This document shows, one piece after another, positions 1-64,000 of a stretch of 64,000 nucleotides of DNA. The notes under the pieces were generated by a model, which was given only the letters and a program-made list of their open reading frames with translations, was not told where the DNA came from and did no database searches. The stretch covers positions 4,834,603-4,898,602 of the forward strand of contig NZ_CP059735.1 of assembly GCF_000948975.2 (NCBI RefSeq), given 5' to 3'. Position numbers and translations under genes: made by a program. The stretch's first letter is position 1, and each line of letters starts with the position of its first letter. The DNA is from Thalassomonas actiniarum (GTDB taxonomy: Bacteria; Pseudomonadota; Gammaproteobacteria; Enterobacterales; Alteromonadaceae).

Positions 1-541
1 TATTTCTATGGGGAAAACGCCCGAATTGCCTGATGATCGCCAGATGTTCTTTCGCCCAGTGAATGCTGTTCTCAATCACCTTTATATGAACCACTTGCGG
101 ATATTGCTCCAACATCTCGATAAAGGTTTCAACGCTGGTTTGCTGCTCCGCCAGTGACTCACTGTGCTGCAACGGGTGATAATAAAAAATCCGCTCGATC
201 AGGGATAATTGCCGGTCTACACCCGATTCTATGCCCGCTTTACACACTTTTAAGGCCAGCTCATCACTGGCAAATGCCCGGGCGGTGCCGCGAAACATGT
301 TGCGCGGCAGCTGATCCAACAAGATCACCAGCGCCAGACTGCCCCTGGCTGCTTGTTGCCAATGGGCTAACTGCCCGGCAAGCGCTTGTTGATATAAGTC
401 GAAAAACTTTATTTTGACTTCATTGTCCAGCGCTTCACTGCCCTGATACCAAAATGCCTGATGCTGTTCATCGCAAAGCTCATTGGTTATCTCGCCAAAC
501 CAAAAATCGAGTACTTCATCAACGTCTTGTTGTCTCGCCAC
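1..541 (-). CDS. DUF924 family protein (3' part missing)
   Basis: The reading frame runs off the left edge. It starts at a GTG (539-541) with a perfect AGGAGG Shine-Dalgarno about five bases upstream. The N-terminus reads VLDFWFGEI, followed by a conserved DQLPRNMFRG segment and, near the window edge, HWAKEHLAIIRQFGRFPHRN. These are the signature segments of the DUF924 (COG3803) family of soluble proteins of about 180-200 residues, so only a few C-terminal residues should be missing. The biochemical role of the family is not established. It appears to be a single gene read away from the heat-shock gene that follows. Confidence 0.85.
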   Translation of the reverse strand, partial: MARQQDVDEVLDFWFGEITNELCDEQHQAFWYQGSEALDNEVKIKFFDLYQQALAGQLAHWQQAARGSLALVILLDQLPRNMFRGTARAFASDELALKVCKAGIESGVDRQLSLIERIFYYHPLQHSESLAEQQTSVETFIEMLEQYPQVVHIKVIENSIHWAKEHLAIIRQFGRFPHRN

Positions 542-670
542 TTTAACCTCCTCAAAGAAATTTTCTTAATAGCGGTTTTTATTTTCATTTTACTCAAATA
601 ATTTTCACACATAAATTCAACAAGTTAAACCAACAAAAAGAAAGAACGAAGTTTTTTTTTCAAAAAAATT

Positions 671-699
671 CTTGAAAAATAACCTGACGATCCCATCTA
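671..699 (+). promoter_or_regulatory. Sigma-32 type heat-shock promoter, hsp20 copy A
   Basis: CTTGAA (671-676), a 14-base spacer and TCCCATCTA (691-699) match the RpoH consensus of CTTGAA and CCCCATnTA. The second hsp20 copy has the same two boxes with the same spacing but a completely different spacer, so the boxes themselves are under selection. Confidence 0.85.
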
Positions 700-889
700 G
701 TTATTGTAGTCGCCGTAAAGGGACTCAATTAACCGCCTGTTCCGAGTGAAAGGCACTTTTATCCAGAAGCCGTAAGTCGCTTTAGCCGGTCATTTCGCAA
801 CCTGAGTTGGAAATACCCGCTAGTTAACCGCGCCCTCATCTGCTTATTGGAAACTAACATATTGCTAACTAATTAATAGGATATGAATT
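700..889 (+). ncRNA. Conserved structured 5' leader of hsp20 copy A
   Basis: This leader of about 190 nt is almost identical to the leader at 3864-4054. By eye there are about 8 differences in 200 bases, against about 15 percent in the first 82 codons of the two genes. The conservation starts at the -10 box, so it follows the transcript rather than the promoter. Short self-complementary segments are visible, for example GCCT/AGGC and CAAC/GTTG around a CTGA loop, and the last 28 bases before the start form the ROSE-like hairpin. A multi-hairpin RNA thermometer is the likely role (inference). Confidence 0.7.
858..885 (+). promoter_or_regulatory. ROSE-like RNA thermometer hairpin, copy A
   Basis: CATATTGCT (858-866) can pair with AGGATATG (878-885): five Watson-Crick pairs, a U-G pair, one bulged G, then C-G and U-A. 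This is the hallmark of ROSE elements, in which a U(U/C)GCU segment with a bulged G masks the AGGA ribosome-binding site. The AGGA lies 8 nt before the ATG at 890. Melting at high temperature would expose it. Confidence 0.8.
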
Positions 890-1384
890 ATGCGTACTGC
901 ACAAGATTTCAGCCCACTTTATCGTTCATTCATCGGTTTCGATCACTTAGCCAATCTAATCGACAAAGCAGCCAAAACCGAAAAGCAACCCAGTTATCCC
1001 CCGTATAACATTGAATCACTCACCGATGATCAATATCGTATTACCATGGCGGTTGCCGGTTTCGCCGAAGACGAACTGGATATAGAGTCCAAACAAAATA
1101 CCTTAGTTGTCAGCGGCACCAAAAACGCAACAGCGAATAAAAGTAATGCCGCAGAGAAAACTAAGGCAGAGCGCAAGTTCTTACATCAGGGGATTGCCGA
1201 CCGTAACTTTGAGCGTAAATTCCAGCTCGGCGACCATGTAAAAGTTGTCGGCGCCTTTATCGAACATGGCTTATTACATATAGATTTAGAAAGAGAAATT
1301 CCCGAGGCGTTAAAGCCAAGAAAAATTGCCATTAACGGCAAGAGTATCTTAACGGCCAAAGCCGATAAGCTTGCCCAGGTTTAA
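890..1384 (+). CDS. ibpA: Small heat-shock protein, IbpA/Hsp20 family (copy A)
   Basis: An ATP-independent holdase chaperone that binds unfolding proteins in the cytoplasm and hands them to DnaK/ClpB. The 164-residue protein has the IbpA/B layout: N-terminal [20 protein letters not shown], then the alpha-crystallin domain (about residues 45-145) with [36 protein letters not shown] and the [23 protein letters not shown] end. It carries a seven-residue insertion (around residues 84-92) relative to copy B. The start is fixed by the AGGA at 878-881. Expression should depend on RpoH and the ROSE-like leader, and a strong hairpin terminator follows. The gene is duplicated at 4055; its leader is more conserved than its coding sequence. 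Confidence 0.95.
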   Translation: MRTAQDFSPLYRSFIGFDHLANLIDKAAKTEKQPSYPPYNIESLTDDQYRITMAVAGFAEDELDIESKQNTLVVSGTKNATANKSNAAEKTKAERKFLHQGIADRNFERKFQLGDHVKVVGAFIEHGLLHIDLEREIPEALKPRKIAINGKSILTAKADKLAQV

Positions 1385-1436
1385 CACCCGGTTTCCCAAC
1401 TAAATTTTCCTTTCTATAGTTTTATGGTTTTATTTT

Positions 1437-1460
1437 GCCCGGCAATCTCCGGGCTTTTTT
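1437..1460 (+). terminator. Rho-independent terminator of hsp20 copy A
   Basis: GCCCGG (1437-1442), a six-base loop, CCGGGC (1449-1454), then six T. A sequence-related terminator follows copy B. Confidence 0.9.
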
Positions 1461-1544
1461 ATAGCCATAACGAAAAGCTTTGGTTCTTATACTGCCAGGC
1501 AAACAATGCGTGGATAATCAAACCTTAGCGCCTTGATTCCCTCT

Positions 1545-1946
1545 TTAAACAATAGCCAGCCAGGCCAGGGTGAGTAAGCAACTGATCACCAGCCACAAAC
1601 GCCAGTTACTCCATATACCAAACACCCCGATTTTTATCAGGGCAATATCCCGCCTCAAGCGCCATTTTAACCGTTGAAAACTCAGCTCTTCATTGAGCAA
1701 ATATTCCACCGATGACAGGCAGCTGCCCCAGGTTCCCCTGCCGCCGCTATAACTGCCGGCCATTTCAGGGCTAAGATTGTGCTGGTGCGCTGCTACCTGC
1801 TCCCTGAGCTGCTGCATATAGGCGTCGATATCCGGTGCATCAATAGCATGGCATACTGCATGAAAAGCCTTTATTGCCATCACGGACTCACCGACATCAT
1901 ATTGGCCGTGATGTATTTCCCAGGTGATTCTTTCTTTGCATAACAA
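1545..1946 (-). CDS. Hypothetical protein with C-terminal membrane segment, possibly 5'-interrupted
   Basis: The frame encodes about 133 residues ending in a hydrophobic segment (LWLVISCLLTLAWLAIV) that would be one membrane helix. The middle is soluble and includes SGGRGTWGSCLSSVEYLLNEE. I do not recognise the family. No ATG stands at the 5' end: the only candidates are a TTG at 1946 and an internal ATG near 1887. The open frame stops within the end of the IS110 element immediately upstream. Either the gene starts at the TTG, or its true start was removed by the insertion. Both are inference; a comparison with an IS-free relative would settle it. Confidence 0.45.
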   Translation of the reverse strand: MLCKERITWEIHHGQYDVGESVMAIKAFHAVCHAIDAPDIDAYMQQLREQVAAHQHNLSPEMAGSYSGGRGTWGSCLSSVEYLLNEELSFQRLKWRLRRDIALIKIGVFGIWSNWRLWLVISCLLTLAWLAIV

Positions 1947-1952
1947 GTGACT

Positions 1953-2004
1953 ATGGTGTCAACTCCTAATTTTTAACTCATTTTAGGATCCCACATGACA
2001 CCAT
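1953..2004. repeat. Inverted repeat at the transposase 3' end
   Basis: ATGGTGTCA (1953-1961) and its exact complement TGACACCAT (1996-2004) flank the last codons and stop of the transposase gene. It may mark the element end or act as a transcription block. Confidence 0.5.
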
Positions 2005-2926
2005 CTCTAACCATCGAATTTAAGATAACAATCATCTTTCTGACGCAGGCAATTATTGCTGTTTTTTTAGGTTTTCCAGCGGCCAATAATCGCTGATACG
2101 TATCTTTAAAAACAGGATTGCACTGAATTGCGGACATCATAGCCATGTACATAACCGTTCTGATTTTATGGCGACCACCGCGTATATTTCTTTGTCCCTG
2201 GTAAATACCACTTTCTCTATTAAATGGCGCAACACCAATGAGGGATGAAGCTTGTTTATTCGTTAAATATCCCAATTCAGGCATGTCGCTTAATAAGTTA
2301 AATGCAACCACATTACCTATGCCAGGTATGCTTTGAATAATGTCATTTTTAGCTTTATATTCAGCGCATCTATCCATCAGTTTTAGTAGTTTTTGGTCGA
2401 TTTTATCGAGCTGGTTTTTAATAGCTGTTAAAATTGGTTTGATGATGCTGGATATGTTTTTTGGCATTATCTGAAGCCGATTTTTTTCCATAGTTTGCAT
2501 CGTCATTAACTGTCTTCTCCTAGAAAGTAAATCACTCATTAATTGCATGGTCTCCGGCTTTAATGCTGACAATTTGGGCTTAATTGCTTCACCATAATGA
2601 GCTATAAGTTGGGCATCGAGTTTGTCTGTTTTAGCATGACGACCAATCGCTCCTGCAAATTTTTTAATGTGTGCTGGATTTGCGATAACAAAAGGTAATT
2701 TTTCTGTCGCACAGGCGATGCAAAATGCTTGTTCCAGTCGCCCCGTTGCTTCAATGATGATGCGAGTAGGATTGTATTTTTTGATTTCTTTAACGGCTTT
2801 ATTGATACCTTTCTCATCATTTGAAACAGTGAAATAGATGTCTAAAGGGCGTATGTAAATATCGAGTTGTGTTTTACCAGTATCAACGCCGATGTTAATT
2901 TCATTTTGATTATTGTTGTTATTCAT
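1973..2926 (-). CDS. IS110 family transposase (DEDD N-domain plus Transposase_20)
   Basis: A 317-residue recombinase that moves the element, as known for IS110, under guidance of a bridge RNA. The N-terminal RuvC-like DEDD domain (about residues 10-160) shows the acidic positions in INIGVDTGKTQLDIYI, IIIEATGRLEQ and KTDKLDAQLIAHYGE. The C-terminal Transposase_20 domain (about 195-290) has the helix-hairpin-helix like SIPGIGNVVAFNLLSDMPE, followed by SLIGVAPFNRESG and RGGRHKIRTVMYMA. The serine of that region fits the catalytic serine of the family. Length is normal and the frame is uninterrupted, so the element may be active. It is read toward the uncharacterised gene at 1545. Confidence 0.93.
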   Translation of the reverse strand: MNNNNNQNEINIGVDTGKTQLDIYIRPLDIYFTVSNDEKGINKAVKEIKKYNPTRIIIEATGRLEQAFCIACATEKLPFVIANPAHIKKFAGAIGRHAKTDKLDAQLIAHYGEAIKPKLSALKPETMQLMSDLLSRRRQLMTMQTMEKNRLQIMPKNISSIIKPILTAIKNQLDKIDQKLLKLMDRCAEYKAKNDIIQSIPGIGNVVAFNLLSDMPELGYLTNKQASSLIGVAPFNRESGIYQGQRNIRGGRHKIRTVMYMAMMSAIQCNPVFKDTYQRLLAAGKPKKTAIIACVRKMIVILNSMVRDGVMWDPKMS

Positions 2927-3190
2927 AATAAGCTGACTCTGCCTTGCTATTCGGGCTCGAGGCCCAGTTGACTATCCGAGTTTAATGCTTGGAGTCCTAT
3001 ACAGCGTTCTCACTTGTTATCGGTCTCTCAACAGAGGAGCCACGCAATCATCGAACTGCTGTATAAGAAGGCTTTGGTTGCAGCCAAAGCTTGGGCCTCA
3101 CACTACCCGAAAAGGTTTAAAAAGAATATTAAGATATGGGGGATATTATCCATACAAGTCAATAAGCTGCTTTAGTTGCGCTACCGACAA
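2927..3190 (-). ncRNA. Candidate IS110 bridge RNA region
   Basis: This non-coding stretch lies between the transposase start and the presumed right end of the element. It contains a perfect 7-bp hairpin, GCTTTGG/CCAAAGC (3071-3090, loop of six), and a compact GGGC/GCCC hairpin (2953-2965). IS110-group elements encode a bridge RNA of about 150-200 nt at this place, with two internal loops that match target and donor. I infer the role from position and hairpins; the guide loops were not assigned. Confidence 0.45.
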
Positions 3191-3200
3191 TGTACTGGTT

Positions 3201-3698
3201 TCAGTATTCATGACGGACTGGTTTCACCGCTATCTTTTGCATGTTTTCCCGGCAGGCGTGTCTGGAGCAACGTAAATAGCGTATTTGCACACCGGCATCC
3301 GTCAACCGGTAACCGGCAAAAAAAACGCCGGTTACATGATAGAGCCGCTCTTTTTGCCATTGTGGATTTAACAAATAGAGGGTTTGGCGTCGCTCAACAT
3401 CAAAACCATCGCTAATCAAAAACTTTTCTCCGGTATCCAACTGCTGATAGAAAAAAATCGCCGGCTTAATACAGTGCTTATTTTTCTGATCACAAAAAGA
3501 AACGGCGGTAGAGTCATAACGGAAAAGATCAGGAAATAACTGTTTATTCAACGACTGATAGATTTCATCTTCCACCTGACCAAGGAAAGTCACATGGCGG
3601 TTAAAACAATCATGCCCCTGTGAGCAGCTAAGCTCCTTGGGGGATAAGGCAAGACAATAACCGCTTATCAACAAAAAGAGTAAAAATAGGAATTTCAT
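3201..3698 (-). CDS. Hypothetical secreted cysteine-containing protein
   Basis: The 165-residue protein begins with a clear signal peptide (MKFLFLLFLLISGYCLA, cleavage near residue 17), so it is probably periplasmic. The mature part has three closely spaced cysteine pairs, in SCSQGHDC, SFCDQKNKHC and LRCSRHAC, which suggests disulfides. No known family was recognised. The stop codon lies at the presumed right end of the IS110 element, so the last residues may not be original. Upstream, 3699-3834 holds no gene and leads to the sigma-32 promoter of the second hsp20 copy on the other strand. Confidence 0.6.
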   Translation of the reverse strand: MKFLFLLFLLISGYCLALSPKELSCSQGHDCFNRHVTFLGQVEDEIYQSLNKQLFPDLFRYDSTAVSFCDQKNKHCIKPAIFFYQQLDTGEKFLISDGFDVERRQTLYLLNPQWQKERLYHVTGVFFAGYRLTDAGVQIRYLRCSRHACRENMQKIAVKPVRHEY

Positions 3699-3834
3699 CT
3701 TGTAATGACCAGATACTCTATGCTGTTTTTATTTTAGCAAAGAAATACCATTGCTTTTTTCACATTAAAAACAAGCCAGAACTCACACCGTTAGCCAGAG
3801 ATCCAATAAAAAGAGAAAATTTTTTCATTTTCTT

Positions 3835-3863
3835 CTTGAAAAAAATGTTATCGGTCCCATCTA
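3835..3863 (+). promoter_or_regulatory. Sigma-32 type heat-shock promoter, hsp20 copy B
   Basis: CTTGAA (3835-3840), a 14-base spacer and TCCCATCTA (3855-3863). Boxes and spacing equal those of copy A while the spacer sequence differs. Confidence 0.85.
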
Positions 3864-4054
3864 GTTAAATGTAGTCGCCGTAAAGGGACTCAATTAACCG
3901 CCTGTTCCGAGTGAAAGGCACTTTTATCCAGAAGCCGTAAGTCGCTTTAGCCGGTAAGTTCGCAACCTGAGTTGGAAATCACCCGCTAGTCAACCGCGCC
4001 CCATCTGCTTATTGGAAACTAACATATTGCTAACTTATTAATAGGATATGAATT
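3864..4054 (+). ncRNA. Conserved structured 5' leader of hsp20 copy B
   Basis: The partner of the leader at 700-889. Differences are limited to a few substitutions and three single-base indels. The ROSE-like hairpin is fully conserved except for one base in its loop. Confidence 0.7.
4023..4050 (+). promoter_or_regulatory. ROSE-like RNA thermometer hairpin, copy B
   Basis: CATATTGCT (4023-4031) pairs with AGGATATG (4043-4050) with one bulged G, as in copy A. The AGGA ribosome-binding site lies 8 nt from the ATG at 4055. Confidence 0.8.
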
Positions 4055-4528
4055 ATGCGTACACCACAAGATTTCAGCCCGCTTTACCGTTCATTTATCG
4101 GTTTCGATCACTTAGCCAGTTTAATCGACAAAGCTTCCAGAACCGAAAAACAATCCGGTTATCCTCCGTATAATGTTGAATTACTCGCTGACGACCAATA
4201 CCGTATCACCATGGCCGTTGCCGGTTTCGCCGAAGAAGAGCTGGATATCGAATCCCGGCAAAACACTTTAATCGTGACCGGAACCAAAGGGACAAACAAA
4301 ACCGAACAAACTGAGCGTAAATTCCTGTACCAGGGTATCGCCGACCGTAACTTTGAGCGCAAATTCCAGCTCGGTGACCATGTAAAAGTCATCGGTGCCT
4401 TTATCGAAAACGGTTTATTACACATAGATTTAGAAAGAGAAATTCCCGAGGCATTAAAGCCGAGAAAAATTGCCATTAACGGCAAGAGTTTATTAACGGC
4501 GAAAGCCGAGCAGCTTTCTCAGGAATAA
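4055..4528 (+). CDS. ibpA: Small heat-shock protein, IbpA/Hsp20 family (copy B)
   Basis: A 157-residue paralogue of the protein at 890, with the same alpha-crystallin core ([59 protein letters not shown]). It lacks the short lysine- and alanine-rich insertion of copy A ([14 protein letters not shown] here). The two nucleotide sequences differ by about 15 percent in the first 246 bases, often at third positions. It has its own sigma-32 promoter, thermometer leader and terminator, so each copy is an independent unit. IbpA and IbpB of enterobacteria work as a pair; whether these two have diverged in role cannot be told from sequence. Confidence 0.95.
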
Positions 4529-4582
4529 AATCCGGTTTCCCAACTTAGTTTTCCTTTCTATATTTTTTTATGATTTTATTTT

Positions 4583-4605
4583 GCCCGGCTTATGCCGGGC
4601 TTTTT
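4583..4605 (+). terminator. Rho-independent terminator of hsp20 copy B
   Basis: GCCCGGC (4583-4589), loop TTAT, GCCGGGC (4594-4600), then five T. Confidence 0.9.
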
Positions 4606-4748
4606 ATATTCAGGGTGAATGGTATGCTGTAATGCCACGGATGTCATAGCACAGCAATATTCAACCCGTAAACGAAAAATCCGGCATCTTCAACAGATCC
4701 CGGATTCTCCATAGCAACGATCAAGGGAAACTCTCTTCCCTGCGTTAA

Positions 4749-4970
4749 TTATCTGCCGTAATAGTTACAAGCACCTAAAGTGGTATAGGCGGTCGAACTG
4801 GCTTTATACCAGCCTGAACCCGGGCTGTATTGGGCACAAATTCTATAACCGTTCACTTTACTGGCATAGACATACCAATAGGCCGGTGCGGCATTTGCGG
4901 TGGCCGCGCCAATAGTACCGGCTGCTAACATCATGGCAGCAGTCATCAGAGAAGCTTTAGCTAATTTCAT
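4749..4970 (-). CDS. Small secreted protein, uncharacterised
   Basis: The 73-residue precursor has a textbook signal peptide (MKLAKASLMTAAMMLAAGTIGAATANA, cleavage after ANA). The mature peptide of about 46 residues is rich in Tyr, Ser and Ala and has two cysteines (ICAQYSPGSGWYK and LGACNYYGR), so one disulfide is possible. I do not recognise a family. It stands alone, with about 230 bases upstream that hold no gene. Its size fits a periplasmic or exported small protein; function is unknown. Confidence 0.65.
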   Translation of the reverse strand: MKLAKASLMTAAMMLAAGTIGAATANAAPAYWYVYASKVNGYRICAQYSPGSGWYKASSTAYTTLGACNYYGR

Positions 4971-5207
4971 CTTAATTGTCCTTATATAAGCGTTTTAATC
5001 AATTGGTGGGAGAAATACAAAACAGCACAAGTGCCCCGTCCGTATTACACCCTGTGCTATGGTACTTATCTTTATGAAAATGTAAACAACTTGTCAACAT
5101 TGATAGCAATGACTTGATTAAAATCAAGTTAAGCTAAAGCAAAAAACTGATGTAACATACTGAAAAAGAAGGGCTAGCCGATAGCACTCCCAACGAATAG
5201 CGCCTGA

Positions 5208-5993
5208 TTAACCGCCCCTGATAAAGTCAGCAATCACAGGATGTATCTGCTCGCTGTGGCTCACCGGCGCCATATGTCCGGCCAAAAAAGCCTGCTCGCT
5301 CACCTGAGGTAAAGCCCCGGTAATAATTTGGCTCAGGTGCCGGCTCAGCTGAGGACTTTCACTGCCATGCATTAATAGCGATCGGCAAGTAATGGCGGCC
5401 AAATCTGTCAGGCTATAAGATTCACTGATCAAACCTTGGAAATCCAGGTTCACCTTAGCGATATCTGCGGCCATCAGGTCCTGCATTTTTTTCGGCAATG
5501 ACTTAAAGAAGCCGGGTTTATTCCAGAAATTGGTAAAGATTTCCGCCGCCAGATAAGTATCCTCAATAAACACCTGAGTTTTAAAATCATCCGCTTGTCG
5601 GCGATGGGCACTGCCCTTGGGTAAAAGATGAAAAGCAACAGGTTCAAAAAGGGCCAGGGACAGGAGTTTATCCGGCGCTTCAACCGCCAGTTTTAAGGCT
5701 ATGGCACCGCCGCAGGAATGACCCACCAGATGATAGGGCGCTTCACCTATCGTTTCCTGCAACACCTGCCTGATACGGCCGGTTTCAACATTAAAGTCAT
5801 AGTTATCGCCGTCATGGACTTTTTCGGCCTTGCCATAACCTAAAATATCAAAATTAATCACGGTAAAGTCGGATTTAAGTAGATTGACCAGGTATTGCCA
5901 CTGGCGGGCGCTGCTTAAGGAGCTGTGCAATAACACCACCGCCGGTCCCTGCCCGCTCACATAAACACCTTTGCTTGAATTCAATACTGTCAC
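5208..5993 (-). CDS. Alpha/beta fold hydrolase
   Basis: A 261-residue cytoplasmic hydrolase. The oxyanion-hole region reads VVLLHSSLSSARQW, the nucleophile elbow is LVGHSCGGAIAL (Ser about residue 94), and the catalytic His is in FLAGHMAPVSHS near residue 245. The substrate cannot be told; carboxylesterase or lactone hydrolase activity is typical. The start is GTG (MTVLNSS) without a strong ribosome-binding site. It is divergent from the oxidoreductase gene at 6202, with a 208-base shared intergenic region. No signal peptide. Confidence 0.85.
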   Translation of the reverse strand: MTVLNSSKGVYVSGQGPAVVLLHSSLSSARQWQYLVNLLKSDFTVINFDILGYGKAEKVHDGDNYDFNVETGRIRQVLQETIGEAPYHLVGHSCGGAIALKLAVEAPDKLLSLALFEPVAFHLLPKGSAHRRQADDFKTQVFIEDTYLAAEIFTNFWNKPGFFKSLPKKMQDLMAADIAKVNLDFQGLISESYSLTDLAAITCRSLLMHGSESPQLSRHLSQIITGALPQVSEQAFLAGHMAPVSHSEQIHPVIADFIRGG

Positions 5994-6201
5994 TTACTTC
6001 TGCTTACCGGTTAAAAAGGCGGTTATTATCGAAGTTTGCCGTTAAATGTCAAAAGTTAACGGCAAAAATCTCCCTTAAAAAGCAAATTAAGGTTTCCCTT
6101 TCCATGAAGCAGCTTTTACTGACCATCAATATATGGTAAAAATCTCCTAACGGATCTGGTGTTTTATCACCATAAAATTCATTCTAATAATAAGGGATCA
6201 G

Positions 6202-6990
6202 ATGGACATTAATTTAACGGGTAAACGCGCCCTGGTATGTGGCAGCAGTCAGGGCATAGGAAAAGCCTGTGCAATTGAATTAGCCAATTTAGGGGCAAGC
6301 ATTACCTTGTTTTCCCGGGACCAGCAGGCGCTGGAACAAGTTTCGGCAGAGCTTAACCGTGAACAAGGGCAGGTACATCACGTGCTGGTGGCCGACTTTT
6401 CCAGGCCGGAACAAGTTTCCCAGGCGATCCGGGGACATATTGAACAAAACGGCGCTTTTGAGATCTTAATCAACAATACCGGCGGCCCGGCCCCGGGCCC
6501 TGCCTCAGGCGCAGACAGCGAAGCTTTCCTGGCGGCCTTTAACCTGCACCTGATCAGCAACCATCAGCTGGTACAGGCACTGATGCCGGGCATGAAAGAA
6601 AAAGGTTACGGCCGTATCATCAATGTCATCTCTACCTCGGTTAAACAGCCGATACCGGGCCTTGGGGTATCAAACACCATACGGGGCGCAGTCGCCAGCT
6701 GGTCAAAAACCCTGGCCAATGAGCTTGGTCCCTTTGGCATTACCGTAAACAATGTATTGCCGGGAGCCACGGCAACGGCACGTCTTGATGCCATCATTGC
6801 CGGCAAGGCCAAAAAGCAGGATATTTCACTGGAGCAGGCAACAGAAAACGAGAAAAATCAGATCCCACTGCGCCGCTTTGCCCGCCCGGAAGAATTTGCC
6901 GCCGCAGCAGCCTTTTTGGCCTCCCCTGCCGCCGCCTATATCACAGGCATTAACCTGCCGGTAGACGGCGGCCGTACTGCATGCTTGTAA
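6202..6990 (+). CDS. SDR family oxidoreductase with altered active site
   Basis: A 262-residue short-chain dehydrogenase/reductase. The Rossmann motif is VCGSSQGIGKACA (residues 12-24), the structural motif is NNTGGPAPG, and the C-terminus ends LPVDGGRTACL, as in FabG-like enzymes. The usual YxxxK catalytic pair is replaced: the matching segment reads VSNTIRGAV, with Ser for Tyr and Arg for Lys. A minor SDR branch annotated as 3-oxoacyl-ACP reductase-like shares this change. The start has AAGGGA six bases upstream. Only four bases separate its stop from the pldA start, so the two genes are probably co-translated. Confidence 0.85.
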   Translation: MDINLTGKRALVCGSSQGIGKACAIELANLGASITLFSRDQQALEQVSAELNREQGQVHHVLVADFSRPEQVSQAIRGHIEQNGAFEILINNTGGPAPGPASGADSEAFLAAFNLHLISNHQLVQALMPGMKEKGYGRIINVISTSVKQPIPGLGVSNTIRGAVASWSKTLANELGPFGITVNNVLPGATATARLDAIIAGKAKKQDISLEQATENEKNQIPLRRFARPEEFAAAAAFLASPAAAYITGINLPVDGGRTACL

Positions 6991-6994
6991 CCCT

Positions 6995-8083
6995 ATGCCC
7001 TTAACCGATAAAGCCGCAACCAGAAGCTTGTGCCTGGGGTTAGCCTTAGCCCAGGCACAAGCCTTTGCAACCACTGAGCTCGATGCCTGTTTGCTTACGG
7101 CATTAAAGTCAGCCGATGCCAACACCAGGGTGCAGCAGATACGCGCAGCCTGTTTAACTAACAAGCCTGCGCCCGAGCCAAAACTTACGTCCGAAATCAC
7201 GGCTGAACTAAATCAGGGCTCGAAAGACACAGAACTGGCACAAATCAGCCGTACTGACACAGCCGCGGCTAACGGCATGATTTCCAGCCGCCTGATTGCC
7301 GAAAGAACAACCGCCTTTGATCCTTTTGTGATCACCCCCCATAAGATGAATTACCTGTTACCCGCCAGTATCACGGACAATGTCAATACAGAGGTTTATC
7401 AGGGAGTGGACGCCTGGTCTGAAAATTTAACCAATACCGAGGCTAAATTTCAGTTAAGCATTAAGGTTCCCCTGAACCGGGAAGACCTGTTTATCCAGAA
7501 TGACGGGTTGTTCTTCGGCTTCACCCTGCAGTCCTGGTGGCAGGTATACTCCGATAATATTTCCAAGCCTTTTCGGGAAACCAATTACCAGCCGGAGGTT
7601 TTTTACCTCGCGCCGCTTAACTGGCATCCGGCAGGCGGCAATACCGGCTTTGCCCTGGGACTGGAACATCAGTCAAACGGCAGGTCCCAGCTGTTATCCC
7701 GCAGCTGGAACCGGCTATATCTGAACTTCCTTTATGAAAAAGACAATTTCGCCCTGTCATTTCGCCCCTGGTGGCGTCTGCCGGAAAGTAAAAAACAAAA
7801 CCCGCTTGACTCAGACGGCGATGACAATCCGGATATAAACGATTATATGGGGCATTTTGAACTGGCGCTGGTCTACAAATGGTCGGACTATGAATGGACA
7901 AGCCAAATCAGGGAAAATTTTGCCCGCCACCATGGCGCGCTGGAATTGGGCTTTACCTTCCCCCTTTGGGGAAAACTGCGCGGTTACGCCCAATACTCCC
8001 TCGGTTATGGCGAAAGCCTGATTGACTATAACCACTCCCAGCAAAGGTTCGGTTTGGGTATAGCGTTAACGGACGTGCTCTAG
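6995..8083 (+). CDS. pldA: Outer membrane phospholipase A (OMPLA)
   Basis: A calcium-dependent outer-membrane phospholipase that removes phospholipids misplaced in the outer leaflet. The 362-residue protein has an N-terminal export signal (hydrophobic residues about 10-25). A non-barrel extension of about 85 residues follows, then the OMPLA barrel. The catalytic His/Ser region is LGLEHQSNGRSQLLSRSWNRLYLNF, with HQSNGR and the downstream SWNR typical of the family. A DSDGDDNPDIND acidic loop lies between strands. The protein is longer than E. coli PldA (289 residues) because of the N-terminal extension. It follows the SDR gene by four bases without its own clear ribosome-binding site. Confidence 0.92.
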   Translation: MPLTDKAATRSLCLGLALAQAQAFATTELDACLLTALKSADANTRVQQIRAACLTNKPAPEPKLTSEITAELNQGSKDTELAQISRTDTAAANGMISSRLIAERTTAFDPFVITPHKMNYLLPASITDNVNTEVYQGVDAWSENLTNTEAKFQLSIKVPLNREDLFIQNDGLFFGFTLQSWWQVYSDNISKPFRETNYQPEVFYLAPLNWHPAGGNTGFALGLEHQSNGRSQLLSRSWNRLYLNFLYEKDNFALSFRPWWRLPESKKQNPLDSDGDDNPDINDYMGHFELALVYKWSDYEWTSQIRENFARHHGALELGFTFPLWGKLRGYAQYSLGYGESLIDYNHSQQRFGLGIALTDVL

Positions 8084-8094
8084 CTTTCAAGATA

Positions 8095-8115
8095 AAGCCG
8101 GTAAAACGCCGGCTT
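8095..8115. terminator. Possible bidirectional hairpin after pldA
   Basis: AAGCCGG (8095-8101) and CCGGCTT (8109-8115) form a 7-bp stem between the convergent pldA and alkyltransferase-like genes. There is no good T-run, so it is only a candidate. Confidence 0.5.
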
Positions 8116-8132
8116 AAACAACATCAATCAAT

Positions 8133-8489
8133 TTAAAATTCCAGCTGGAATAACAGCTCAGCCAGGTCCGGTTGCCACTGAAACTCTTTTAATTTAATGC
8201 GGCCGCCCAGCACCACCACCTGTTCCTCCTGCAACAGCTGTTTTTGCCGGATAAAGTTCTCGCTCGCTTCAGGAAAAGAAATTTTTCCGGCAGAATTAAT
8301 CACCCTGAACCAGGGCACAGGTTGGTTTTTCCAGCCATCTTCCGGCACTTTTCCCAGGGCTTTACCCACCAGGCGCGCCCTGCCCGGCAAGCCCGCCAGA
8401 TCGGCAACCTGGCCATAACAGGCGACCTTACCCGGGGGGATTAATTGCACCGTTTGCCAGATGCGGGCATAGTGGGGATTTATCGTCAT
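8133..8489 (-). CDS. Alkyltransferase-like protein (ATL, MGMT family)
   Basis: A 118-residue protein with the DNA-binding part of O6-alkylguanine-DNA alkyltransferase: IPPGKVACYGQVADLAGLPGRARLVGKAL, then PWFRVINSAGKISFP. In MGMT the active site is PCHR; here the cysteine is Trp (PWFR). This marks the ATL group, which binds alkylated DNA without repairing it and flags it for nucleotide excision repair. E. coli YbaZ is the usual comparison. It lies 24 bases downstream of the SDR gene at 8514 and is read in the same direction, so co-transcription is likely. Confidence 0.9.
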   Translation of the reverse strand: MTINPHYARIWQTVQLIPPGKVACYGQVADLAGLPGRARLVGKALGKVPEDGWKNQPVPWFRVINSAGKISFPEASENFIRQKQLLQEEQVVVLGGRIKLKEFQWQPDLAELLFQLEF

Positions 8490-8513
8490 TTAAAGCCCTT
8501 GCTTGAGATAACG

Positions 8514-9179
8514 CTACCAGGGTAATACCTGGCCGTTGGAGTGTTTAAAAACACCGGATTCTGCCAGAGTTAAACCGTCAATAAGCGCCACTAAGCGGCT
8601 GGCGGATTCATTAGCGCTGATATCGCCGCCATGATTGACCATCTCGGTTTGCACATAACCCGGGTGATAAATACCGACCGCTATATTATTGCCCGCCAAA
8701 TCTTTCGCCAAAGACATGGCTGCGGCATTTAACGCCGCCTTGGACATGCGGTAGCCGTAACGTCCACCCGAGCCGTTATCGGCGATGGAGCCCATACGTG
8801 AGGTGATCATGGCGATTTTACTGCCGGAAGACAAATTGGCCAACAAGGCATCTGCAACCCTTAGCGGCGCCAGGGCATTAACTTCAAATTGCTCACGTAT
8901 CGTAGTGCAGTTAAGATCACCTAAAGACTCATCCCGTAATATACCGGCATTACAGAGTAAAATATCGATATTCACGCCTTTAAGGGCCGCCACCATCTTG
9001 TCCAGCCCCTGCTCTGTGGCAACATCAACACCTGTGATCACCTGCACCTGTAAAGCATCAAGTTCCGCCGAGTTGTTTCGGCATAAGGCATACACTTGTG
9101 CCCCCTGCTTTTGGTATAAAGTCGCAAACGCCAGCCCTATGCCGCGATTGGCACCGGTAATAACAACGGTTTTATTCAT
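8514..9179 (-). CDS. SDR family oxidoreductase (C-factor-like)
   Basis: A 221-residue classical short-chain dehydrogenase. The cofactor motif is TGANRGIGLAFA (residues 8-19), NAG is in LLCNAGIL, and the catalytic pair is intact in RYGYRMSKAALN (YxxxK). The end (VFKHSNGQVLPW) is typical of the CsgA/C-factor-like subgroup, which is shorter than FabG. The substrate is unknown. It heads a likely two-gene operon with the ATL gene downstream. Confidence 0.88.
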   Translation of the reverse strand: MNKTVVITGANRGIGLAFATLYQKQGAQVYALCRNNSAELDALQVQVITGVDVATEQGLDKMVAALKGVNIDILLCNAGILRDESLGDLNCTTIREQFEVNALAPLRVADALLANLSSGSKIAMITSRMGSIADNGSGGRYGYRMSKAALNAAAMSLAKDLAGNNIAVGIYHPGYVQTEMVNHGGDISANESASRLVALIDGLTLAESGVFKHSNGQVLPW

Positions 9180-9285
9180 AAGAGTTCCCTTTAAAAAGCC
9201 GATTGAATAGTATTACTTTGGGGTGAGCAATAGATAACTCAACAACCAATAACAATAAATTTATCATCTAAAAAATAACAAGATT

Positions 9286-9864
9286 ATGCATAGCGAACTT
9301 TACCTGAATAAAAACTTTTCTTTATCCACCGCCCGGTTAACTTTAGTGCCGATGACAGACAGCCATTGGCATGAATTTAAGGCGCTCAAAGGAGATCCTG
9401 ATCTGATGGCCGATATCGGCGATATCTTAGACCAGCAGGCATTAAGCCAAGAGTTTCACCTCAGATCAGGCCCCTGGCAGGCAGAAGAAGGGCAGTGGTG
9501 CTCCCTGATGATATATAACAAAGCAGATGACGACTTTGTCGGCAGCTTCGGCTTTCGTATCGACAGTAAGGAAAACCGCCGCATGGAGCTGGGTTATTCT
9601 TTTTTAAAGCAAAGCCAGGGGCAAGGTTATGCCACGGAAGCCGGCGTCGCCCTGATCCGCTTTTTATTTGAACAGGTAAAAGTACGAAAGCTCATTGCCG
9701 CCTGCACCACAAGCAATATTGCCAGCTGGAAAATCATGGAGAAACTCTCCTTCACGCGTGAGGGCGTGTTGCAATCGGACATTTTTATCAACAACCGCTG
9801 GCATGACAGTTACCTGTACGGCTTAGTCAATCCACGGCCCCATGAAAGCAAACCGGGGCAGTGA
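9286..9864 (+). CDS. GNAT family N-acetyltransferase (RimJ/RimL type)
   Basis: A 192-residue acetyltransferase of the Acetyltransf_3 kind. TARLTLVPMTDSHW starts the fold, MELGYSFLKQSQGQGYATEAGVALIRF holds the acetyl-CoA binding Q/RGxGxA-like loop (QGQGYA), and CTTSNIASWKIMEKLSFTREGVL is the characteristic C-terminal segment. The acceptor (ribosomal protein, antibiotic or metabolite) is not predictable. There is no clear ribosome-binding site before the ATG at 9286. The gene is single, in a 106-base gap from the divergent SDR gene. Confidence 0.88.
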   Translation: MHSELYLNKNFSLSTARLTLVPMTDSHWHEFKALKGDPDLMADIGDILDQQALSQEFHLRSGPWQAEEGQWCSLMIYNKADDDFVGSFGFRIDSKENRRMELGYSFLKQSQGQGYATEAGVALIRFLFEQVKVRKLIAACTTSNIASWKIMEKLSFTREGVLQSDIFINNRWHDSYLYGLVNPRPHESKPGQ

Positions 9865-9896
9865 ATACAGCCCCGAAAACACCTTCAGGCAAATTA

Positions 9897-10763
9897 TCAG
9901 GCAGTTGCCCCCTTAGTCGCCATCGCAAGGAATTGATAAATTTTATCGTTAAGCTGTGGCGATTTAAGAATTTTCCTGTGCCCCAATCCCCGGGTTTCAA
10001 AAAACTCGGCATTTTCAAACGACGGCAACAAACGCCGGGATTCGCTGATAGGCACTTCCCTGTCATCGAGATCATGCACGATCAAAGTTGGCGTAGGGTT
10101 AGCGACATTTTGCTTGCTGGCATCTAATTCCGAGGGATGTACCCCCACCAGCTCGGAAGCAAAATCAATAAACTTACCAGTTGCCCTGCGGTTTAAGCCG
10201 ACAATTTTAGAAAAGCGCCTGAGCACATTTTCAATCGAAGACGGGCCCGAGACCAGCACCAGTTTGTCGGTTTCCAGCCCCCGGGATAGGGCTAAACTTG
10301 CCGCACCCGCTCCCATGGAATGGCCGATAACGGCATCAAATTTCCCCAGCTTTTCCTGGGCAAGCAACAGGGTTTGTACAAAAAGCTCCGCATTGGCCAT
10401 GTCCCCCTGCGATTTCCCGTGCGCCGGCATATCAAGTGCCGTGACCCGGTAACCCAGCTCAAGCAGCCGGGGCACTAAACCATACATTTGTGTCGCCCGG
10501 CTTTCCCAGCCATGGATCAACAATAAATTTTTGCCCTGGCTCGAAGCGGGATCTGCTACATCACCCTCCTGCCAGCAAATGGCACTGATGTTTTCATTAA
10601 GATTAAAACGCTCTCCCCGGTTTTCGGCTTTAAGCTCCCAGGCTTTCGGCTCACTGCGGCGCGGACGCATAAACATGGCTAAAGTCTTTTTAGCGGTTCT
10701 CGACGGGGCAATAAAACTCATCAGCTGATTTTTAATGCGGTAACTCATCAGGGCAAAATTCAT
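9897..10763 (-). CDS. Alpha/beta hydrolase, probably TetR-controlled
   Basis: A 288-residue hydrolase of the lysophospholipase/esterase type. LLIHGWESRATQMYGLVPRLLELGYRVTALDMPAHGKSQG holds the oxyanion region; VIGHSMGAGAASLAL is the nucleophile elbow (Ser about residue 152). TLIVHDLDDREVP supplies the acid, and RGLGHRKIL the His near 266. No signal peptide. A palindromic site at 10824-10837, about 60 bases before the start, matches one in front of the tetR gene at 10934, so the neighbouring regulator probably represses both. The substrate is unknown. Confidence 0.88.
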   Translation of the reverse strand: MNFALMSYRIKNQLMSFIAPSRTAKKTLAMFMRPRRSEPKAWELKAENRGERFNLNENISAICWQEGDVADPASSQGKNLLLIHGWESRATQMYGLVPRLLELGYRVTALDMPAHGKSQGDMANAELFVQTLLLAQEKLGKFDAVIGHSMGAGAASLALSRGLETDKLVLVSGPSSIENVLRRFSKIVGLNRRATGKFIDFASELVGVHPSELDASKQNVANPTPTLIVHDLDDREVPISESRRLLPSFENAEFFETRGLGHRKILKSPQLNDKIYQFLAMATKGATA

Positions 10764-10823
10764 GGGATTTTCCTCTTTGTCTATTGCTTGTTTACCTTAG
10801 CTTCAGCTTTACCACCAAAACAA

Positions 10824-10837
10824 ACCTGACGACAGGT
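10824..10837. promoter_or_regulatory. TetR-type operator before the hydrolase gene
   Basis: ACCTGACGACAGGT is a near-perfect inverted repeat. It shares ACCTGACG..AGGTAGGT with the site before the tetR gene at 11519 (read on the opposite strand). Confidence 0.65.
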
Positions 10838-10933
10838 AGGTAAAACAAGCAAAATTTTTTTCAGATACTTCTTACGGCTAATTTTCAGGCGACAATGGCG
10901 ATAGCTTAACCTTTAACCTAGCACCTGCTGCCA

Positions 10934-11512
10934 TTACTCGTTGATGTTTAAATAACTTTCAATCACTTTAATACAGGCATCAAAAGACATCGCCTGCTCT
11001 TCGACCCGGCTTATCAGCACAGCCCCCTGCAGGCTGGATAAAATCCAGCAGGCAAGCGCTCCGGCATCTTGCCCGTGACCGGTAAACTCTCCCTGCTTTA
11101 ATCCGGCCTCGATAATCTCGGTCACGCCTTTTTGCTGGACGCTGATCACTCGCCTGACACTTTGCTGTACTTGCTCAGACTGGCTCTCCCATTCGGCGGC
11201 AAAAGCGCCTCCCGGACAAATTTTGTGCCCCGGACCGATATAACGGATATAGATGGAAAAAAAATACCTGAGCCGGCGGCTGGGAGATTTTTCCCTGCCG
11301 CGGGCAAAGCTGGCTTTGAGATCTTCACAAGCCCTGTCCATCAGTGCCACAGATAAATCATCTTTACTTTCAAAGTGATAATACATGCTGCCCTTTTTAA
11401 TGCCGACGCGGTTGGCCAGCTCCTGGAAGCTGACGCCGCTGATAGACAGGCGCTGCACCATGTCCATGGCAACATCGAGTATTTCACTTCGGGTATCTTT
11501 TGCGATCTTCAT
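10934..11512 (-). CDS. TetR/AcrR family transcriptional regulator
   Basis: A 192-residue repressor. The N-terminal helix-turn-helix is typical: RSEILDVAMDMVQRLSISGVSFQELANRVGIKKGSMYYHFESKDDL (residues 9-53). The C-terminal ligand domain contains GPGHKICPGGAFAAEWE, with a conserved cysteine seen in the TetR_C group related to AcuR/YxaF. The palindrome ACCTTACGTCAGGT lies 6 bases before its start and recurs before the hydrolase gene just downstream. This points to autorepression and control of the hydrolase; the inducing ligand is unknown. Confidence 0.9.
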   Translation of the reverse strand: MKIAKDTRSEILDVAMDMVQRLSISGVSFQELANRVGIKKGSMYYHFESKDDLSVALMDRACEDLKASFARGREKSPSRRLRYFFSIYIRYIGPGHKICPGGAFAAEWESQSEQVQQSVRRVISVQQKGVTEIIEAGLKQGEFTGHGQDAGALACWILSSLQGAVLISRVEEQAMSFDACIKVIESYLNINE

Positions 11513-11518
11513 AAACCT

Positions 11519-11532
11519 ACCTTACGTCAGGT
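11519..11532. promoter_or_regulatory. TetR-type operator before the tetR gene
   Basis: ACCTTACGTCAGGT is a palindrome of the form ACCTnACGTnAGGT immediately upstream of the regulator's start codon. It is the second copy of the motif at 10824. Confidence 0.65.
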
Positions 11533-11629
11533 TAGTTGTTTTTTCAAGCAAATAAATTAAATTGCCAACAAAATGGTTCAAGGCAGAATCAGCCAGCAGA
11601 TAAAGCCATTAGCCTGCATGATGCACTTT

Positions 11630-12310
11630 TCACAGCAGATAACGATGGTTAAAACGTTTTAAACCAGCCTTGTTAAACCGGATCACCCGGCTGTCAGGAT
11701 CCCTGGCTGCCCACCCTTTATCAAGCACATCCTCTAAAATCCACTGACCGAGTGAACCCGCCAGATGAAAGCGCCGCTCACTCCAGTCCAGACAAGACTT
11801 ACAAAGCGGACGTTTTTTACTTGTTAAGATCTCAAGCTCCAACCCCAACGCACTGAAAAATTCCTGCCCCAGCGCCGTGAGCATCAGCTGTGACTCGCTC
11901 GTATCCCGGATATAACCCCGGCCGAGCAAACTGTCATACAGGGCAACACTCATCTCCCCTGCCAGGTGGTCATAACATATCCGGGCCAACCTTAAATCAG
12001 GATCAGCGGGGCCGGTTTTCACCCCGGAAGTGGCCGTTTTCGCCGAAATATTTAACAAGGTTTCCAATAACTGGGCGATATCCGCCCCGCTGAGCTGAAA
12101 ATACTTATGCCGCCCCTGCTTGCGCACCACCAGCAGTTTAGCCGCTACCAGTTTGGCCAAATGGCTGCTGGCGGTTTGTGCGGTGATATCCCCTTCCAGG
12201 GCCAATTCGGTTGCGGTAAGGGCTTTTCCCGCCATTAAGGCAATCAACATTTTTGCCCGGGCGGGCTCGGCTATCATTGCCGAAAGCGTAGCGATATCGG
12301 GTTCTTGCAT
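11630..12310 (-). CDS. ArsR-type helix-turn-helix regulator with C-terminal extension
   Basis: A winged-helix regulator of about 226 residues, much longer than classical ArsR (about 100). The DNA-binding part reads MIAEPARAKMLIALMAGKALTATELALEGDITAQTASSHLAKLVAAKLLVVRKQGRHKYFQL. A long domain follows with CKSCLDWSERRFHLAGSLG, a segment typical of this extended ArsR group. The frame extends to an ATG at 12388, but the ATG at 12310 has GGAG about nine bases upstream and fits family starts. It is divergent from the NIPSNAP and monooxygenase genes, which it may regulate (inference). The two cysteines could bind metal or sense redox. Confidence 0.85.
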   Translation of the reverse strand: MQEPDIATLSAMIAEPARAKMLIALMAGKALTATELALEGDITAQTASSHLAKLVAAKLLVVRKQGRHKYFQLSGADIAQLLETLLNISAKTATSGVKTGPADPDLRLARICYDHLAGEMSVALYDSLLGRGYIRDTSESQLMLTALGQEFFSALGLELEILTSKKRPLCKSCLDWSERRFHLAGSLGQWILEDVLDKGWAARDPDSRVIRFNKAGLKRFNHRYLL

Positions 12311-12468
12311 GCCGCTAGACTCCATTTCCGATAATTTTAAATTTCCCCTAGCTTGCCATAAAAAAGACTCAAACAGTTCGGGCTGCATCGAAGCATAACA
12401 TTTTCAAAGCGATAACATGCGCTAAAACCCGATTACAGCCAAGATGACAAACTAAAGAGGTAAAGCCA

Positions 12469-12819
12469 ATGACCATCACCTGTTTTATCGAATACAAACT
12501 CGATCCCGCAAAAATCGATGAATTTCACCAATACGCCAGAAACTGGGGAGAAATCATCCCCGCCTGCCAGGGAGAGCTGCTCGGTTATTTCCTGCCCCAC
12601 GAAGGCACCAATAATATCGCCTACGGCTTAATCAACTTTGCTTCGCTGGCAGCATACGAGCAATACCGGTACAGGTTAAAACAAGACACTGGCGGCAAAG
12701 AGAATTTTGCCTTTGCCCGCCAGAGCCGGTTTATCCTGGAAGAGAAACGCAGCTTTTTAACCCCGGTGGCGGAAACCTTGTTCAGGCAGGAGTTAACGGA
12801 TAAGCAGGAGCAGGATTAA
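12469..12819 (+). CDS. NIPSNAP family protein
   Basis: A 116-residue dimeric alpha+beta barrel protein. The opening [55 protein letters not shown] matches the NIPSNAP domain, in which a sheet strand, helix and the GxxLGYF-like turn recur. RSFLTPVAE closes the protein. The role of bacterial NIPSNAP proteins is not fixed. The start has AGAGG about nine bases upstream. It is followed after one base by a second alpha+beta barrel protein, so the pair forms an operon opposite an ArsR-type regulator. Confidence 0.88.
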
Positions 12820-12820
12820 C

Positions 12821-13168
12821 ATGATAGCGGTTATCTTTGAAGTCTGCCTTCACAGCAGCACAAAAGAGGATTATTTTATCCTGGCCGGCAAATTAAAAAC
12901 CCGGCTGGAAAAGGTCAACGGCTTTATCTCGGTAGAGCGCTTTCAAAGTTTACAAGACCCGGATAAATACTTGTCGCTCTCGTTCTGGCAAAACGAACAA
13001 GCCGTCAAAGCCTGGCGCAACACCCTGGCGCACAGACAGGCACAAAAGGCCGGACGGGACGGTATTTTTAGCAACTACCGTATCCGGGTGGCCTCGGTGC
13101 TGCGCGATTACGACATGGATAACGGGGCTCAATCGCCAGAAGACAGCCACTTAATACACCATAGCTGA
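12821..13168 (+). CDS. Antibiotic biosynthesis monooxygenase (ABM) domain protein
   Basis: A 115-residue protein with the ABM fold: MIAVIFEVCLHSSTKEDYFILAGKLKTRLEKVNGFISVERFQSLQDPDKYLSLSFWQNEQAVKAWRN, then HRQAQKAGRDGIFSNYRIRVASVLRDY. The order of the strand, GFIS, SLSFW and the HRxAQ segment is diagnostic. Members oxidise quinone-like or heme substrates without cofactors, or simply act as stress proteins. It begins one base after the NIPSNAP stop. The last 20 residues are polar and outside the domain. Confidence 0.88.
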   Translation: MIAVIFEVCLHSSTKEDYFILAGKLKTRLEKVNGFISVERFQSLQDPDKYLSLSFWQNEQAVKAWRNTLAHRQAQKAGRDGIFSNYRIRVASVLRDYDMDNGAQSPEDSHLIHHS

Positions 13169-13401
13169 CCCCCTGATAATCCCTTTCCCCCGAATAACAG
13201 GAAGCGCAGCAGCAAGCCCTTCCTGTTTCCCCGCGGACATTCTTAGCCAAGAGTTATGCTCTCGATAAAAAACATTAGCAATATTGAATATTTACAGGTA
13301 ATTTATTGGTTAAAATTAAATCAGCATAAGCTGCCAGCTTGCCGTTTAAAAAAACTGTGGCTAGATCGCATCACAAATAATAACAATGAATGGAATTTAT
13401 C

Positions 13402-14568
13402 ATGCTCAACCGTTTAAACATTAAACTGCTCTTGCCGCCGGCCCTGGTGGGCATAGTTTTTATTCTCGCCTTAAGTATTTTTGCACAAAAGTTAAGCCAC
13501 CTGGCCCTGATGGCTACCCTCGTTATCATGCTTGGCCTGCAACTGTTGAGCGCTTACCTTTACTCACAGCAGTTTCTCTCCAAACGTTTAACCCGGCTGA
13601 AAAGTTACCTGGAGTTAGTGATCAGTGTCGATCAGGCGCCGGAAAAACCCATTACCGACAGAGTCCCGGATGACCTGGGAGATATTATCAACGGCTTAAG
13701 CGCCTTTATTGCCGAGCTGGCAGAGATGATCGCCGATATTCGCCGCGAATCCGATGCGCTGCGTCAGGGGTCAACCCGACTGGCGGCTCAAATGGGCGAG
13801 TCTGTCGGCGCCGTGGGTGAATCTGCCAGGGAAATAGATCAAATGGCACAATCCATCGAACAGGTGGCCGCCACCTCAACAGTGTTATCACAAAGCGCCG
13901 CCAAAGTCAGCCATACCAGCAGCGAAGTGATGTCGATATTAGCCCGGGGCAGTTCATCGTCGAGCACCAGCCAGCAAAGCATGTCGGCGGTTGCCGAAGA
14001 GGTCAATACCATGGCAAAAGAGCTGGCCTTGTTACAGGAAGAATGTTCGCGCATAGGCACGGTGCTGGATGTGATCCGCGGCATTGCCGAGCAAACCAAT
14101 TTGCTGGCGTTAAATGCCGCTATTGAAGCCGCCCGCGCCGGCGAACAGGGGCGGGGCTTTGCCGTGGTTGCCGATGAAGTCAGGGCCCTGGCCCACAGGA
14201 CCCAGGAGTCAACGGTAGAAATTCAAGCCATGGTCGAAGGACTGCAGAGCAAATCCACCAATGCCGTCAATGCCATCGCCAAAGGGCAGGCTCTTACCCG
14301 CGAGAGCCTGGAGCATTCATCCGGTGTGGTCGAGGCCCTGGAGCAAATCGGCAATGTCTTTACCGAGGTCGATAACCTGACCTCACAAATCGCCAGCGGT
14401 ACCGAAGAGCAGCAACAATCCACCGCTTCGGTCAATGAGAACATGTCGACAGTGGTGCACTTAAGCCGGGAAATCACCACAGGGCTGGGTTCGGTTGCCA
14501 AGCATGCCACAGAGCAGCAACAAACCTCGGAAGTGGTAGATACCACCTTAAACCGTATTTGCGTTTAA
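13402..14568 (+). CDS. Methyl-accepting chemotaxis protein without periplasmic sensor domain
   Basis: A 388-residue transducer feeding CheA/CheW. Two hydrophobic segments (about residues 8-26 and 32-50) are separated by only a few residues, so there is no periplasmic ligand domain. A HAMP-like linker follows (about 55-105), then the long coiled coil with the conserved signalling hairpin [49 protein letters not shown]. No C-terminal CheR-binding pentapeptide is seen. Signals are likely sensed in or near the membrane. An in-frame ATG lies at 13390, but MLNRLN at 13402 looks like the natural start. Confidence 0.92.
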
Positions 14569-14598
14569 AAAGCCGGAACCAGCGCTTCAGGCGAGAAC

Positions 14599-14766
14599 CC
14601 CCGGAGCACGATTAACGGCCCGGTTGCTTGTTGCGCTGCTGTGCCAGTAATTGCAGCTGCTTGGATTGTTCATGCAATTTGGAGATAACCCCGGGGCGCG
14701 ATTAACGGCCCGATTGCTTGTTACGCTGCTGTGCCAGTAATTGCAGCTGCTTGGATTGTTCGTGCA
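14599..14766. repeat. 90-bp-offset direct repeat at the 3' end of a PilZ-type gene
   Basis: About 78 bases are present twice, 90 bases apart (14599-14676 and 14689-14766), with only a few mismatches. Copy 2 is the real gene end (EQSKQLQLLAQQRNKQSGR and stop). Copy 1, beyond the stop, is a leftover that would read nearly the same peptide. Confidence 0.85.
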
Positions 14767-15316
14767 GGCTGGTACGCACCAGCACTTCCCTGTCTTCATC
14801 GCGGATATAATGGAAAATCACTTTATAGTGATTCATCTCCTGGTGTCGCTCGACATCGATAATTTCTCCCAAACAAAACACCGCACAATGATCTTGCAGG
14901 AAGAACATTTTCATTTCCAACATCTGGTGAAGCTTAAACTGCTCCTCAGTGGCAAAAATAATACCGCCGCCGCCGAATTTAATGCCCTGGTAACGGTATT
15001 GCTCATCGTCCTGCTGGCTAAGGATATAACCGACCAATAAATCGATTTTTTGCGCCTGGTGGTTTAAAAATTCCACCAAATGGCTCGCCACCCCGCTTAA
15101 CCCCTGAAGCGGCCTTAACGCCGACTGATCCACGCTGGAGATATCGCTGGAAATTTTAAAGGGTAAGGGGATCCTTTCCATAAACGCGTTATAGTCCGGC
15201 ACCTGATCGCCATCAAGGGGAATAAGGTTTACGGTAAATTCGTTTTCTATCGAGAAAAATTCATTGAACTGTTGTAGCTTCGAATCACGCTCGGATGCTG
15301 ACTCTGCTCCTGACAT
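14702..15316 (-). CDS. PilZ domain-containing protein (atypical)
   Basis: A 204-residue cytoplasmic protein. It resembles a gammaproteobacterial family of PilZ-annotated cyclic-di-GMP effectors: a first part with IPLPFKISSDISSVDQSALRPLQGLS, a helix IDLLVGYILSQQDDEQYRYQGIKFGGGGIIF, then strand-rich LEMKMFFLQDHCAVFCLGEIIDVE and the tail EDREVLVRTSLHEQSKQLQLLAQQRN. The canonical RxxxR and (D/N)xSxxG motifs are not obvious, so nucleotide binding is uncertain. Its 3' end has been tandemly duplicated past the stop codon. Confidence 0.65.
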   Translation of the reverse strand: MSGAESASERDSKLQQFNEFFSIENEFTVNLIPLDGDQVPDYNAFMERIPLPFKISSDISSVDQSALRPLQGLSGVASHLVEFLNHQAQKIDLLVGYILSQQDDEQYRYQGIKFGGGGIIFATEEQFKLHQMLEMKMFFLQDHCAVFCLGEIIDVERHQEMNHYKVIFHYIRDEDREVLVRTSLHEQSKQLQLLAQQRNKQSGR

Positions 15317-15402
15317 AGCGGCTTACCTGAAATAACTTTACCTTTGATTATAAAGATAAAAACAGACAAGGTCTAATAACATCACAGCCTTTGCCTGCAT
15401 CA

Positions 15403-15448
15403 AAAAACAAAACAGCACCGGGTAAAGCGATTAGCTTTCTCCGGCGCT
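15403..15448 (-). terminator. Terminator of the GDPD lipoprotein gene
   Basis: AGCACCGG/CCGGCGCT (15414-15421 and 15441-15448) with an inner AAAGC/GCTTT stem. On the minus strand the hairpin is followed by a T-rich run. Confidence 0.7.
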
Positions 15449-15471
15449 TTGTTTCCAAACAGGATAAAGGA

Positions 15472-16809
15472 TTAACGGCTTAGCGGCATGTCCATGCAGC
15501 TGGCATAATAACTGACCGTGCCCGGCCAGTCGGCGAAAACTCCAATAACCCCGACCTGCTGCGCCAGCACATCCAGCAGCTCCAGCTGCTGGCCGTCATT
15601 GTTGATCACCTCATTAATGGTTTGATAATACCAGCCGCCGCCATCACCCAGCGGTCCGGAGCGCTCTAAGGTCCAGGTGATAATATCCAGCCCGGCCGCT
15701 TTCGCCTGTGTGGCATAGGCTGACGGCACTATGTTGTTTTCACCGTCTAAGGTCACCAGCATCCATAGAGGCGGCGCGATAATTTTCACACCGTCCGCGG
15801 CCAGCTCGGCCATGCTCGGCGACCAGGTATCGCTATTGGTAATATCAAAGTTTTCATCATCATAACGCCCGTCCAGGTAAACCGCCTGCCCGCCAAATTC
15901 ACTTTCATTGGCAATCCAGTACTGAACATCTGCCAGGTTAAAAGACTGGGGATAAACATCAGCAGGTGCTACCCCCGCCGCTTTATATTCATCAAGCATT
16001 TTCTGGGCATAATCTTGCTGGCTAAAGCCGTTAAACGGCATAGTCACACTCGGTGATTTTAACTCCGGGGTCATTTTTACCCCGAGCGCTTTAAAGAGTT
16101 CAATACTCTCAGCATGAGTCATAAGCGTGCCTTGACCGGCATATAAATCAGTGCGCCAGCTTGGCGTCGCATCCATATATTCTTCGACTGTAGTCGCCAT
16201 AGGATTGGCGGCATCCATTTTCCCCTCAAGCTGTTTAAACTGGGCCAGGGTGATATCGCTGGTACAGCATTTTGCCTGGGCAGGGACATTATTTTCAACA
16301 TCGGCGCCGATAAAAGGGGTAGTACAGGAGGCGGCAATTTCAGGCATGGCCAGGATATTGGTGGTGGTGTGTAAATCACATTGTGAATGGCGGCACACCA
16401 GCGCCTGATCTTGGGTAAAGGTCACATCACATTCAACAATGCCGGCGCCCATTCTCGCTGCCGCAGTATAGGACTCTTTGGTGTGTTCGGGGTATTGCAT
16501 CGCCGCGCCGCGGTGACCGATAGAAAAGTCGGTGCGATAAAACGGTCCGTCACTGCACTGCTGTAGTTTCGTTTTTAGCTCACCCGATGGCAGGGTATCC
16601 ACCAGGAAAAAGGGCCGGCTGCCCAGCTGAACACTCGATTCATCTGCCGAGGTCACAAGCACGGGCACTTCAACCCGCTCCACCAGGGTGACGGTATTTT
16701 CGACAATAACGGGTTTGTCCACTTCAACGACTTTGACTTCTTCGTCTTTACAGGCGGACAGGGTCAAAGCCAGTGATATAACGGATACATTAACGGCAAA
16801 ACTCTTCAT
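15472..16809 (-). CDS. Glycerophosphodiester phosphodiesterase lipoprotein
   Basis: A 445-residue enzyme that splits glycerophosphodiesters into glycerol-3-phosphate and an alcohol. A lipoprotein signal is present ([12 protein letters not shown], lipobox LSAC, Cys about residue 20), so it is envelope-anchored. The GDPD barrel has the catalytic [38 protein letters not shown], with HRG and the ExD pair, and the second catalytic His in [11 protein letters not shown]. Near the end [24 protein letters not shown] is typical of long GlpQ-like proteins. Several cysteines in the central insertion may form disulfides. It is monocistronic with its own terminator. Confidence 0.9.
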
Positions 16810-16960
16810 CTAATGATTAACCTAAACTGTTAAATAAAAAGCTAATACTAAACTGGTCAGATGACAGTTAAAGACGTTATTGATGAAGTTTTTGCGGCAG
16901 ATTTATGAAAAAAGGCTACCGTTTTTTCTTACAAAATAAATTAGTTAGCGCCATGTAGCC

Positions 16961-17407
16961 TTAACCATGCCTTCTCAATAAGGTATCCAAATGATTGGCA
17001 AACGCCTGGCGGTCGCTTTGGCTCAACGGCGGCGGTCCCTGGGTTTGTTCGCCGCTGGCGCGCATGGTATCCATAAAATCACGCATATTAAGCTTTTGCT
17101 TAATATTTGCTTCGCTGAAAAGCTCACCGCGGGGACTTAACGCCAGCGCCTGTTTTTCGATGACTTCGGCGGCCAGCGGAATATCTGAGGTGATCACTAA
17201 ATCTCCTGCAGAGACTTGTTTGACAATTTCATCATCGGCAACATCAAAACCGGCAGTTACCCGTAAAAAACTGATCACCTTGGATGGCGGCGTGCGCATA
17301 AAATGATTGGCCACCAAAGTCAGTTGCGTTTGCGTACGTTCAGCGGCTTTAAACAGGATTTCTTTAATGACCACAGGGCAGGCATCGGCATCAACCCATA
17401 TTTTCAT
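16961..17407 (-). CDS. YaiI/YqxD family protein (UPF0178)
   Basis: A protein of about 148 residues with a PIN-like fold. [26 protein letters not shown] and [63 protein letters not shown] are the family signatures, with acidic residues that resemble a metal nuclease centre. The molecular role is unproven. The start at 17407 is chosen because AAGGAG lies five to six bases upstream, overlapping a first ATG at 17413. The longer frame to 17476 has no such site. Confidence 0.9.
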
Positions 17408-17546
17408 TTGCATCTCCTTATCAAGATCTTCAGGTACAAAAAAAGGCAAGATATAAAATCTTACCTTTTCATTCATATATTGCTAGTTCTCTAACAATAT
17501 GTGATGCGCTTAGCCGTTTATAACCAAACGAATCGTGCCGTTAAAA

Positions 17547-17753
17547 TTAAAGGGCAACGATGTTTTCTGCTTGAGGGCCTTTTTGACCTTCAGTTACAGT
17601 GAACTCAACTTTTTGACCTTCGGCCAGAGTTCTGAAACCTTCACCAACGATAGCGTTGAAGTGAGCGAAAACGTCAGGACCGTTTTCTTGCTCGATGAAA
17701 CCGAAACCTTTAGCTTCGTTGAACCATTTAACTGTACCAGTAGTAGTAGACAT
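17547..17753 (-). CDS. Cold-shock protein, CspA family
   Basis: A 68-residue single-stranded nucleic acid chaperone. The RNP1 motif KGFGFIEQ and RNP2 motif DVFAHFNAI are intact in [64 protein letters not shown]. It acts on mRNA structure and antitermination in the cytoplasm. A near-consensus promoter at 17907-17934 implies a 5' leader of about 145 nt, as in cspA, where the leader controls stability and cold-dependent translation. The gene is monocistronic. Confidence 0.95.
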
Positions 17754-17934
17754 AATAGTATCCTATTTATTCAAGAGTAATTATTGGCTTATAGTAAGCC
17801 GGATGTGCCTAGAAGTGTTGCTATTACTTATCAAAAACAGGACGAAGTACTAATCAGTCAACGAAATGGTGTGCATAAATATAAAACGAACTTTCAAGCG
17901 AGAGGAATTGTATACTAGTTGGAGTTTATGTCAA
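17754..17934 (-). promoter_or_regulatory. Promoter and long leader of the csp gene
   Basis: On the minus strand TTGACA (17929-17934), a 16-base spacer and TACAAT (17907-17912) form a strong sigma-70 promoter. Transcription would start near 17900 and leave about 145 nt of leader, the length usual for cspA-type thermo-responsive leaders. No exact cold-shock box was identified. Confidence 0.75.
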
Positions 17935-18024
17935 TTATTAAAGCAAATAAGCTGAAGCTCATTTTCGGCTTATTTGCCCGGAAATACCGCCATACTGTGT
18001 GCTTCCCTCGCGTACGACTCGCTG

Positions 18025-18546
18025 TTAAGCGGGTTCTGTAATTAACGCCCTGTCCTGCTTTTCAAACTCGGGGGCATTCGCGGATAACTGATACTCTTGG
18101 GCAAAAGCGGCAAATGGCTCGCGAAGGTCTTTGGGACTGACAAATTCACCATAGCGGACCGGGAACTCCTGATCTAACTCCTTTAACAAGGTGGTCTTAA
18201 TCGGGGCATTGCGCCAATGGGCATAAAAGACCGGCTTGGGACTGCCGGCATGTAAATTATAGGAAAGTTCAAATGCCCCGCTTTCACTCATGGAGGTGCG
18301 GATAAAAAGCAGGGCATCCGCCTCATCGAGCAGGGCCAGACGATAATTTCGAAAGGCCTTGGGAGTAAAAATTAACCCTGTGGTGACTTCAAAGTTTTCA
18401 ATAAACGAAGCGCTGCAGGATGCTTGCTCTCCGGTTAGAAAATTCGTTTTCGGGAATAGCTCTTTAATAAGGTCTATCACTCCCTGAATAACATTACTTT
18501 GACTTTTATCTGCCTGAGTAAAACTTTGCCGAATAAATAACTTCAT
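18025..18546 (-). CDS. Hypothetical protein with possible deoxyribosyltransferase-like fold
   Basis: About 173 residues starting MKLFIRQSFTQADKSQ. The start at 18546 is preferred because GGAGAG lies a few bases upstream; the frame opens at 18582. The segment LALLDEADALLFIRTSMSESGAFELSYN, with an acidic residue before a small loop and a Glu in a helix, resembles the active-site region of nucleoside 2-deoxyribosyltransferase-like and related nucleotide-processing domains. The fit is loose and the function remains unknown. It is a single gene between csp and a GNAT gene. Confidence 0.55.
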   Translation of the reverse strand: MKLFIRQSFTQADKSQSNVIQGVIDLIKELFPKTNFLTGEQASCSASFIENFEVTTGLIFTPKAFRNYRLALLDEADALLFIRTSMSESGAFELSYNLHAGSPKPVFYAHWRNAPIKTTLLKELDQEFPVRYGEFVSPKDLREPFAAFAQEYQLSANAPEFEKQDRALITEPA

Positions 18547-18721
18547 AAATATCTCTCCGTCTACATAAGTCAATAAAGACAATCAAGCTCCCGGGACTGT
18601 TGATACGAATAATAAGCCCCTTGCCAAGTTAAGCTCCTAAGCTGAACCCCAAAGTTAAAGTTAGCGCTAAAAAGCTTATTTATCGAATTTTCACCGCGAT
18701 TTTACTGCGCTTTCTATCAGA

Positions 18722-19261
18722 TCAACGGCGAAGACGAGACCAGTCGGATGCCAGCATGGCAAAAACATATTCGCTGCCCCAGACCCCTTTAAAAAAAATA
18801 TTGTCAACAAAATGTGCTTCTTGCCTGAAGCCAACGCGTTTAAGCAAGCGGGTGCAAGCCTGGTTGTCGGCATCGGTAACTGCCGTCACCCTGTGCTTTT
18901 TTAATTCCAGAAATAAATAATCGAGCAAGGTATAGATAGCTTCCCGTGCCAGCCCCTGATACTCGGGGGCCACAGTAACGCCAATCTCCACCTGCTGTTC
19001 GTCGATAAAATGTACCGCGAGATCGCCAATCAGCCGATGCGTATCCCGCTCAATCAGGGCCAATTGAAACCAGTAGCCCAGGGTGGCAAAGGCCTGTTGG
19101 CTCATGCTCTCATATAAGCGGCAAGCCTCCTGGTAGCTGTATTGACTCCAGCTTTGATACAAGGCGACTTCAGGCAATGCCCGGTATTGTGCAAAAGCAT
19201 GTAAGTCGCCGGGGGCCAAAGCCCGGATAGTTAAACGTGAACTTGTTAAGTGAATATCCAT
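18722..19261 (-). CDS. GNAT family N-acetyltransferase
   Basis: A 179-residue Acetyltransf_3 protein. SRLTIRALAPGDLHAFAQYRALPEVALYQSW opens the fold, EIGVTVAPEYQGLAREAIYTLLDYLF is the acetyl-CoA loop, and ADNQACTRLLKRVGFRQEAHFVDN the C-terminal motif. The canonical RGxGxA is reduced to QGLARE. The substrate is unknown. It stands alone, 270 bases from the start of the DUF3369 regulator on the other strand. Confidence 0.87.
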   Translation of the reverse strand: MDIHLTSSRLTIRALAPGDLHAFAQYRALPEVALYQSWSQYSYQEACRLYESMSQQAFATLGYWFQLALIERDTHRLIGDLAVHFIDEQQVEIGVTVAPEYQGLAREAIYTLLDYLFLELKKHRVTAVTDADNQACTRLLKRVGFRQEAHFVDNIFFKGVWGSEYVFAMLASDWSRLRR

Positions 19262-19531
19262 TTCAATCTCTTATTATTTTCCAAATGACAAACCACTGGT
19301 TAAAGTCTTTGCTGCATGGTTGTCACATACTAACCGGTTCATTTTCCTTTATAAATAGTCCCAGGTCCGCCCTGATGAATAGAGCCCAAAGCCACTTTGG
19401 GAGCCGCGGGAAAATTATTCATTACCGGTGGATCAATATGAGTAAATCATATCTATACTTAGCTTAACGCATATACACACGACAGCCTCATAGTCAGCTC
19501 CCGCACATACTTAACTGCCAGGAAGATAAAT

Positions 19532-20482
19532 GTGGTTAAACCTAACGAAAATAACGACGGTGACGTTTTGCTTTTCGGTGATGATGACGATAAGCAAATT
19601 AAAAAACCCCTTAGCCCGAAAGCCAAATATAACTTACTGATTGTTGATGATGAACCCGATGTCCACGAGGTAACTAAGCTGGCATTGCGGCGGTATGCAT
19701 TTAATGGCGCAGGATTAAACATTTTAAGCGCCTTTTCCGGTGAAGAAGCCATCAATTTACTGCAAGATCGGGACGACATTGCCGTGATCCTCTTGGATGT
19801 TGTTATGGAAAGGGATGATGCCGGCCTCAAAGTCGCCAACTGGATCAGACAAATTAAAGGAGATCACAGGGTACGGATAGTGCTGCGCACGGGGCAGCCG
19901 GGTGAGGCACCGGAAGAGCGTATCATGACAGAGTATGATATCAATGACTACAAGGAAAAAGGCGAATTAACCAACCGTAAACTCAATACCCTGATGCATT
20001 CCTGTCTCAGGGCATATAACGATATTGTCACCATAGAAGATACCTGCCGAAAACTCACGGATATTGTCCGCAGCGACCAGGTTCACTACCAATTAAGACC
20101 TGTAGAAGCCTACAGTAACGGCGTAATCCGCTTGTTGATGGATTTAATGACATACTCCCGCAGTTACTTTTGCGCCAGCTACAGCAATGAACAGCCGGAC
20201 GAAGCCCTGATCACTTACGCCTCAGGCCGTTATACCAATAAAAAAGGCTGTAAACTCAGTGAGGTCACCGATATTAAACGCTTTTCCCCCTTATTATCTA
20301 ATCATGAAACCGGCTATATCGAAGATAGCAACCAATTTCTCGGTTATATTGCCAACGGCACGACCAACTACCTGATTGTACTGGATGAAAGAGAGCGCAA
20401 TGACAATCAAGATGTCAATATTGTAGAACTCTTCCTGCACCATATCGCACTGTGTTATCACAAAGAAAAAGGACTGCTATAA
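19532..20482 (+). CDS. Response regulator with DUF3369 output domain
   Basis: A 316-residue two-component receiver. The REC domain (about residues 34-155) shows LLIVDDEPDVHEV, the phospho-acceptor Asp in VILLDVVMERDDAG, and the RIVLRTGQPGEAPEERIMTEYDINDYKEKGEL end, whose Lys closes the domain. The rest (about 170-316) is the DUF3369 domain, which replaces a DNA-binding output; it may bind a ligand or partner. The start is GTG at 19532 with AGGAAG at the right distance. The partner histidine kinase starts 15 bases after the stop, so both form one operon. Confidence 0.92.
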   Translation: MVKPNENNDGDVLLFGDDDDKQIKKPLSPKAKYNLLIVDDEPDVHEVTKLALRRYAFNGAGLNILSAFSGEEAINLLQDRDDIAVILLDVVMERDDAGLKVANWIRQIKGDHRVRIVLRTGQPGEAPEERIMTEYDINDYKEKGELTNRKLNTLMHSCLRAYNDIVTIEDTCRKLTDIVRSDQVHYQLRPVEAYSNGVIRLLMDLMTYSRSYFCASYSNEQPDEALITYASGRYTNKKGCKLSEVTDIKRFSPLLSNHETGYIEDSNQFLGYIANGTTNYLIVLDERERNDNQDVNIVELFLHHIALCYHKEKGLL

Positions 20483-20497
20483 AACCGGGGAGTTACC

Positions 20498-22153
20498 ATG
20501 CAAGAGCAATATGACATCCTGCGCTCAAAGACTTTGAAGAAGACGGTGCAACTCAATTCCCTGACCTTAGTCTGTGCTTTAATGGCAGCTGTCTTTTCTT
20601 ACTGTGCTTATTCTTCTTTGCAGGAATTACAACAAGCCAGTAACAACCGTTATCATTCTTATTTACTCACCGAGCAGCTCAGGTTAAGTTCAGATCAACT
20701 CACCCTGATGGCCCGTACCTATGCCGTTACCGGCAAGGAAAAATACCTGGACTTTTTTAATCAAATCCTGGCTATTCGTAACGGACGCCAGGCTCGCCCT
20801 GAAAATTATCACAGGGTGTACTGGGATATGTTAATGCCGGATCAGGGCAAAGCCCCTTTTGCCAATGGCCAGCGACTACCGCTGCAACAATTGATGAAAC
20901 AGGCCGGTTTCAGCCAAGAGGAATTTGCCCAGTTGCAACAGGCACAGCAGGTATCAGATAAGCTGACGGAGCTTGAGTTTATGGCATTTAATGAAGTAAA
21001 AAATGCCTTATCACTAACCACTCCCTATAAACTTGCAGCGGAAAGGGAAGCGGCACTGAAACACCTTTATAGCCAAGATTACCTGGCAGCAAAAGCCAAA
21101 ATAATGTCACATATCAACGAGTTTTATTCTTTACAGGAAAACCGCACTAACCGCCAGGTAGAAGCAACAGCCAGTAAGCATAGCTTGATGACCATCTTGG
21201 CATTATCCAGTTTTATCGTCCTGCTGCTGATCCTGATGCTGAACTTTCGCTTGCGGCATAAAATGAACCGGAAATTTATTGATCTGCTGGAAAAAGAAGT
21301 CGATACGCAAACCGAAAATATCAGGTCAAAAAACGACCAGCTGACTGAATCGCTGGAAATTATGGAGACCGCAAAAAACCAGCTGGTGGAGTCGGAAAAA
21401 ATGGCCTCCCTGGGTTCCCTGGTGGCCGGTGTCGCCCATGAAATCAATACCCCGGTTGGCGTAGGAGTAACGGCAGTAACCACATTACAGGAAGAAATAG
21501 CCTTGTTGCGGGAAAGTGCCGACAACAATAACCTCACCAAGAATCTGCTGCTAGAAGCCATAGGCATCTTCCAACACAGCACAGACATGATTTTTACCAA
21601 CCTGATGCGGGTCTCTTCATTAATAAAAAGCTTTAAACATGTCGCCGTGGACCACGCCCACGATGATATACGCCCCCTGGAACTCAGAGAAAGCGTACAG
21701 GATGTGGTCGACTCTATCATGCCTAAATACAAATATTACCGGGTAGAAGTCAAGGTGGATATAGACAGCAAAATCAACTGTAAAACCTATCCCGGCGCCT
21801 TAGCCCAAATCATTACCAACCTGGTGATCAACGCCTTTTTTCATGCTTTTGACAAAGATCAGGCAGGCCAGATTCATATCGGTGCCAAAGAACAAAAAGG
21901 CTGGGTCACCCTGGTGATCACGGATAACGGCAAGGGCATGGACGCGAAAATACGGGACAATGTCTTCGAGCCCTTTTATACCACCAAACGCAATAAAGGC
22001 GGCACCGGGCTCGGCATGCATATTGTCTTTAACCTGGTGACGCAAAAATTATCCGGACAAATCACCTGCGAGTCCGAACCGGATAAAGGCACCCGCTTTG
22101 AAATTATCTTTCCCTGCCAGTTAAAATCTCCGCCGCTTCAGGCCAGTGGTTAA
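20498..22153 (+). CDS. Sensor histidine kinase (partner of DUF3369 regulator)
   Basis: A 551-residue inner-membrane kinase. A first membrane helix lies near residues 18-40 and a second near 228-247. Between them is an extracytoplasmic helical sensor region (LRLSSDQLTLMARTYAVTGKEKYLDFF, 4-helix-bundle like). A coiled coil leads to the HisKA segment SEKMASLGSLVAGVAHEINTPVGVG, with phospho-His in VAHEINTP, and the HATPase domain has NLVINAFFHAF (N box), DNGKGM (G1) and GTGLGMHIV (G2). GGGGAG precedes the ATG. Most likely it phosphorylates the regulator encoded just upstream; the signal is unknown. Confidence 0.93.
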   Translation: MQEQYDILRSKTLKKTVQLNSLTLVCALMAAVFSYCAYSSLQELQQASNNRYHSYLLTEQLRLSSDQLTLMARTYAVTGKEKYLDFFNQILAIRNGRQARPENYHRVYWDMLMPDQGKAPFANGQRLPLQQLMKQAGFSQEEFAQLQQAQQVSDKLTELEFMAFNEVKNALSLTTPYKLAAEREAALKHLYSQDYLAAKAKIMSHINEFYSLQENRTNRQVEATASKHSLMTILALSSFIVLLLILMLNFRLRHKMNRKFIDLLEKEVDTQTENIRSKNDQLTESLEIMETAKNQLVESEKMASLGSLVAGVAHEINTPVGVGVTAVTTLQEEIALLRESADNNNLTKNLLLEAIGIFQHSTDMIFTNLMRVSSLIKSFKHVAVDHAHDDIRPLELRESVQDVVDSIMPKYKYYRVEVKVDIDSKINCKTYPGALAQIITNLVINAFFHAFDKDQAGQIHIGAKEQKGWVTLVITDNGKGMDAKIRDNVFEPFYTTKRNKGGTGLGMHIVFNLVTQKLSGQITCESEPDKGTRFEIIFPCQLKSPPLQASG

Positions 22154-22203
22154 GGCCTGAGGTCAAAAATAAGACACGGGGAATAATGATAAAACCACGA
22201 ATA

Positions 22204-22560
22204 TCAATGCACCAGAAGTAACTCAAACAAGGCTTCATTTTGTGTTATCCGGTCGGGGGTAAATTGAATACCGAGCCAGTGTTTTTGATCGTTGACGCAA
22301 GCCAACACAGGCTCCTGCCACACCATTTCCCCAAAAACCTCAAACTGGCCATGACGATGGAGGTAACGTATGGTAATAACCGTGGATGGTGAGGCCGGCT
22401 CTGCCGCCTGTAAACAAACACCAAAGGGAGTAATATCTTTAAACTCGTACAGTTTTACAGGTCTGTCATCAAACATCAGGGTCAGCTCACCTTCCGGTAA
22501 CTTAATGTTTGTTTCGCGAATTGCCCGACGACGCTCTGAATGGTCCACAATCTCGTCCAT
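22204..22560 (-). CDS. PilZ domain protein
   Basis: A 118-residue cyclic-di-GMP binding protein consisting almost only of the PilZ domain. The arginine motif is in HSERRRAIRE (RRxxR type) and the second motif in FKDITPFGVCLQ, equivalent to (D/N)x(S/T)xxG. The barrel continues to WLGIQFTPD. Such single-domain proteins act as adaptors for motility, polysaccharide or secretion machinery. It is convergent with the histidine kinase gene. A TCACAC/GTGTGA palindrome sits at 22622-22635 upstream. Confidence 0.88.
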   Translation of the reverse strand: MDEIVDHSERRRAIRETNIKLPEGELTLMFDDRPVKLYEFKDITPFGVCLQAAEPASPSTVITIRYLHRHGQFEVFGEMVWQEPVLACVNDQKHWLGIQFTPDRITQNEALFELLLVH

Positions 22561-22621
22561 AATAATCCCTTACTATCTTGGCTAAAACATTCAGTACAGA
22601 TTGTAGCACAGACAGCAAAGT

Positions 22622-22635
22622 TCACACTTGTGTGA
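22622..22635. promoter_or_regulatory. Palindrome upstream of the PilZ gene
   Basis: TCACAC TT GTGTGA is a perfect 6-bp inverted repeat about 62 bases before the PilZ start. The binding protein is unknown; the arms are reversed relative to a CRP site. Confidence 0.35.
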
Positions 22636-22776
22636 CCTTATTTACACCGCTAAATTGGGTATAATGATCTTCGGGATGACCTCGCAAAATCACTATACCC
22701 TTTTAATATCTAGCGATATTTTACCTAATAAAAGTCTCTGGTAAAGCGCCCTGAAAAAAACCAGAAAAGGAGAAAT

Positions 22777-22959
22777 TTAATTATAACCCCGCACATAAAT
22801 CGAGTTGCTGTCATCATCCATGAGTTCAATCTCTTTAAAAGCACTTTCAACTTTGTCGGTATTATAATCAAGCGGGTTATTGATCAATGGCGAACACTTG
22901 TCCGAGTTATCACCAGATACTAAGCGGCTTTCTCCATTGAGGTCACGATTACTAATCAT
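22777..22959 (-). CDS. Small ORF of 60 codons, uncharacterised
   Basis: The start ATG at 22959 is chosen because AGGACG stands about 7 bases upstream. The peptide begins MISNRDLNGESRLVSGD and ends with an acidic segment, ELMDDDSNSIYVRGYN. It is hydrophilic, has one cysteine and no signal peptide. I do not recognise a family, and coding status rests on the ribosome-binding site and sensible composition in AT-rich DNA. A small membrane-protein ORF lies 41 bases upstream on the same strand. Confidence 0.4.
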   Translation of the reverse strand: MISNRDLNGESRLVSGDNSDKCSPLINNPLDYNTDKVESAFKEIELMDDDSNSIYVRGYN

Positions 22960-23000
22960 GATATTCGTCCTATAAATTTGATGTTTAAAAATAAATAATT

Positions 23001-23204
23001 TTAGTACTTCAAATAGCCTGTTACCTTCTGCCAAAATCCGGGTATTAATCGCACCAGTAAGCCCCAAAAAATCAACGCCGCTGACAGCAAAATAAATCCT
23101 CTTTCTTGTCTCGAATTCAAGAACAAAATTTGTTCCGAAGAAGACAGCAGATTGCTGGAAAATGTTAGCCTAGTATTGACGATAAAACCACCTATTAACG
23201 TCAT
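23001..23204 (-). CDS. Small membrane-protein ORF (67 codons), doubtful
   Basis: The predicted peptide has one clear hydrophobic stretch (GFILLSAALIFWGLLVRLIPGFW) and a basic end (KVTGYLKY), which would make a single-span inner-membrane protein. No good ribosome-binding site precedes the ATG at 23204, and the surrounding DNA is AT-rich and decayed. It could form a bicistron with the 60-codon ORF downstream. Function is unknown and it may be a chance frame. Confidence 0.3.
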   Translation of the reverse strand: MTLIGGFIVNTRLTFSSNLLSSSEQILFLNSRQERGFILLSAALIFWGLLVRLIPGFWQKVTGYLKY

Positions 23205-23362
23205 TAATAACAGATTATTTTTTCAGCGATTAAAAAGCACAAATAAAATCGGAAAATCCTTCTGTATCCCGTGAAAATAAGTCGCTGTGGTAAAAGTCTG
23301 ATGACACCTCTTATAAAGAAAAACACTTCATATCTAAGCTGAAAATTCTTCTTCATCAGTAA

Positions 23363-23513
23363 GAAAAAAGTGTTGCAACGCAGCATTTTTTAAACGTAGA
23401 AAAAATATTGCACTGCAGCATTTTATAACGAAGAAAATGTACTGCACTGAAGTCATTTTTTAGCGAAAAAAATGTACTGCACCGCAGCAATTTTTTAGCG
23501 AAAAAAGTAAAAG
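23363..23513. repeat. Four tandem hairpin-forming repeats of about 34 bp
   Basis: Units at 23363-23395, 23396-23429, 23430-23464 and 23465-23499, with a partial fifth at 23500. Each has the form A-run, TGTACTGCACnGCAGCA, T-run, TAGC or TAAC. A-run and T-run complement each other within a unit, so each can fold into an imperfect hairpin. Confidence 0.75.
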
Positions 23514-23784
23514 TTTTAACGGCTAAAACATCCTTTAAATTATCCAGTAATATGACCGGATAAGCTTTAACCAGGGCTAAACCCCAATAAAAAAATTTTT
23601 GTGCCGAGTATACAGCCATTTTCCCCAATAAAGCATGTCGATTTTTTTTGCACAAAAAAATCACTCATAAAACAAACACCAGACAAATAACAGTAAAATC
23701 AAAAAGTTGTTTTCTGGCCTGATAGACGCTCAAAAATCGAACAACAAAAGGGAAGTATTAATTTCACAACAAGGACAGCTCTCA

Positions 23785-24418
23785 ATGAAAACGTTAAAAC
23801 ACCATCTGATTTCGGCTGCAGCTTTATGGCTGTTCAGTACCACTTCCGTTAATGCCAGGGTGTTAACCCGGGGTTTTCCGTCACCATAGCTCCCCTCTAC
23901 CGGGACGATGCCAACGTAATTGATGACACTATAGTGTCGGGTACAGTACTTTACGGCAGCTTTTCTTATGATGATGGTTTAATCGAAGACTCAGCAAACG
24001 ATGACTATGTGGATGGTTATACAGCTCCAAACGGCACCTTTACCATTGCCGGCATAGGCACTTATGATCGGGACGGGAAGTTTCCGTGGTACGTCAAAGC
24101 TCACACGATATCGTCTATGTTGAGGGTGGATACCAGATGGGGGATATCTGGGAACAAATCGAACCTGGCTTCTTAGATTACAACCAGAGTTATGATAACG
24201 GCGAATTGCCGGTCGACTGGCACAACCCGCCGGTGCCTTTTGCCGATTTCGAATTTAACGACTAGCTGGATGTCGGCACAGATCCTTGCTGCTCCGATTC
24301 CCGGGTAGGCGGTTATGTTTCTTCGATTGAGCTACGCTCACCAACCTATGTACCTGAACCTTCAAGTTTGCTCTTAATTAGCCTGGGCTTGATTGGCTTA
24401 GCCAGGAAAGTGAAATAG
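23785..24418 (+). pseudogene. Decayed PEP-CTERM protein gene
   Basis: The start encodes a signal peptide (MKTLKHHLISAAALWLFSTTSVNA). The last codons encode VPEPSSLLLISLGLIGLARK, a PEP-CTERM sorting tail recognised by exosortase. The parts lie in different frames: frame 1 to 23889, then frame 3 through about 24080, then frame 2 to the TAG at 24416. Frame 2 also has an in-frame TAG at 24263, inside otherwise sensible coding sequence (PFADFEFND, stop, LDVGTDPCC). So at least two frameshifts and one nonsense change are present. The intact protein would have been secreted and about 205 residues long. Sequencing error could explain one lesion but hardly all three. Confidence 0.85.
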
Positions 24419-24537
24419 AGTTAAGTAAAAATTTTATACTTTACGGCTATAAAGCCATCCGAGAGCAAGAAAAAACAGCAATAAAAATTATGTCATTGCT
24501 GTTTTTATCATGAGATGGTCACTAAATGACGCTTAAG

Positions 24538-25026
24538 CTAACACTTTGGCCAAAACTCCATGGTCCAGTTCGTTTCCCAACTCTCCCCGTTATCAACAGA
24601 GAAAGCCTGCTCCCAACGCGGCCTGCCTGGCTGTTGCGAATTCCAGGTAAAACGCACCTTAATTGGCACCCCGTCAAATACATCATCGGCAAAGAACAAT
24701 CCTATACCGTCGGTAAACTCTCCCACCACAGGCGCATCCAGGGCATCAGGAGAACGGCCATCGAGCCACCAGATAGACCACTTTTTGCTATCGGCGTTAT
24801 AAGAGCGCAGTGCTATTGCCCGAAAGGACTCTTCGGGAAAATGAAGAAAATTATCTTCCAGGTTACCATAGCCACCAAGGATTTTTGTCGTTGACATTTC
24901 CCCGTCAAAATCTATCCACTCATGACATCCAGTTAACCTTTCCTTAAGGCGCCGATGTTTTACTGTCCACTCACCAATAACAAAATCAAAATCGTCGGGA
25001 GCACAAGCTGCCATTTCAGTTAGCAT
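24538..25026 (-). CDS. DUF1579-like protein
   Basis: A 162-residue protein of the lipocalin-like DUF1579 type: DFDFVIGEWTVKHRRLKERLTGCHEWIDFDGEMSTTKILGGYGNLEDN opens the barrel, ALRSYNADSKKWSIWWLDGR follows, and WEQAFSVDNGESWETNWTMEFWPK closes it. Such proteins are thought to bind small hydrophobic ligands, but no reaction is known. The start has AGAGGT about six bases upstream. It is a single gene, convergent with the PEP-CTERM pseudogene. Confidence 0.75.
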   Translation of the reverse strand: MLTEMAACAPDDFDFVIGEWTVKHRRLKERLTGCHEWIDFDGEMSTTKILGGYGNLEDNFLHFPEESFRAIALRSYNADSKKWSIWWLDGRSPDALDAPVVGEFTDGIGLFFADDVFDGVPIKVRFTWNSQQPGRPRWEQAFSVDNGESWETNWTMEFWPKC

Positions 25027-25094
25027 TAAACTACCTCTTAATCGTTATTTTTATTTTAACAGACACCTCACCACAACACTGTATAAATAAACAG

Positions 25095-25106
25095 CCCCCC
25101 CCCCCC
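25095..25106. repeat. Homopolymer of 12 C
   Basis: Twelve C in a row between the DUF1579-like gene and the mmsA terminator. Such a tract is prone to slippage in replication and sequencing; it lies outside coding sequence. Confidence 0.9.
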
Positions 25107-25151
25107 TAATTCCCTTACATTTTAGTCACCGTGGCAAAAGTTTACAGGCAT

Positions 25152-25179
25152 AAAAAAAGGTTGCCGAAGCAACCTTTTT
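25152..25179. terminator. Terminator after mmsA
   Basis: GGTTGC (25159-25164), loop CGAA, GCAACC (25169-25174), flanked by A7 on one side and T5 on the other, so it can work in both directions. Confidence 0.88.
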
Positions 25180-25199
25180 CCCAACAAATAAAACCAGCG

Positions 25200-26702
25200 T
25201 TATTTTAAACTGATAGTAGTATGTACTTCGGAGCCGTCTTGATGATCCGGCTCAAACCAGCGGGTGGTTACCGTTTTCGTCTGGGTCCAGAAGCTCACTA
25301 CCTGGCTGCCGTTAGGTCCCAAATCACCCAGTTTAGACGCACGTGAACCGGTAAAGCTGAAGTAGGCAACCGGCACAGGAATCGGCACGTTAATACCCAC
25401 CTGGCCGACATCAATTTCGTTTTCAAATTTACGCGCCGCCCAGCCGGATGAAGTAAACAGGGAAGTACCGTTACCGTTTGGATTATTGTTGATGATCTCG
25501 ATCGCTTCTTCCAGGGTTTCCGCTTCCAGCACACATAACGCCGGGCCAAAGATTTCCTGGGTATAGATATCCATATCGGTTGTAACCTTGCTGAACATAG
25601 TTGGTCCGACAAAGTTACCATCCGGATAACCTTCTACCTGACAATCACGACCGTCTACCAACAAGGTAGCGCCCTGCTCAACCCCGGAGTCGAGTAATTT
25701 AATGATGCGCTGTTTCGCTTGCGGTGAAACCACAGGACCTAAATCGGCATCACGCTGCGTGCCCGGGCCAACTTTTAGTGACTTGGCGCGCTCGGCTATT
25801 TCCGGTAACCAGCTGCGGGCTTCGCCGACTAAAATCGTCACCGGGTTTGCCATACAGCGCTGACCGGCGGCGCCGAAGGCTGAGCCTAATAAATCATTGA
25901 TGGCGCGATCTTTATTGGCATCAGGCATGATCACCATGTGGTTTTTCGCCCCCATCATACATTGGGCGCGTTTACCGTGGGCACCGGCATGGTTATAAAT
26001 ATGGGTACCGACATGGGTTGAACCAATGAAAGACACCGCTTTAACATCTTGGTGCTCACATAAACGGTTCGCCACATCCGGACCACCGTGTACAACGTTA
26101 AGCACACCAGCCGGGATACCGGCTTTAAGCGCCAACTCAACCATCAGCATGGTAGAAGACGGATCTTGCTCGGAAGGCTTAAGCACGAAAGCATTACCAC
26201 AGGCAATGGCAATCGGGAACATAAAGGCCGGCAACATCAGCGGGAAGTTAAAGGCGGTAATACCGACACAAACCCCTAACGGTTTGTTCATGGTATAAAC
26301 ATCAACACCGGTGGCAGCATTGTTGGCCATTTGCCCTAATTGCAAACGGGTAACAGAACAGGCATTTTCAATGGCTTCTAAAGCCCTGCCTACTTCACCT
26401 TCGGCGTCCGGTAACGTTTTCCCGTGCTCTAAAGTGACTAAACGCGCCAGCTCCTCGGTATTTTCACGGATCAGTTGCTGAAGGTTCAGCATAATACGCA
26501 TACGGTTGGTCAGCGAGACCTTTGACCAGGACTTAAAGGCTTCTTGCGCCGAGGCAACCGCCGCATCCACTTCATCCAGTGTCGCCATAGGCACACGGGC
26601 AACAACTTCTTGAGTTGCCGGGTTTAATACGTCTAACCATTGCTCGGTCTTAGACTGAACTTTCTCACCGCCGATGATCAGCGGGATTTCTTTTATGCTC
26701 AT
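25200..26702 (-). CDS. mmsA: CoA-acylating methylmalonate-semialdehyde dehydrogenase
   Basis: A 500-residue NAD-dependent enzyme that converts (methyl)malonate semialdehyde to propionyl-CoA or acetyl-CoA in valine, inositol and beta-alanine breakdown. The aldehyde dehydrogenase fold is complete: [42 protein letters not shown] (cofactor), and the catalytic Cys in [16 protein letters not shown]. The general-base Glu of ordinary aldehyde dehydrogenases is absent from the region before the Cys, as in Mms[26 protein letters not shown] is a family hallmark. Length is normal. It is divergent from a LysR gene with an operator-like palindrome between them. Confidence 0.95.
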
Positions 26703-26799
26703 AACAAGTCCCTTAAAAATTTCGGTATCAAATAGATATGGTATATCTTTCTATGGTGGCTAAGGTATGCCTTTCTTGCAACAAGAACAACAAACATAA

Positions 26800-26817
26800 A
26801 TGCAACGCAAATTGCAT
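26800..26817. promoter_or_regulatory. LysR-type box between mmsA and lysR
   Basis: ATGCAA CGCAAA TTGCAT is an inverted repeat with 6-bp perfect arms, and it holds a T-N11-A core. It lies 98 bases from the mmsA start and 38 bases from the lysR start, as expected for a LysR regulator of its divergent neighbour. Confidence 0.6.
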
Positions 26818-26854
26818 TTTTGCAAGAGAATGAAAAACGGTTTAAAATACCCTG

Positions 26855-27748
26855 ATGAACTGGGATGATATCAAAATATTTTTAGAAGTTGCCCGCAGCG
26901 AGCGCTTATCGCAAGCGGCAAAAAGGCTTGCCCTTGACCCGTCAACCATATCCAGGCGGCTGCATAAGCTGGAAGAACAGCTGGCCACGCAATTATTCGA
27001 GCGCACCCAGGACGGGCATATTCTGACAAGCGACGGCGAACGTTTGCTGGCCTCGGCGCGCCGCATGGAGCAGGATGCCAGTTATGCCCTGGACGATATC
27101 AAACATAACAACGCCCAAAACAGCGGCTGTGTCCGTATCGGGGTGACCGAAGCCTTCGGCAATTTTTTTATCGCTCCCAACCTGTTGCCGATGCAGCAAC
27201 AGTTTCCCAATATCCAAATTGATTTATTGCATTTCTCCCGGTATGTGAAAATCAGCCGCAACGAAGCCGATATCGCCATCGCGGTAGAGCGCCCCAACAG
27301 CACCTCAATGATCGTCAGTAAGTTATGCGATTATACGCTGCAGCTGTACGCCCACCCGGATTACCTAAACAGGCACAATGAAACCGTGACGCTTGATAAT
27401 TTAGCCGGGCATAACTGGGTCAGCTATGTTGATAATTTATTGTTTACCGAGCAGCTTTCCTATTTGAAGGAGCTCAATGCGGATCTGCTGCCCGGCTTTC
27501 GCAGCACCAGTGTCATCAGTCAATACAGCGCCATTAAAAGCGGCCTGGGCATAGGCATCTTACCCTGCTTTTTAGCCGCCCAGGATCCCAGCCTGGTAAA
27601 ATTGTGCACCGGAGATATCAAGGTGGTACGCAGCTTCTGGTTAGTCACCCACCCGGAAATCAAGCGTCTGTCCCGGGTCAATAGCGTCTGGCATTATTTA
27701 AAGCAATTGGTAACAGAGCACCAGGGCCTGCTGATGCCGCAAGATTAG
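26855..27748 (+). CDS. LysR family transcriptional regulator
   Basis: A 297-residue regulator. The N-terminal helix-turn-helix is MNWDDIKIFLEVARSERLSQAAKRLALDPSTISRRLHKLEEQLATQLFERTQDGHILTSDGERLL; the rest is the substrate-binding domain that senses a co-inducer. GCVRIGVTEAFGNFFIAPNLLP begins that domain. The divergent arrangement with mmsA and the palindrome at 26800 suggest it controls valine or related catabolism. It is convergent with the DTW-domain gene, with 14 bases between stops. Confidence 0.93.
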   Translation: MNWDDIKIFLEVARSERLSQAAKRLALDPSTISRRLHKLEEQLATQLFERTQDGHILTSDGERLLASARRMEQDASYALDDIKHNNAQNSGCVRIGVTEAFGNFFIAPNLLPMQQQFPNIQIDLLHFSRYVKISRNEADIAIAVERPNSTSMIVSKLCDYTLQLYAHPDYLNRHNETVTLDNLAGHNWVSYVDNLLFTEQLSYLKELNADLLPGFRSTSVISQYSAIKSGLGIGILPCFLAAQDPSLVKLCTGDIKVVRSFWLVTHPEIKRLSRVNSVWHYLKQLVTEHQGLLMPQD

Positions 27749-27762
27749 GGCAGCAATGGAAA

Positions 27763-28500
27763 CTATAGCGCCTGTTGTTGCTCAATAAAGGCGGTAAAGT
27801 TATCCAGGGCATCGGCATTGCCCTTATTACTCTGGCAGACACTTTTTTGATATTGATAACTGAAGACGTCAAACCATAAATCCAGTAACCTGGCATTATC
27901 ATGCTCCCCCCACATCGCCAATACCCGGGCGGCTACCTCAGCCGTCGCCAGCTGGTTTTCACCGCCGGCGCTGCGCAGCTGATAACGGGAAGTTACCGCA
28001 TTATCTTCCAGGTTAAAAGACACCATAGGTAACTTGGCCAGGTAAGGACTTTTACGGAATATTTTTTTCGCTTCACGCCAGCTGCCGTCAAGCATAATAA
28101 ATAACGGCCGCTTGCCGGGCTCACAGGGAATATCTTTTTGAAAAACCGGCCGGTTTTCCTGCGCATATTGCGCCGGAAACACCACATAAGGCTGCCATTG
28201 TTCATCCCGGAGCAAAGCCAACAGCTCGGGATTTTCTTCTGTCCTCGACCATAAATAGGCAAAAGTATCCGGGATAACATCGGCAATTAACCGACCGGTA
28301 TTACTGGGTTTTAATACCTCGGTATCGTACATCAACAGCAAAAAACCGGCATTGCTTTGCCCTTTAACCGCCAGCTCACAAATACAATTGCTTTGTGCCA
28401 GCTGGCACAACTGACAACGTTTCACCCTTTGCCCCCGGGCGGCAAACACTGTGGTGCATAAACTTTTACGGTATTGATATAAACGATGTACTGCGTGCAT
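27763..28500 (-). CDS. DTW domain protein, tRNA-uridine aminocarboxypropyltransferase (TapT-like)
   Basis: A 245-residue enzyme that likely installs acp3U in tRNA from S-adenosylmethionine. The N-terminal zinc-like cluster is KRCQLCQLAQSNCICEL (four Cys), followed by LLLMYDTEVLKPSNTGRLIADVIPD and the DTW-type motif LFIMLDGSWREAKKIFRKSPYLAKLP. In this family D-x-x-W of that motif is conserved and is present here. E. coli YfiP/TapT is the usual relative. LATAEVAARVL completes the fold. It is a single gene. Confidence 0.9.
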   Translation of the reverse strand: MHAVHRLYQYRKSLCTTVFAARGQRVKRCQLCQLAQSNCICELAVKGQSNAGFLLLMYDTEVLKPSNTGRLIADVIPDTFAYLWSRTEENPELLALLRDEQWQPYVVFPAQYAQENRPVFQKDIPCEPGKRPLFIMLDGSWREAKKIFRKSPYLAKLPMVSFNLEDNAVTSRYQLRSAGGENQLATAEVAARVLAMWGEHDNARLLDLWFDVFSYQYQKSVCQSNKGNADALDNFTAFIEQQQAL

Positions 28501-28607
28501 TGATGTACTTCCTAAAAAGGGAACGCCGGGGAAAAACAGGCGGCTAGTTTACTTGATTCCCGGGGGGGAAACATCCCTTTCTTACCTCCCCTTCATTACA
28601 GTCCCTT

Positions 28608-29435
28608 TTACATCCCTCTTGCCAGCAACTTATCTAACCATGCCCCCGGCAACAATCGCTTGAGTAGAATGAATAAAAAACTGGGCACAGTCACCGGATA
28701 ACGTACTTTAGGATGTTTGCTTTCCAGCGCGGCAATCACTTTGGCGGTCACATCTTTTGCCGGCAAGGTAAAACCGCTGCTGTTGCCGGTTTTTTCCAGC
28801 CGGGCCAGTTGCTGCTGATAGCGGCGATGATGCACCGACTGCTTGATATCGATATATTGTTTAAATTTAACCAGGGCATTGGCGCGAAAGCGGGTATTAA
28901 TGGGGCCGGGTTCAATTAAACTGACATAGATACCACTGCCCGCAAGCTCCAACCTTAAGGTATCGGTCAAACCTTCTATGGCATATTTACTGGCAATATA
29001 AGCACCGCGATACGGTATCGCCACCACACCTAAAATAGAGCTGTTTTGAATGATACGGCCGTGTCCCTGCCTGCGCATCACCGGCACTACCAGGCGGATC
29101 AACTGGTGCCAGCCAAAAACATTGGTTTCAAACTGGGCGCGCAGTGCACTATCCGGCAAATCTTCCACCGCTCCCACTTGGCCATAAGCACCATTGTTAA
29201 ATAACGCATCTAAGGTGCCGCCGGTTTCTGCCAACACCTTAGTCACGGTATTTTCAATGGAATTAGCCTCATCCAGATCCAACCGGTAACAGCTCACCCC
29301 CAGCTGCTGCAAGCGATTGACATCCTCAGGTTTTCTGGCACTGGCAAAAACCTTATAGCCTCTTTTCTGTAGTGTTAAAGCAGCGTCCAGGCCGATACCG
29401 CTCGAACAACCGGTAATTAAAATTGACTTAGCCAC
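28608..29435 (-). CDS. SDR family oxidoreductase
   Basis: A 275-residue classical short-chain dehydrogenase. TGCSSGIGLDAALTL is the cofactor loop, FNNGAYG replaces NNAG, and the catalytic residues are in SSILGVVAIPYRGAYIASKYAIEGLTDTLRLEL (Ser, YxxxK). The segment ISLIEPGPINT-like VSLIEPGPINTRFR is typical of the 17-beta-HSD-like group. The C-terminus (FLFILLKRLLPGAWLDKLLARGM) is hydrophobic then basic and could touch the membrane. The substrate is unknown. Single gene. Confidence 0.88.
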   Translation of the reverse strand: MAKSILITGCSSGIGLDAALTLQKRGYKVFASARKPEDVNRLQQLGVSCYRLDLDEANSIENTVTKVLAETGGTLDALFNNGAYGQVGAVEDLPDSALRAQFETNVFGWHQLIRLVVPVMRRQGHGRIIQNSSILGVVAIPYRGAYIASKYAIEGLTDTLRLELAGSGIYVSLIEPGPINTRFRANALVKFKQYIDIKQSVHHRRYQQQLARLEKTGNSSGFTLPAKDVTAKVIAALESKHPKVRYPVTVPSFLFILLKRLLPGAWLDKLLARGM

Positions 29436-29910
29436 ACCTGAGCCTTTTATTGCAGTAAATAAACTTAATAGTAAACACCTTAAAGGCTGACAACCAGAAA
29501 ATAAAGTGGCGATACGCTACCGGAAAAGCAGAGAACAACAACAATAAAAAAGCGCCAATATCCTGATGGAAAAACAACAGTTTTTGTAGAAAACTAAGAC
29601 AACGCAAGATAATCACATGAAATAAAACAATATTTTTTTGATCAAAATTCACCCGATTTTAAGCGTGCATTTTTCAATTTAACCCGGTACCATAATCAAC
29701 GCTCATCCGATGAGCAGATTAGTAGCAGTGAGTGAGAAACTAGCCCCCACCCAGTGTTTTGATCGAATATTGTTACTCAGCTCCCGATATTACGGGGAAG
29801 ATAATAACCATTAAGGATTTACAAATTATTACCTAGGGAGCGGGTAAACCATGCCCGCAGTTGTCCCGAAAATAATCCGATCCTGGATTCACAATAAAAA
29901 AGGCAACAGT
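29436..29910. other. Intergenic region with a small palindrome
   Basis: About 475 bases between divergent SDR and PI-PLC genes with no convincing gene. GCTCATC C GATGAGC at 29701-29715 is a perfect 7-bp inverted repeat and may be a regulator site or small hairpin. An ATG at 29851 is in frame with the PI-PLC gene but reads a non-signal N-terminus. Confidence 0.5.
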
Positions 29911-31137
29911 ATGAATTTTAAATTAACACATGCCGCAGCAAGCTGCGTTTTAGCATTTGGCGCATTTATCGGCCAGGCCCAGGCCGACAGTGTCGATGAT
30001 TTCAATAACAGCTGGCAAGGCAAAGCACTAGCGGCGCAGCGTCTGATAGATGTATACAGCCCTATGGCGGATAACAATATTCCCGGTACCCACAACAGCT
30101 ATAATTCTGAAGAATATACCAGCTGTAACTTCTCTGTCGGTTGCCGCTACTTAGATCCGCAGCAAAAACTCACCATCAAAGATCAGTTGCGTTTAGGCGC
30201 CCGTTTCATTGAAATCGATGCCCACTGGACCACGAAAATGGAAAGCCTGTTTTCCTATCCGAAACGTTTGCTGATGTGTCACGGCTTTTGCAGCATCAAT
30301 GACAAATATCTGCACGAAGGCCTGAACGAAGTCAAAGACTGGCTCAACAGCAGCGCCAGCGACAATCAGGTATTGATCTTATATATAGAAGATCACAGCG
30401 ATGGCCACCAGGGGGATCTTTACGAGCAAATTAACTCTCGCTTTGGCCAATGGGTATACAAGAGCAATGGCTGTGGTTCCATTCCCAATACCTTAACCAA
30501 AGCCGATGTCCTGGCCCAGGGGAAAAAAGTCCTGGTTTGGGGTGACGGCGGCTGCCACAGCAATACTAACTGGAAAAACTTTGCCTTCACCGGTTTGGGA
30601 GATATCGGCCGCATCTGGGAAGACCGTACTACCGTCGCCAGTATTGGTAATGTTTTCACCGGCGGCAGCGACGATTATATCACCGCAAGCGATGTCACCA
30701 CCTATTTTAAAACCGGCGCCAATATCGTTAACCTCGATGATATGGTCACCAATGACGGCCGTTTAGCAGCGGGGATCTGGAGCTGGGACAGCAACGAACC
30801 CAATAACTCCGGCGGCAACCAGAATTGCGCGGTGCAATGGGGCAACGGCCGCTGGGACGATCAAAGCTGTGACAATAGCCGGGCTTTTGCCTGCCAAAGC
30901 GACAGTGACAACAGCTGGCAGGTAACAGATCAAACCGGCGCCTGGGCAAACGGCGAGAGTGCTTGTCAGCAGCTGGGCAGCCAGTATCACTTTAGCGTGC
31001 CCACCAATGCCATGGCCAATGAAGCATTAAAAACCGTCAAAGATGCCAAAGGGGTCGGCACGGTATGGCTAAACCACGATGACAGGCAAAACGAAGGCCA
31101 GTGGCTGGTAAGCGGAAAAAGCACGGTAAATTTCTAA
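29911..31137 (+). CDS. Secreted PI-PLC X-domain protein fused to a C-type lectin domain
   Basis: The ATG at 29911 (AAGG upstream) gives a clean signal peptide, MNFKLTHAAASCVLAFGAFIGQAQA, so the protein is exported. Residues about 40-280 form a PI-PLC X-like barrel: MADNNIPGTHNSYN holds the first catalytic His, LGARFIEIDAHW follows, and LLMCHGFCSIND the second His. Residues about 285-408 form a C-type lectin-like domain: WSWDSNEPNN then NCAVQWGNGRWDDQSCDNSRAFACQS, with EPN and WxD calcium/sugar motifs. The barrel would cleave a phosphoinositide or glycan-lipid linkage and the lectin would target sugars (inference). A strong terminator follows. Confidence 0.85.
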   Translation: MNFKLTHAAASCVLAFGAFIGQAQADSVDDFNNSWQGKALAAQRLIDVYSPMADNNIPGTHNSYNSEEYTSCNFSVGCRYLDPQQKLTIKDQLRLGARFIEIDAHWTTKMESLFSYPKRLLMCHGFCSINDKYLHEGLNEVKDWLNSSASDNQVLILYIEDHSDGHQGDLYEQINSRFGQWVYKSNGCGSIPNTLTKADVLAQGKKVLVWGDGGCHSNTNWKNFAFTGLGDIGRIWEDRTTVASIGNVFTGGSDDYITASDVTTYFKTGANIVNLDDMVTNDGRLAAGIWSWDSNEPNNSGGNQNCAVQWGNGRWDDQSCDNSRAFACQSDSDNSWQVTDQTGAWANGESACQQLGSQYHFSVPTNAMANEALKTVKDAKGVGTVWLNHDDRQNEGQWLVSGKSTVNF

Positions 31138-31183
31138 GGCTCTGTTAACAAGAAAAAATTAACGGTTAAACCGTTAAGCCAAT

Positions 31184-31220
31184 AAAAAAGGGAAACCGGC
31201 TTTGCTGGTTTCCCTTTTTT
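31184..31220. terminator. Terminator after the PI-PLC/lectin gene
   Basis: GGGAAACC (31190-31197) and GGTTTCCC (31207-31214) with six T after and A-rich sequence before. Confidence 0.9.
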
Positions 31221-31297
31221 ATTTGGGATTTGCTTTTTTGCCGGAGCCATCAACCTGAATACCGCCGCAAAAATTGACATCCCCGTTTTGTGAAATT

Positions 31298-31320
31298 AAA
31301 AAAAGGCTGCCGAAACAGCC
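31298..31320 (-). terminator. Terminator after the DUF2884 gene
   Basis: On the minus strand GGCTG, a six-base loop, CAGCC, then seven T (31298-31304). Confidence 0.8.
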
Positions 31321-31332
31321 CGTCAGGAAAAA

Positions 31333-32112
31333 TTAAATTTTGTTGCTGCCGTGGCTTTTCACCTTCAGGATATTAATATTTTCAAGCTCGCTGATCTGGG
31401 CTTTTAACTGCTCTTCCAGAGTGTCGATTTCGACAACGGACAAACAAATTTGCTCGCCTTTGCTTTCCAATTCAGCACCACGTGCTTCCATTTCGTTTTC
31501 TATCTTATTGCCAAAATTTTCCATTTTAGTTTCAAAGGCCCCGGTATCGCCGGAGAATAACATTTGCTGCCCCACGGCGATCAATAAGCTGCCCATAGAA
31601 TCGCGCATGGCTTTTTCCACTACAGACTCGATACGCTGCTCAAATTCCTCACCAAAAAATTCTTCACCGGCAAAACCGTGTTCGTCCACATAAAACCCCT
31701 TATCGGCATCAAAGCGGGTTTGTACTTGCTCACGCAAGGCCGTCAGTTCACGGGTCAGATCGGCCCCGACATCATTGCCCGGCCCCAATAATTCATTAAA
31801 GGCCATATTCACGCCTTCCACCGCTAAATCTATGCCTTCAATGGCGATAGATTTTACTTCCGGTACAACTGCGCGGATACTGGCGGCATATTCGGTGACC
31901 AGGGACTGCTGGCTGGCATTTAACTCGATATTTTTGCCATCGACGACTAAACGGTTATCTTCAAGAATGCTATAAACAGGCTTTTTATCCTGCATAAATT
32001 CAATACCCGAGCTGTCAATTTTGATCCCGCCTTCCAGTTCGACGTCACAGGAGTCATGGGCATAAAGACTGGTAGAGGTTAAAATCAGAGTACTTGCTAA
32101 TAATGTTTTCAT
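31333..32112 (-). CDS. DUF2884 (YggN-like) periplasmic protein
   Basis: A protein of about 259 residues. Start MKTLLASTLILTSTSLYAHDSC at 32112 has AAAGGAAA upstream and gives a signal peptide cleaved near AHA/LYA. The mature part matches the YggN/DUF2884 family: CDVELEGGIKIDSSGIEF, then VDGKNIELNASQQSLVTEYAASIRAVVPEVKSIAIEGIDLAVEGV, and a long helical C-terminal half rich in Glu. Two cysteines are present (near positions 24 and 229 of the mature frame). The function of the family is unknown; it is periplasmic. Single gene. Confidence 0.85.
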   Translation of the reverse strand: MKTLLASTLILTSTSLYAHDSCDVELEGGIKIDSSGIEFMQDKKPVYSILEDNRLVVDGKNIELNASQQSLVTEYAASIRAVVPEVKSIAIEGIDLAVEGVNMAFNELLGPGNDVGADLTRELTALREQVQTRFDADKGFYVDEHGFAGEEFFGEEFEQRIESVVEKAMRDSMGSLLIAVGQQMLFSGDTGAFETKMENFGNKIENEMEARGAELESKGEQICLSVVEIDTLEEQLKAQISELENINILKVKSHGSNKI

Positions 32113-32351
32113 GGCATTTCCTTTATCGCTTAAGGGGATCATTTTTGTTATTTATCTTTACCTGGTTACACAGGGTATAGCGATATCAATGCCAACATTT
32201 ATTAATCATAAAAATCAATAACTTAATAAAAAAAGAAAATCTAACAGAATATCAGGGAAGAGGAAGTTTAGCGGTATTGACCAAGTTTTAATGAAATTGA
32301 CCAAGTTGACTCAATAAAAAAGTAACGGCAAAACTATCGGAGGGCCTATCT

Positions 32352-32711
32352 TTAGTGCAACCAAAGTTCCGCTTGTTTTTTACAGTAAAAGTTTTCCATG
32401 TCCAGCTTTTTATTGGCGGCAATTTGCTGGATCAGCATTTGCCTGTGCCCCTGCATAGATACCAGCCGGGCTATTTTAAAGCGCTGAAGCTCCTGTTTTA
32501 GCTGCTTCATCAGTTGCAACAACTCCAAAGAGCCACAAGCCAATTCAAGTTCACGGCAATCTTTAAACACTTTAGTGATCTTATGCCTGTCGGCCATTTC
32601 AAACAGATTTTGATAGCTGTGTTTGATATCACTGATACCGGCTTTGCCCGTAAATACGACATATAAGCAATCCCGGACGATTTGCATCCGGTACTGGAAA
32701 TTAGCAGCCAT
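32352..32711 (-). CDS. SpoIIAA/STAS-like protein under a cyclic-di-GMP riboswitch
   Basis: About 119 residues from MAANFQYRMQIVRDCLYVVFTGKAGISDIKHSY. This strand-helix pattern and the end FYCKKQAELWLH fit the SpoIIAA-like (PF11964, STAS-related) fold, where the last helix usually reads as FxxxxEAxxWL. The start ATG at 32711 overlaps the stop of the 68-residue ORF upstream, so the two are translationally coupled. The operon is preceded by a GEMM riboswitch at 33016-33090. A role as a cyclic-di-GMP-controlled regulator or adaptor is inference. Confidence 0.7.
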   Translation of the reverse strand: MAANFQYRMQIVRDCLYVVFTGKAGISDIKHSYQNLFEMADRHKITKVFKDCRELELACGSLELLQLMKQLKQELQRFKIARLVSMQGHRQMLIQQIAANKKLDMENFYCKKQAELWLH

Positions 32712-32907
32712 GACCGCCACCACTTTTATTCGCGACAGGAGATAAAGATAAGGATTCATTTTTTGCGGCTAAATACATCTGATATTCACAAATGCTTTCA
32801 CACAAAAGGCGTGAATCACCTAAAGTAACATCGCCGCGGCTGAATTTCTCCCCCATTTGTGCCAACAGGGTGAGAGAAAATTTTTCAAAACATTGTTCTA
32901 CATACAT
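32701..32907 (-). CDS. Small uncharacterised protein, first gene of riboswitch operon
   Basis: About 68 residues from the ATG at 32907 (MYVEQCFEKFSLTLLAQMGEKFSRGDVTLGDSRLLCESICEYQMYLA). A TTG two codons earlier is possible. The peptide is soluble, with three cysteines and a glycine-rich tail (SGGGHGC). I do not recognise it. It ends on the start codon of the STAS-like gene. Its leader of about 110 nt links it to the GEMM aptamer, so its expression should respond to cyclic-di-GMP. Confidence 0.55.
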   Translation of the reverse strand: MYVEQCFEKFSLTLLAQMGEKFSRGDVTLGDSRLLCESICEYQMYLAAKNESLSLSPVANKSGGGHGC

Positions 32908-33015
32908 AATCAAACAGCATAACTTTAAACAACAAGATAAAAGTTACGAAATCAGGGGGCAAACACTAGGTCTGTTATAAGAGAAGAAATCTGGTGAATA
33001 TTGTCACGATCAAAC

Positions 33016-33090
33016 TTGCAACCCAGCCATCATAGGAAACCCCTTAGATCCGTGGTTTTGCGTGAGTACTTTTTCAAGCACCTTGCCTTT
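33016..33090 (-). promoter_or_regulatory. Cyclic-di-GMP-I (GEMM) riboswitch aptamer
   Basis: Read on the minus strand the segment shows the GEMM features in order. These are GGCAAGG (P1 side), a 7-bp P2 stem capped by a GAAA tetraloop (33064-33082), and the invariant ACGCAAAACC (33054-33063). CACGG, CTAAGG (33042-33047) and CCTATG (33031-33036) form the tetraloop-receptor side of P3. GGCTGGGTTGC closes P1 at the 3' end. It lies about 110 bases before the first ORF of the operon. No clear terminator was found between, so a translational switch is possible. Confidence 0.85.
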
Positions 33091-33240
33091 TACAACTAGT
33101 TTACACCAAGTAAACAGGTCTGACCATAATTAAAAACATTAATTAATATCGGCTTGAATTAAATCACAAAATAACGGAAATAAATTTAAAAGGACCCGGT
33201 CATGTTAGAGACAGTGATTAAAAATTAATGGGCCAAGACC

Positions 33241-35457
33241 ATGAATTATTTAATACGACTCAAACATCAACAACACACTCCCTGGCAACTCCTGGCATTT
33301 CTGCTGATTTTTATCCTTTGCCTGCTCACTTCACCTGTTAGCAAGGCTGCGGATGTCGAGACCAGTTTTGAAACCACAGATCTGTCCGGCTCCTTTACCC
33401 TGGGCACCGCACCCAACACAGTCACTTTCACCAATGGCGAAGCCAAATTTGCCGGTATAGCATCCCTTTATCACAGCGGCTCTCAGGCCTTTATGGTAGA
33501 AAACAATACCGCGACGGTCAGTTTCGCGACCCCGGCCGCAGAACTCTCGGTCTTTTTAAAGGCACAATCCGGCGCGGCGGGGGCGACGGTCAATGTGTTT
33601 GATATTAGCGATAACCTGGTCGATAGCTATACTGCCACAACCTCATGGCAGGAGCTCAGCATAACCTCCGGCGAAGGCATCAGCAGGGTCGAACTCATCA
33701 ACAATAGTTCCAGCTATGCAGTCTTTGATGACTTCAGTTTCACCGCCCTCACCGCTGTCGAGCCCCCCGAAGATCCGGTAAAACTTGACGATCCTATTGC
33801 GCTGCCTATCTTTTCAGGCGGATTAAAATTGGCACTTGAGCCCTTTAGCCAGGAATTAGTTGCGCCTGTCTGGGGAACAAATGCCCCGGGTATCAATGAT
33901 TATTTCTATGTTATCGATCAGGTCGGTTTTATCTGGGGGATCTCCATGGCTTCGGGAGAGAAAGCCCTCACAGCCGATTTATCTGCTTTACTGGTCGATG
34001 TCGGCATTGAAGCATTGGGAGGTTTTGATGAAAGGGGCTTACTCGGTTTGGCCTTTCATCCGGATTTTGTCAGCAATAAAACCCTGTATACCTTTAGCTC
34101 ACAACCCGTCTTCGGGGAAGCCGATTTTTCAACCATGCCCGAAGGTGAAAACGCCGATCACCAGGGAGTATTAACCAGATGGTTCGCCGACATTGGCGGT
34201 GAAGGAGGTTTGATAATAGACCTCGAATCGGCACAAGAAATACTGCGCATCGACCAGCCACAGTTTAACCATAACGGCGGCGCCATTACTTTTGATAATA
34301 ACAGCTTATTGTATATTGCCCTGGGAGACGGCGGCGGCGCCGATGATATTGACGGACAAAGCTTTCTCGGCACTGCCATGGTCGGCCACGGCACCGATGG
34401 CAACGGCCAGGACACAGGGAATGTCTTAGCAACCATTTTACGGATAGACCCAGATGGCAACAACAGTGAAAATGGCGCCTACGGCATACCGCCAGATAAT
34501 CCCTTTGTCGGTATCAGCGGGGTGGATGAAATTTTTGCTTACGGCTTACGAAACCCATACCGGATATCTTTTGATCCTGTCTCGGGAAACTTATATGCCG
34601 GTGATGTCGGCCAGAATGATATCGAAGAAATTAATAATATCACCTCGGGAGGCAATTATGGCTGGAATATCCGCGAGGGCAGCTTTGGCTTTTTTGCCAA
34701 CGGCGACGGTGAAGGTTATGTCTATAGCCAGTCTGAGACGATGGACACCATAAACCCCGTAGTCGAATACGATCATGACGAAGGGGTCGCGGTGATCGGC
34801 GGTTTTGTCTACCGGGGAACAAGCTATGAAGATCTGCTGGGGCGGTATGTTTTTGGTGATTTCAATGGCCGGTTATTTTACCTCAACAATGAAAACACAA
34901 TTTCTGAGTTTCAAGACAAGGATGACATCGATGTCGGCGCAATTTTAGGCTTTGCCCGGGATGCCGGCGGTGAGCTTTATGTCCTAGCCAATGAAAACGG
35001 CCTGCCGAGCGGCAACAGCGGCGCCCTGTATAAAATCACCCTGTTGCCAAATCAATCGCCGGTGGCCGATGCCGGCAGTGCACAAACCGTCAATGAAGGA
35101 GACTTGGTAACATTAAATGCCGGTGGCAGCAGCGATCCCGACGGCGATCCCTTGAGGTATCAATGGACGCAAAGCAGCGGGACCTCTGTCACCTTAAACA
35201 ATCCGACCGCGGCAAGTCCGACTTTTACCGCCCCCAGTGTCAGCTCAACATCAAGCTTCAGCTTTACGGTAGAAGTCAATGACGGTCATTTAGCCGACAA
35301 TGCCAGTGTCGAGATCACGGTCAATAATGTTGAAGAAGAAGACTCTGGCAATGATGGGGGCGGAGGCGGCGGTAGCTTGTCCTTTGTCATTTTCCTGTTA
35401 GCCTTGGTTTTCACCGTCAAAGGGCTGATAACCCCCTTAACCCCGGGGAATAATTAG
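33241..35457 (+). CDS. PQQ-dependent sugar dehydrogenase-like protein with PKD domain and GlyGly-CTERM-type tail
   Basis: A 738-residue exported protein. The signal segment WQLLAFLLIFILCLLTSPVSKA is followed by a jelly-roll domain (about 40-170). A glucose/sorbosone dehydrogenase beta-propeller (about 185-600) follows, with GFDERGLLGLAFHPDF, QPQFNHNGGAITF, IFAYGLRNPYRISFDP, GDVGQNDIEEIN and GGNYGWNIREG. These match soluble PQQ glucose dehydrogenase repeats. A PKD-like domain (NQSPVADAGSAQTVNEGDLVTLNAGGSSDPDGDPLRYQWTQ) precedes DGGGGGGSLSFVIFLLALVFTVKG. That end resembles the GlyGly-CTERM anchor cut by rhombosortase. Substrate and PQQ use are inferred. The stop overlaps the convergent zapE stop. 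Confidence 0.88.
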   Translation: MNYLIRLKHQQHTPWQLLAFLLIFILCLLTSPVSKAADVETSFETTDLSGSFTLGTAPNTVTFTNGEAKFAGIASLYHSGSQAFMVENNTATVSFATPAAELSVFLKAQSGAAGATVNVFDISDNLVDSYTATTSWQELSITSGEGISRVELINNSSSYAVFDDFSFTALTAVEPPEDPVKLDDPIALPIFSGGLKLALEPFSQELVAPVWGTNAPGINDYFYVIDQVGFIWGISMASGEKALTADLSALLVDVGIEALGGFDERGLLGLAFHPDFVSNKTLYTFSSQPVFGEADFSTMPEGENADHQGVLTRWFADIGGEGGLIIDLESAQEILRIDQPQFNHNGGAITFDNNSLLYIALGDGGGADDIDGQSFLGTAMVGHGTDGNGQDTGNVLATILRIDPDGNNSENGAYGIPPDNPFVGISGVDEIFAYGLRNPYRISFDPVSGNLYAGDVGQNDIEEINNITSGGNYGWNIREGSFGFFANGDGEGYVYSQSETMDTINPVVEYDHDEGVAVIGGFVYRGTSYEDLLGRYVFGDFNGRLFYLNNENTISEFQDKDDIDVGAILGFARDAGGELYVLANENGLPSGNSGALYKITLLPNQSPVADAGSAQTVNEGDLVTLNAGGSSDPDGDPLRYQWTQSSGTSVTLNNPTAASPTFTAPSVSSTSSFSFTVEVNDGHLADNASVEITVNNVEEEDSGNDGGGGGGSLSFVIFLLALVFTVKGLITPLTPGNN

Positions 35458-36650
35458 GCGCTTTGTTCAGGCAGGGAGCGGTATTGCATAAACTGCATTT
35501 CAACCAGGCGAGAGCGGCAACGGGCAAATTCAAAACTCAGCTCTTGCCCCTGGTATAAGTCATCGATATCCACCGCTGCCGAGATGATCAACCTTACCTT
35601 GCGGTCATAAAATTCATCCACCAAGGCAATAAAGCGCCGCGCTTCATCATCCAACCTTTGCAGGTGGGTCAGCATCTTGCCTTGGCACCGGTAACCGTCT
35701 TCAACACCTGAAGCCACCCCTTGAATCCGCTCACCGACAAATTGCGGCACCGCGTCAAGTAACACCACAGAAAACTGATTAGCCAACTTAATATAATCCC
35801 GCTGGCTGCGCGGCCCCGAACACAGGGCATTAAAATCAAACCAAATAATACTTTGCCGGCACTCCGGCATTTTAGCCAAACCTTTATAGGGGATAAGGCG
35901 GTGGTTAATCTCTATTTCCCCTGCACGTGGCGGCTGTTTGCCAAAAACGCTGAAAACCTGCCTTAACCTGGTTGCCGCATCATCCCGGCCATAAACGTAA
36001 TCCCGGTAAGTTTTAACCCGCTCCTCCCGGAGAGCCAGCGACAACAGGCGGTGGTCTTTATCGCCGTCAACCGAAATCACCCGGCACTGCCGATATAAAA
36101 GATCTATGGTGGGAACAAAGCGCTCTCTTTGCAAGCCGTTGCGATACAGGGCTTCGGGGCGGCAATTGGAGGTCGCCACCAAAGTCACCCCATATTCAAA
36201 GAGTGCCTTAAGCAGCCTGGAAATCAGCATGGCATCACCGATATCCGAAACAAAGAACTCATCAAAACATAATACCCGGATATCTTTCGACCAGGACTTG
36301 GCGATACGTTTAAGGGGGTTATCACACACAGGCATAGCCGTTAACTGGTGGTGAACAGTTTCCATAAAGCGGTGAAAGTGAATGCGTTTTTTTTGCCTGA
36401 TGCCAAGGTGCCGGTAAAACAAATCCATCAACATGGTTTTGCCTCTACCTACCCGGCCATGAAAATAAATACCGGGTACAGGCCTCGGCCGACGTAATTT
36501 TCCCCATATTTCTCCCAAAAAGGTTTGCCGGTGTTTATATTTGTGCTCCAGCGCTTGACTAAGACCGACTAAAGCATCGACAGCGGCTAACTGCGCCGGA
36601 TCCTCAAGCAGCTGCCGGTTATCCAGCAATTGCTGATACGCTAACTTCAT
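35454..36650 (-). CDS. zapE: Cell division protein ZapE (AFG1-like ATPase)
   Basis: A P-loop ATPase of about 398 residues that in E. coli associates with FtsZ at the constricting septum. Walker A is GIYFHGRVGRGKTMLMDLFYRHL, with RIHFHRFMETVHHQL after it, Walker B is in IRVLCFDEFFVSDIGDAMLISRLL, and VTLVATSNCRPEALYRNGLQRERFVPTIDLL is the sensor region. Family length is about 375. The ATG at 36650 is used; a GTG and TTG 6-9 bases earlier lie closer to AGGAGT and could be the start. Its stop codon overlaps that of the convergent dehydrogenase gene. Confidence 0.92.
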   Translation of the reverse strand: MKLAYQQLLDNRQLLEDPAQLAAVDALVGLSQALEHKYKHRQTFLGEIWGKLRRPRPVPGIYFHGRVGRGKTMLMDLFYRHLGIRQKKRIHFHRFMETVHHQLTAMPVCDNPLKRIAKSWSKDIRVLCFDEFFVSDIGDAMLISRLLKALFEYGVTLVATSNCRPEALYRNGLQRERFVPTIDLLYRQCRVISVDGDKDHRLLSLALREERVKTYRDYVYGRDDAATRLRQVFSVFGKQPPRAGEIEINHRLIPYKGLAKMPECRQSIIWFDFNALCSGPRSQRDYIKLANQFSVVLLDAVPQFVGERIQGVASGVEDGYRCQGKMLTHLQRLDDEARRFIALVDEFYDRKVRLIISAAVDIDDLYQGQELSFEFARCRSRLVEMQFMQYRSLPEQSA

Positions 36651-36788
36651 TGACACCAAGGCTTACTCCTAACCAGCACAAAACTGTTCATGCCGACCAC
36701 ATTTTACATCCCCCGAAACCGGCAAATTCTAGCGCAAAATAGGCTTAAAAACGATCTCCTTTTTACCTGAAAATTTTGAGTTTTTGCC

Positions 36789-36821
36789 CTTAAGCGAACC
36801 TTAAGTTCATTTTTATATATT
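36789..36821 (+). promoter_or_regulatory. PmrA/BasR-type box and promoter upstream of dgkA
   Basis: CTTAAG CGAAC CTTAAG (36789-36805) fits the PmrA box YTTAAK-N5-YTTAAK. TATATT (36816-36821) follows 10 bases later, a normal place for a -10 box when the box overlaps the -35 region. The same motif occurs before the response regulator gene at 38670. Confidence 0.7.
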
Positions 36822-36888
36822 AGCGAGCAACGCCCTGGCTTTATCAAGTCATAACAGATGTTGCACCTTATATGAAGTACTTGCCGCT

Positions 36889-37068
36889 ATGAAGACCGAA
36901 CCAATCATTGCTGCTCACTGGCCTAAAAGCGTCTTTTTTAGATTTCGAGCGCCATTCATTTCGTTTATCACCGGCAAGGCTATCCGACCCTGGCAGGGAA
37001 ATACGCGCCTTATCCTTATCTTTATGGGGCTCGCTGCCTACCACAATAACCTGTACCGCTTACAATAA
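36889..37068 (+). CDS. Small ORF of 59 codons in the dgkA leader
   Basis: Between the PmrA-type promoter and dgkA an open frame of 59 codons starts at ATG 36889 (MKTEPIIAAHWPKSVFFRFRA) and ends TRLILIFMGLAAYHNNLYRLQ. It is basic with a hydrophobic C-terminal helix and would be a small inner-membrane protein. The ribosome-binding site is weak. It may be a real peptide, or the remnant of the N-terminus of a membrane protein such as a lipid A phosphoethanolamine transferase; the similarity to the latter is faint and unproven. Confidence 0.35.
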   Translation: MKTEPIIAAHWPKSVFFRFRAPFISFITGKAIRPWQGNTRLILIFMGLAAYHNNLYRLQ

Positions 37069-37131
37069 TTAACAATTTGCCATCATAAAAGCACAGCCTT
37101 GGCTTTTTTATTGATAAATAAAGAAGATATA

Positions 37132-37539
37132 ATGAAACCACAAATGATTGCTAAAAATAACGATATGAACAAACCCAACGGCTCAGGACTGACACGTATC
37201 TTTAAAGCGGCCCATTGCTCCATCAAAGGCTTTAAAGCGGCTTTTATCCATGAATCCGCCTTTCGCCAGGAACTTTTCCTGACCGCTTTATTGGTGCCCG
37301 CCTCTTTTTACCTGGCCCAGTCCAACCTGCACCACCTGATGCTGATTGCTACCTTATTTTTTGTACTGTTTGCGGAAATTATCAATTCTGCACTGGAAGC
37401 ACTGGCGGATAAAATCACGTTAGAGCATGACGAACTTATCGGCCGCGCCAAAGATTTAGGCTCTTCCGCGGTATTTCTGGCCATTTCCCTGCTGGTGCTG
37501 ATTTGGACAGAGGCGCTCTACACTAAATTTGCAGGCTAG
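37132..37539 (+). CDS. dgkA: Diacylglycerol kinase
   Basis: A small trimeric inner-membrane enzyme that phosphorylates diacylglycerol to phosphatidic acid with ATP. From the ATG at 37132 (AGAAG upstream) it has about 135 residues, against 122 in E. coli. The amphipathic start GLTRIFKAAHCSIKGFKAAFIHESAFRQELFLTALLVPASFYLA leads to three membrane helices. The catalytic segment is VLFAEIINSALEALADKITLEHDELIGRAKDLGSSAVFLA. A PmrA-type box lies about 330 bases upstream, and the neighbouring OmpR-family gene carries the same box. In E. coli BasR is also reported to influence dgkA, as diacylglycerol arises from lipid A phosphoethanolamine transfer. Confidence 0.93.
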   Translation: MKPQMIAKNNDMNKPNGSGLTRIFKAAHCSIKGFKAAFIHESAFRQELFLTALLVPASFYLAQSNLHHLMLIATLFFVLFAEIINSALEALADKITLEHDELIGRAKDLGSSAVFLAISLLVLIWTEALYTKFAG

Positions 37540-37910
37540 CGGACGGATTATTATTCACGGTTTAAAAATAATAACCTCAATATCGAAAATGATGCTTTTT
37601 CAGGCTCCAGCCATTAGCCGCTGTGCTGATGATATTAACGGACAGGGAAAAACAGATGGCTATTTAATGGCAACTCATCCTTAGACAGTTGATTTATTTA
37701 TAAAAACTCAAAAAACAAGACTTCTCAAAAGTCTGGCTATTACGCCAAAACTGAAAATACTCGCTATCGGTTCGCGATGAAAGCTCCGGCATAAATTCAT
37801 CGGCAAACCATCAGCACTTAAATCTTTCATCAATAAAATGACCGCTAAGATCACCTAAATAATAATGCTGATGGCTCTCACCGGGCGGTTTTTAATGGAG
37901 TGCATGGCCA
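37540..37910. other. Intergenic region between dgkA and the response regulator gene
   Basis: About 370 AT-rich bases between convergent genes. AGACTT CTCA AAAGTCT near 37720-37735 can form a small hairpin but lacks a good T-run. No gene or clear element is visible. Confidence 0.4.
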
Positions 37911-38582
37911 TCAATTAGCGGCGATATAACCAAAACCCCGCTTGGTTTTCACCGGTAAATTTCCCCCTAAGCCTTTGATCTTTTTCCGGGCAGAAGAGAG
38001 ATGTGCTTCAATGGAGTTTTTTGAAATCATATTGTACTGGCCGACAATATATTCACTGAGTTTTTCCGGGCTGATCACCTTGTTTTGATTGGAAAAAAGG
38101 CATTCGATGATCTTATATTCATTGGGGGTTAATCCCACCTTGTCATTGCCAAAGAAAAGCTGCTTCTGGTTAATGTCTAAAGAAAAGTTACTGATGCAAA
38201 TTTTATTCAACGCCACGCAGAGATCGCCGCGCCGCATCAGGTTGACTAACCTGGCATGGAGTTCATCAAAGGAAAAAGGCTTGGTCATATAATCATCCGC
38301 CCCTTCAAGCAGACCTTTGACCTTATCTTGCGGCAGGTCCTTGGCCGCCAGCAGCAACACTTTGATATTGCTTTGTGCCCTGCGCAGGGCTTTTAATATC
38401 GACAGGCCATCGAGCCCCGGCAGCATAATATCTAAGATCAGCAACTGATAGTCCCCCGTCAGTGCCATAGATAAGCCCTCGGAGCCGTCGCCGGTATCAT
38501 CCAGGGTAAAACCCAGGTTAGTTAATCCCAGGCGCAGGCTGCGCCTTAACGATAGGGAGTCTTCAACAATTAATATATTCAA
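37911..38582 (-). CDS. OmpR-family response regulator, PmrA/QseB-like
   Basis: A 223-residue DNA-binding regulator. The receiver (residues 1-115) has MNILIVEDSLSLRRSLRLGL (acidic pair), phospho-Asp in YQLLILDIMLPGLDG, a Lys in DYMTKPFSFDELHARL. The winged-helix domain includes LTPNEYKIIECLFSNQNKVISPEKL and SIEAHLSSARKKIKGLGGNLPVKTKRGFGYIA. LLLAAKD replaces the usual LTAR(D/G). No histidine kinase gene is adjacent, so it is an orphan here. A CTTAAG-N5-CTTAAG box lies 88 bases before its start and another before dgkA, so autoregulation and control of dgkA are likely (inference from motif sharing). Confidence 0.9.
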   Translation of the reverse strand: MNILIVEDSLSLRRSLRLGLTNLGFTLDDTGDGSEGLSMALTGDYQLLILDIMLPGLDGLSILKALRRAQSNIKVLLLAAKDLPQDKVKGLLEGADDYMTKPFSFDELHARLVNLMRRGDLCVALNKICISNFSLDINQKQLFFGNDKVGLTPNEYKIIECLFSNQNKVISPEKLSEYIVGQYNMISKNSIEAHLSSARKKIKGLGGNLPVKTKRGFGYIAAN

Positions 38583-38669
38583 TGCGCTACTTCTCTGTTA
38601 ATTGGAACCAGGCTAATTAGCATTAAGCTAATAGATAAGTAAAACAGATGGCGACTTTATCAATGCAAG

Positions 38670-38686
38670 CTTAAGGTTGCCTTAAG
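38670..38686. promoter_or_regulatory. PmrA/BasR-type box upstream of the response regulator
   Basis: Read toward the gene: CTTAAG GCAAC CTTAAG. It differs from the dgkA box only in two spacer bases and has the same 11-base period. Confidence 0.7.
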
Positions 38687-38800
38687 AGCCGGTGCAAGTT
38701 CAAATGATGAGGTGATGAGAGCAAAAGAAGTGAGCAAAGCGACAAGTTAATACCGCCCCGCACCAGAAGAGGAGCAAGACGGTATAAGCTGAGAAGAAAA

Positions 38801-40189
38801 CTAATCTTTAACGATACGTACCCTGAAGTTGCGCCCTTTCATCTTACCTTTTTCCAGCTTTCTCAACGCCGGGGTTACGGCATTTTTGGCCACCGCGACA
38901 TAGGCAAAAAAATCAAAGACATTGATTTTCCCCACCTGCTCACCGCGAATGCCCTTCTCGCCGGTTAATGCCCCTAAGATATCCCCCGGACGTAATTTTT
39001 GTTTCTTGCCGCCGTCGATCAGCAAAGTCGTCATCAGGGGAGCGGCCGGTTTATTGGCAAGCACACCGGCATCAGGCAAGCTTTCGCCTGCTATGGTGCG
39101 ATCTAAGTAATCTTCCAGTAAAGCGACCTTATAACTTTCCTTGTCGCTGTAAAAAGAATAAGCATGGCCTTTGCTACCGGCACGGCCGGTACGGCCAATA
39201 CGGTGCACATGTACTTCACTGTCGCGGGCAATATGATAGTTAAACACTGCATCCAGGGCTTCAATATCCAGTCCGCGGGCGGCAACATCTGTAGCCACCA
39301 GGATATTGGCACTTTTATTGGCAAAACGGATCAAAGCTTTATCCCTGTCTCTTTGCTCCAAATCCCCGTGTAAGGCCAATACGCTAAAACCGTAATTATG
39401 CAGTTCGTCCGCAACTTCCTGCACTTCTCTTTTGGTATTGCAAAAGACCACGGAAGAAGCCGGGTTATGGGCCAGCAGCAGCAAACGCAGGGCTTCCAGC
39501 CGCTGCCGGTTATCTTCTATCTGGTAAAAGTGCTGGCTGATACTGCTATTATCATGAGTGGCCGCTACTTTCACCATCACGGGATCTGTCATCACAGCGC
39601 CGGCAATGGCTTTGATCTGCGCCGGGTAAGTGGCGCTGAACAATAAATTCTGACGTTTTTTCGGCGCCTGTTCAATGATGGCATCCAGGGATGGCGCAAA
39701 GCCCATTTCCAGCATGCGGTCGGCTTCATCGAGTACTAAAGTGGTAATATTATCAAGATGCAAAGTGCCTTTGCGCACATGCTCTTCCACCCGCCCGGGT
39801 GTGCCCACCACGATATGGGCGCCGTGCTCCAAAGAGCCTATTTGCGGGCCAAAAGGCATGCCGCCGCATAAGGTTAACACCTTGATATTATGTATGGTAC
39901 GTGCCAGTTTACGGATTTCTTTCGCCACCTGATCCGCCAGCTCCCGGGTCGGACATAACACCAGCGACTGGATACGAAAACGCTTAACATTCAGCTGCTG
40001 CAATAACCCCAAGGAAAACGCCGCCGTCTTACCCGAGCCGGTTTTCCCCTGGGCGATGACATCTTTGCCCGCCAGGATATCGGGTAAACTCTGTGCCTGG
40101 ATCGCCGTCATGGCCTGATAACCTAAGCTACTTAAGTTCTCTTGCAGCTCGATACGTAATTTAAGGGATGAAAAAGCGGTACTACTCAA
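38801..40189 (-). CDS. dbpA: ATP-dependent RNA helicase DbpA
   Basis: A 462-residue DEAD-box helicase that helps 50S ribosome assembly and is guided by hairpin 92 of 23S rRNA. Motifs: Q motif around MTAIQAQSLP, AQGKTGSGKTAAF (Walker A), PTRELADQV, GTPGR, VLDEADRMLEMGF (DEAD), SATYPAQ (SAT), and HRIGRTGRAGSKG in the second domain. The C-terminal DbpA RNA-binding domain reads RPGDILGALTGEKGIRGEQVGKINVFDFFAYVAV, typical of this subfamily. Length is normal (E. coli 457). It is monocistronic and divergent from the GGDEF gene at 40399. Confidence 0.96.
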   Translation of the reverse strand: MSSTAFSSLKLRIELQENLSSLGYQAMTAIQAQSLPDILAGKDVIAQGKTGSGKTAAFSLGLLQQLNVKRFRIQSLVLCPTRELADQVAKEIRKLARTIHNIKVLTLCGGMPFGPQIGSLEHGAHIVVGTPGRVEEHVRKGTLHLDNITTLVLDEADRMLEMGFAPSLDAIIEQAPKKRQNLLFSATYPAQIKAIAGAVMTDPVMVKVAATHDNSSISQHFYQIEDNRQRLEALRLLLLAHNPASSVVFCNTKREVQEVADELHNYGFSVLALHGDLEQRDRDKALIRFANKSANILVATDVAARGLDIEALDAVFNYHIARDSEVHVHRIGRTGRAGSKGHAYSFYSDKESYKVALLEDYLDRTIAGESLPDAGVLANKPAAPLMTTLLIDGGKKQKLRPGDILGALTGEKGIRGEQVGKINVFDFFAYVAVAKNAVTPALRKLEKGKMKGRNFRVRIVKD

Positions 40190-40398
40190 AATAAAGATCC
40201 TGTTCGGGGCACGGTTTAAGCACTAAAGACGGCAGCGGCACACAGCAGCAAAGTAAAGCTGTAAACCGACGCAGCGCAGTAGCGAAAATAAGCCGGCGAT
40301 TATACCTATGCCGCCAGGACAAGTACAAGGATTAATCACTTTCGCAAGGAAATACGCCTTGGTCTATAGTGAATAGAATCTAGGTTTGGATGTAAAAG

Positions 40399-41868
40399 AT
40401 GTTATTTGTTCCCCTGTTAGTCATCATTTTCCTGCTCGCTGCCCCGGTAAGTGCCAATGTTGTCAACCTCACGGCGGATGAACAGGCCTGGTTAGAGCAA
40501 CATCCAAAAATTCGTATTGCCGGTGATCCCGACTATGCCCCGTTCGAATTCCGCAATTCCCGGGGGGAGCTGATGGGAATTTCCCAGGACATACTCGGTT
40601 ACTGCCTGGATGTGTTAGCAATTGAACTGGTTGAGGTTCCAACCCATAGCTGGAAACAGGCACAAGACCACCTCAATGCCGGGACAGCAGATCTGCTCAC
40701 TGTCGCCAGCCAAACCACACAGCGGGATAGATACCTGACATTCAGCCAGCCTTACCTATACCTGCCGGTGGTGATCCTGACCCGCAATGATATTAACCGA
40801 CAACTCTCCCTGGAAGATCTATACGGCCTGACTTTGATCACTGTTTATGGTTTTGGCGTCAATGAATACCTGGAGCAGTTTAGCGATAAAATCAACCTGG
40901 TTTATGCCCGATCCACCGCAGAAGCCCTGCAAAAACTTTCCTTTGGCAGCGTAGATGCCATGCTCCTCAATCTGGGCACCGCCAGCTATCAGATACAGGC
41001 ATTAAAACTTACCAATCTGCAGGTTTCCGGGGAGATAGATTATACCTACCAGCTTGCCTTTGCCGTGCGCAGCGAGCTTAGCCCTTTGATCCCGATCCTC
41101 GATAAAGTCCTGGCCGCTATGCCACCCGGGCAAAAACAGCAATTTATTAGCAAATGGATCAGCTTAGAACAAGGCCTGTGGCGCCCCAGTAAATACCAGA
41201 CGCTGGTGACCATAGCCATCATTTCCGCCCTGGGGTTTGCCCTGATGTGTGCCTTATACCTGTCTCTTAACCGCACCCTCACTGCGCAAAATAAGGCCCT
41301 GGAGCAAAAATCCCTCTTACTGGAAAAAGAAATTGAAGAGCGTAAATTATTGGAAATACAACTAAAGGAGCAGGTATTTCAGGACGACCTCACAGGGTTG
41401 GCCAACCGGAGAAAACTGCTGGAAAGAGTGGCGCTGGAATGGCCAAGATCCCTGAGAGCCTCGCGCCCTATTTCAATTTTGATGTTAGATCTGGATCATT
41501 TCAAAATAATCAATGACAGCTTTGGCCATGACATCGGCGACAAGGTATTGAAAAGCACCTCAAGTATCTTGCAAGATTCCACCCGGATCACAGATCTGGT
41601 GGCGCGCTGGGGCGGTGAAGAATTCGTGTTAATGTTACCGGAAACCGGCCACGACCTTGCCATAGAAATCGCCGAGCGTATCCGGGAAAAAGTGGCAGCT
41701 ACCGAGTTGGCATTTCAGGACAACAAGATCACCTTCACCATCAGTATCGGTGTAGCCACCACAGAAAACGGCGAGCCGAGTTTTACCGAATTGTTGAGTA
41801 TTTCGGATATGGCCCTGTACCAGTCTAAAGAGCAGGGACGAAACCGGGTTTCTTCTATTATTATCTAA
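40399..41868 (+). CDS. Diguanylate cyclase with periplasmic solute-binding sensor domain
   Basis: A 489-residue enzyme making cyclic-di-GMP. A signal/anchor (LLVIIFLLAAPVSA) is followed by a periplasmic SBP_bac_3 domain (about residues 25-260; IRIAGDPDYAPFEFRNSRGELMGISQD). A membrane helix (about 272-292) and a coiled coil follow. The GGDEF domain has DDLTGLANRRKLLERV, DHFKIINDSFGHDIGDKVL and ARWGGEEFVLMLPETG. The active site is GGEEF and an inhibitory I-site RxxD (RITD) stands five residues before it. It should respond to an amino-acid-like or other small ligand in the periplasm. Confidence 0.93.
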   Translation: MLFVPLLVIIFLLAAPVSANVVNLTADEQAWLEQHPKIRIAGDPDYAPFEFRNSRGELMGISQDILGYCLDVLAIELVEVPTHSWKQAQDHLNAGTADLLTVASQTTQRDRYLTFSQPYLYLPVVILTRNDINRQLSLEDLYGLTLITVYGFGVNEYLEQFSDKINLVYARSTAEALQKLSFGSVDAMLLNLGTASYQIQALKLTNLQVSGEIDYTYQLAFAVRSELSPLIPILDKVLAAMPPGQKQQFISKWISLEQGLWRPSKYQTLVTIAIISALGFALMCALYLSLNRTLTAQNKALEQKSLLLEKEIEERKLLEIQLKEQVFQDDLTGLANRRKLLERVALEWPRSLRASRPISILMLDLDHFKIINDSFGHDIGDKVLKSTSSILQDSTRITDLVARWGGEEFVLMLPETGHDLAIEIAERIREKVAATELAFQDNKITFTISIGVATTENGEPSFTELLSISDMALYQSKEQGRNRVSSIII

Positions 41869-41893
41869 ATAACACCAACCGGTGCCCGGGACT

Positions 41894-42649
41894 TTACCAG
41901 ATAAACTTGTATTGCAGACCAATTGCCAGGTTATTCACGTCCGAGCGCCGGTACTGGTTAAGACGGTATTCACTGACAATAAAGAAGTTCTCCACCAACC
42001 GGTAACCTAGCTGAGCTTCCAAAACCACAGGATTAGCAGGAATCGTTGAGGGCAGATCCTGATTAAATATATGATCGGCAAAACCCGCCAAGTAAAGGCG
42101 GTTGCTGATATAGGGAAATTTCATCATAAAAGAATGCTCCAGCTGCCAGATATAAGGATCTTCATGATCAAACTGCACCGCATGCAGGTTAATGGCATAC
42201 CTTAAATGAATACTTTTAAAAAACGCCTGCAAAAACGAGGTGTCACTCAAGCGCCAGCGGATCCCTAACCTGTGCCTGTCATTATCCTCTCCGGTTCTTA
42301 AGTTCATTTGCAAGGTGAGATCCAACGGCGAATTTTCACGGATTTGCCAGCGGATATTCTGCTCGGTATAAAAGGCATCGGCATCCCCTAAACTATCGCT
42401 GCCCTCTTGGCTGTAAAGGTTAAGCAGGCTGAAGTAAGAAAACCTCTGCCCCAGCTTAGCTGCGGCATTTAAGGTGAATACGCTGTCAGTGTCGACATCG
42501 GTTAAATGGGGATAAAGGTTAAAGTCTAAAAAGCCGCCTCGGGTGTTTTTACTTTGTGCCGATACCTGAGCCGTGGCAAAGAAACAAACAAAGCAAAAAC
42601 CCGATAAGAGTAAAGTTTTCATGCGATGACAACTCAGGAAAGCATTCAT
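41894..42649 (-). CDS. Predicted outer-membrane beta-barrel protein, uncharacterised
   Basis: A 251-residue protein with a signal peptide (MKTLLLSGFCFVCFFATAQVSAQS from residue 10; the first ATG has AGGGG upstream). The mature part shows alternating-residue amphipathic strands, many aromatic residues, and ends in YKFIW, an aromatic terminal residue as required by the BAM machinery. NVEFD-like segments such as LYSQEGSDSLGDADAFYTEQNIRW are consistent with about 10-12 strands. I do not recognise a family; a phospholipase-like or small-molecule porin role cannot be decided. It is convergent with the GGDEF gene. Confidence 0.65.
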   Translation of the reverse strand: MNAFLSCHRMKTLLLSGFCFVCFFATAQVSAQSKNTRGGFLDFNLYPHLTDVDTDSVFTLNAAAKLGQRFSYFSLLNLYSQEGSDSLGDADAFYTEQNIRWQIRENSPLDLTLQMNLRTGEDNDRHRLGIRWRLSDTSFLQAFFKSIHLRYAINLHAVQFDHEDPYIWQLEHSFMMKFPYISNRLYLAGFADHIFNQDLPSTIPANPVVLEAQLGYRLVENFFIVSEYRLNQYRRSDVNNLAIGLQYKFIW

Positions 42650-42845
42650 GTTACCCCTGCTTTAGCGGTTAACCTTTGATTTGATTAACTGTAGTTTAGC
42701 TCCGATACTAGCGCAAACCGGGCAGTGATAAGCTCAGGGGTTAACAAATGTATCCGGGGCATTACTGCAGCAACAACCATCACTGGTGAAAACTGCCGCT
42801 GACAGACATGAATTATGAATATTTCAACAGACACTGTTGAGGAAA

Positions 42846-42955
42846 AATACTGAGACTCGAACATCAAAAATTATTATTCAAACAAAAGCTGACGATTAAA
42901 AATACTGAGACTCGAACATCAAAAATTAATTTTCGAGCAAAAAGTGCCGATAAAA
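42846..42955. repeat. Two tandem repeats of 55 bp
   Basis: AATACTGAGACTCGAACATC and the following eight bases are identical at 42846 and 42901; the second half of each unit is diverged. It lies in non-coding DNA between the barrel gene and a small membrane-protein gene. Confidence 0.8.
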
Positions 42956-42991
42956 TAACAAGCAGTTTTAATCCCGCCTGAACGGCCCTCT

Positions 42992-43225
42992 TTATCTGAC
43001 AGCAAGGCCTAATTCTTTCTGCGCAACCAGGCGTAAGACATAACCCAGTTTAAATACCGCAGCAAAAATGATGGTTGCAATATGTAAAGCAACTTGCTGG
43101 CCGATGCTCAAATATTCATAAAAACCATAAACAGCGAACAATGACAGTAAAGTAACCCCAAGAGCAGACCAAAAGACAACATTACTGATCTTTAACATTT
43201 TTTCTAAATCAAATTGCTCATTCAT
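42992..43225 (-). CDS. Small two-helix membrane protein, uncharacterised
   Basis: About 77 residues from MNEQFDLEKMLKISNVVFWSALGV, chosen because GAGG lies upstream of the ATG at 43225; the frame opens at 43246. Two hydrophobic segments (VVFWSALGVTLLSLFAVYGFYEYL and VALHIATIIFAAVFKLGYVLRLV) make an inner-membrane hairpin with a basic end. No family was recognised. It stands alone next to a 55-bp tandem repeat. Confidence 0.65.
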   Translation of the reverse strand: MNEQFDLEKMLKISNVVFWSALGVTLLSLFAVYGFYEYLSIGQQVALHIATIIFAAVFKLGYVLRLVAQKELGLAVR

Positions 43226-43667
43226 TTTTCTGGCCTCTGTGCTCAAATTTACTTGTCCGGTTAACCGTCTGACATCTTGTTAACCCGTTTTGTACTTTAT
43301 AATACAAGCTTAATGCCAACCACACTTTATACATACATAACAACAACTTACAGAAAAAAAACTCTCTTGTTACTCACATCAAAAGCTGAGCACTTTTATT
43401 TTTAAACGTCATTAGGACAACAAATATTCCAGCCGGAATTTGAAAAAAGGAAAAAATACCAGGTAATCAACTGAAAAATAAGAAAAAACTATAAGACAAG
43501 ACAGGCCATAAATATCATCAAAACAGCTGACGATAACGCCGGAAATCGCGCATCAGAGCACAGCAGTCGGGTTATTAGGGGACATTTTGACGGCCAGAAA
43601 GTGTCACAATGACACTACCACTTATTTAAACGGTGTCATCAAGACATAAATCATAATCTTCTCTGGC
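43226..43667. other. Intergenic region with a palindrome
   Basis: About 440 bases with no gene visible. AGTGTCA CAA TGACACT at 43600-43616 is a perfect 7-bp inverted repeat and may be a regulator site; GTGTCA recurs at 43634. Confidence 0.45.
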
Positions 43668-44459
43668 TTAACGCTGCTGCAGCCAATCTTGTCTAAACGG
43701 GGATTGTGGCTGCAATGTAAACGGCACAGTCGCCTTTAACTCATTCCAGATCCTTTCTGCCCCTGCCGGGTCACGGCGATAGAACCGGTGCGACAGCAAA
43801 AGGTGAAAATAGCTGATATGAAAAGCTACCGGCAAAGGGATAATTTTCCCCTGGTATTGCTCCCTTTCAATAAGCTCATTGCCGACCTGCTCTTCAATCA
43901 CATAACCGTCAAGTCGGTTTAATGCCAACATTTTAAAGCCCTCTTCGACACTCAAGTCCATCGGACTTAAAAATCCGGCTTTTTTTAACATATGGTAAAC
44001 CACATAACCATAAGGCGCCCCTATGCCTGAAGACAAAGCAGAAAACTGCTTGCCGTCCCAATCAAGCCGGCTGTTGGCCGGAGTATAAACCCGGTAAATG
44101 GCCTTTTGAATCGCACGGCTGTTATCAAGCCTGCCTTGCTTATCACGGGGAAAATGTCCCCATTTATCACGCTCTTTCATCCATACAGTGGGGAAAATAA
44201 CATCGTTTTCACCCGAGATTAAATCCTGGATGCAACGTCCCCAGGAGCGGCGATAAAAAGCCGCCTTAAACCCGGCACTCTCCACCGCCTGACTGACTTT
44301 ATCAATGAAGATATTGCCGCTTATCAGCGTAGATTCACCGCCGGCCGTACCGAGGAGCTGAAAGCTTTCAGTTTCATAGCAAAGCCTTAACTCTTTTGCC
44401 AAAGCAAAGTTGCTGATAAAAAAACAGCATAACCATAACAGCGGACGGTTGATTTTCAA
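43668..44459 (-). CDS. Periplasmic solute-binding protein (SBP_bac_3 type)
   Basis: A 263-residue protein with a signal peptide (MKINRPLLWLCCFFISNFALA). The mature part resembles the amino-acid-binding domain of family 3: GNIFIDKVSQAVESAGFKAAFYRRSWGRCIQDLISGENDVIFPTVWMKERDKWGHFP, then SSGIGAPYGYVVYHMLKKAGF and a second lobe ending in the ligand cleft. No permease or ATPase is adjacent, so it may serve signalling or an unlinked transporter. Its gene is read from the region behind the phoPQ-like operon and has its own gap of 156 bases. Confidence 0.8.
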   Translation of the reverse strand: MKINRPLLWLCCFFISNFALAKELRLCYETESFQLLGTAGGESTLISGNIFIDKVSQAVESAGFKAAFYRRSWGRCIQDLISGENDVIFPTVWMKERDKWGHFPRDKQGRLDNSRAIQKAIYRVYTPANSRLDWDGKQFSALSSGIGAPYGYVVYHMLKKAGFLSPMDLSVEEGFKMLALNRLDGYVIEEQVGNELIEREQYQGKIIPLPVAFHISYFHLLLSHRFYRRDPAGAERIWNELKATVPFTLQPQSPFRQDWLQQR

Positions 44460-44615
44460 CAGCGCGGCTCCGGGTAATGAAGGTTGTAACTGTAATTATA
44501 CCCAACCAGGTTAAAAGTTAGCCTTCAGGAGGATATATTGCATCCTGGGCCATTCTGGCTGGCAAATAAGAATCAAAAATCGACACTTGCCAGAATCACC
44601 TTTAAAAACTTGTTA

Positions 44616-46019
44616 TTATTGATTTTTATCATTAAAGCATAAGCTAAAGCTGGCGCCGCCAAGTTCCACCGACTGTTCGATTAACACCTGTCCCTGATAG
44701 CTGGCCACTATATCCCGGATAATTGCCAGCCCTATGCCATGTCCCTGCTCATAAGTATCGGCCCGGGTGCCCCGGTTAAGCACCTTTTCCCGCTGATCTT
44801 CACTGATACCCTGGCCGTCATCTTCCACTTTGATCACCAGTTGCCCTTCACTGGCACTTCCCCGGATAACCACCTTATGTTTTGCCGCTTTACAGGCGTT
44901 ATCAAGCATATTACCCAGCAATTCCATCAGATCGGCTTCATCCCCTTTAAAGAGCACGTCCTCATCCACCAGGACCGAAATGGCCAGATTTTTATGGCGG
45001 TAAATTTTCTCCAGGGCCGAGAGCAACTTAAGGGCAACGGGTTTGATCAAAATCCCCAGATGCCAGGAAGACTCCCCGGCACTTTGCGCCCGCTTGAGCT
45101 GATGCTCTATGGTGCGGTTGATCACAGCGAGTTGTTCATTAAAGGCCTCGGGTAATTGTGGCTGGCTTTGCATCACCGCCAGCGGCGTTTTTAAGCTATG
45201 GGCCAAATCGGACAAAGCATTGCGATACCTTTGCCTTTGATTTTGCTCCGTGTGCAATAACAGGTTCAGCTGGCTGGCCACTTGCTCCAGCTCCAGCGGA
45301 TAACGGGCCTGGAGCTGATCGGTTTTGCCCTGCTCCACCGACTGCAATTCTCCTTTTAAGATATGCAGGGGTTTTAAGGTCCAGTTTAACCAGCTCATTT
45401 GGATCAGCAGCAACAAGGCCATCAACACCAGCAGCCACAGCCATAACTGGCGTTTAAACTGACCGGTGATCACTAGCAGATCCGCCTGGTTTTTAAGGAT
45501 ATGGATAGTCACGGGAAAAGCTTGCTCGCCATCGCTGAAACTGGCGCTAAAGCTGTAAATTAAATGTTGTTCACCGTTAAGGTAAATTTCTTCAGACAAA
45601 GACTGGCCTAAGGCCGGCTGTGGAAAAACATAAGGAATATCGAGCCCCAGCAGGGAGTTAGACAACCATAATATTTCCTGCCGGGCAGCTTGCTGTTTAT
45701 CTTCCCCTGCCGCCGGCCCCTTAGTGATCAGTGCGTATAAACCGGACTCAATCACATTAAACTGGTTTTCCAGCAACTGCTCCGGCATCAGTAAATCCTG
45801 CTGCTCCACTTCCGCCACCGCTAAGATGGAATAGCTGTAGGCAGCCAATTCATTATGGATCGCACTCTTGATCTGGGCTTCAAAGGCACTGTTAAGGGTT
45901 ACCCCGATCAGCGGCAATACCAGCACTATGATCAGCAAGGCACTGAGCCTTAAGCGCGCTTTCAGTGATTTGAGTTTCCAGGGAAGCAGGGACGAAAGTT
46001 CAGGCAGGTACTTACTCAT
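44616..46019 (-). CDS. Sensor histidine kinase, PhoQ-like
   Basis: A 467-residue inner-membrane kinase. Helix 1 is LRLSALLIIVLVLPLIGVTLNSAFEAQ and helix 2 WLWLLVLMALLLLIQMSWLNW (about 190-212), with a periplasmic sensor of about 140 residues between. HAMP-like TLKPLHILKGELQSVEQG follows. The H-box is ALSDLAHSLKTPLAVMQSQ, the N box NMLDNACKAA, and the ATP lid VEDDGQGIS and QGHGIGLAIIRDIV. It starts within the stop of the regulator gene (4-base overlap). The PepSY gene upstream, the regulator and this kinase form one operon resembling PhoPQ/CarRS systems. Confidence 0.9.
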   Translation of the reverse strand: MSKYLPELSSLLPWKLKSLKARLRLSALLIIVLVLPLIGVTLNSAFEAQIKSAIHNELAAYSYSILAVAEVEQQDLLMPEQLLENQFNVIESGLYALITKGPAAGEDKQQAARQEILWLSNSLLGLDIPYVFPQPALGQSLSEEIYLNGEQHLIYSFSASFSDGEQAFPVTIHILKNQADLLVITGQFKRQLWLWLLVLMALLLLIQMSWLNWTLKPLHILKGELQSVEQGKTDQLQARYPLELEQVASQLNLLLHTEQNQRQRYRNALSDLAHSLKTPLAVMQSQPQLPEAFNEQLAVINRTIEHQLKRAQSAGESSWHLGILIKPVALKLLSALEKIYRHKNLAISVLVDEDVLFKGDEADLMELLGNMLDNACKAAKHKVVIRGSASEGQLVIKVEDDGQGISEDQREKVLNRGTRADTYEQGHGIGLAIIRDIVASYQGQVLIEQSVELGGASFSLCFNDKNQ

Positions 46020-46696
46020 TTATTATCAAAAACCTTGAGCTTATAGCCCTGCCCCCGCAGCGTTTCAATAAAGCCATATTCGGCGCCGGGATCGAGTTTT
46101 TTCCTTAAGCGCCTGACAAAAACTTCAATGACATTAGAGTCGAGATCAAAGTCCTGATCATAAATATGCTCGGTAAGCTCGGTTTTTGATTTCACCTGCT
46201 CCGGATGCAGGGCCAGATATTCCAACAGCTTGTATTCATAACTGGTTAACGTGATCGACTGTTCATTCACCCATACCTGGGCACTGGAGGTATTGAGGCG
46301 CAGCGGACCATTTTCAATCACAGGGCTTGCCTGTCCCGCCGAGCGGCGGATCAAGGCATTTAACCGCGCCAGCAATTCTTCACTCTGAAAAGGTTTAGTT
46401 AAATAATCATCGGCGCCGGCATCCAACCCGGAGACCTTATCCTGCCAGTGATCTCGTGCCGTCAGCACAATAATCGGGTAAGACTTATCAAGCTTACGCA
46501 AGGTTTTGATCAAACTGATGCCGTCTAATTTCGGCAAGCCGACATCAATAATCGCGGCATCATAGGGATATTCCCGCCCTTTAAACAAACCTTCTTCACC
46601 ATCACCGGCCACATCTACCGAATATCCGGCGCTGACCAGCTGGCCCTGCAAATTTGCCTGCAAGGCAAGATCATCTTCAACCAACAACAAACGCAT
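46016..46696 (-). CDS. Response regulator, PhoP/CarR-like (OmpR family)
   Basis: A 226-residue regulator. Receiver motifs are MRLLLVEDDLALQANLQGQL, phospho-Asp in YDAAIIDVGLPKLDG, LTARDHW and LTKPFQSEELLARL. The DNA-binding domain has LTSYEYKLLEYLALHPEQVKSKTELTEHIYDQDFDLDSNVIEVFVRRLRKKLDPGAEYGFIETLRGQGYKL, as in PhoP. The partner kinase overlaps its end by four bases and the PepSY gene ends three bases before its start. In relatives this system senses low Mg or antimicrobial peptides; whether it does so here is inference. Confidence 0.92.
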   Translation of the reverse strand: MRLLLVEDDLALQANLQGQLVSAGYSVDVAGDGEEGLFKGREYPYDAAIIDVGLPKLDGISLIKTLRKLDKSYPIIVLTARDHWQDKVSGLDAGADDYLTKPFQSEELLARLNALIRRSAGQASPVIENGPLRLNTSSAQVWVNEQSITLTSYEYKLLEYLALHPEQVKSKTELTEHIYDQDFDLDSNVIEVFVRRLRKKLDPGAEYGFIETLRGQGYKLKVFDNK

Positions 46697-46699
46697 AGT

Positions 46700-47047
46700 T
46701 TAATTTCCCTTAATCTTCCCCGAGGAACCATCTACCAGCACGGAAATAATATGACCGTCTTTTTTTAACAGTTTGACTTTATATCCGGCCTGACCGTTAA
46801 CCTTGCTGCTTTGTACTTTAAGTACTTTGCCGCCATAGCGGTTTTTGACCTTTTGTGCCGCCTGCTGCTGGGAAATTTTCCTGGAGGATTTCTTGTTACG
46901 TTCTTTTTTATTGGCCTTATCCCCCACCGAGGGCAAGTCAACCCCAGGTACCTGATAGCTGCCGATGGCATCACTTGCCTGAGCCTTATGCTGGCCGAGC
47001 GACAAACTTGCCAATAAAAACAACATCAAGAGTAAAACGGATCTCAT
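46700..47047 (-). CDS. PepSY-domain periplasmic protein
   Basis: A 115-residue protein with a signal peptide (VLLLMLFLLASLSLGQHKAQA). A lysine-rich linker (KANKKERNKKSSRK) precedes the PepSY domain: ISQQQAAQKVKNRYGGKVLKVQSSKVNGQAGYKVKLLKKDGHIISVLVDGSSGKIKG. Such small PepSY proteins are often encoded just before PhoPQ-like pairs and are thought to modulate the sensor. Here the gene is first in the operon, with three bases to the regulator. Confidence 0.9.
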   Translation of the reverse strand: MRSVLLLMLFLLASLSLGQHKAQASDAIGSYQVPGVDLPSVGDKANKKERNKKSSRKISQQQAAQKVKNRYGGKVLKVQSSKVNGQAGYKVKLLKKDGHIISVLVDGSSGKIKGN

Positions 47048-47150
47048 AAATATTACCTGTACGCGAGCTTCTCACCTGAGTGTAAAAGATTGGCCCTGCT
47101 AAATAAAGAACTGATAGTCTTTTGAATTTTCCAGCGATTTAACTCGGCTC

Positions 47151-47741
47151 CTATACCGGGTCCACGGTTACCCTGAGCTTGATCTTTTTGCCCGGGTGAT
47201 GGCGGGTACGGGTATGATAAATTTCCCCCTGGTACTTATAAGTTACCTCATAACCGCTGATTTCTTCAAAGCTGGTATATGCCTGCCGGCAATGCAGTAC
47301 CTTGCGATGGCTGGCATGGCGATATCCCGACTTATAGTGGCCGCTATTATGGCTGTGGCGACTTTTCTGGTAGCTGTGATTGCTGTGGCCGATTTCATTG
47401 CCCACAGAGCCGCCGATAATCGCCCCGGCAACGGTGCCGACCCCTTTAAGATCCGACTTTTTAAATAACACATGGCCAACGGTACCGCCGATAACAGCCC
47501 CGACAACGGTTGCCGCTACTTCATTGCCGGCATAATGCCCCGAACTGCTGTGGTGATGACTCACCCGGCGCCAGCAGCTGTCGTCATGGATATGCTCTAC
47601 CCGTACTGTCTGGTAAATGGGAGTAGCGGCGATCACTTTGCCCCGGGCATAAAAACTATCGCCGCGGTGATGGCCGGCACTGGCATTTGCTGCTGTCGCT
47701 AACAGCGAAATCGTTATTAAAGCTTTGGTTATAATGTTCAT
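47151..47741 (-). CDS. Glycine-zipper 2TM domain envelope protein
   Basis: About 196 residues from MNIITKALITISLLATAANASA (AGGAGC upstream of the ATG at 47741; the frame opens at 47759). After the signal peptide comes a His/Ser-rich linker. The glycine zipper AGNEVAATVVGAVIGGTVGHVLFKKSDLKGVGTVAGAIIGGSVGNEIGH follows, similar to SlyB/Rickettsia 17-kDa antigens. The C-terminal strand region YEVTYKYQGEIYHTRTRHHPGKKIKLRVTVDPV completes it. Such proteins sit in the outer membrane or periplasm. Many histidines in the linker could bind metals. Confidence 0.85.
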   Translation of the reverse strand: MNIITKALITISLLATAANASAGHHRGDSFYARGKVIAATPIYQTVRVEHIHDDSCWRRVSHHHSSSGHYAGNEVAATVVGAVIGGTVGHVLFKKSDLKGVGTVAGAIIGGSVGNEIGHSNHSYQKSRHSHNSGHYKSGYRHASHRKVLHCRQAYTSFEEISGYEVTYKYQGEIYHTRTRHHPGKKIKLRVTVDPV

Positions 47742-47960
47742 TCTTTGCTCCTGAGACAATAACGTCGATAAAGACTTTCTCTGTATATGATGAATAGCTT
47801 AACGCTGGCTAACTGAACTGAAGCTGAACGAAACTGAATAAACCGGGAAAACAACACAAATATAAAAAACAAAAAAATCGCAAAAAACAAAGCAAAGCCG
47901 ATAACCTAAAATAAAGACAGGCACAGCATAAAAACTGCGTAATAAGTTGAGGACAAAAAA

Positions 47961-48443
47961 ATGAAAAAGCCACAAAGAGACGTCACCCTGAGATTTCTGG
48001 CAGAGCCCCAGGATGTTAATTTTGGCGGCAAGGTACACGGCGGCGCGGTCATGAAATGGATAGATTTAGCCGCCTACGCCTGCGCCGCCGGCTGGAGTGG
48101 CCGTTATTGCGTCACCGCCTATGCCGGCGGCATACGTTTTGTAGCCCCGATCCATGTCGGCAGCCTGGTGGAAGTAGCCGCTAAGGTTATTTATACCGGC
48201 TCCTCCTCCATGCATATCGCACTGGAAGTCAATGCCTGCGATCCCAAATCCCTCAACCGCCGCCTGACTACCCATTGCATCGTTATCATGGTGGCGGTGG
48301 ATGAAACCGGGCACAAAATAGAAATTCCCAAATGGATACCGGAAAGCGAAGCCGATAAAAAGCAGCATCAAAGCGCCCTTAAACTGATGGAGATGCGTAA
48401 ACAAATCAGCGACGAAATGCAGATCTACCTCGAAGAAGAATAA
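47961..48443 (+). CDS. Acyl-CoA thioesterase (hotdog fold, YciA-like)
   Basis: A 160-residue cytoplasmic thioesterase. VTLRFLAEPQDVNFGGKVHGGAVMKWIDLAAYACAAGWSG carries the active-site Asp in the hot-dog helix and the Gly/His around KVHGG. SLVEVAAKVIYTGSSSMHIALEVNA follows. It would hydrolyse medium- or long-chain acyl-CoA. The start has GAGGAC about eight bases upstream. Single gene. Confidence 0.9.
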   Translation: MKKPQRDVTLRFLAEPQDVNFGGKVHGGAVMKWIDLAAYACAAGWSGRYCVTAYAGGIRFVAPIHVGSLVEVAAKVIYTGSSSMHIALEVNACDPKSLNRRLTTHCIVIMVAVDETGHKIEIPKWIPESEADKKQHQSALKLMEMRKQISDEMQIYLEEE

Positions 48444-48767
48444 TTTTGACCGCCGGTGGCTGATAATATGCCGACTGCGCTTGTCTGTGCTGCAGTCGGC
48501 ATACTTTTGCCGCCTTCAGGGGTTATTCGCCGGTTTTTTCATTCTTTTTCCGCCAAAGCTTTCGCCAATTCTTTCATGGCCGCCGCCATTTTTTACCAGC
48601 GCCAGTTCTGACAGTAAAAAGTCTTAAGCTGTCCCGAAGACAGTGAAATAAAGCAAACGAGAAATCAGCAACTTATTATAGAGAAGCTAAAACGCGTTGT
48701 TTGTTGGCCTTAAACCTGCATTTCTTAACAGGCGTAAAAGAAGTAAAGCCAATAAGAGGTACCAGCG
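48444..48767. other. Intergenic region without clear gene
   Basis: About 320 bases between the thioesterase gene and a small ORF. GCCGACTGCGC and GCAGTCGGC (near 48470-48500) can pair as a possible terminator of the thioesterase gene. Nothing else recognised. Confidence 0.4.
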
Positions 48768-49010
48768 ATGACGTTAGCCAAGAATCAAAAAGAATCGAGT
48801 TTAGGCGTGCGTATTTATTTGTATATTATCGGTCTGGTGTGCTTAAGCGCCAATGTCTGGTTTGCTTACCAGCTGGATACGCAGCAGCTCCGGGGAACCA
48901 CCCAGGCACCCCGGATAACACAGGATTTTACTCAGGAAGATAACCACACCCTGGCAGCCGTGATCCCCGCCGAAACAGTGAACAGAAACAGTCATTCCCC
49001 CTTAAACTAA
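48768..49010 (+). CDS. Small single-span membrane protein, uncharacterised
   Basis: An 80-residue protein with AAGAGG about 8 bases before its ATG. One membrane helix is VRIYLYIIGLVCLSANVWFAYQL (about residues 14-36), preceded by a short basic N-terminus and followed by a hydrophilic tail (TQDFTQEDNHTLAAVIPAETVNRN) that would face the periplasm. I do not recognise it. It stands alone before the hibernation-factor gene, which is convergent. Confidence 0.6.
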   Translation: MTLAKNQKESSLGVRIYLYIIGLVCLSANVWFAYQLDTQQLRGTTQAPRITQDFTQEDNHTLAAVIPAETVNRNSHSPLN

Positions 49011-49085
49011 TGTCCCTTAAACAAATCCCCCGACAAAGCAAGAAAAGCAGTCTTATTGGCACACAGCCCCAGGAAACCGGACATT

Positions 49086-49106
49086 AAAAAGGGGCCAAAT
49101 GGCCCC
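49086..49106 (-). terminator. Terminator of the hibernation-factor gene
   Basis: GGGGCC/GGCCCC (49091-49096 and 49101-49106) with loop AAAT; on the minus strand five T follow. Confidence 0.9.
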
Positions 49107-49126
49107 TGATTACAGTCAATAAAGAA

Positions 49127-49483
49127 TTAGGACAATTCCATTTCCTGTACTCTCTCATGCGCAATTTCAGGTGTTGTCATCCCCGGTTTGGCATGAAGGT
49201 TGGCCTTTAACTGGCCTTTACGATGCTTCAAAGCGGCATCAAGTTTTTTGGCGGCAAGGGCTATCGCCGGATACATGATATCGTCGGTGCCTGTGGCAGA
49301 GATCCTTCCTCCTTCATAGGTCGTTCGCAGTTCAGCCTGATGCTTGCCATGCTCCTTGGAAAGGATAACATCAAGCGAAATAAGTGTTGGAAAATGATTT
49401 GCTATCTTGGAGAACTTTTCTTCGATATGCTCTTTGATCGAACTAGTAACATCGACATGGTGACCAGAAAGATTTATTTTCAT
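49127..49483 (-). CDS. hpf: Ribosome hibernation promoting factor (HPF/RaiA family)
   Basis: About 118 residues from MKINLSGHHVDVTSSIKEHIEEKFSKIANHFP; AAGGAA lies 6 bases before this ATG at 49483, while the frame opens at 49543. KEHGKHQAELRTTYEGGRISATGTDDIMYPAIALAAKKLDAALKHRKGQLK completes the S30AE domain. It lacks the long C-terminal dimerisation domain, so it is the short form that acts with RMF or RaiA-like on idle ribosomes. Single gene with its own terminator; a stationary-phase or cold promoter could lie in the 260-base AT-rich gap upstream. Confidence 0.92.
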   Translation of the reverse strand: MKINLSGHHVDVTSSIKEHIEEKFSKIANHFPTLISLDVILSKEHGKHQAELRTTYEGGRISATGTDDIMYPAIALAAKKLDAALKHRKGQLKANLHAKPGMTTPEIAHERVQEMELS

Positions 49484-49743
49484 AGGTATTCCTTTTTTAG
49501 TTACTTCACTTTTAACACTTGGGGCAATTGTCATAAAACACAAGTTTTATTTTCAATTTTTTTCTCTTCTTTAAGGTAAACATACTCCTTCGCATGGACG
49601 GTGACAAAGCTAAAAATAGCTTTTCTTGATATTAATCAAATAAATATTAAAGGGGAATAGCCAATTAATTTTTTTATTATTTTTTGGCTGATTTTTCCCC
49701 TCTGCAGGCCTTTATTTGTCTGGTTTTTACACTGCTATTATGT

Positions 49744-50697
49744 TTATTGTTTCTCTGCCTGTTTCTCAAGCCAGCTATCAATTAAGTAACGGGCAATCGA
49801 CTCTTTTCTCGGCAACTGGTAGTTATCCCCTGCATCCCCCCAGTTATCAAAAGTGCTGATCTCTTCGGCGCTGAACCAGCAGGCATCGACGATTTCATCA
49901 TTATCGATATTAATTTCATCGCTTGTTGCCCGGGCAAAAAAACCTATCATTAATGAATTCGGGAACGGCCAGGGCTGAGAAGCCATATAAGTCACCTGAT
50001 CCACAACGACCCCGGCCTCTTCAAAAACTTCCCTGGACACAGCTTCCTCCAGGGATTCCCCTGGATCGACAAAACCTGCCAGGGTAGAAACCACTTTTGA
50101 GGGAATATTATGATGCTGCGCCAGTAAACATTTGGCTTTCCCCCCGGGGGGCTGATATTCAACCAGCATGATCACCACAGGATCGGTACGGGGAAAGTGC
50201 TCTTTCGCGCAAGACTCACTCTGGCATTTTCGCCTGTGGCCGCCATCAAGAGAAAGGGTTTTCCCGCCGCAGTAACCGCAATACTGGCATTGCCTGTGCC
50301 AATGATTGAGCGCCCGGCCATAGGCCAGAATAGGGGCTTGCCTCGCCGTGATCAGCGGCAAAGCGCTGCGAAAATCTTTTGCCTGGTATTTATCCGTCAA
50401 CAAATTATCAAGCAGCTTTTGGGACAGCTCAGATAAATCAAGCACAAAAACCGCCTGCTCGCCGTCCAAACCTAGAAAATAACAGTTACTTGCCTGTGAA
50501 ATCAGTTGCCCGGTTATCGCCTGCTCCCGGGTAAACTCGGCCAATTTATCTTGTTCAAACAGGCATAAAGAGCGCCACACAGGTAAAAAGACAGTATCCG
50601 CTTTATTTTGCTGCTCAAGCAGCCAGTGCTTGCTTTTTCGGGCAGAAGACGCCCGGTTTAACGACATTTGTGAAAAGGTTAATGCTGGACTATTCAA
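49744..50697 (-). CDS. nudC: NAD(+) diphosphatase / NudC decapping enzyme
   Basis: A Nudix enzyme of about 317 residues that hydrolyses NADH/NAD and removes NAD caps from RNA. A zinc ribbon is CQYCGYCGG then KCQSESC (four Cys). The Nudix box is GFVDPGESLEEAVSREVFEEAGV and the SQPWPFPNSLM segment is the NudC signature (SQPWPFPxS). The frame opens at an ATG (50721), but a perfect AAGGAG (50703-50708) lies five bases before a TTG (50697), which is the more likely start. The gene follows the HxlR gene closely, so they form an operon. Confidence 0.92.
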   Translation of the reverse strand: MNSPALTFSQMSLNRASSARKSKHWLLEQQNKADTVFLPVWRSLCLFEQDKLAEFTREQAITGQLISQASNCYFLGLDGEQAVFVLDLSELSQKLLDNLLTDKYQAKDFRSALPLITARQAPILAYGRALNHWHRQCQYCGYCGGKTLSLDGGHRRKCQSESCAKEHFPRTDPVVIMLVEYQPPGGKAKCLLAQHHNIPSKVVSTLAGFVDPGESLEEAVSREVFEEAGVVVDQVTYMASQPWPFPNSLMIGFFARATSDEINIDNDEIVDACWFSAEEISTFDNWGDAGDNYQLPRKESIARYLIDSWLEKQAEKQ

Positions 50698-50724
50698 GGT
50701 TTTCTCCTTGTTAATACACATAAT

Positions 50725-51096
50725 CTATGAGTCTTCATCATCAGCTTGCTCGCTCGGGGTTGGTTGCTTGCCAGCAAGCTGTTGCTGCCATAAGGCGCTA
50801 AACCCCCCCAAAGGTTTTATATGGTTAAATAATTCCTCCCCTAACTCGGTCAGGGCATAACCGCCTGCTTGTTTTTGTACAAACATGGTGGCCTGCAATT
50901 CTTTTAACCGGTTGTTAAGCAAGGTCGGGGAGATATTTTCACAGCGGGTTTGTAATTCGCGAAAGGTGCAGGGGTTCTGGCTGAGGTTCCAGAAAATCCC
51001 CAAGGTCCAGTTACGCCCTAATAAATCCAGCAGCGCCATAATAGGTTTGCCTGTTTTAGAACCCCGCACCGGTACGCCGGGAAGTGGTAAAGACAT
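50725..51096 (-). CDS. HxlR family transcriptional regulator
   Basis: A 123-residue winged-helix regulator. MALLDLLGRNWTLGIFWNLSQNPCTFRELQTRCENISPTLLNNRLKELQATMFVQKQAGGYALTELGEELF is the HxlR domain, with the usual strand turn ISPTLLNNRLKEL. A cysteine in NPCTFRELQTRCEN could sense redox or electrophiles. A large nested palindrome at 51168-51203 stands 72 bases before its start and is a good operator. It heads an operon with nudC, which suggests control of NAD turnover or stress (inference). Confidence 0.9.
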   Translation of the reverse strand: MSLPLPGVPVRGSKTGKPIMALLDLLGRNWTLGIFWNLSQNPCTFRELQTRCENISPTLLNNRLKELQATMFVQKQAGGYALTELGEELFNHIKPLGGFSALWQQQLAGKQPTPSEQADDEDS

Positions 51097-51167
51097 GATT
51101 GCTTTCCTTAATATGCCCGACAGTTGTTAAAGACCCGACAAACAGCCAAATCCGGACATATGCTTAT

Positions 51168-51203
51168 GCTACATTTTTTGTAGCTTACTACAGAAAATGT
51201 AGC
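51168..51203. promoter_or_regulatory. Nested palindromic operator before hxlR-nudC
   Basis: GCTACATTTT and AAAATGTAGC form perfect 10-bp arms (51168-51177, 51194-51203); between them TGTAG CTTA CTACA is a second inverted repeat. The whole is 36 bp, with a half-site TGTAG recurring four times in the two orientations. Confidence 0.75.
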
Positions 51204-51314
51204 AAGGACAAGTAGCAAATATTACCTTTGCGCGATTATTAGCCCGGAAGCAAGTATCCGGAGACTAAGCCCGCCTCAATTAAAAAGACGGGCTAAAACA
51301 AATAGGAGTTCTGC

Positions 51315-52535
51315 TTAGTCCTGATATAACACTACGGCATTGCGGCCTTTTTCCTTGGCCTGGTACAAGGCATTATCCGCCGCTTCAAATATCGATTCCT
51401 GGCATTGATTGTTTAAGTCCATTTCAGCGATACCAAAGGTGGCCGTCACCGAGAAACGTTTGTTATTGGCAAGTTTAAACTCTTTTTCCGCCATGGTTTC
51501 CCGGATACGCTCAACCATATTGACGATATCCTTGCCGTGAGTGTTGGGAAAGCACAACACAAATTCATCGCCGCCAAAGCGCCCGGCGATGTCTTCCGGA
51601 CGTTTCACCTGGGTCAGAATCTCACCGAAACTTGCCAGTACCTTATCCCCCGCCTGGTGCCCCAGGGTGTCGTTGATTTGCTTGAAATGATCCAGGTCGC
51701 AGACACAAATACACAGAGGCTGTTTATGACGTTTGGCAGCATTTATTGCCTCTGCCAGGCGTTCAAAGAAATAACGGCGGTTGATCAATTTCGTCAGGGG
51801 ATCATGGGTGGCAAAATAGGCCAGCTCTTCTATCGCCTTTTTCCTGTGCTGCATCACCTGGTACATCATAAACAGCATAATCGTCCCCAGGGAGTACACA
51901 AACAGGGTAAAGAGCACCACCCCCTGTATCACCCAGCTTTCATGTTTGTCCACGGCAATCACGGATTGCTGGGTAAAGCGCTGTACTTCATCGCGCAAAC
52001 TGGTTAATTCCAGGCGCAGCTCTTTTTCTTCTTCATTTAAAATGCGGATCACTTGTTCGGGTATTTTTCCGCCGCCGCTTTTGATGGTGTTGATCATGGC
52101 AATCACCTGCTCATGATATTGCTGGTGCTCCTGACCGATTTGGTCCAGCAACTGGTTTACCCGCACCATCTCCGCCCGGGTTTCCGGCTGCCCCAATGAC
52201 ATCAGCGGAATAATAAATTCTTTCAATGTTGCCAGCGCATTATCAAACTTTTTACCGGTACGGATAAAGCTGTCTTCCAGGGTCTGGATCACCACCCCCT
52301 GGTGACCGTCGCTTTGCTGATGTAACTTCTCAATTAACAGCGTCTGTTCAAATTGCCGGTCGATAAGGGGCAGCAGCTGAGTCACCAGCGGCAGGTCCTT
52401 ATTGGCGACATCTTCAAATTCGGTTTTAATTTTATGCATTTGCCAGTAGGCAAAACCGCCATTAACCAGGATTAAAGCGGCGATAGCAAAGGCGATAAGA
52501 AAGATATAACGGTTGTTTTTTGTATGTTGCGGCAT
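51315..52535 (-). CDS. Diguanylate cyclase with periplasmic four-helix-bundle-like sensor
   Basis: A membrane enzyme of about 406 residues. Helix 1 is YIFLIAFAIAALILVNGGFAYWQ; a periplasmic helical region (about 40-180) resembles chemotaxis-receptor bundles; helix 2 is WVIQGVVLFTLFVYSLGTIMLFMMYQ. The GGDEF domain has ATHDPLTKLINRRYFFERL, DHFKQINDTLGHQAGDKVLA and AGRFGGDEFVLCFPNT. The active site is GGDEF, with an RxxD I-site (RPED) five residues before. It makes cyclic-di-GMP in the cytoplasm. The start is ATG at 52535; an ATG three codons earlier is possible. Confidence 0.92.
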   Translation of the reverse strand: MPQHTKNNRYIFLIAFAIAALILVNGGFAYWQMHKIKTEFEDVANKDLPLVTQLLPLIDRQFEQTLLIEKLHQQSDGHQGVVIQTLEDSFIRTGKKFDNALATLKEFIIPLMSLGQPETRAEMVRVNQLLDQIGQEHQQYHEQVIAMINTIKSGGGKIPEQVIRILNEEEKELRLELTSLRDEVQRFTQQSVIAVDKHESWVIQGVVLFTLFVYSLGTIMLFMMYQVMQHRKKAIEELAYFATHDPLTKLINRRYFFERLAEAINAAKRHKQPLCICVCDLDHFKQINDTLGHQAGDKVLASFGEILTQVKRPEDIAGRFGGDEFVLCFPNTHGKDIVNMVERIRETMAEKEFKLANNKRFSVTATFGIAEMDLNNQCQESIFEAADNALYQAKEKGRNAVVLYQD

Positions 52536-52630
52536 AAATTCCAAAATCTACAGCAGGAGAAATGCTCAAAGCATAAAAGCCTTAACCGTCAAAGTCCAGC
52601 AGATACAAATTCATGTCAACACAAAGGAGC

Positions 52631-53233
52631 TCAGACCTCCCTTGCCAATTCGGCAATCACCTGGTCTATGCCGTTCGCACGAATCTTAGCACTGATCTCT
52701 GCCTGTTTGGCATCGAGTAAGCTGATACCTTCTACCACGATATCAAAGGTTAACCAGCGGTGGGAGTTTTTATTTTTACGCAGGCGAAAGTCCATTTCGA
52801 TATCCGGTTTACCCGTTTGGCTGATCACCGACTTGACCGAGACAATTTTACGGTTATTTACCTGCTCCTGCTGCTGGAAAGTCACCTGCTGATCTGTGTA
52901 TTTAGACAACACCTGAACATAACTCTGGCTCAAGTGGTTTTTCATGGCTAACACAAAAGCTTCTCTTTGGGCTTTAGTCATGGTTCTTAAGTTTTTCCCC
53001 AAAATCTTAAAAGCAGCATAGCGATGATCAACATAAGGCATTAACTCTTGATCAACGATATTGGCCATCAGCTCAGGCTGGCTTTTCAAGGCTTGTTGTT
53101 CGCTGGCGATGCGGGTAAAAAGGTTGTTACCCGCATTGGCAATCACTTGATAGGGGGAGTTTTCATCGGCCAGTGCACTGCCGGCGCCAGATAAACAACT
53201 GATAAACAAAAAAACCTTAATAAACCTGAACAT
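52631..53233 (-). CDS. MlaC/Ttg2D family phospholipid-binding periplasmic protein
   Basis: A 200-residue protein with a signal peptide (MFRFIKVFLFISCLSGAGSALA). The mature part matches MlaC: NIVDQELMPYVDHRYAAFKILGKNLRTMTKAQREAFVLAMKNHLSQSYVQVLSKYTDQQVTF, then VNNRKIVSVKSVI and WLTFDIVVEGISLLDAKQAEISAKIRANGIDQVIAEL. MlaC carries phospholipids between the outer-membrane MlaA complex and the inner-membrane MlaFEDB transporter. No mlaF/E/D/B genes are in the window, so this copy stands alone and is probably a paralogue or a partner of another transporter. Confidence 0.88.
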   Translation of the reverse strand: MFRFIKVFLFISCLSGAGSALADENSPYQVIANAGNNLFTRIASEQQALKSQPELMANIVDQELMPYVDHRYAAFKILGKNLRTMTKAQREAFVLAMKNHLSQSYVQVLSKYTDQQVTFQQQEQVNNRKIVSVKSVISQTGKPDIEMDFRLRKNKNSHRWLTFDIVVEGISLLDAKQAEISAKIRANGIDQVIAELAREV

Positions 53234-53408
53234 AAGCCGTTATTTCCCTGATGATAATAAGCTAAGAAATGAAGAGAGCGACAACGCCTGACTTCAATTA
53301 TTTTATCTTAGTGATTTTCATCGCTTAAAGCTGTCTTATAAGGTGTTTCTTTGTTTAGAACTGTATGCATTTGTTATAAAGTGTAAGCTGCCTGAGCCCG
53401 AACGCGGC

Positions 53409-54854
53409 TCAGGCGGATTTTTCCGCTTTTTCTTCCGGGGCAAGCACTTGTGTTGTTTGCTGCTTTTCCACCGTCTCAGCCTTAGGAGGAGTCTCGGTTC
53501 CCCCCAGGGCTTCAATATTGATGATCGCTGAGCGGTTTAAGGTGATCTTATAACGCTGCAGGTGCAGATCTGACTTGTCTCCCTGCATCAAAACCATATT
53601 AATCTGATAACGGCGTTCCACGCTCTGGTTGGTCACCTTAATGCCGTCGAGGGAATATAAGCGCCCGGCGCCTTTTTTCAGGAAGCGGACAAAAGGTGTC
53701 AGGTTAAAAAAGATCTCCTGCTTGATTTCATCATAACCGGGTAAAAATTCCTTGGCCACTACCTTAAAGTCACTGCGAAAATGCAATAATCTCGCCGCCT
53801 GCTTATTTTGCTGACGCCTTTTTTGGAACAACTTGTCCACTTCCGCGGGCAAATCCCGGTTCTTGATGTATTCAAGCCATAAGGTCTCATTGGCGATACG
53901 GTTTTGACTGACGCTATTGGTGAAGACATGCTGCCACTTGGGACGTCCCCGCTGGATTTTGCGCCAGATCAGCTGGGTTAAGTCATCTTTAAAGATTTCC
54001 CGCAAACCGTAAATTACCCCGAGCAGGGCCACCAGCGCCAAAGTGACTTCGGCAAAGCTCGAGCGGGCATTTAAGACCAGCATCATTACAAACGCCATCA
54101 CCACGGCAGTCACCGAGCCGCGCACCAGGCGTTTTAAGTTGGTATCCAAAGAGCGGGTATCTTTTTTAAACACCACCCCGTATTCGATCAATCTTTGCAG
54201 CAGGCGCATTTTGTTGGTGATACGGTTAGGGTCATCTAAGGTAATTTGCGAATTATATTGGTTTTTATTGCGGTAGCTGCTTTCACTGCGGCATAAGGCC
54301 AGCAATTGCTCTCTTGCTTCCGTCTGTCCGCTGCTGCTCGGGCCTTTTGCCAGCAATTTCAAAAAAGACTGCTCCACATGCCAGCTCAGGTAATTATCGG
54401 CATTTTCAAAGTAAGAGCTGAGTTTTTTATCCGGCGGCGTATAACGGCGTAACTTCTTCAGCAGCGAAGCCGACTGCTCTGCCAACTCCAGCGCCTGCTG
54501 GTAAAATGATTCCGGCTCCTTAATTTTCAGGGTCTGCTTGATATCGGCATCCAGGGCGATACGGATCTGATAAGAAAACAAATTCAGGTTCAACCGGTAA
54601 TCCCTTTGTTCCCCTTTGGTTTGGCTGATAAAACGACTGCGCACCAGCGGCAGGTGGAGCTGATCGGAATAGTAGGCGCAATGGCTTTTGATGCTGCTGT
54701 GAAAGTAGCTCTCTTCTTCTAAGGTACTGGGGCTGATCCCCATCTCTACCGGAATAGAAAAATAGAGATCAAGTCGCTGATTATCCTGTGGCAGAAGTTG
54801 GTGGCTGATTTTAAATGACAAGTTTTCATCTTGGCTAAGCTGGACTTTATTCAC
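53409..54854 (-). CDS. Conserved hypothetical protein with central membrane hairpin
   Basis: A 481-residue protein I cannot place in a family. Residues 1-245 are soluble, with LDLYFSIPVEMGISPSTLEEESYFHSSIKSHCAYYSDQLHLPLVRSRFI and a helical YLSWHVEQSFLKLLAKGPSSSG region. A membrane hairpin lies near 246-290 (GSVTAVVMAFVMMLVLNARSSFAEVTLALVALLGVIYGLREIF). The C-terminal half is soluble and basic and ends in a charged Glu/Lys tail. The gene is single, after a 175-base gap from mlaC. Both large soluble parts appear cytoplasmic, given the short loop between the helices. Confidence 0.75.
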   Translation of the reverse strand: MNKVQLSQDENLSFKISHQLLPQDNQRLDLYFSIPVEMGISPSTLEEESYFHSSIKSHCAYYSDQLHLPLVRSRFISQTKGEQRDYRLNLNLFSYQIRIALDADIKQTLKIKEPESFYQQALELAEQSASLLKKLRRYTPPDKKLSSYFENADNYLSWHVEQSFLKLLAKGPSSSGQTEAREQLLALCRSESSYRNKNQYNSQITLDDPNRITNKMRLLQRLIEYGVVFKKDTRSLDTNLKRLVRGSVTAVVMAFVMMLVLNARSSFAEVTLALVALLGVIYGLREIFKDDLTQLIWRKIQRGRPKWQHVFTNSVSQNRIANETLWLEYIKNRDLPAEVDKLFQKRRQQNKQAARLLHFRSDFKVVAKEFLPGYDEIKQEIFFNLTPFVRFLKKGAGRLYSLDGIKVTNQSVERRYQINMVLMQGDKSDLHLQRYKITLNRSAIINIEALGGTETPPKAETVEKQQTTQVLAPEEKAEKSA

Positions 54855-55136
54855 TCGTTATTTATGCTCCTTATGGCGGAAAAGGGGAATATTGAAACCT
54901 CTGCAACTGCCGTAAACAGAACAGCTAATCTGAATAAAAAATCGAGTTTATTGATGTCGTTGCGACATAGGTTGCCGGTAAATAAATAACAATGGCAACA
55001 GTATCTTAATTGCAGAAAAGGCAGCAGTGAAAGTTTCAACGCCTTGTTGTTAAAGTTTAGTTCAATTTGTAGATTATTGGCAGTAACAATGCGCTAATCT
55101 TTTGTATTTTTTACGATTAAATAAATGCTCATCAGA

Positions 55137-55166
55137 AGAAAAAACAGGTTTACATGGCCTGTTTTC
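55137..55166. terminator. Terminator after tauE
   Basis: AAAACAGG (55141-55148) and CCTGTTTT (55158-55165) form an 8-bp stem with A-rich sequence on one side and T on the other. Confidence 0.7.
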
Positions 55167-55207
55167 TCTCCCGGCATTCACATTTCCCGGCGGCTAAGCG
55201 ATAAAAG

Positions 55208-56053
55208 TTATAAAGCGCTCCACAAGGTGCAGAACATTTTAACACTTAAAAAAAACAGCAACAGGGCAAAAATTTTCTTTAATAAGGCTACAGGCAAACG
55301 GTGCACTAATTTAGCCCCCAACGGCGCGGTAAAAAAGCTGCAGACGGAGATCAGCAGCACGGCGGGCGCATAAATAAAACCTAACCTATATTCAAGACCA
55401 GAATGCTGTATCGCCGATTGCGCCAATTCTAGCGGTAAAAGATAACCATTCGCCAGGTAACCTAAGCTGCCGGCGATGGAAATAGGCAAACCTATGGCAG
55501 CAGAAGTCGCTATCGCCTTTTTAATATCGATATTATGCCACAGCAGATAAGGTACCGTCAGGGAGCCGCCACCGATGGAGACCAGGGAAGAAATTCCACC
55601 AATACCTGACCCCGCGAAAAAGAGCCCTTTCTTTGACGGCATAGTGCGCGAAGGCCCGGGCTTTTTATTCAGAAACATTTGCACGGCGACATAAGCCATA
55701 AAGAGAGAAAATATTGTCACCAGGTAGATGCCACTAAGTTTGGCGGCAATAAAAGTCATGATAAAGGCGCCCAGTACCACCCCGGGAGAGAATCCTTTGA
55801 CCACAAACCAGTTAATGTTTCTGTGCTTATGATGTGCCAACGAGCTCGATAATGAAGTCATAATGATCGAGGCCATGGACGTGCCCAGTGCCAGGTGCAC
55901 CACCTGCTCGATCATCACTCCCTGGGCCAGGAATAACCCCGTGAGTACCGGCACCATAATGCCGCCGCCGCCGATACCGAGCAAACCCGCCATAAAACCA
56001 ACCACACAACCCAATAACACCAACGGCAAGATAAACTCCGGGTTCACCGGCAA
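55208..56053 (-). CDS. Sulfite exporter TauE/SafE family permease
   Basis: A 281-residue inner-membrane protein with about eight hydrophobic helices. The family motif is the N-terminal GFMAGLLGIGGGGIMVPVL; a second copy, GIGGISSLVSIGGGSLTVPYLLW, follows in the middle, as in the internal repeat of TauE/SafE. Members export sulfite, sulfoacetate or other organic anions. The gene starts 92 bases from the likely AraC start on the other strand, so the two may share regulation. Single gene with a terminator after it. Confidence 0.92.
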   Translation of the reverse strand: MPVNPEFILPLVLLGCVVGFMAGLLGIGGGGIMVPVLTGLFLAQGVMIEQVVHLALGTSMASIIMTSLSSSLAHHKHRNINWFVVKGFSPGVVLGAFIMTFIAAKLSGIYLVTIFSLFMAYVAVQMFLNKKPGPSRTMPSKKGLFFAGSGIGGISSLVSIGGGSLTVPYLLWHNIDIKKAIATSAAIGLPISIAGSLGYLANGYLLPLELAQSAIQHSGLEYRLGFIYAPAVLLISVCSFFTAPLGAKLVHRLPVALLKKIFALLLFFLSVKMFCTLWSAL

Positions 56054-56145
56054 CTCCTTACTTGTTCCTTAAAAATGCATTTAGCTATGATATCCAAAAG
56101 CGCCAATGGCATAATATCGATTATTTGCAAACTTATATCGATAAT

Positions 56146-56928
56146 ATGACAAAGTTACGCCAGATAGCGCCATCATCACAATCACGGCAAGCCCTGGAAA
56201 AACCGGTGACTGTGGTCAACCGGCAAGTCGCCGTCAATTGTGCTATCGAGCGCCATCAGCACCTGTGGGGGCAATTTATTTATGCCAGTAAAGGGGTGCT
56301 GGCGGTCAATATCGGCAACGAGCGCTATATAGTGCCGCCGGAGCAAGGGGTTTGGGTGCCGCCCAAAATAGAACATCAGGTGATCGCCCTGACCCGGGTC
56401 ACCCTGACCAGCTTTTATCTGGATCTGGAATTACTGACCCGCTTGCCGCAAAGCTCATCTTTGCTGGCGGTGTCGGCCTTTTTAAAAGCCCTGATTTGTG
56501 AGGCGATTAATATCCCCCCGGATTATGCCTGGCGCAGCCCAAGCGGACGGTTATTGCGCCTTATCGTCGACCAGCTGGCCGTTGCCGAACAGGTGACCCT
56601 TAACCTGCCCTACCCCAGGGATTTACGCCTGATGGAAATGACCCGGGAGCTGCAGCAAAACCCCGCGAATGGTAACAGCCTGGAACAATGGGGAAGCACA
56701 GTCGGCGCTTCGGCGCGCACCCTGAGCAGATTATTTAAAAAAGAAACCGGCATGACCTACAGCCAATGGCGGCAAAAATTAAATTTACAGCTGGCAATCA
56801 CGGCGCTGGCCGGGGGGGAGAGCATCACCAATATCGCATTAAACCTTGGCTACGACTCTCCTTCTGCTTTTATCTATATGTTTAAAAAACACTTTGGCGT
56901 CAGTCCGAAAAAATATCTCGGGACTTAG
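56146..56928 (+). CDS. AraC family transcriptional regulator
   Basis: About 260 residues from the ATG at 56146; the frame is open from a TTG at 56062, which lacks support. An N-terminal cupin-like sensor (RHQHLWGQFIYASKGVLAVNIGNERYIVPPEQGVWVPPKIEH) is followed by two helix-turn-helix units (SLEQWGSTVGASARTLSRLFKKETGMTYSQWRQKLNLQLAITALAGGESITNIALNLGYDSPSAFIYMFKKHFGVSPKKYL). The RFKE-like second motif is intact. Its stop overlaps that of the MFS transporter gene. It probably controls that gene or tauE, which is divergent (inference). Confidence 0.92.
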   Translation: MTKLRQIAPSSQSRQALEKPVTVVNRQVAVNCAIERHQHLWGQFIYASKGVLAVNIGNERYIVPPEQGVWVPPKIEHQVIALTRVTLTSFYLDLELLTRLPQSSSLLAVSAFLKALICEAINIPPDYAWRSPSGRLLRLIVDQLAVAEQVTLNLPYPRDLRLMEMTRELQQNPANGNSLEQWGSTVGASARTLSRLFKKETGMTYSQWRQKLNLQLAITALAGGESITNIALNLGYDSPSAFIYMFKKHFGVSPKKYLGT

Positions 56929-58127
56929 TCGGCTATGATATCGGCCTGATGCCAGCGACAGCCATATTTCGACCAGAGGATCATCAGCCCCGGCAGCAAC
57001 AGCAACATTTGCATGGCCAGCAACATAGGGGCGCTCAGGCCGGCTCTTTGCGTTAAGCTCACCATAAGCCCGGCGCCCGACATCTGAAATAAGCCCAGTA
57101 ATGCCGCAGCCGTGCCCGCCCGATCGCCAAAAGGCGCCAGTGCCCGCCCGGCGGCAGAGCCAAGCACGCAGGCATAACCGATAGAAGAGCAAAAAACCGG
57201 CAACATATAAGCCCAGGGGCTGGCAAAGGGCCGTAATGCCAGCATCAACAAACCTGAGCCAATGATCACCAGCAAACCTGTGGTTAAGGTCTTGCGCGTG
57301 CCCAATTTATCCATCATTTTCGGTGCCAGGAAGCAGGCGATAATATTTAACACCGCATTAATGCCGAACCAGAAAGTAAATTGTGACATATCCAGTCCCA
57401 GACCCGTCATTAACCAGGCAGGGGCGGAAGTGACATAAGCGAGGATCACCGCCATCGACAGCATGCATAAGATGGCATGATAGAGAAATTTCGGCTCAGC
57501 CAGCACCGACCAATAACGGCTCAGGCTCAACATGCGCCCGTCAACATAAGTATTCTCCGGCCGGGTTTCTTTATAAAGCAGCATCACTATGCCCCAGCCG
57601 AGGACGGCAAAACCCGCCATAAAACTGAAATTACTGCGCCAGCCAAATTCGGCGGTTAGCCAGCTGCCCAGGACCGGCGCCATCGCCGGAATAAAACAGA
57701 TGGCGCCGTTTAAATAACTGATCATACGGCCGCTGCGCGCCGCGCCGAAGCAATCCCGCACCGAAGCAAACGCCGCTACCGAAGTGGCACAGGCGCCAAA
57801 GCCCTGCAATAAACGCGTCGCCAGCAGCATATCTATGCTTTGCGATAAGTACGCCAGCAGTGAGCACAGGCCGTAAATCACCACCCCGCCAAGGGCCACC
57901 GGCCGACGGCCAAACCTGTCCGCCAGCGGACCCGCCAATAACTGCCCCAGCCCCAGGGTAACCATAAACCAGGTCACGGTATCTTGCACTGAGGTAATAT
58001 CGACAGCGAACTGCTCGGCAATAACCGGCAATGCCGGTAAATAAATATCAATGGCCAGCGGGCTGAACAAAACCAGTAATACCAACAAAAATACCAGCTG
58101 ATTGCTGTTTGTGGTCTGAGGGATCAT
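56925..58127 (-). CDS. MFS multidrug transporter, Bcr/CflA family
   Basis: A 400-residue inner-membrane drug/proton antiporter with twelve helices. Motif A is GPLADRFGRRPVALGGVVIYG between helices 2 and 3; FSPLAIDIYLPALPVIAEQFAVD is the typical Bcr/CflA start, and GFGACATSVAAFASVRDCFG lies in helix 4-5. It would export chloramphenicol-, bicyclomycin- or sulfonamide-like compounds. It is tail-to-tail with the AraC regulator, with overlapping stops. The 217-base gap before its start has no gene. Confidence 0.92.
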   Translation of the reverse strand: MIPQTTNSNQLVFLLVLLVLFSPLAIDIYLPALPVIAEQFAVDITSVQDTVTWFMVTLGLGQLLAGPLADRFGRRPVALGGVVIYGLCSLLAYLSQSIDMLLATRLLQGFGACATSVAAFASVRDCFGAARSGRMISYLNGAICFIPAMAPVLGSWLTAEFGWRSNFSFMAGFAVLGWGIVMLLYKETRPENTYVDGRMLSLSRYWSVLAEPKFLYHAILCMLSMAVILAYVTSAPAWLMTGLGLDMSQFTFWFGINAVLNIIACFLAPKMMDKLGTRKTLTTGLLVIIGSGLLMLALRPFASPWAYMLPVFCSSIGYACVLGSAAGRALAPFGDRAGTAAALLGLFQMSGAGLMVSLTQRAGLSAPMLLAMQMLLLLPGLMILWSKYGCRWHQADIIAD

Positions 58128-58344
58128 AAATTTTCCTGTTTAACCCGGATGTAGAGTAATCATTCAGGTTAGTGAAACGAAGGGGGGATTTTACGGAATT
58201 AATTGCACCAATAAAACCATTGTCGGTACTAATTTGCCATTATTTTCTCTGCCCCCGCCCCGGCAAACAGGGGCGATAAACATTTCCCCTTTACTAACAA
58301 AAAATTACCGATAAAAAAGACAAGTTTGGCGCCGGGTAACTGTA

Positions 58345-58941
58345 CTAGTTGTTTTGCTTTTGCCAGTGAAACTCCATTTGGCCGGCGGTTTTTTCCGCCA
58401 GCTCAACCCCGGCCAACTCACTCACCAGCTGCAGGCTCATGTCTATACCCGCAGAAATCCCGCCTGAACTGATAATATTGCCGCTGTGTACCCAGCGGAC
58501 ATTTTCCACCACATCCAGCATCGGAAACCGGGCCTTTAATTCTGGGACATCCTGGTGGTGAGTGGTGACTTGCTGGTCGGTCACGATACCGGCCTGCGCC
58601 AGTAAAAATACCCCGGTACAAACCGAAGTGCTCAGTACTGCCCCTTGTGCCTGGCGTTTAAGCCATTGCATCACTGAGGTTTTTGCCATTTCTCCATGAT
58701 GCACGCCACCGGCAACCACCAAGACATCTATTTTGGGATGCTCATCAAAGCCATACGCCGGCAACACAGTATATCCCGCCCTGGCCTTCACCGGGCCAGC
58801 CGTTTCTGCTACCAGGAAAACATTAAATAACCCCGGACGATGATAAACCCGGGCCGCGGTGGAAAACACTTCAAACGGCCCTGAAAAATCCAGCACTTCC
58901 GCCTGCTCGTAAATATAAATACCGACATTGATGGTTTTCAT
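58345..58941 (-). CDS. DJ-1/PfpI (GATase1-like) family protein
   Basis: About 198 residues from MKTINVGIYIYEQAEVLDFSGPFEVFSTAARVY; AGGTG stands just before this ATG at 58941. VLDFSGPFEV has the conserved acidic residue and GAVLSTSVCTGVFLLAQAGIVTDQQVTTHHQ has the nucleophile Cys, with His following. This layout resembles the N-terminal part of AraC-type GlxA regulators and isonitrile hydratase-like enzymes. The reaction is unknown. It is single; DNA upstream to 59130 has no gene. Confidence 0.88.
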   Translation of the reverse strand: MKTINVGIYIYEQAEVLDFSGPFEVFSTAARVYHRPGLFNVFLVAETAGPVKARAGYTVLPAYGFDEHPKIDVLVVAGGVHHGEMAKTSVMQWLKRQAQGAVLSTSVCTGVFLLAQAGIVTDQQVTTHHQDVPELKARFPMLDVVENVRWVHSGNIISSGGISAGIDMSLQLVSELAGVELAEKTAGQMEFHWQKQNN

Positions 58942-59141
58942 CGTCACCTGATTCATCCCTGTTTTAGTTGGTTTTAATCAAAATATTAATCTGGCCTGGT
59001 AAGGGGAGACAGGCGCTTTGACAGCGACAGAAAATTTCCCGGCCATGAAAAAACAGTATAACCGGACTATTATATAGATTCCCCTGCTCGTAAAAGCATA
59101 CCTAAGTAAGCCGTTTTAGGAACTATTGATTGGAAGATATT

Positions 59142-59390
59142 GTGACTAAAAGAACTGAGGAAAAAGTAATTCATCAATCCGACCTTGATAAATTATTGCA
59201 CCTGGACGAGGTCATGGAGCAGTCAAATAAGAATCCCTTTATCAAAGAGCTAAAGCAGGCCATTTTAGATCCGAGTCAATTAAAGTTATTTCAGTGGCAC
59301 TCGCTGCGCAGCCAAATTCATGAAATTGAAGCCCTGGTGCCCCATATTGACCTGATCATTAAACTTAAAAAAGAAAATAAAGAAGACTGA
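59142..59390 (+). CDS. Small charged helical protein, uncharacterised
   Basis: About 82 residues from the GTG at 59142, with GGAAG six bases upstream; a TTG four codons earlier is in frame. The protein is soluble and strongly charged (HQSDLDKLLHLDEVMEQSNKNPFIKELKQAIL and LRSQIHEIEALVPHIDLIIKLKKENKED), mostly helical, with no cysteine and no signal. No family was recognised. It is convergent with the ABC transporter operon. Confidence 0.6.
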   Translation: MTKRTEEKVIHQSDLDKLLHLDEVMEQSNKNPFIKELKQAILDPSQLKLFQWHSLRSQIHEIEALVPHIDLIIKLKKENKED

Positions 59391-59460
59391 GCACAAAAAC
59401 AACCTCACCTGCCCCTGTACCCCGTCAACTTGCCTTTCATTGAGCCCTAAAAGACTCCCT

Positions 59461-60360
59461 TTAGAACAACTGGTTTTCCAGCGTTTTACCATTAACCAAC
59501 TGGCGATAACGCCAGTTTTTCTGATGGCACAAAGTCAATATTTCTATATCCGGGGCCAGGTCTGCGCTTTCGCCGGACACCTTGATCTGGTATTCCTTAT
59601 CCTGGCTGTTAAGCACTTCAACCACATAATCCCGGGAGGTTAACACTTCAATCAGCTCAGGCACCTGCTGTTCCATTCTTAAGGTAAAGTACCTGAACTG
59701 CTCCTGAAGTGAATTGGTATGATGTTCCTTTAACTTTCCCTGCTCCAGATAAAGCACCTGCCCGCATAAGCGCTCCAGCTCAGATAAATCATGGGAGCTT
59801 AAAATAAAGGTGGTTTCCCCCGAAAGGCTGGCCACCAGCTCCCTGACTTCACGGGCATGTAAAGGATCCAGCCCGGCAGTGGCTTCATCGAGCATCACGA
59901 TTTCCGGTGAGCCGATAAGCGCCTGGGCTATGGTCACCCGTTTGCGCATCCCGTGGGACAAACCGTCGGGCTTTTGATGCAGGGAAGCCGACATGCCCAC
60001 CAGATCTATGGTGCGCTCGGCTTCATACTGGCTCTCTTTTCTGCCAAAGCCCTGGAGCCGGGCATAAAATTTCAGCTGGTGCAAAACGGAGAAGCGCGGA
60101 TCCAGCTGGGCATCCTGGGGCAGCGCCGCCAACCGGCCAAAGGTTTCACTTTTGCCCGGGGTCACGCCAAGAACAGAGACCTGCCCTGAGCTGGGTTTGA
60201 TATAGCCGCATAAGATACTGAACAAGGTGGTTTTTCCGGCGCCGTTTGGTCCCACCAGGGCGACCGGCGCCCCGGCATGGATCTCAAAATTCACATCGGC
60301 TAGTGCCTGTTTTTCCCCGAAGCGTTTATTCAGGGCAGAAGCTTTAATTAAACAGCTCAT
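59461..60360 (-). CDS. ABC transporter ATP-binding protein
   Basis: About 299 residues from MSCLIKASALNKRFG (AAGGAG seven bases upstream of the ATG at 60360; its ATGA overlaps the stop of the permease gene). Walker A is VALVGPNGAGKTTLFSIL, the Q loop ALPQDAQL, the signature LSHGMRKRVTIAQAL, Walker B PEIVMLDEATAGLDP and the H loop ILSSHDLSEL. A C-terminal domain of about 80 residues is unmatched. The signature is LSHGM instead of LSGGQ. With the permease it forms an ABC-2 exporter of unknown cargo. Confidence 0.92.
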   Translation of the reverse strand: MSCLIKASALNKRFGEKQALADVNFEIHAGAPVALVGPNGAGKTTLFSILCGYIKPSSGQVSVLGVTPGKSETFGRLAALPQDAQLDPRFSVLHQLKFYARLQGFGRKESQYEAERTIDLVGMSASLHQKPDGLSHGMRKRVTIAQALIGSPEIVMLDEATAGLDPLHAREVRELVASLSGETTFILSSHDLSELERLCGQVLYLEQGKLKEHHTNSLQEQFRYFTLRMEQQVPELIEVLTSRDYVVEVLNSQDKEYQIKVSGESADLAPDIEILTLCHQKNWRYRQLVNGKTLENQLF

Positions 60361-61178
60361 AAACTGCTCCTTCTCATGATTAAATCCCCTGCCAGTAAAT
60401 AACAAAACGTTTGCCCCAGCGGGATCAGGTAATTAGCAACACCTGAGCCTTGCCGGTTAATGACATCACTGAGCTGAATGCCGGGAAGGGCATAGTTGAG
60501 CACGGAAAAAATGCTCAGCTGGGATTCGATCACGGCAATAAAAACGGGTGCCAGACCAAAAAACAACAAACAGGCAATGAGCGCCAGGCGCGACGAGCGG
60601 ATGAAACTATTAAAAAACGACATCAGGGCAATAAAGGGCAAAACCGCAATCACCAGCTCTTTTAGCAAAGCTAACCCTTTAATGCCGGTATCGACAAAAA
60701 CCCCGCTGTCCCGGTAAACCGCCATCACCACTACAGCCAGTAAGGTAAATAACATCAGCAGGAATAAAATCATCACCTGACCGAAAAAACGCCCGAGTAA
60801 GATTTCCGTGCGGCTGGCCCTTAACGAGATAAAACGCAATGTACCCCGGGTGCGGTCGGCGCAGGTTTGATCACTGGCGGCATATAAGGAAAATAGCGGA
60901 AAAGAGTAAGCGGCCACCAACCAGTAGATCGCCAACTCCGGCGCCTGCCAGGTCAACAGCTCCGACAGGCCCAGCGAACCGAATAACTGCATCGCCATAT
61001 CTTTAAAGGTCTCGGAGGAAACCATAGCGGCAGCGGAGCTGACCGGATAATATAAAATAAGGCTCCAGACGGTAACAAAAGCCGCCAGCGCCAGCGCCCC
61101 CCGCTTGGTAAAAAAAAGTCGTATCAATTCGAAACTGGCCAAAGACCAGGCACGCTGAAAACTAAACTGCCAGTACAT
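60357..61178 (-). CDS. ABC-2 type transporter permease
   Basis: A 273-residue membrane protein with six hydrophobic helices. The first cytoplasmic segment SLASFELIRLFFTKRGALALAAFVTVWSLILYYPVSSAAA leads into a topology of ABC-2 permeases; TCADRTRGTLRFISLRASRTEILLGRFFGQVMI is the coupling region. Translational overlap with the ATPase gene shows a two-gene exporter. No cargo gene lies next to them. TGTGATCACA occurs about 90 bases before the start. Confidence 0.88.
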   Translation of the reverse strand: MYWQFSFQRAWSLASFELIRLFFTKRGALALAAFVTVWSLILYYPVSSAAAMVSSETFKDMAMQLFGSLGLSELLTWQAPELAIYWLVAAYSFPLFSLYAASDQTCADRTRGTLRFISLRASRTEILLGRFFGQVMILFLLMLFTLLAVVVMAVYRDSGVFVDTGIKGLALLKELVIAVLPFIALMSFFNSFIRSSRLALIACLLFFGLAPVFIAVIESQLSIFSVLNYALPGIQLSDVINRQGSGVANYLIPLGQTFCYLLAGDLIMRRSSL

Positions 61179-61332
61179 GTCTGCTTCCCGAGAAAAATCA
61201 TTTGCTTCACCCTAATAGTAAGGCAATGAAATAGCTATGATTATTTTGTTAATCTTTATTTTTTACTTGTGATCACAGCATAATTTGGGTCAGGAAGCTG
61301 ACTAAACAAGGAAAGTGAAGGCTTTGACCGCC

Positions 61333-62625
61333 TTAAGCGCACACCCGATCGCGCCCCGCCTGCTTCGCTTTATATAAGGCTTTATCGGCGCGGATCAGCA
61401 AATCGTCAATATCATCATCTTCGGCTTGCATTTCACTGATACCTATACTGACGGTGGACTTGATTTTATCTTTCCAGGGACCTGACAGCTGATGATCCCG
61501 CACCCGCTGGCACAAACGCTCGGCCATTGTCCTGGCGGCATCACCGGAAGTTTCCGGCAGCAATACCGAAAACTCTTCCCCGCCCATGCGGCCGATGCAA
61601 TCGGCGCCCCTGAGATTGGCGGCACATATCCTGGCCACTTCTCTTAACACCTGGTCGCCGACATGGTGGCCGTAGGTATCATTAATTTCCTTAAAGCAGT
61701 CGATATCAATCGCCAGCAGACTCAGGGATAAATGATAGCGTTTGGCCCGGATAAACTCTTTTTCTGCCTGGTCGATAAAATTACGCCGGTTTGCCAGCTG
61801 GGTCAGTTCATCGGTATTGGCTTTAACTTCCAGGTTTTTTTTCAGGGCGATTAATTCGGTAATATCATTGGAAAAGCCGATAAAGCTCGACAGCTCTTCT
61901 TGCTCGTCTTTAATCGGCACCTTGGTAGACCAGTAATAGTGGGTATTGCCCTTACCGTCGGAAAAAGATTCCTCTCCCGAGACTTTCTCCCCCGTGGCCA
62001 GCAGTTTATTATCAAGAATGGCAAAGTCGGCGGCGGTTTCCGGCGGCAGAAAGTCTTCGCCTTTCTTGCCTATGATATCTTCCGGCTCAACGCCGAATAA
62101 CTTGGCGGTGCTGGCATTGATATACCTGAAACGACACTCCCTGTCTTTCATATAGATATAGGCATCGACATTATTGAGTACGGTATCGAGCAGTTTCTCG
62201 TTTTCCTTGAGCTTGATATCGAGCAGTTTGCGCTCGGTAATATCGGTGGAGATGCCGTACATGCCGCTCACCCGCCCCTGCTCATCAAACAGGGGCTTTT
62301 TCACCGTCCAGTAATAACGTATCTCGCCGGTACTGTGGATAACGTTTTTTTCTTCCGCCTCCACCGTCTGGCTGTGCTCCATCACCAAACGGTCGTTGCT
62401 CATAAGTTCATCCGACTGCTCGATGGAAAAAAACTTGCTGTCGTTTTGACCGATGATTTCTTCCAGCGGACAGGCAAATAAATCCCTGACCATTTTGTTG
62501 ACATAGGTATAACAGCCTTGCAAATCTTTGATATAAACATAAGCGCCGATATTATCCAGCGTCAGGTGAAGCGCGGCAATATCCCCGGATAAGCTTGCTA
62601 TTTGTTTTTCAAGATCAAGACTCAT
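61333..62625 (-). CDS. Diguanylate cyclase with two PAS domains
   Basis: A soluble protein of about 430 residues. Two PAS domains follow each other (about residues 20-125 and 150-250): LDNIGAYVYIKDLQGCYTYVNKMVRDLF and LNNVDAYIYMKDRECRFRYINASTAKLFGVEPEDIIG. The GGDEF domain then has ANTDELTQLANRRNFIDQ, DCFKEINDTYGHHVGDQVLREV and IGRMGGEEFSVLLPETSG. The active site is GGEEF and an RxxD I-site (RGAD) lies five residues before. It should make cyclic-di-GMP in response to a PAS-bound cofactor or cytoplasmic cue. The start ATG at 62625 has GGAG eight bases upstream. Confidence 0.93.
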   Translation of the reverse strand: MSLDLEKQIASLSGDIAALHLTLDNIGAYVYIKDLQGCYTYVNKMVRDLFACPLEEIIGQNDSKFFSIEQSDELMSNDRLVMEHSQTVEAEEKNVIHSTGEIRYYWTVKKPLFDEQGRVSGMYGISTDITERKLLDIKLKENEKLLDTVLNNVDAYIYMKDRECRFRYINASTAKLFGVEPEDIIGKKGEDFLPPETAADFAILDNKLLATGEKVSGEESFSDGKGNTHYYWSTKVPIKDEQEELSSFIGFSNDITELIALKKNLEVKANTDELTQLANRRNFIDQAEKEFIRAKRYHLSLSLLAIDIDCFKEINDTYGHHVGDQVLREVARICAANLRGADCIGRMGGEEFSVLLPETSGDAARTMAERLCQRVRDHQLSGPWKDKIKSTVSIGISEMQAEDDDIDDLLIRADKALYKAKQAGRDRVCA

Positions 62626-62735
62626 AACACTCACTCCGGCAAAACGCCTTCACTAAATACCGCTTGTCAGCACTAAGCCGCAAACAACCCGGCTGCAATT
62701 GATATTTTATAAAACAAGATCTAAACGGTAACATA

Positions 62736-63653
62736 TCAGGCGCTTTTTATCAGGTGTACATCTCTTTGCGGATAAGGGATCTTAATCTGCGCCTGCTCCA
62801 GTGCCGCATAAATCATTTCATTGGCCTTATATTTAGTCGCATAAAGGTTGACGGTCGGCGCCCATAACCTGATGGCGATAGTGATGGCACTGTCGGCAAA
62901 TTCGTCAATGCCGATCAAAGGCGCCCTGTGGCTGCTGGCGCCGTCAAGCCCGGCCAAGGTCTTCTCCAGCAAGGCGATCACTTCCACCGGGTTATGGCGA
63001 TAATCTATACCCACAGATAATTCCACCAGGGAGTCATGGCTGGAATTGTGCAGCACTTCCCCGACAATATGTTTATTGGGGATCATAATTTGCACATCGT
63101 CTTCATCCCTTAAGATGGTATAGGCAAGCAAGACTTCTTCCACCAGGCCTTTCACTCCCTGTACCTCTATGGTATCCCCGACGACAAAAGGCCGGATCAG
63201 AATAATATTAAAACCTGCGGCATAGTTTGCCAGCAAGCCCTGCAACGCCAGGCCGGCGCCCAGGGAAATCGCCCCGATTGCGGCAATAAAGGGGGTCACG
63301 CTGATCCCGAGCTTGCCCAGGGCAATGATAGTGATCATCACCACAATCAGCATTTTCGAGGTATTGGCCAGGAAACGGCTTAAGGTGACATCCAGCTTAT
63401 GCCTTTCACATAACTTCAGCACCCAAGCAGCAATTTTTCCCGCCACCAGGTAGCCGATCACAAAAATGATCAGGGCGCCAACCAATTGGAAACTATAATT
63501 GGCAAAAAAATCAAGGATCAACTCATAATACTTATTCACCTGTTCGATTTCATCTTTGAGTAAGTTGGTTGGGGTCAGGGTATTATCTGCCTCCTGGGCG
63601 CTGGCAGTAAGGGGTTTGTTATCGAACACTGTGTCTCCTAAAGGGTTAAGCAA
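62736..63653 (-). CDS. MscS-family mechanosensitive ion channel
   Basis: A 305-residue inner-membrane channel. Three helices (about residues 53-75, 95-115, 120-150) include the pore helix IAAIGAISLGAGLALQGLLANYAAGFNIILIRPFVVGDTIEV, with the Gly/Ala pattern of MscS TM3. The cytoplasmic beta domain is IMIPNKHIVGEVLHNSSHDSLVELSVGIDYRHNPVEVIALLE. Its length is near that of MscS (286). It opens on membrane tension and protects from osmotic downshock. The first 40 residues are extra and polar. Single gene. Confidence 0.92.
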   Translation of the reverse strand: MLNPLGDTVFDNKPLTASAQEADNTLTPTNLLKDEIEQVNKYYELILDFFANYSFQLVGALIIFVIGYLVAGKIAAWVLKLCERHKLDVTLSRFLANTSKMLIVVMITIIALGKLGISVTPFIAAIGAISLGAGLALQGLLANYAAGFNIILIRPFVVGDTIEVQGVKGLVEEVLLAYTILRDEDDVQIMIPNKHIVGEVLHNSSHDSLVELSVGIDYRHNPVEVIALLEKTLAGLDGASSHRAPLIGIDEFADSAITIAIRLWAPTVNLYATKYKANEMIYAALEQAQIKIPYPQRDVHLIKSA

Positions 63654-64000
63654 CTGATCTTTCTGTATTATTGCCTAACTATAGATAGAATTCGAGCGAG
63701 AAACAAACCCTAAAGATGAACCCCGAGGAGGGACAGCGGCATCACCTGAACTGATATCAACTCCCTCATCGAAAGAGCATAACGACAGCTGCTCCAGGCT
63801 CTCGCCTTTAACCAAGAAACTCAGGCAGCAAGCATTGATAACAATTTAGCCCTCTGGGTAACAGCAGGGCCGCGCAAGCGCGTGACCGGCGGAGCTGCAA
63901 TAAAGCAATAACATAGCCGTTGCCAGGCTTTTATTTAATCGCCCTAAGGTGTATAACTGGAGATCTGAATTAATAAAGCCCGGTTTTTCCCAAGGTAATG
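63654..64000. other. Right-end intergenic region
   Basis: No gene is supported. An ATG at 63998-64000 with AAGG a few bases before it may start a gene beyond the window. Short open frames on the minus strand lack start signals. Confidence 0.4.

Follow-up and report, generated by a model that had tools for sequence, protein, structure and literature searches.

A cyclic-di-GMP-I riboswitch before a two-gene operon with a remote SpoIIAA-like protein in Thalassomonas actiniarum

Riboswitches that sense cyclic-di-GMP (c-di-GMP) are known to precede genes of varied function. The targets named in the available part of one source, for class I or for a class left unstated, include gbpA, tfoX, and genes for a collagen adhesin, a chemotaxis protein, fimbriae, and chitinase (PMC6366702). 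According to the same part, two riboswitches of this class in Vibrio cholerae respond oppositely and neither acts via termination, so the ON or OFF sign of a given element cannot be read from its class (PMC6366702). At the protein level, small STAS-related proteins take part in c-di-GMP networks in the HsbA-HsbD, BgrV-BgrR, and SiaC-SiaD systems, as described in the available part of PMC8457831.

The locus described here resembles both groups. Its aptamer shares with the V. cholerae c-di-GMP-I riboswitches Vc1 and Vc2 a score over the gathering cutoff, the helix layout, a GAAA-capped P2, and the ACGCAAA segment. It is followed by two small genes, ORF1 and ORF2, the second of which encodes a remote relative of SpoIIAA, and a STAS-related protein would thus again stand within a c-di-GMP network.

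The aptamer, its leader, and the other riboswitches of the genome

The window, meaning the whole 64,000-nucleotide stretch of T. actiniarum DNA that was analysed, holds a single Rfam match over gathering. This is a c-di-GMP-I (GEMM-I) aptamer on the minus strand (RF01051), which cmscan scored at 57.5 bits (cutoff 35, E 1.3e-8) with full coverage of the model (1–87). An earlier note on this DNA had named a GEMM-I riboswitch here from a GAAA-capped P2, ACGCAAA, CTAAGG/CCTATG, and a closing GGTTGC; the Infernal search bears out the identification and each of these segments is present. The location it gave was also correct, with ends (33016–33090) that fall slightly short on both sides (Table 1). 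A covariance model of our own, made from 38 family aptamers including the focal one, scores the element at 70.5 bits. By model score the RNA is a genuine c-di-GMP-I aptamer, and it is predicted to bind the ligand. G11, G12, and C13 are invariant in the 38 aligned family aptamers as well as in all eight aptamers that were found linked to ORF2 homologs. The G, A, and C positions of the focal aptamer we take to be G20, A47, and C92 of the Vc2 structure, where G20 is presumably the guanine that favours c-di-GMP over cGAMP; it is present here.

Table 1. Positions of the riboswitch, the operon, and neighbouring features in the window.
Feature	Position	Strand	Basis
c-di-GMP-I (GEMM-I) riboswitch aptamer	33014..33097	-	RF01051 57.5 bits; own model 70.5 bits; compensatory changes
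Candidate sigma-70 promoter	33098..33126	-	TGGTCA 33126-33121, 17 nt, TAAACT 33103-33098; by eye
Linker / expression platform, 106 nt	32908..33013	-	alignment of four species
ORF1, 68 aa, no family found	32701..32907	-	dN/dS 0.09-0.32; four same-genus genomes
ORF2, 119 aa, remote SpoIIAA-like (STAS-type)	32352..32711	-	hhalign vs PF11964; dN/dS 0.04-0.15
Sigma-54-like site before DUF2884, TGGCAT-N5-TCGC	32194-32180	-	by eye
DUF2884 gene, possible third target	31333..32109	-	PF11101 187.9 bits
Three GGDEF genes	40399-41868, 51315-52544, 61333-62634		

A candidate promoter lies directly 5' of the aptamer, with 8 of 12 consensus matches and a score below the promoter-scan threshold. The four Thalassomonas leaders share most of this sequence, though the DNA farther upstream differs in one of them (G095). 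We infer a transcript start just upstream of the aptamer. In the four-species alignment the linker contains GCCCCCTGATTTCG, and a conserved hairpin, GTAACTTT...AAAGTTAT, precedes the start codon with a predicted energy of -6.5 kcal/mol in three species and -4.2 in G095. The site scan of the window found no terminator-like sites in the focal linker, and no ribosome-binding site before ORF1 was obvious by eye. Given the lack of a terminator-like site in the focal linker and the short linkers of a second riboswitch-bearing genus, translation is the likelier level of control.

Two linker elements may take part in switching. GCCCC(C)TGAT pairs with the P3 strand of the aptamer in the free fold of three of the four Thalassomonas leaders; this pairing is no better than in shuffles and is only a candidate for the linker switch. 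Forcing the aptamer in folding frees the GCCCC element in all four leaders, with no consistent change in the accessibility of the start codon, and the same procedure had no visible effect on two leaders of the second genus (G254 and G467). The other element, TGCC, is a possible partner of the GGCAA core of the aptamer and occurs in 9/9 linkers. Its longer form TTGCC is found in 7/9 linkers vs. 0/8 other leaders of this genome. The GGCAA-TGCC pairing reaches a combined P of 0.048 over six leaders that are related and not independent, and is a lead only.

The class is common in the family, with at least one match in 72 of 118 genomes, and the T. actiniarum genome (two contigs, 7.49 Mb) has nine. 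The first genes after the other eight riboswitches encode a GGDEF protein, two small DUF3718 proteins, an MCP that carries a NIT domain, a secretion protein of the ShlB type with a filamentous-haemagglutinin-like gene behind it (by eye), a MotY-like protein ahead of a sigma-54 activator and of flagellar genes (these last by eye), a short protein that precedes a trypsin-like protease, and one protein without a Pfam match. Most of these belong to motility, surface, or secretion themes, from which the focal operon stands apart. Direct feedback is suggested by the GGDEF gene, as read in G000, that follows one of these riboswitches. In the leaders of this gene in all four genomes (L074, L082, L087, L095), GGTAACTTTGC is complementary to the aptamer strand GCAAAGTTACC, at a shuffle p of 0 to 0.11, or 0.11 to 0.15 by another score. 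Before a DUF3718 gene in the four Thalassomonas genomes (L075, L083, L088, L093), GTGGTTTTT with a T-rich tail is complementary enough to pair with AAAACCAC of the aptamer. This terminator-like pairing might be prevented by ligand, making the leader an ON switch, an unproven reading with shuffle p of 0.19–0.26 and 0.31–0.52.

ORF1, ORF2, and the surrounding genes

Two small genes lie downstream of the aptamer on the same strand, as the earlier note had described, and overlap by 11 nt in all four Thalassomonas species. The dN/dS values of six species pairs (Table 1) indicate that both are real genes under selection. A search of 196 family genomes found ORF1 in 4, each of them a Thalassomonas. 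Its small size, its restriction to the genus, and its overlap with ORF2 would also suit a role as a leader peptide, with ORF1 regulating ORF2 and having no protein function of its own, and the linkers of G254 and G467 (69 and 71 nt) hold no counterpart of it. We regard this role as rather unlikely, as the selection on ORF1 and its well conserved core of ~50 residues exceed what a mere leader would need.

The earlier note had labelled ORF2 SpoIIAA/STAS-like. A Pfam search up to E 1 gave no match for focal ORF1 or ORF2, and the gathering score of PF11964, the SpoIIAA-like family, was not reached. Profile-profile comparison bore the label out as a remote kinship. With hhalign, 17 ORF2 homologs matched 18 PF11964 members at a probability of 91.4 and an E-value, for one comparison, of 9.2e-7 over 111 columns. 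The PF11964 members came from the same family of bacteria; 20 loci were fetched and 19 taken, of which one gave an empty row. The match covers almost the full length, including the C-terminal F...A..WL pattern, whereas focal ORF2 by itself matches no Pfam family. Weak PF11964 matches also occur in 6 of the 17 homologs (best E 0.0013). A profile search of the PDB placed SpoIIAA chains at E 0.17–0.34, with an unrelated chain, KWOCA_73, better at 0.1. Single-sequence fold prediction of ORF2 was all helical with a mean pLDDT of 55.7, and unusable. Together these comparisons support ORF2 as a remote SpoIIAA-like protein, not as a proven member of PF11964. The contig scan with the single protein found one close relative, an ORF2 gene at 98% identity in a Thalassomonas record.

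A gene downstream on this strand encodes a DUF2884 protein, and a longer riboswitch transcript might have this as its important product with ORF1 and ORF2 as passengers. A DUF2884-like gene also lies 3' of the ORF2 ortholog in G074 and G003 (PF11101 confirmed for G003), and the site scan found no terminator-like site between ORF2 and DUF2884. Nevertheless, we consider this arrangement improbable. DUF2884 occurs in 56 of 59 family genomes, and 30 of its loci, picked regardless of ORF2, contained no convincing aptamer (best 12.7 bits, E 0.67). In the second genus it is the ORF2 homolog that the riboswitch precedes, with a cytidine deaminase-like gene (by eye) next in G254, the member of that genus whose neighbouring genes were read, and DUF2884 has its own sigma-54-like upstream site (Table 1). 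Sites similar to the latter were seen by eye in L014 and L015.

The three GGDEF genes counted in the window by the earlier note are there, but they add little as evidence. The 81 GGDEF matches of the genome give an expectation of 0.69 per 64 kb and a Poisson P of 0.033 for three or more, uncorrected, and the three genes are not thereby tied to the focal operon. An antisense effect on the divergent GSDH gene (33241-35457) was considered and rejected. In G095 a ZapE-like gene (by eye) takes its place and the riboswitch and ORF1-ORF2 are retained. The GSDH gene, which does not stand beside the riboswitch in that genome, is not part of the system. Elsewhere in the window, one gene (29887-31134) has weak matches to PI-PLC-X (24.6 bits) and C-type lectin (33.4 bits), and two near-alike small heat-shock-type genes flank an IS110-like transposase at 890-4528 (by eye).

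The riboswitch-gene link in relatives

ORF2 homologs were sampled from 395 genomes drawn from the larger family and from 108 genomes of one genus. A profile of five orthologs gave 71 matches in 61 of the 395 genomes at E 1e-6; with 20 and 49 further loci, 140 distinct loci (hand count) were scanned with the 38-aptamer model, or in the case of three Thalassomonas loci with Rfam only. At 8 of these 140 loci the ORF2 homolog has an aptamer directly 5' of it that exceeds the Rfam cutoff. These comprise all four Thalassomonas genomes, in which the aptamer precedes ORF1-ORF2, and four species of one other genus; a link of the kind that the earlier note proposed to look for in relatives is therefore present. 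The second-genus aptamers score 59.5 (G254), 62.8 (G467), 62.6 (G403), and 46.3 bits (G437) with Rfam and lie 67 to 90 nt from the start codon. The other 15 homolog loci of the first scan had no aptamer over gathering cutoff.

In a third genus, G074 carries a degenerate, below-cutoff aptamer before its ORF2 ortholog (L014, 1910-2002, minus strand). This copy lacks ACGCAAA and scores 25.3 bits with Rfam and 20.3 bits (E 0.016) with our own model. It is followed by GCTTGCCTTTTT, complementary to the GGCAAGC of the aptamer and terminator-like (p 0.009 vs. shuffles). The remaining 131 of the 140 loci showed no convincing riboswitch, so the ORF2-type protein does not depend on one. The nearest to a match among them, ~330 nt upstream in G243 (L195), was discounted at 11.8 bits and E 0.59. 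A degenerate aptamer suspected by eye in G003 (L015) was unsupported by the model, also without filters, and none was found by the model in L268.

The helices of the linked aptamers have been kept by compensatory change. Across the seven distinct sequences, 97.6% of cells pair, 6 of 18 base pairs have both partners exchanged, and the covariation score is 0.378; none of 500 shuffles reached these three values. The count of further pair types was at chance (223/500 shuffles). The focal aptamer deviates at 7 of the 37 columns whose conservation among family aptamers is 90% or higher, and at 2 of the 19 that are invariant in the other 37. These two are positions 47 (C to G) and 73 (G to T), which look like both sides of one exchanged P3 pair, C-G elsewhere, G-U in the focal aptamer, and A-U in the second genus (pairing by eye). 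That the aptamer is a decaying copy without regulatory role in Thalassomonas is very improbable: decay does occur at this locus, as the G074 copy shows, and two invariant columns are affected here, but a single exchanged pair would explain both, the helices show compensation, and the aptamer is identical in the four species except for its first two letters while the coding regions have diverged.

Sequence comparison also bears on common descent. GAT[AG]GCTG is found in 8/8 linked aptamers vs. 0/73 other family aptamers, and [TC]CACGCAAA in 8/8 vs. 1/73; as the eight sequences had been inspected before the patterns were drawn up, and a single one of the 73 comes from the second genus, the contrast describes more than it tests. 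Outside Thalassomonas the focal aptamer is nearest to those of G467 (0.74 identity) and G254 (0.73), compared with 0.68 for the closest of the other aptamers in its genome, and the degenerate G074 copy is closest in identity to the Thalassomonas aptamers. Not every comparison fits: after that of G467, the closest to the G254 aptamer is an unlinked one at 0.75, with the Thalassomonas aptamers level at 0.74, and that of G437 is nearest to an unlinked one (0.62 vs. 0.61).

A tree of ORF2 proteins was made from 157 extracted sequences, giving 131 distinct rows. It is a quick tree with few columns, long branches that meet, and many open forks. The second genus contributes four proteins with a riboswitch, and these fall outside a supported clade of 62 proteins that lack one, as expected if the element was present early and lost later. 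The riboswitch label requires 4 changes on the tree vs. 7.8 in shuffles (0/500 as low), and one riboswitch-free row, L268, lies among the riboswitch-bearing proteins. The plain reading is that of an old riboswitch-gene pair, which some lineages probably retained and others lost; alternatively, the pair may have moved between genera by transfer. A more far-reaching idea, which we put forward as speculative and doubtful, is that these aptamers form a distinct c-di-GMP-I subgroup whose lasting association with one SpoIIAA-like branch predates the divergence of at least two genera, with the protein acting on a diguanylate cyclase or other c-di-GMP component in one feedback circuit.

Proposed circuit and comparison with known systems

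It is quite probable, in our judgement, that the c-di-GMP aptamer sets the expression of ORF1-ORF2 and that ORF2 is a SpoIIAA-like regulator of a signalling step. Transcription would begin just 5' of the class I aptamer, and binding of c-di-GMP would fix P2 and P3 and so alter how the 106-nt linker ahead of ORF1 folds. This refolding would set translation of ORF1 or, less likely, transcription, and translation of ORF2 would follow that of ORF1 through the 11-nt overlap. The ORF2 protein would most likely bind another signalling protein, by analogy with HsbA, BgrV, and SiaC, STAS-type partners of diguanylate cyclases as described in the available part of PMC8457831. Through this operon c-di-GMP would then tune how much of a regulator is made, and that regulator would act on some downstream or feedback step.

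A literature search did not find a pairing of a c-di-GMP riboswitch with a STAS or SpoIIAA gene; it covered the opening lines of abstracts and passages of PMC6366702, PMC8457831, and PMC9943018. The riboswitch class is known, and what is new is its SpoIIAA-like target and the recurrence of this target in eight species of two genera. The pairing points to an unstudied output of c-di-GMP signalling. Genes under c-di-GMP riboswitches reveal outputs of the signal with no assumption about a protein receptor, and a SpoIIAA-like family of unknown role hereby gains a concrete, testable place in this signalling.

The locus differs from the known c-di-GMP-I riboswitches in that its target is a SpoIIAA-like gene, and the linked aptamers differ from the 73 other family aptamers in holding GAT[AG]GCTG. 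It differs from the HsbA-HsbD, BgrV-BgrR, and SiaC-SiaD systems in that ORF1-ORF2 includes no kinase, phosphatase, or cyclase. The amount of the protein here would instead be controlled by an RNA, and if the proposal is true, two layers of control, an RNA sensor and a STAS-type partner protein, would be joined.
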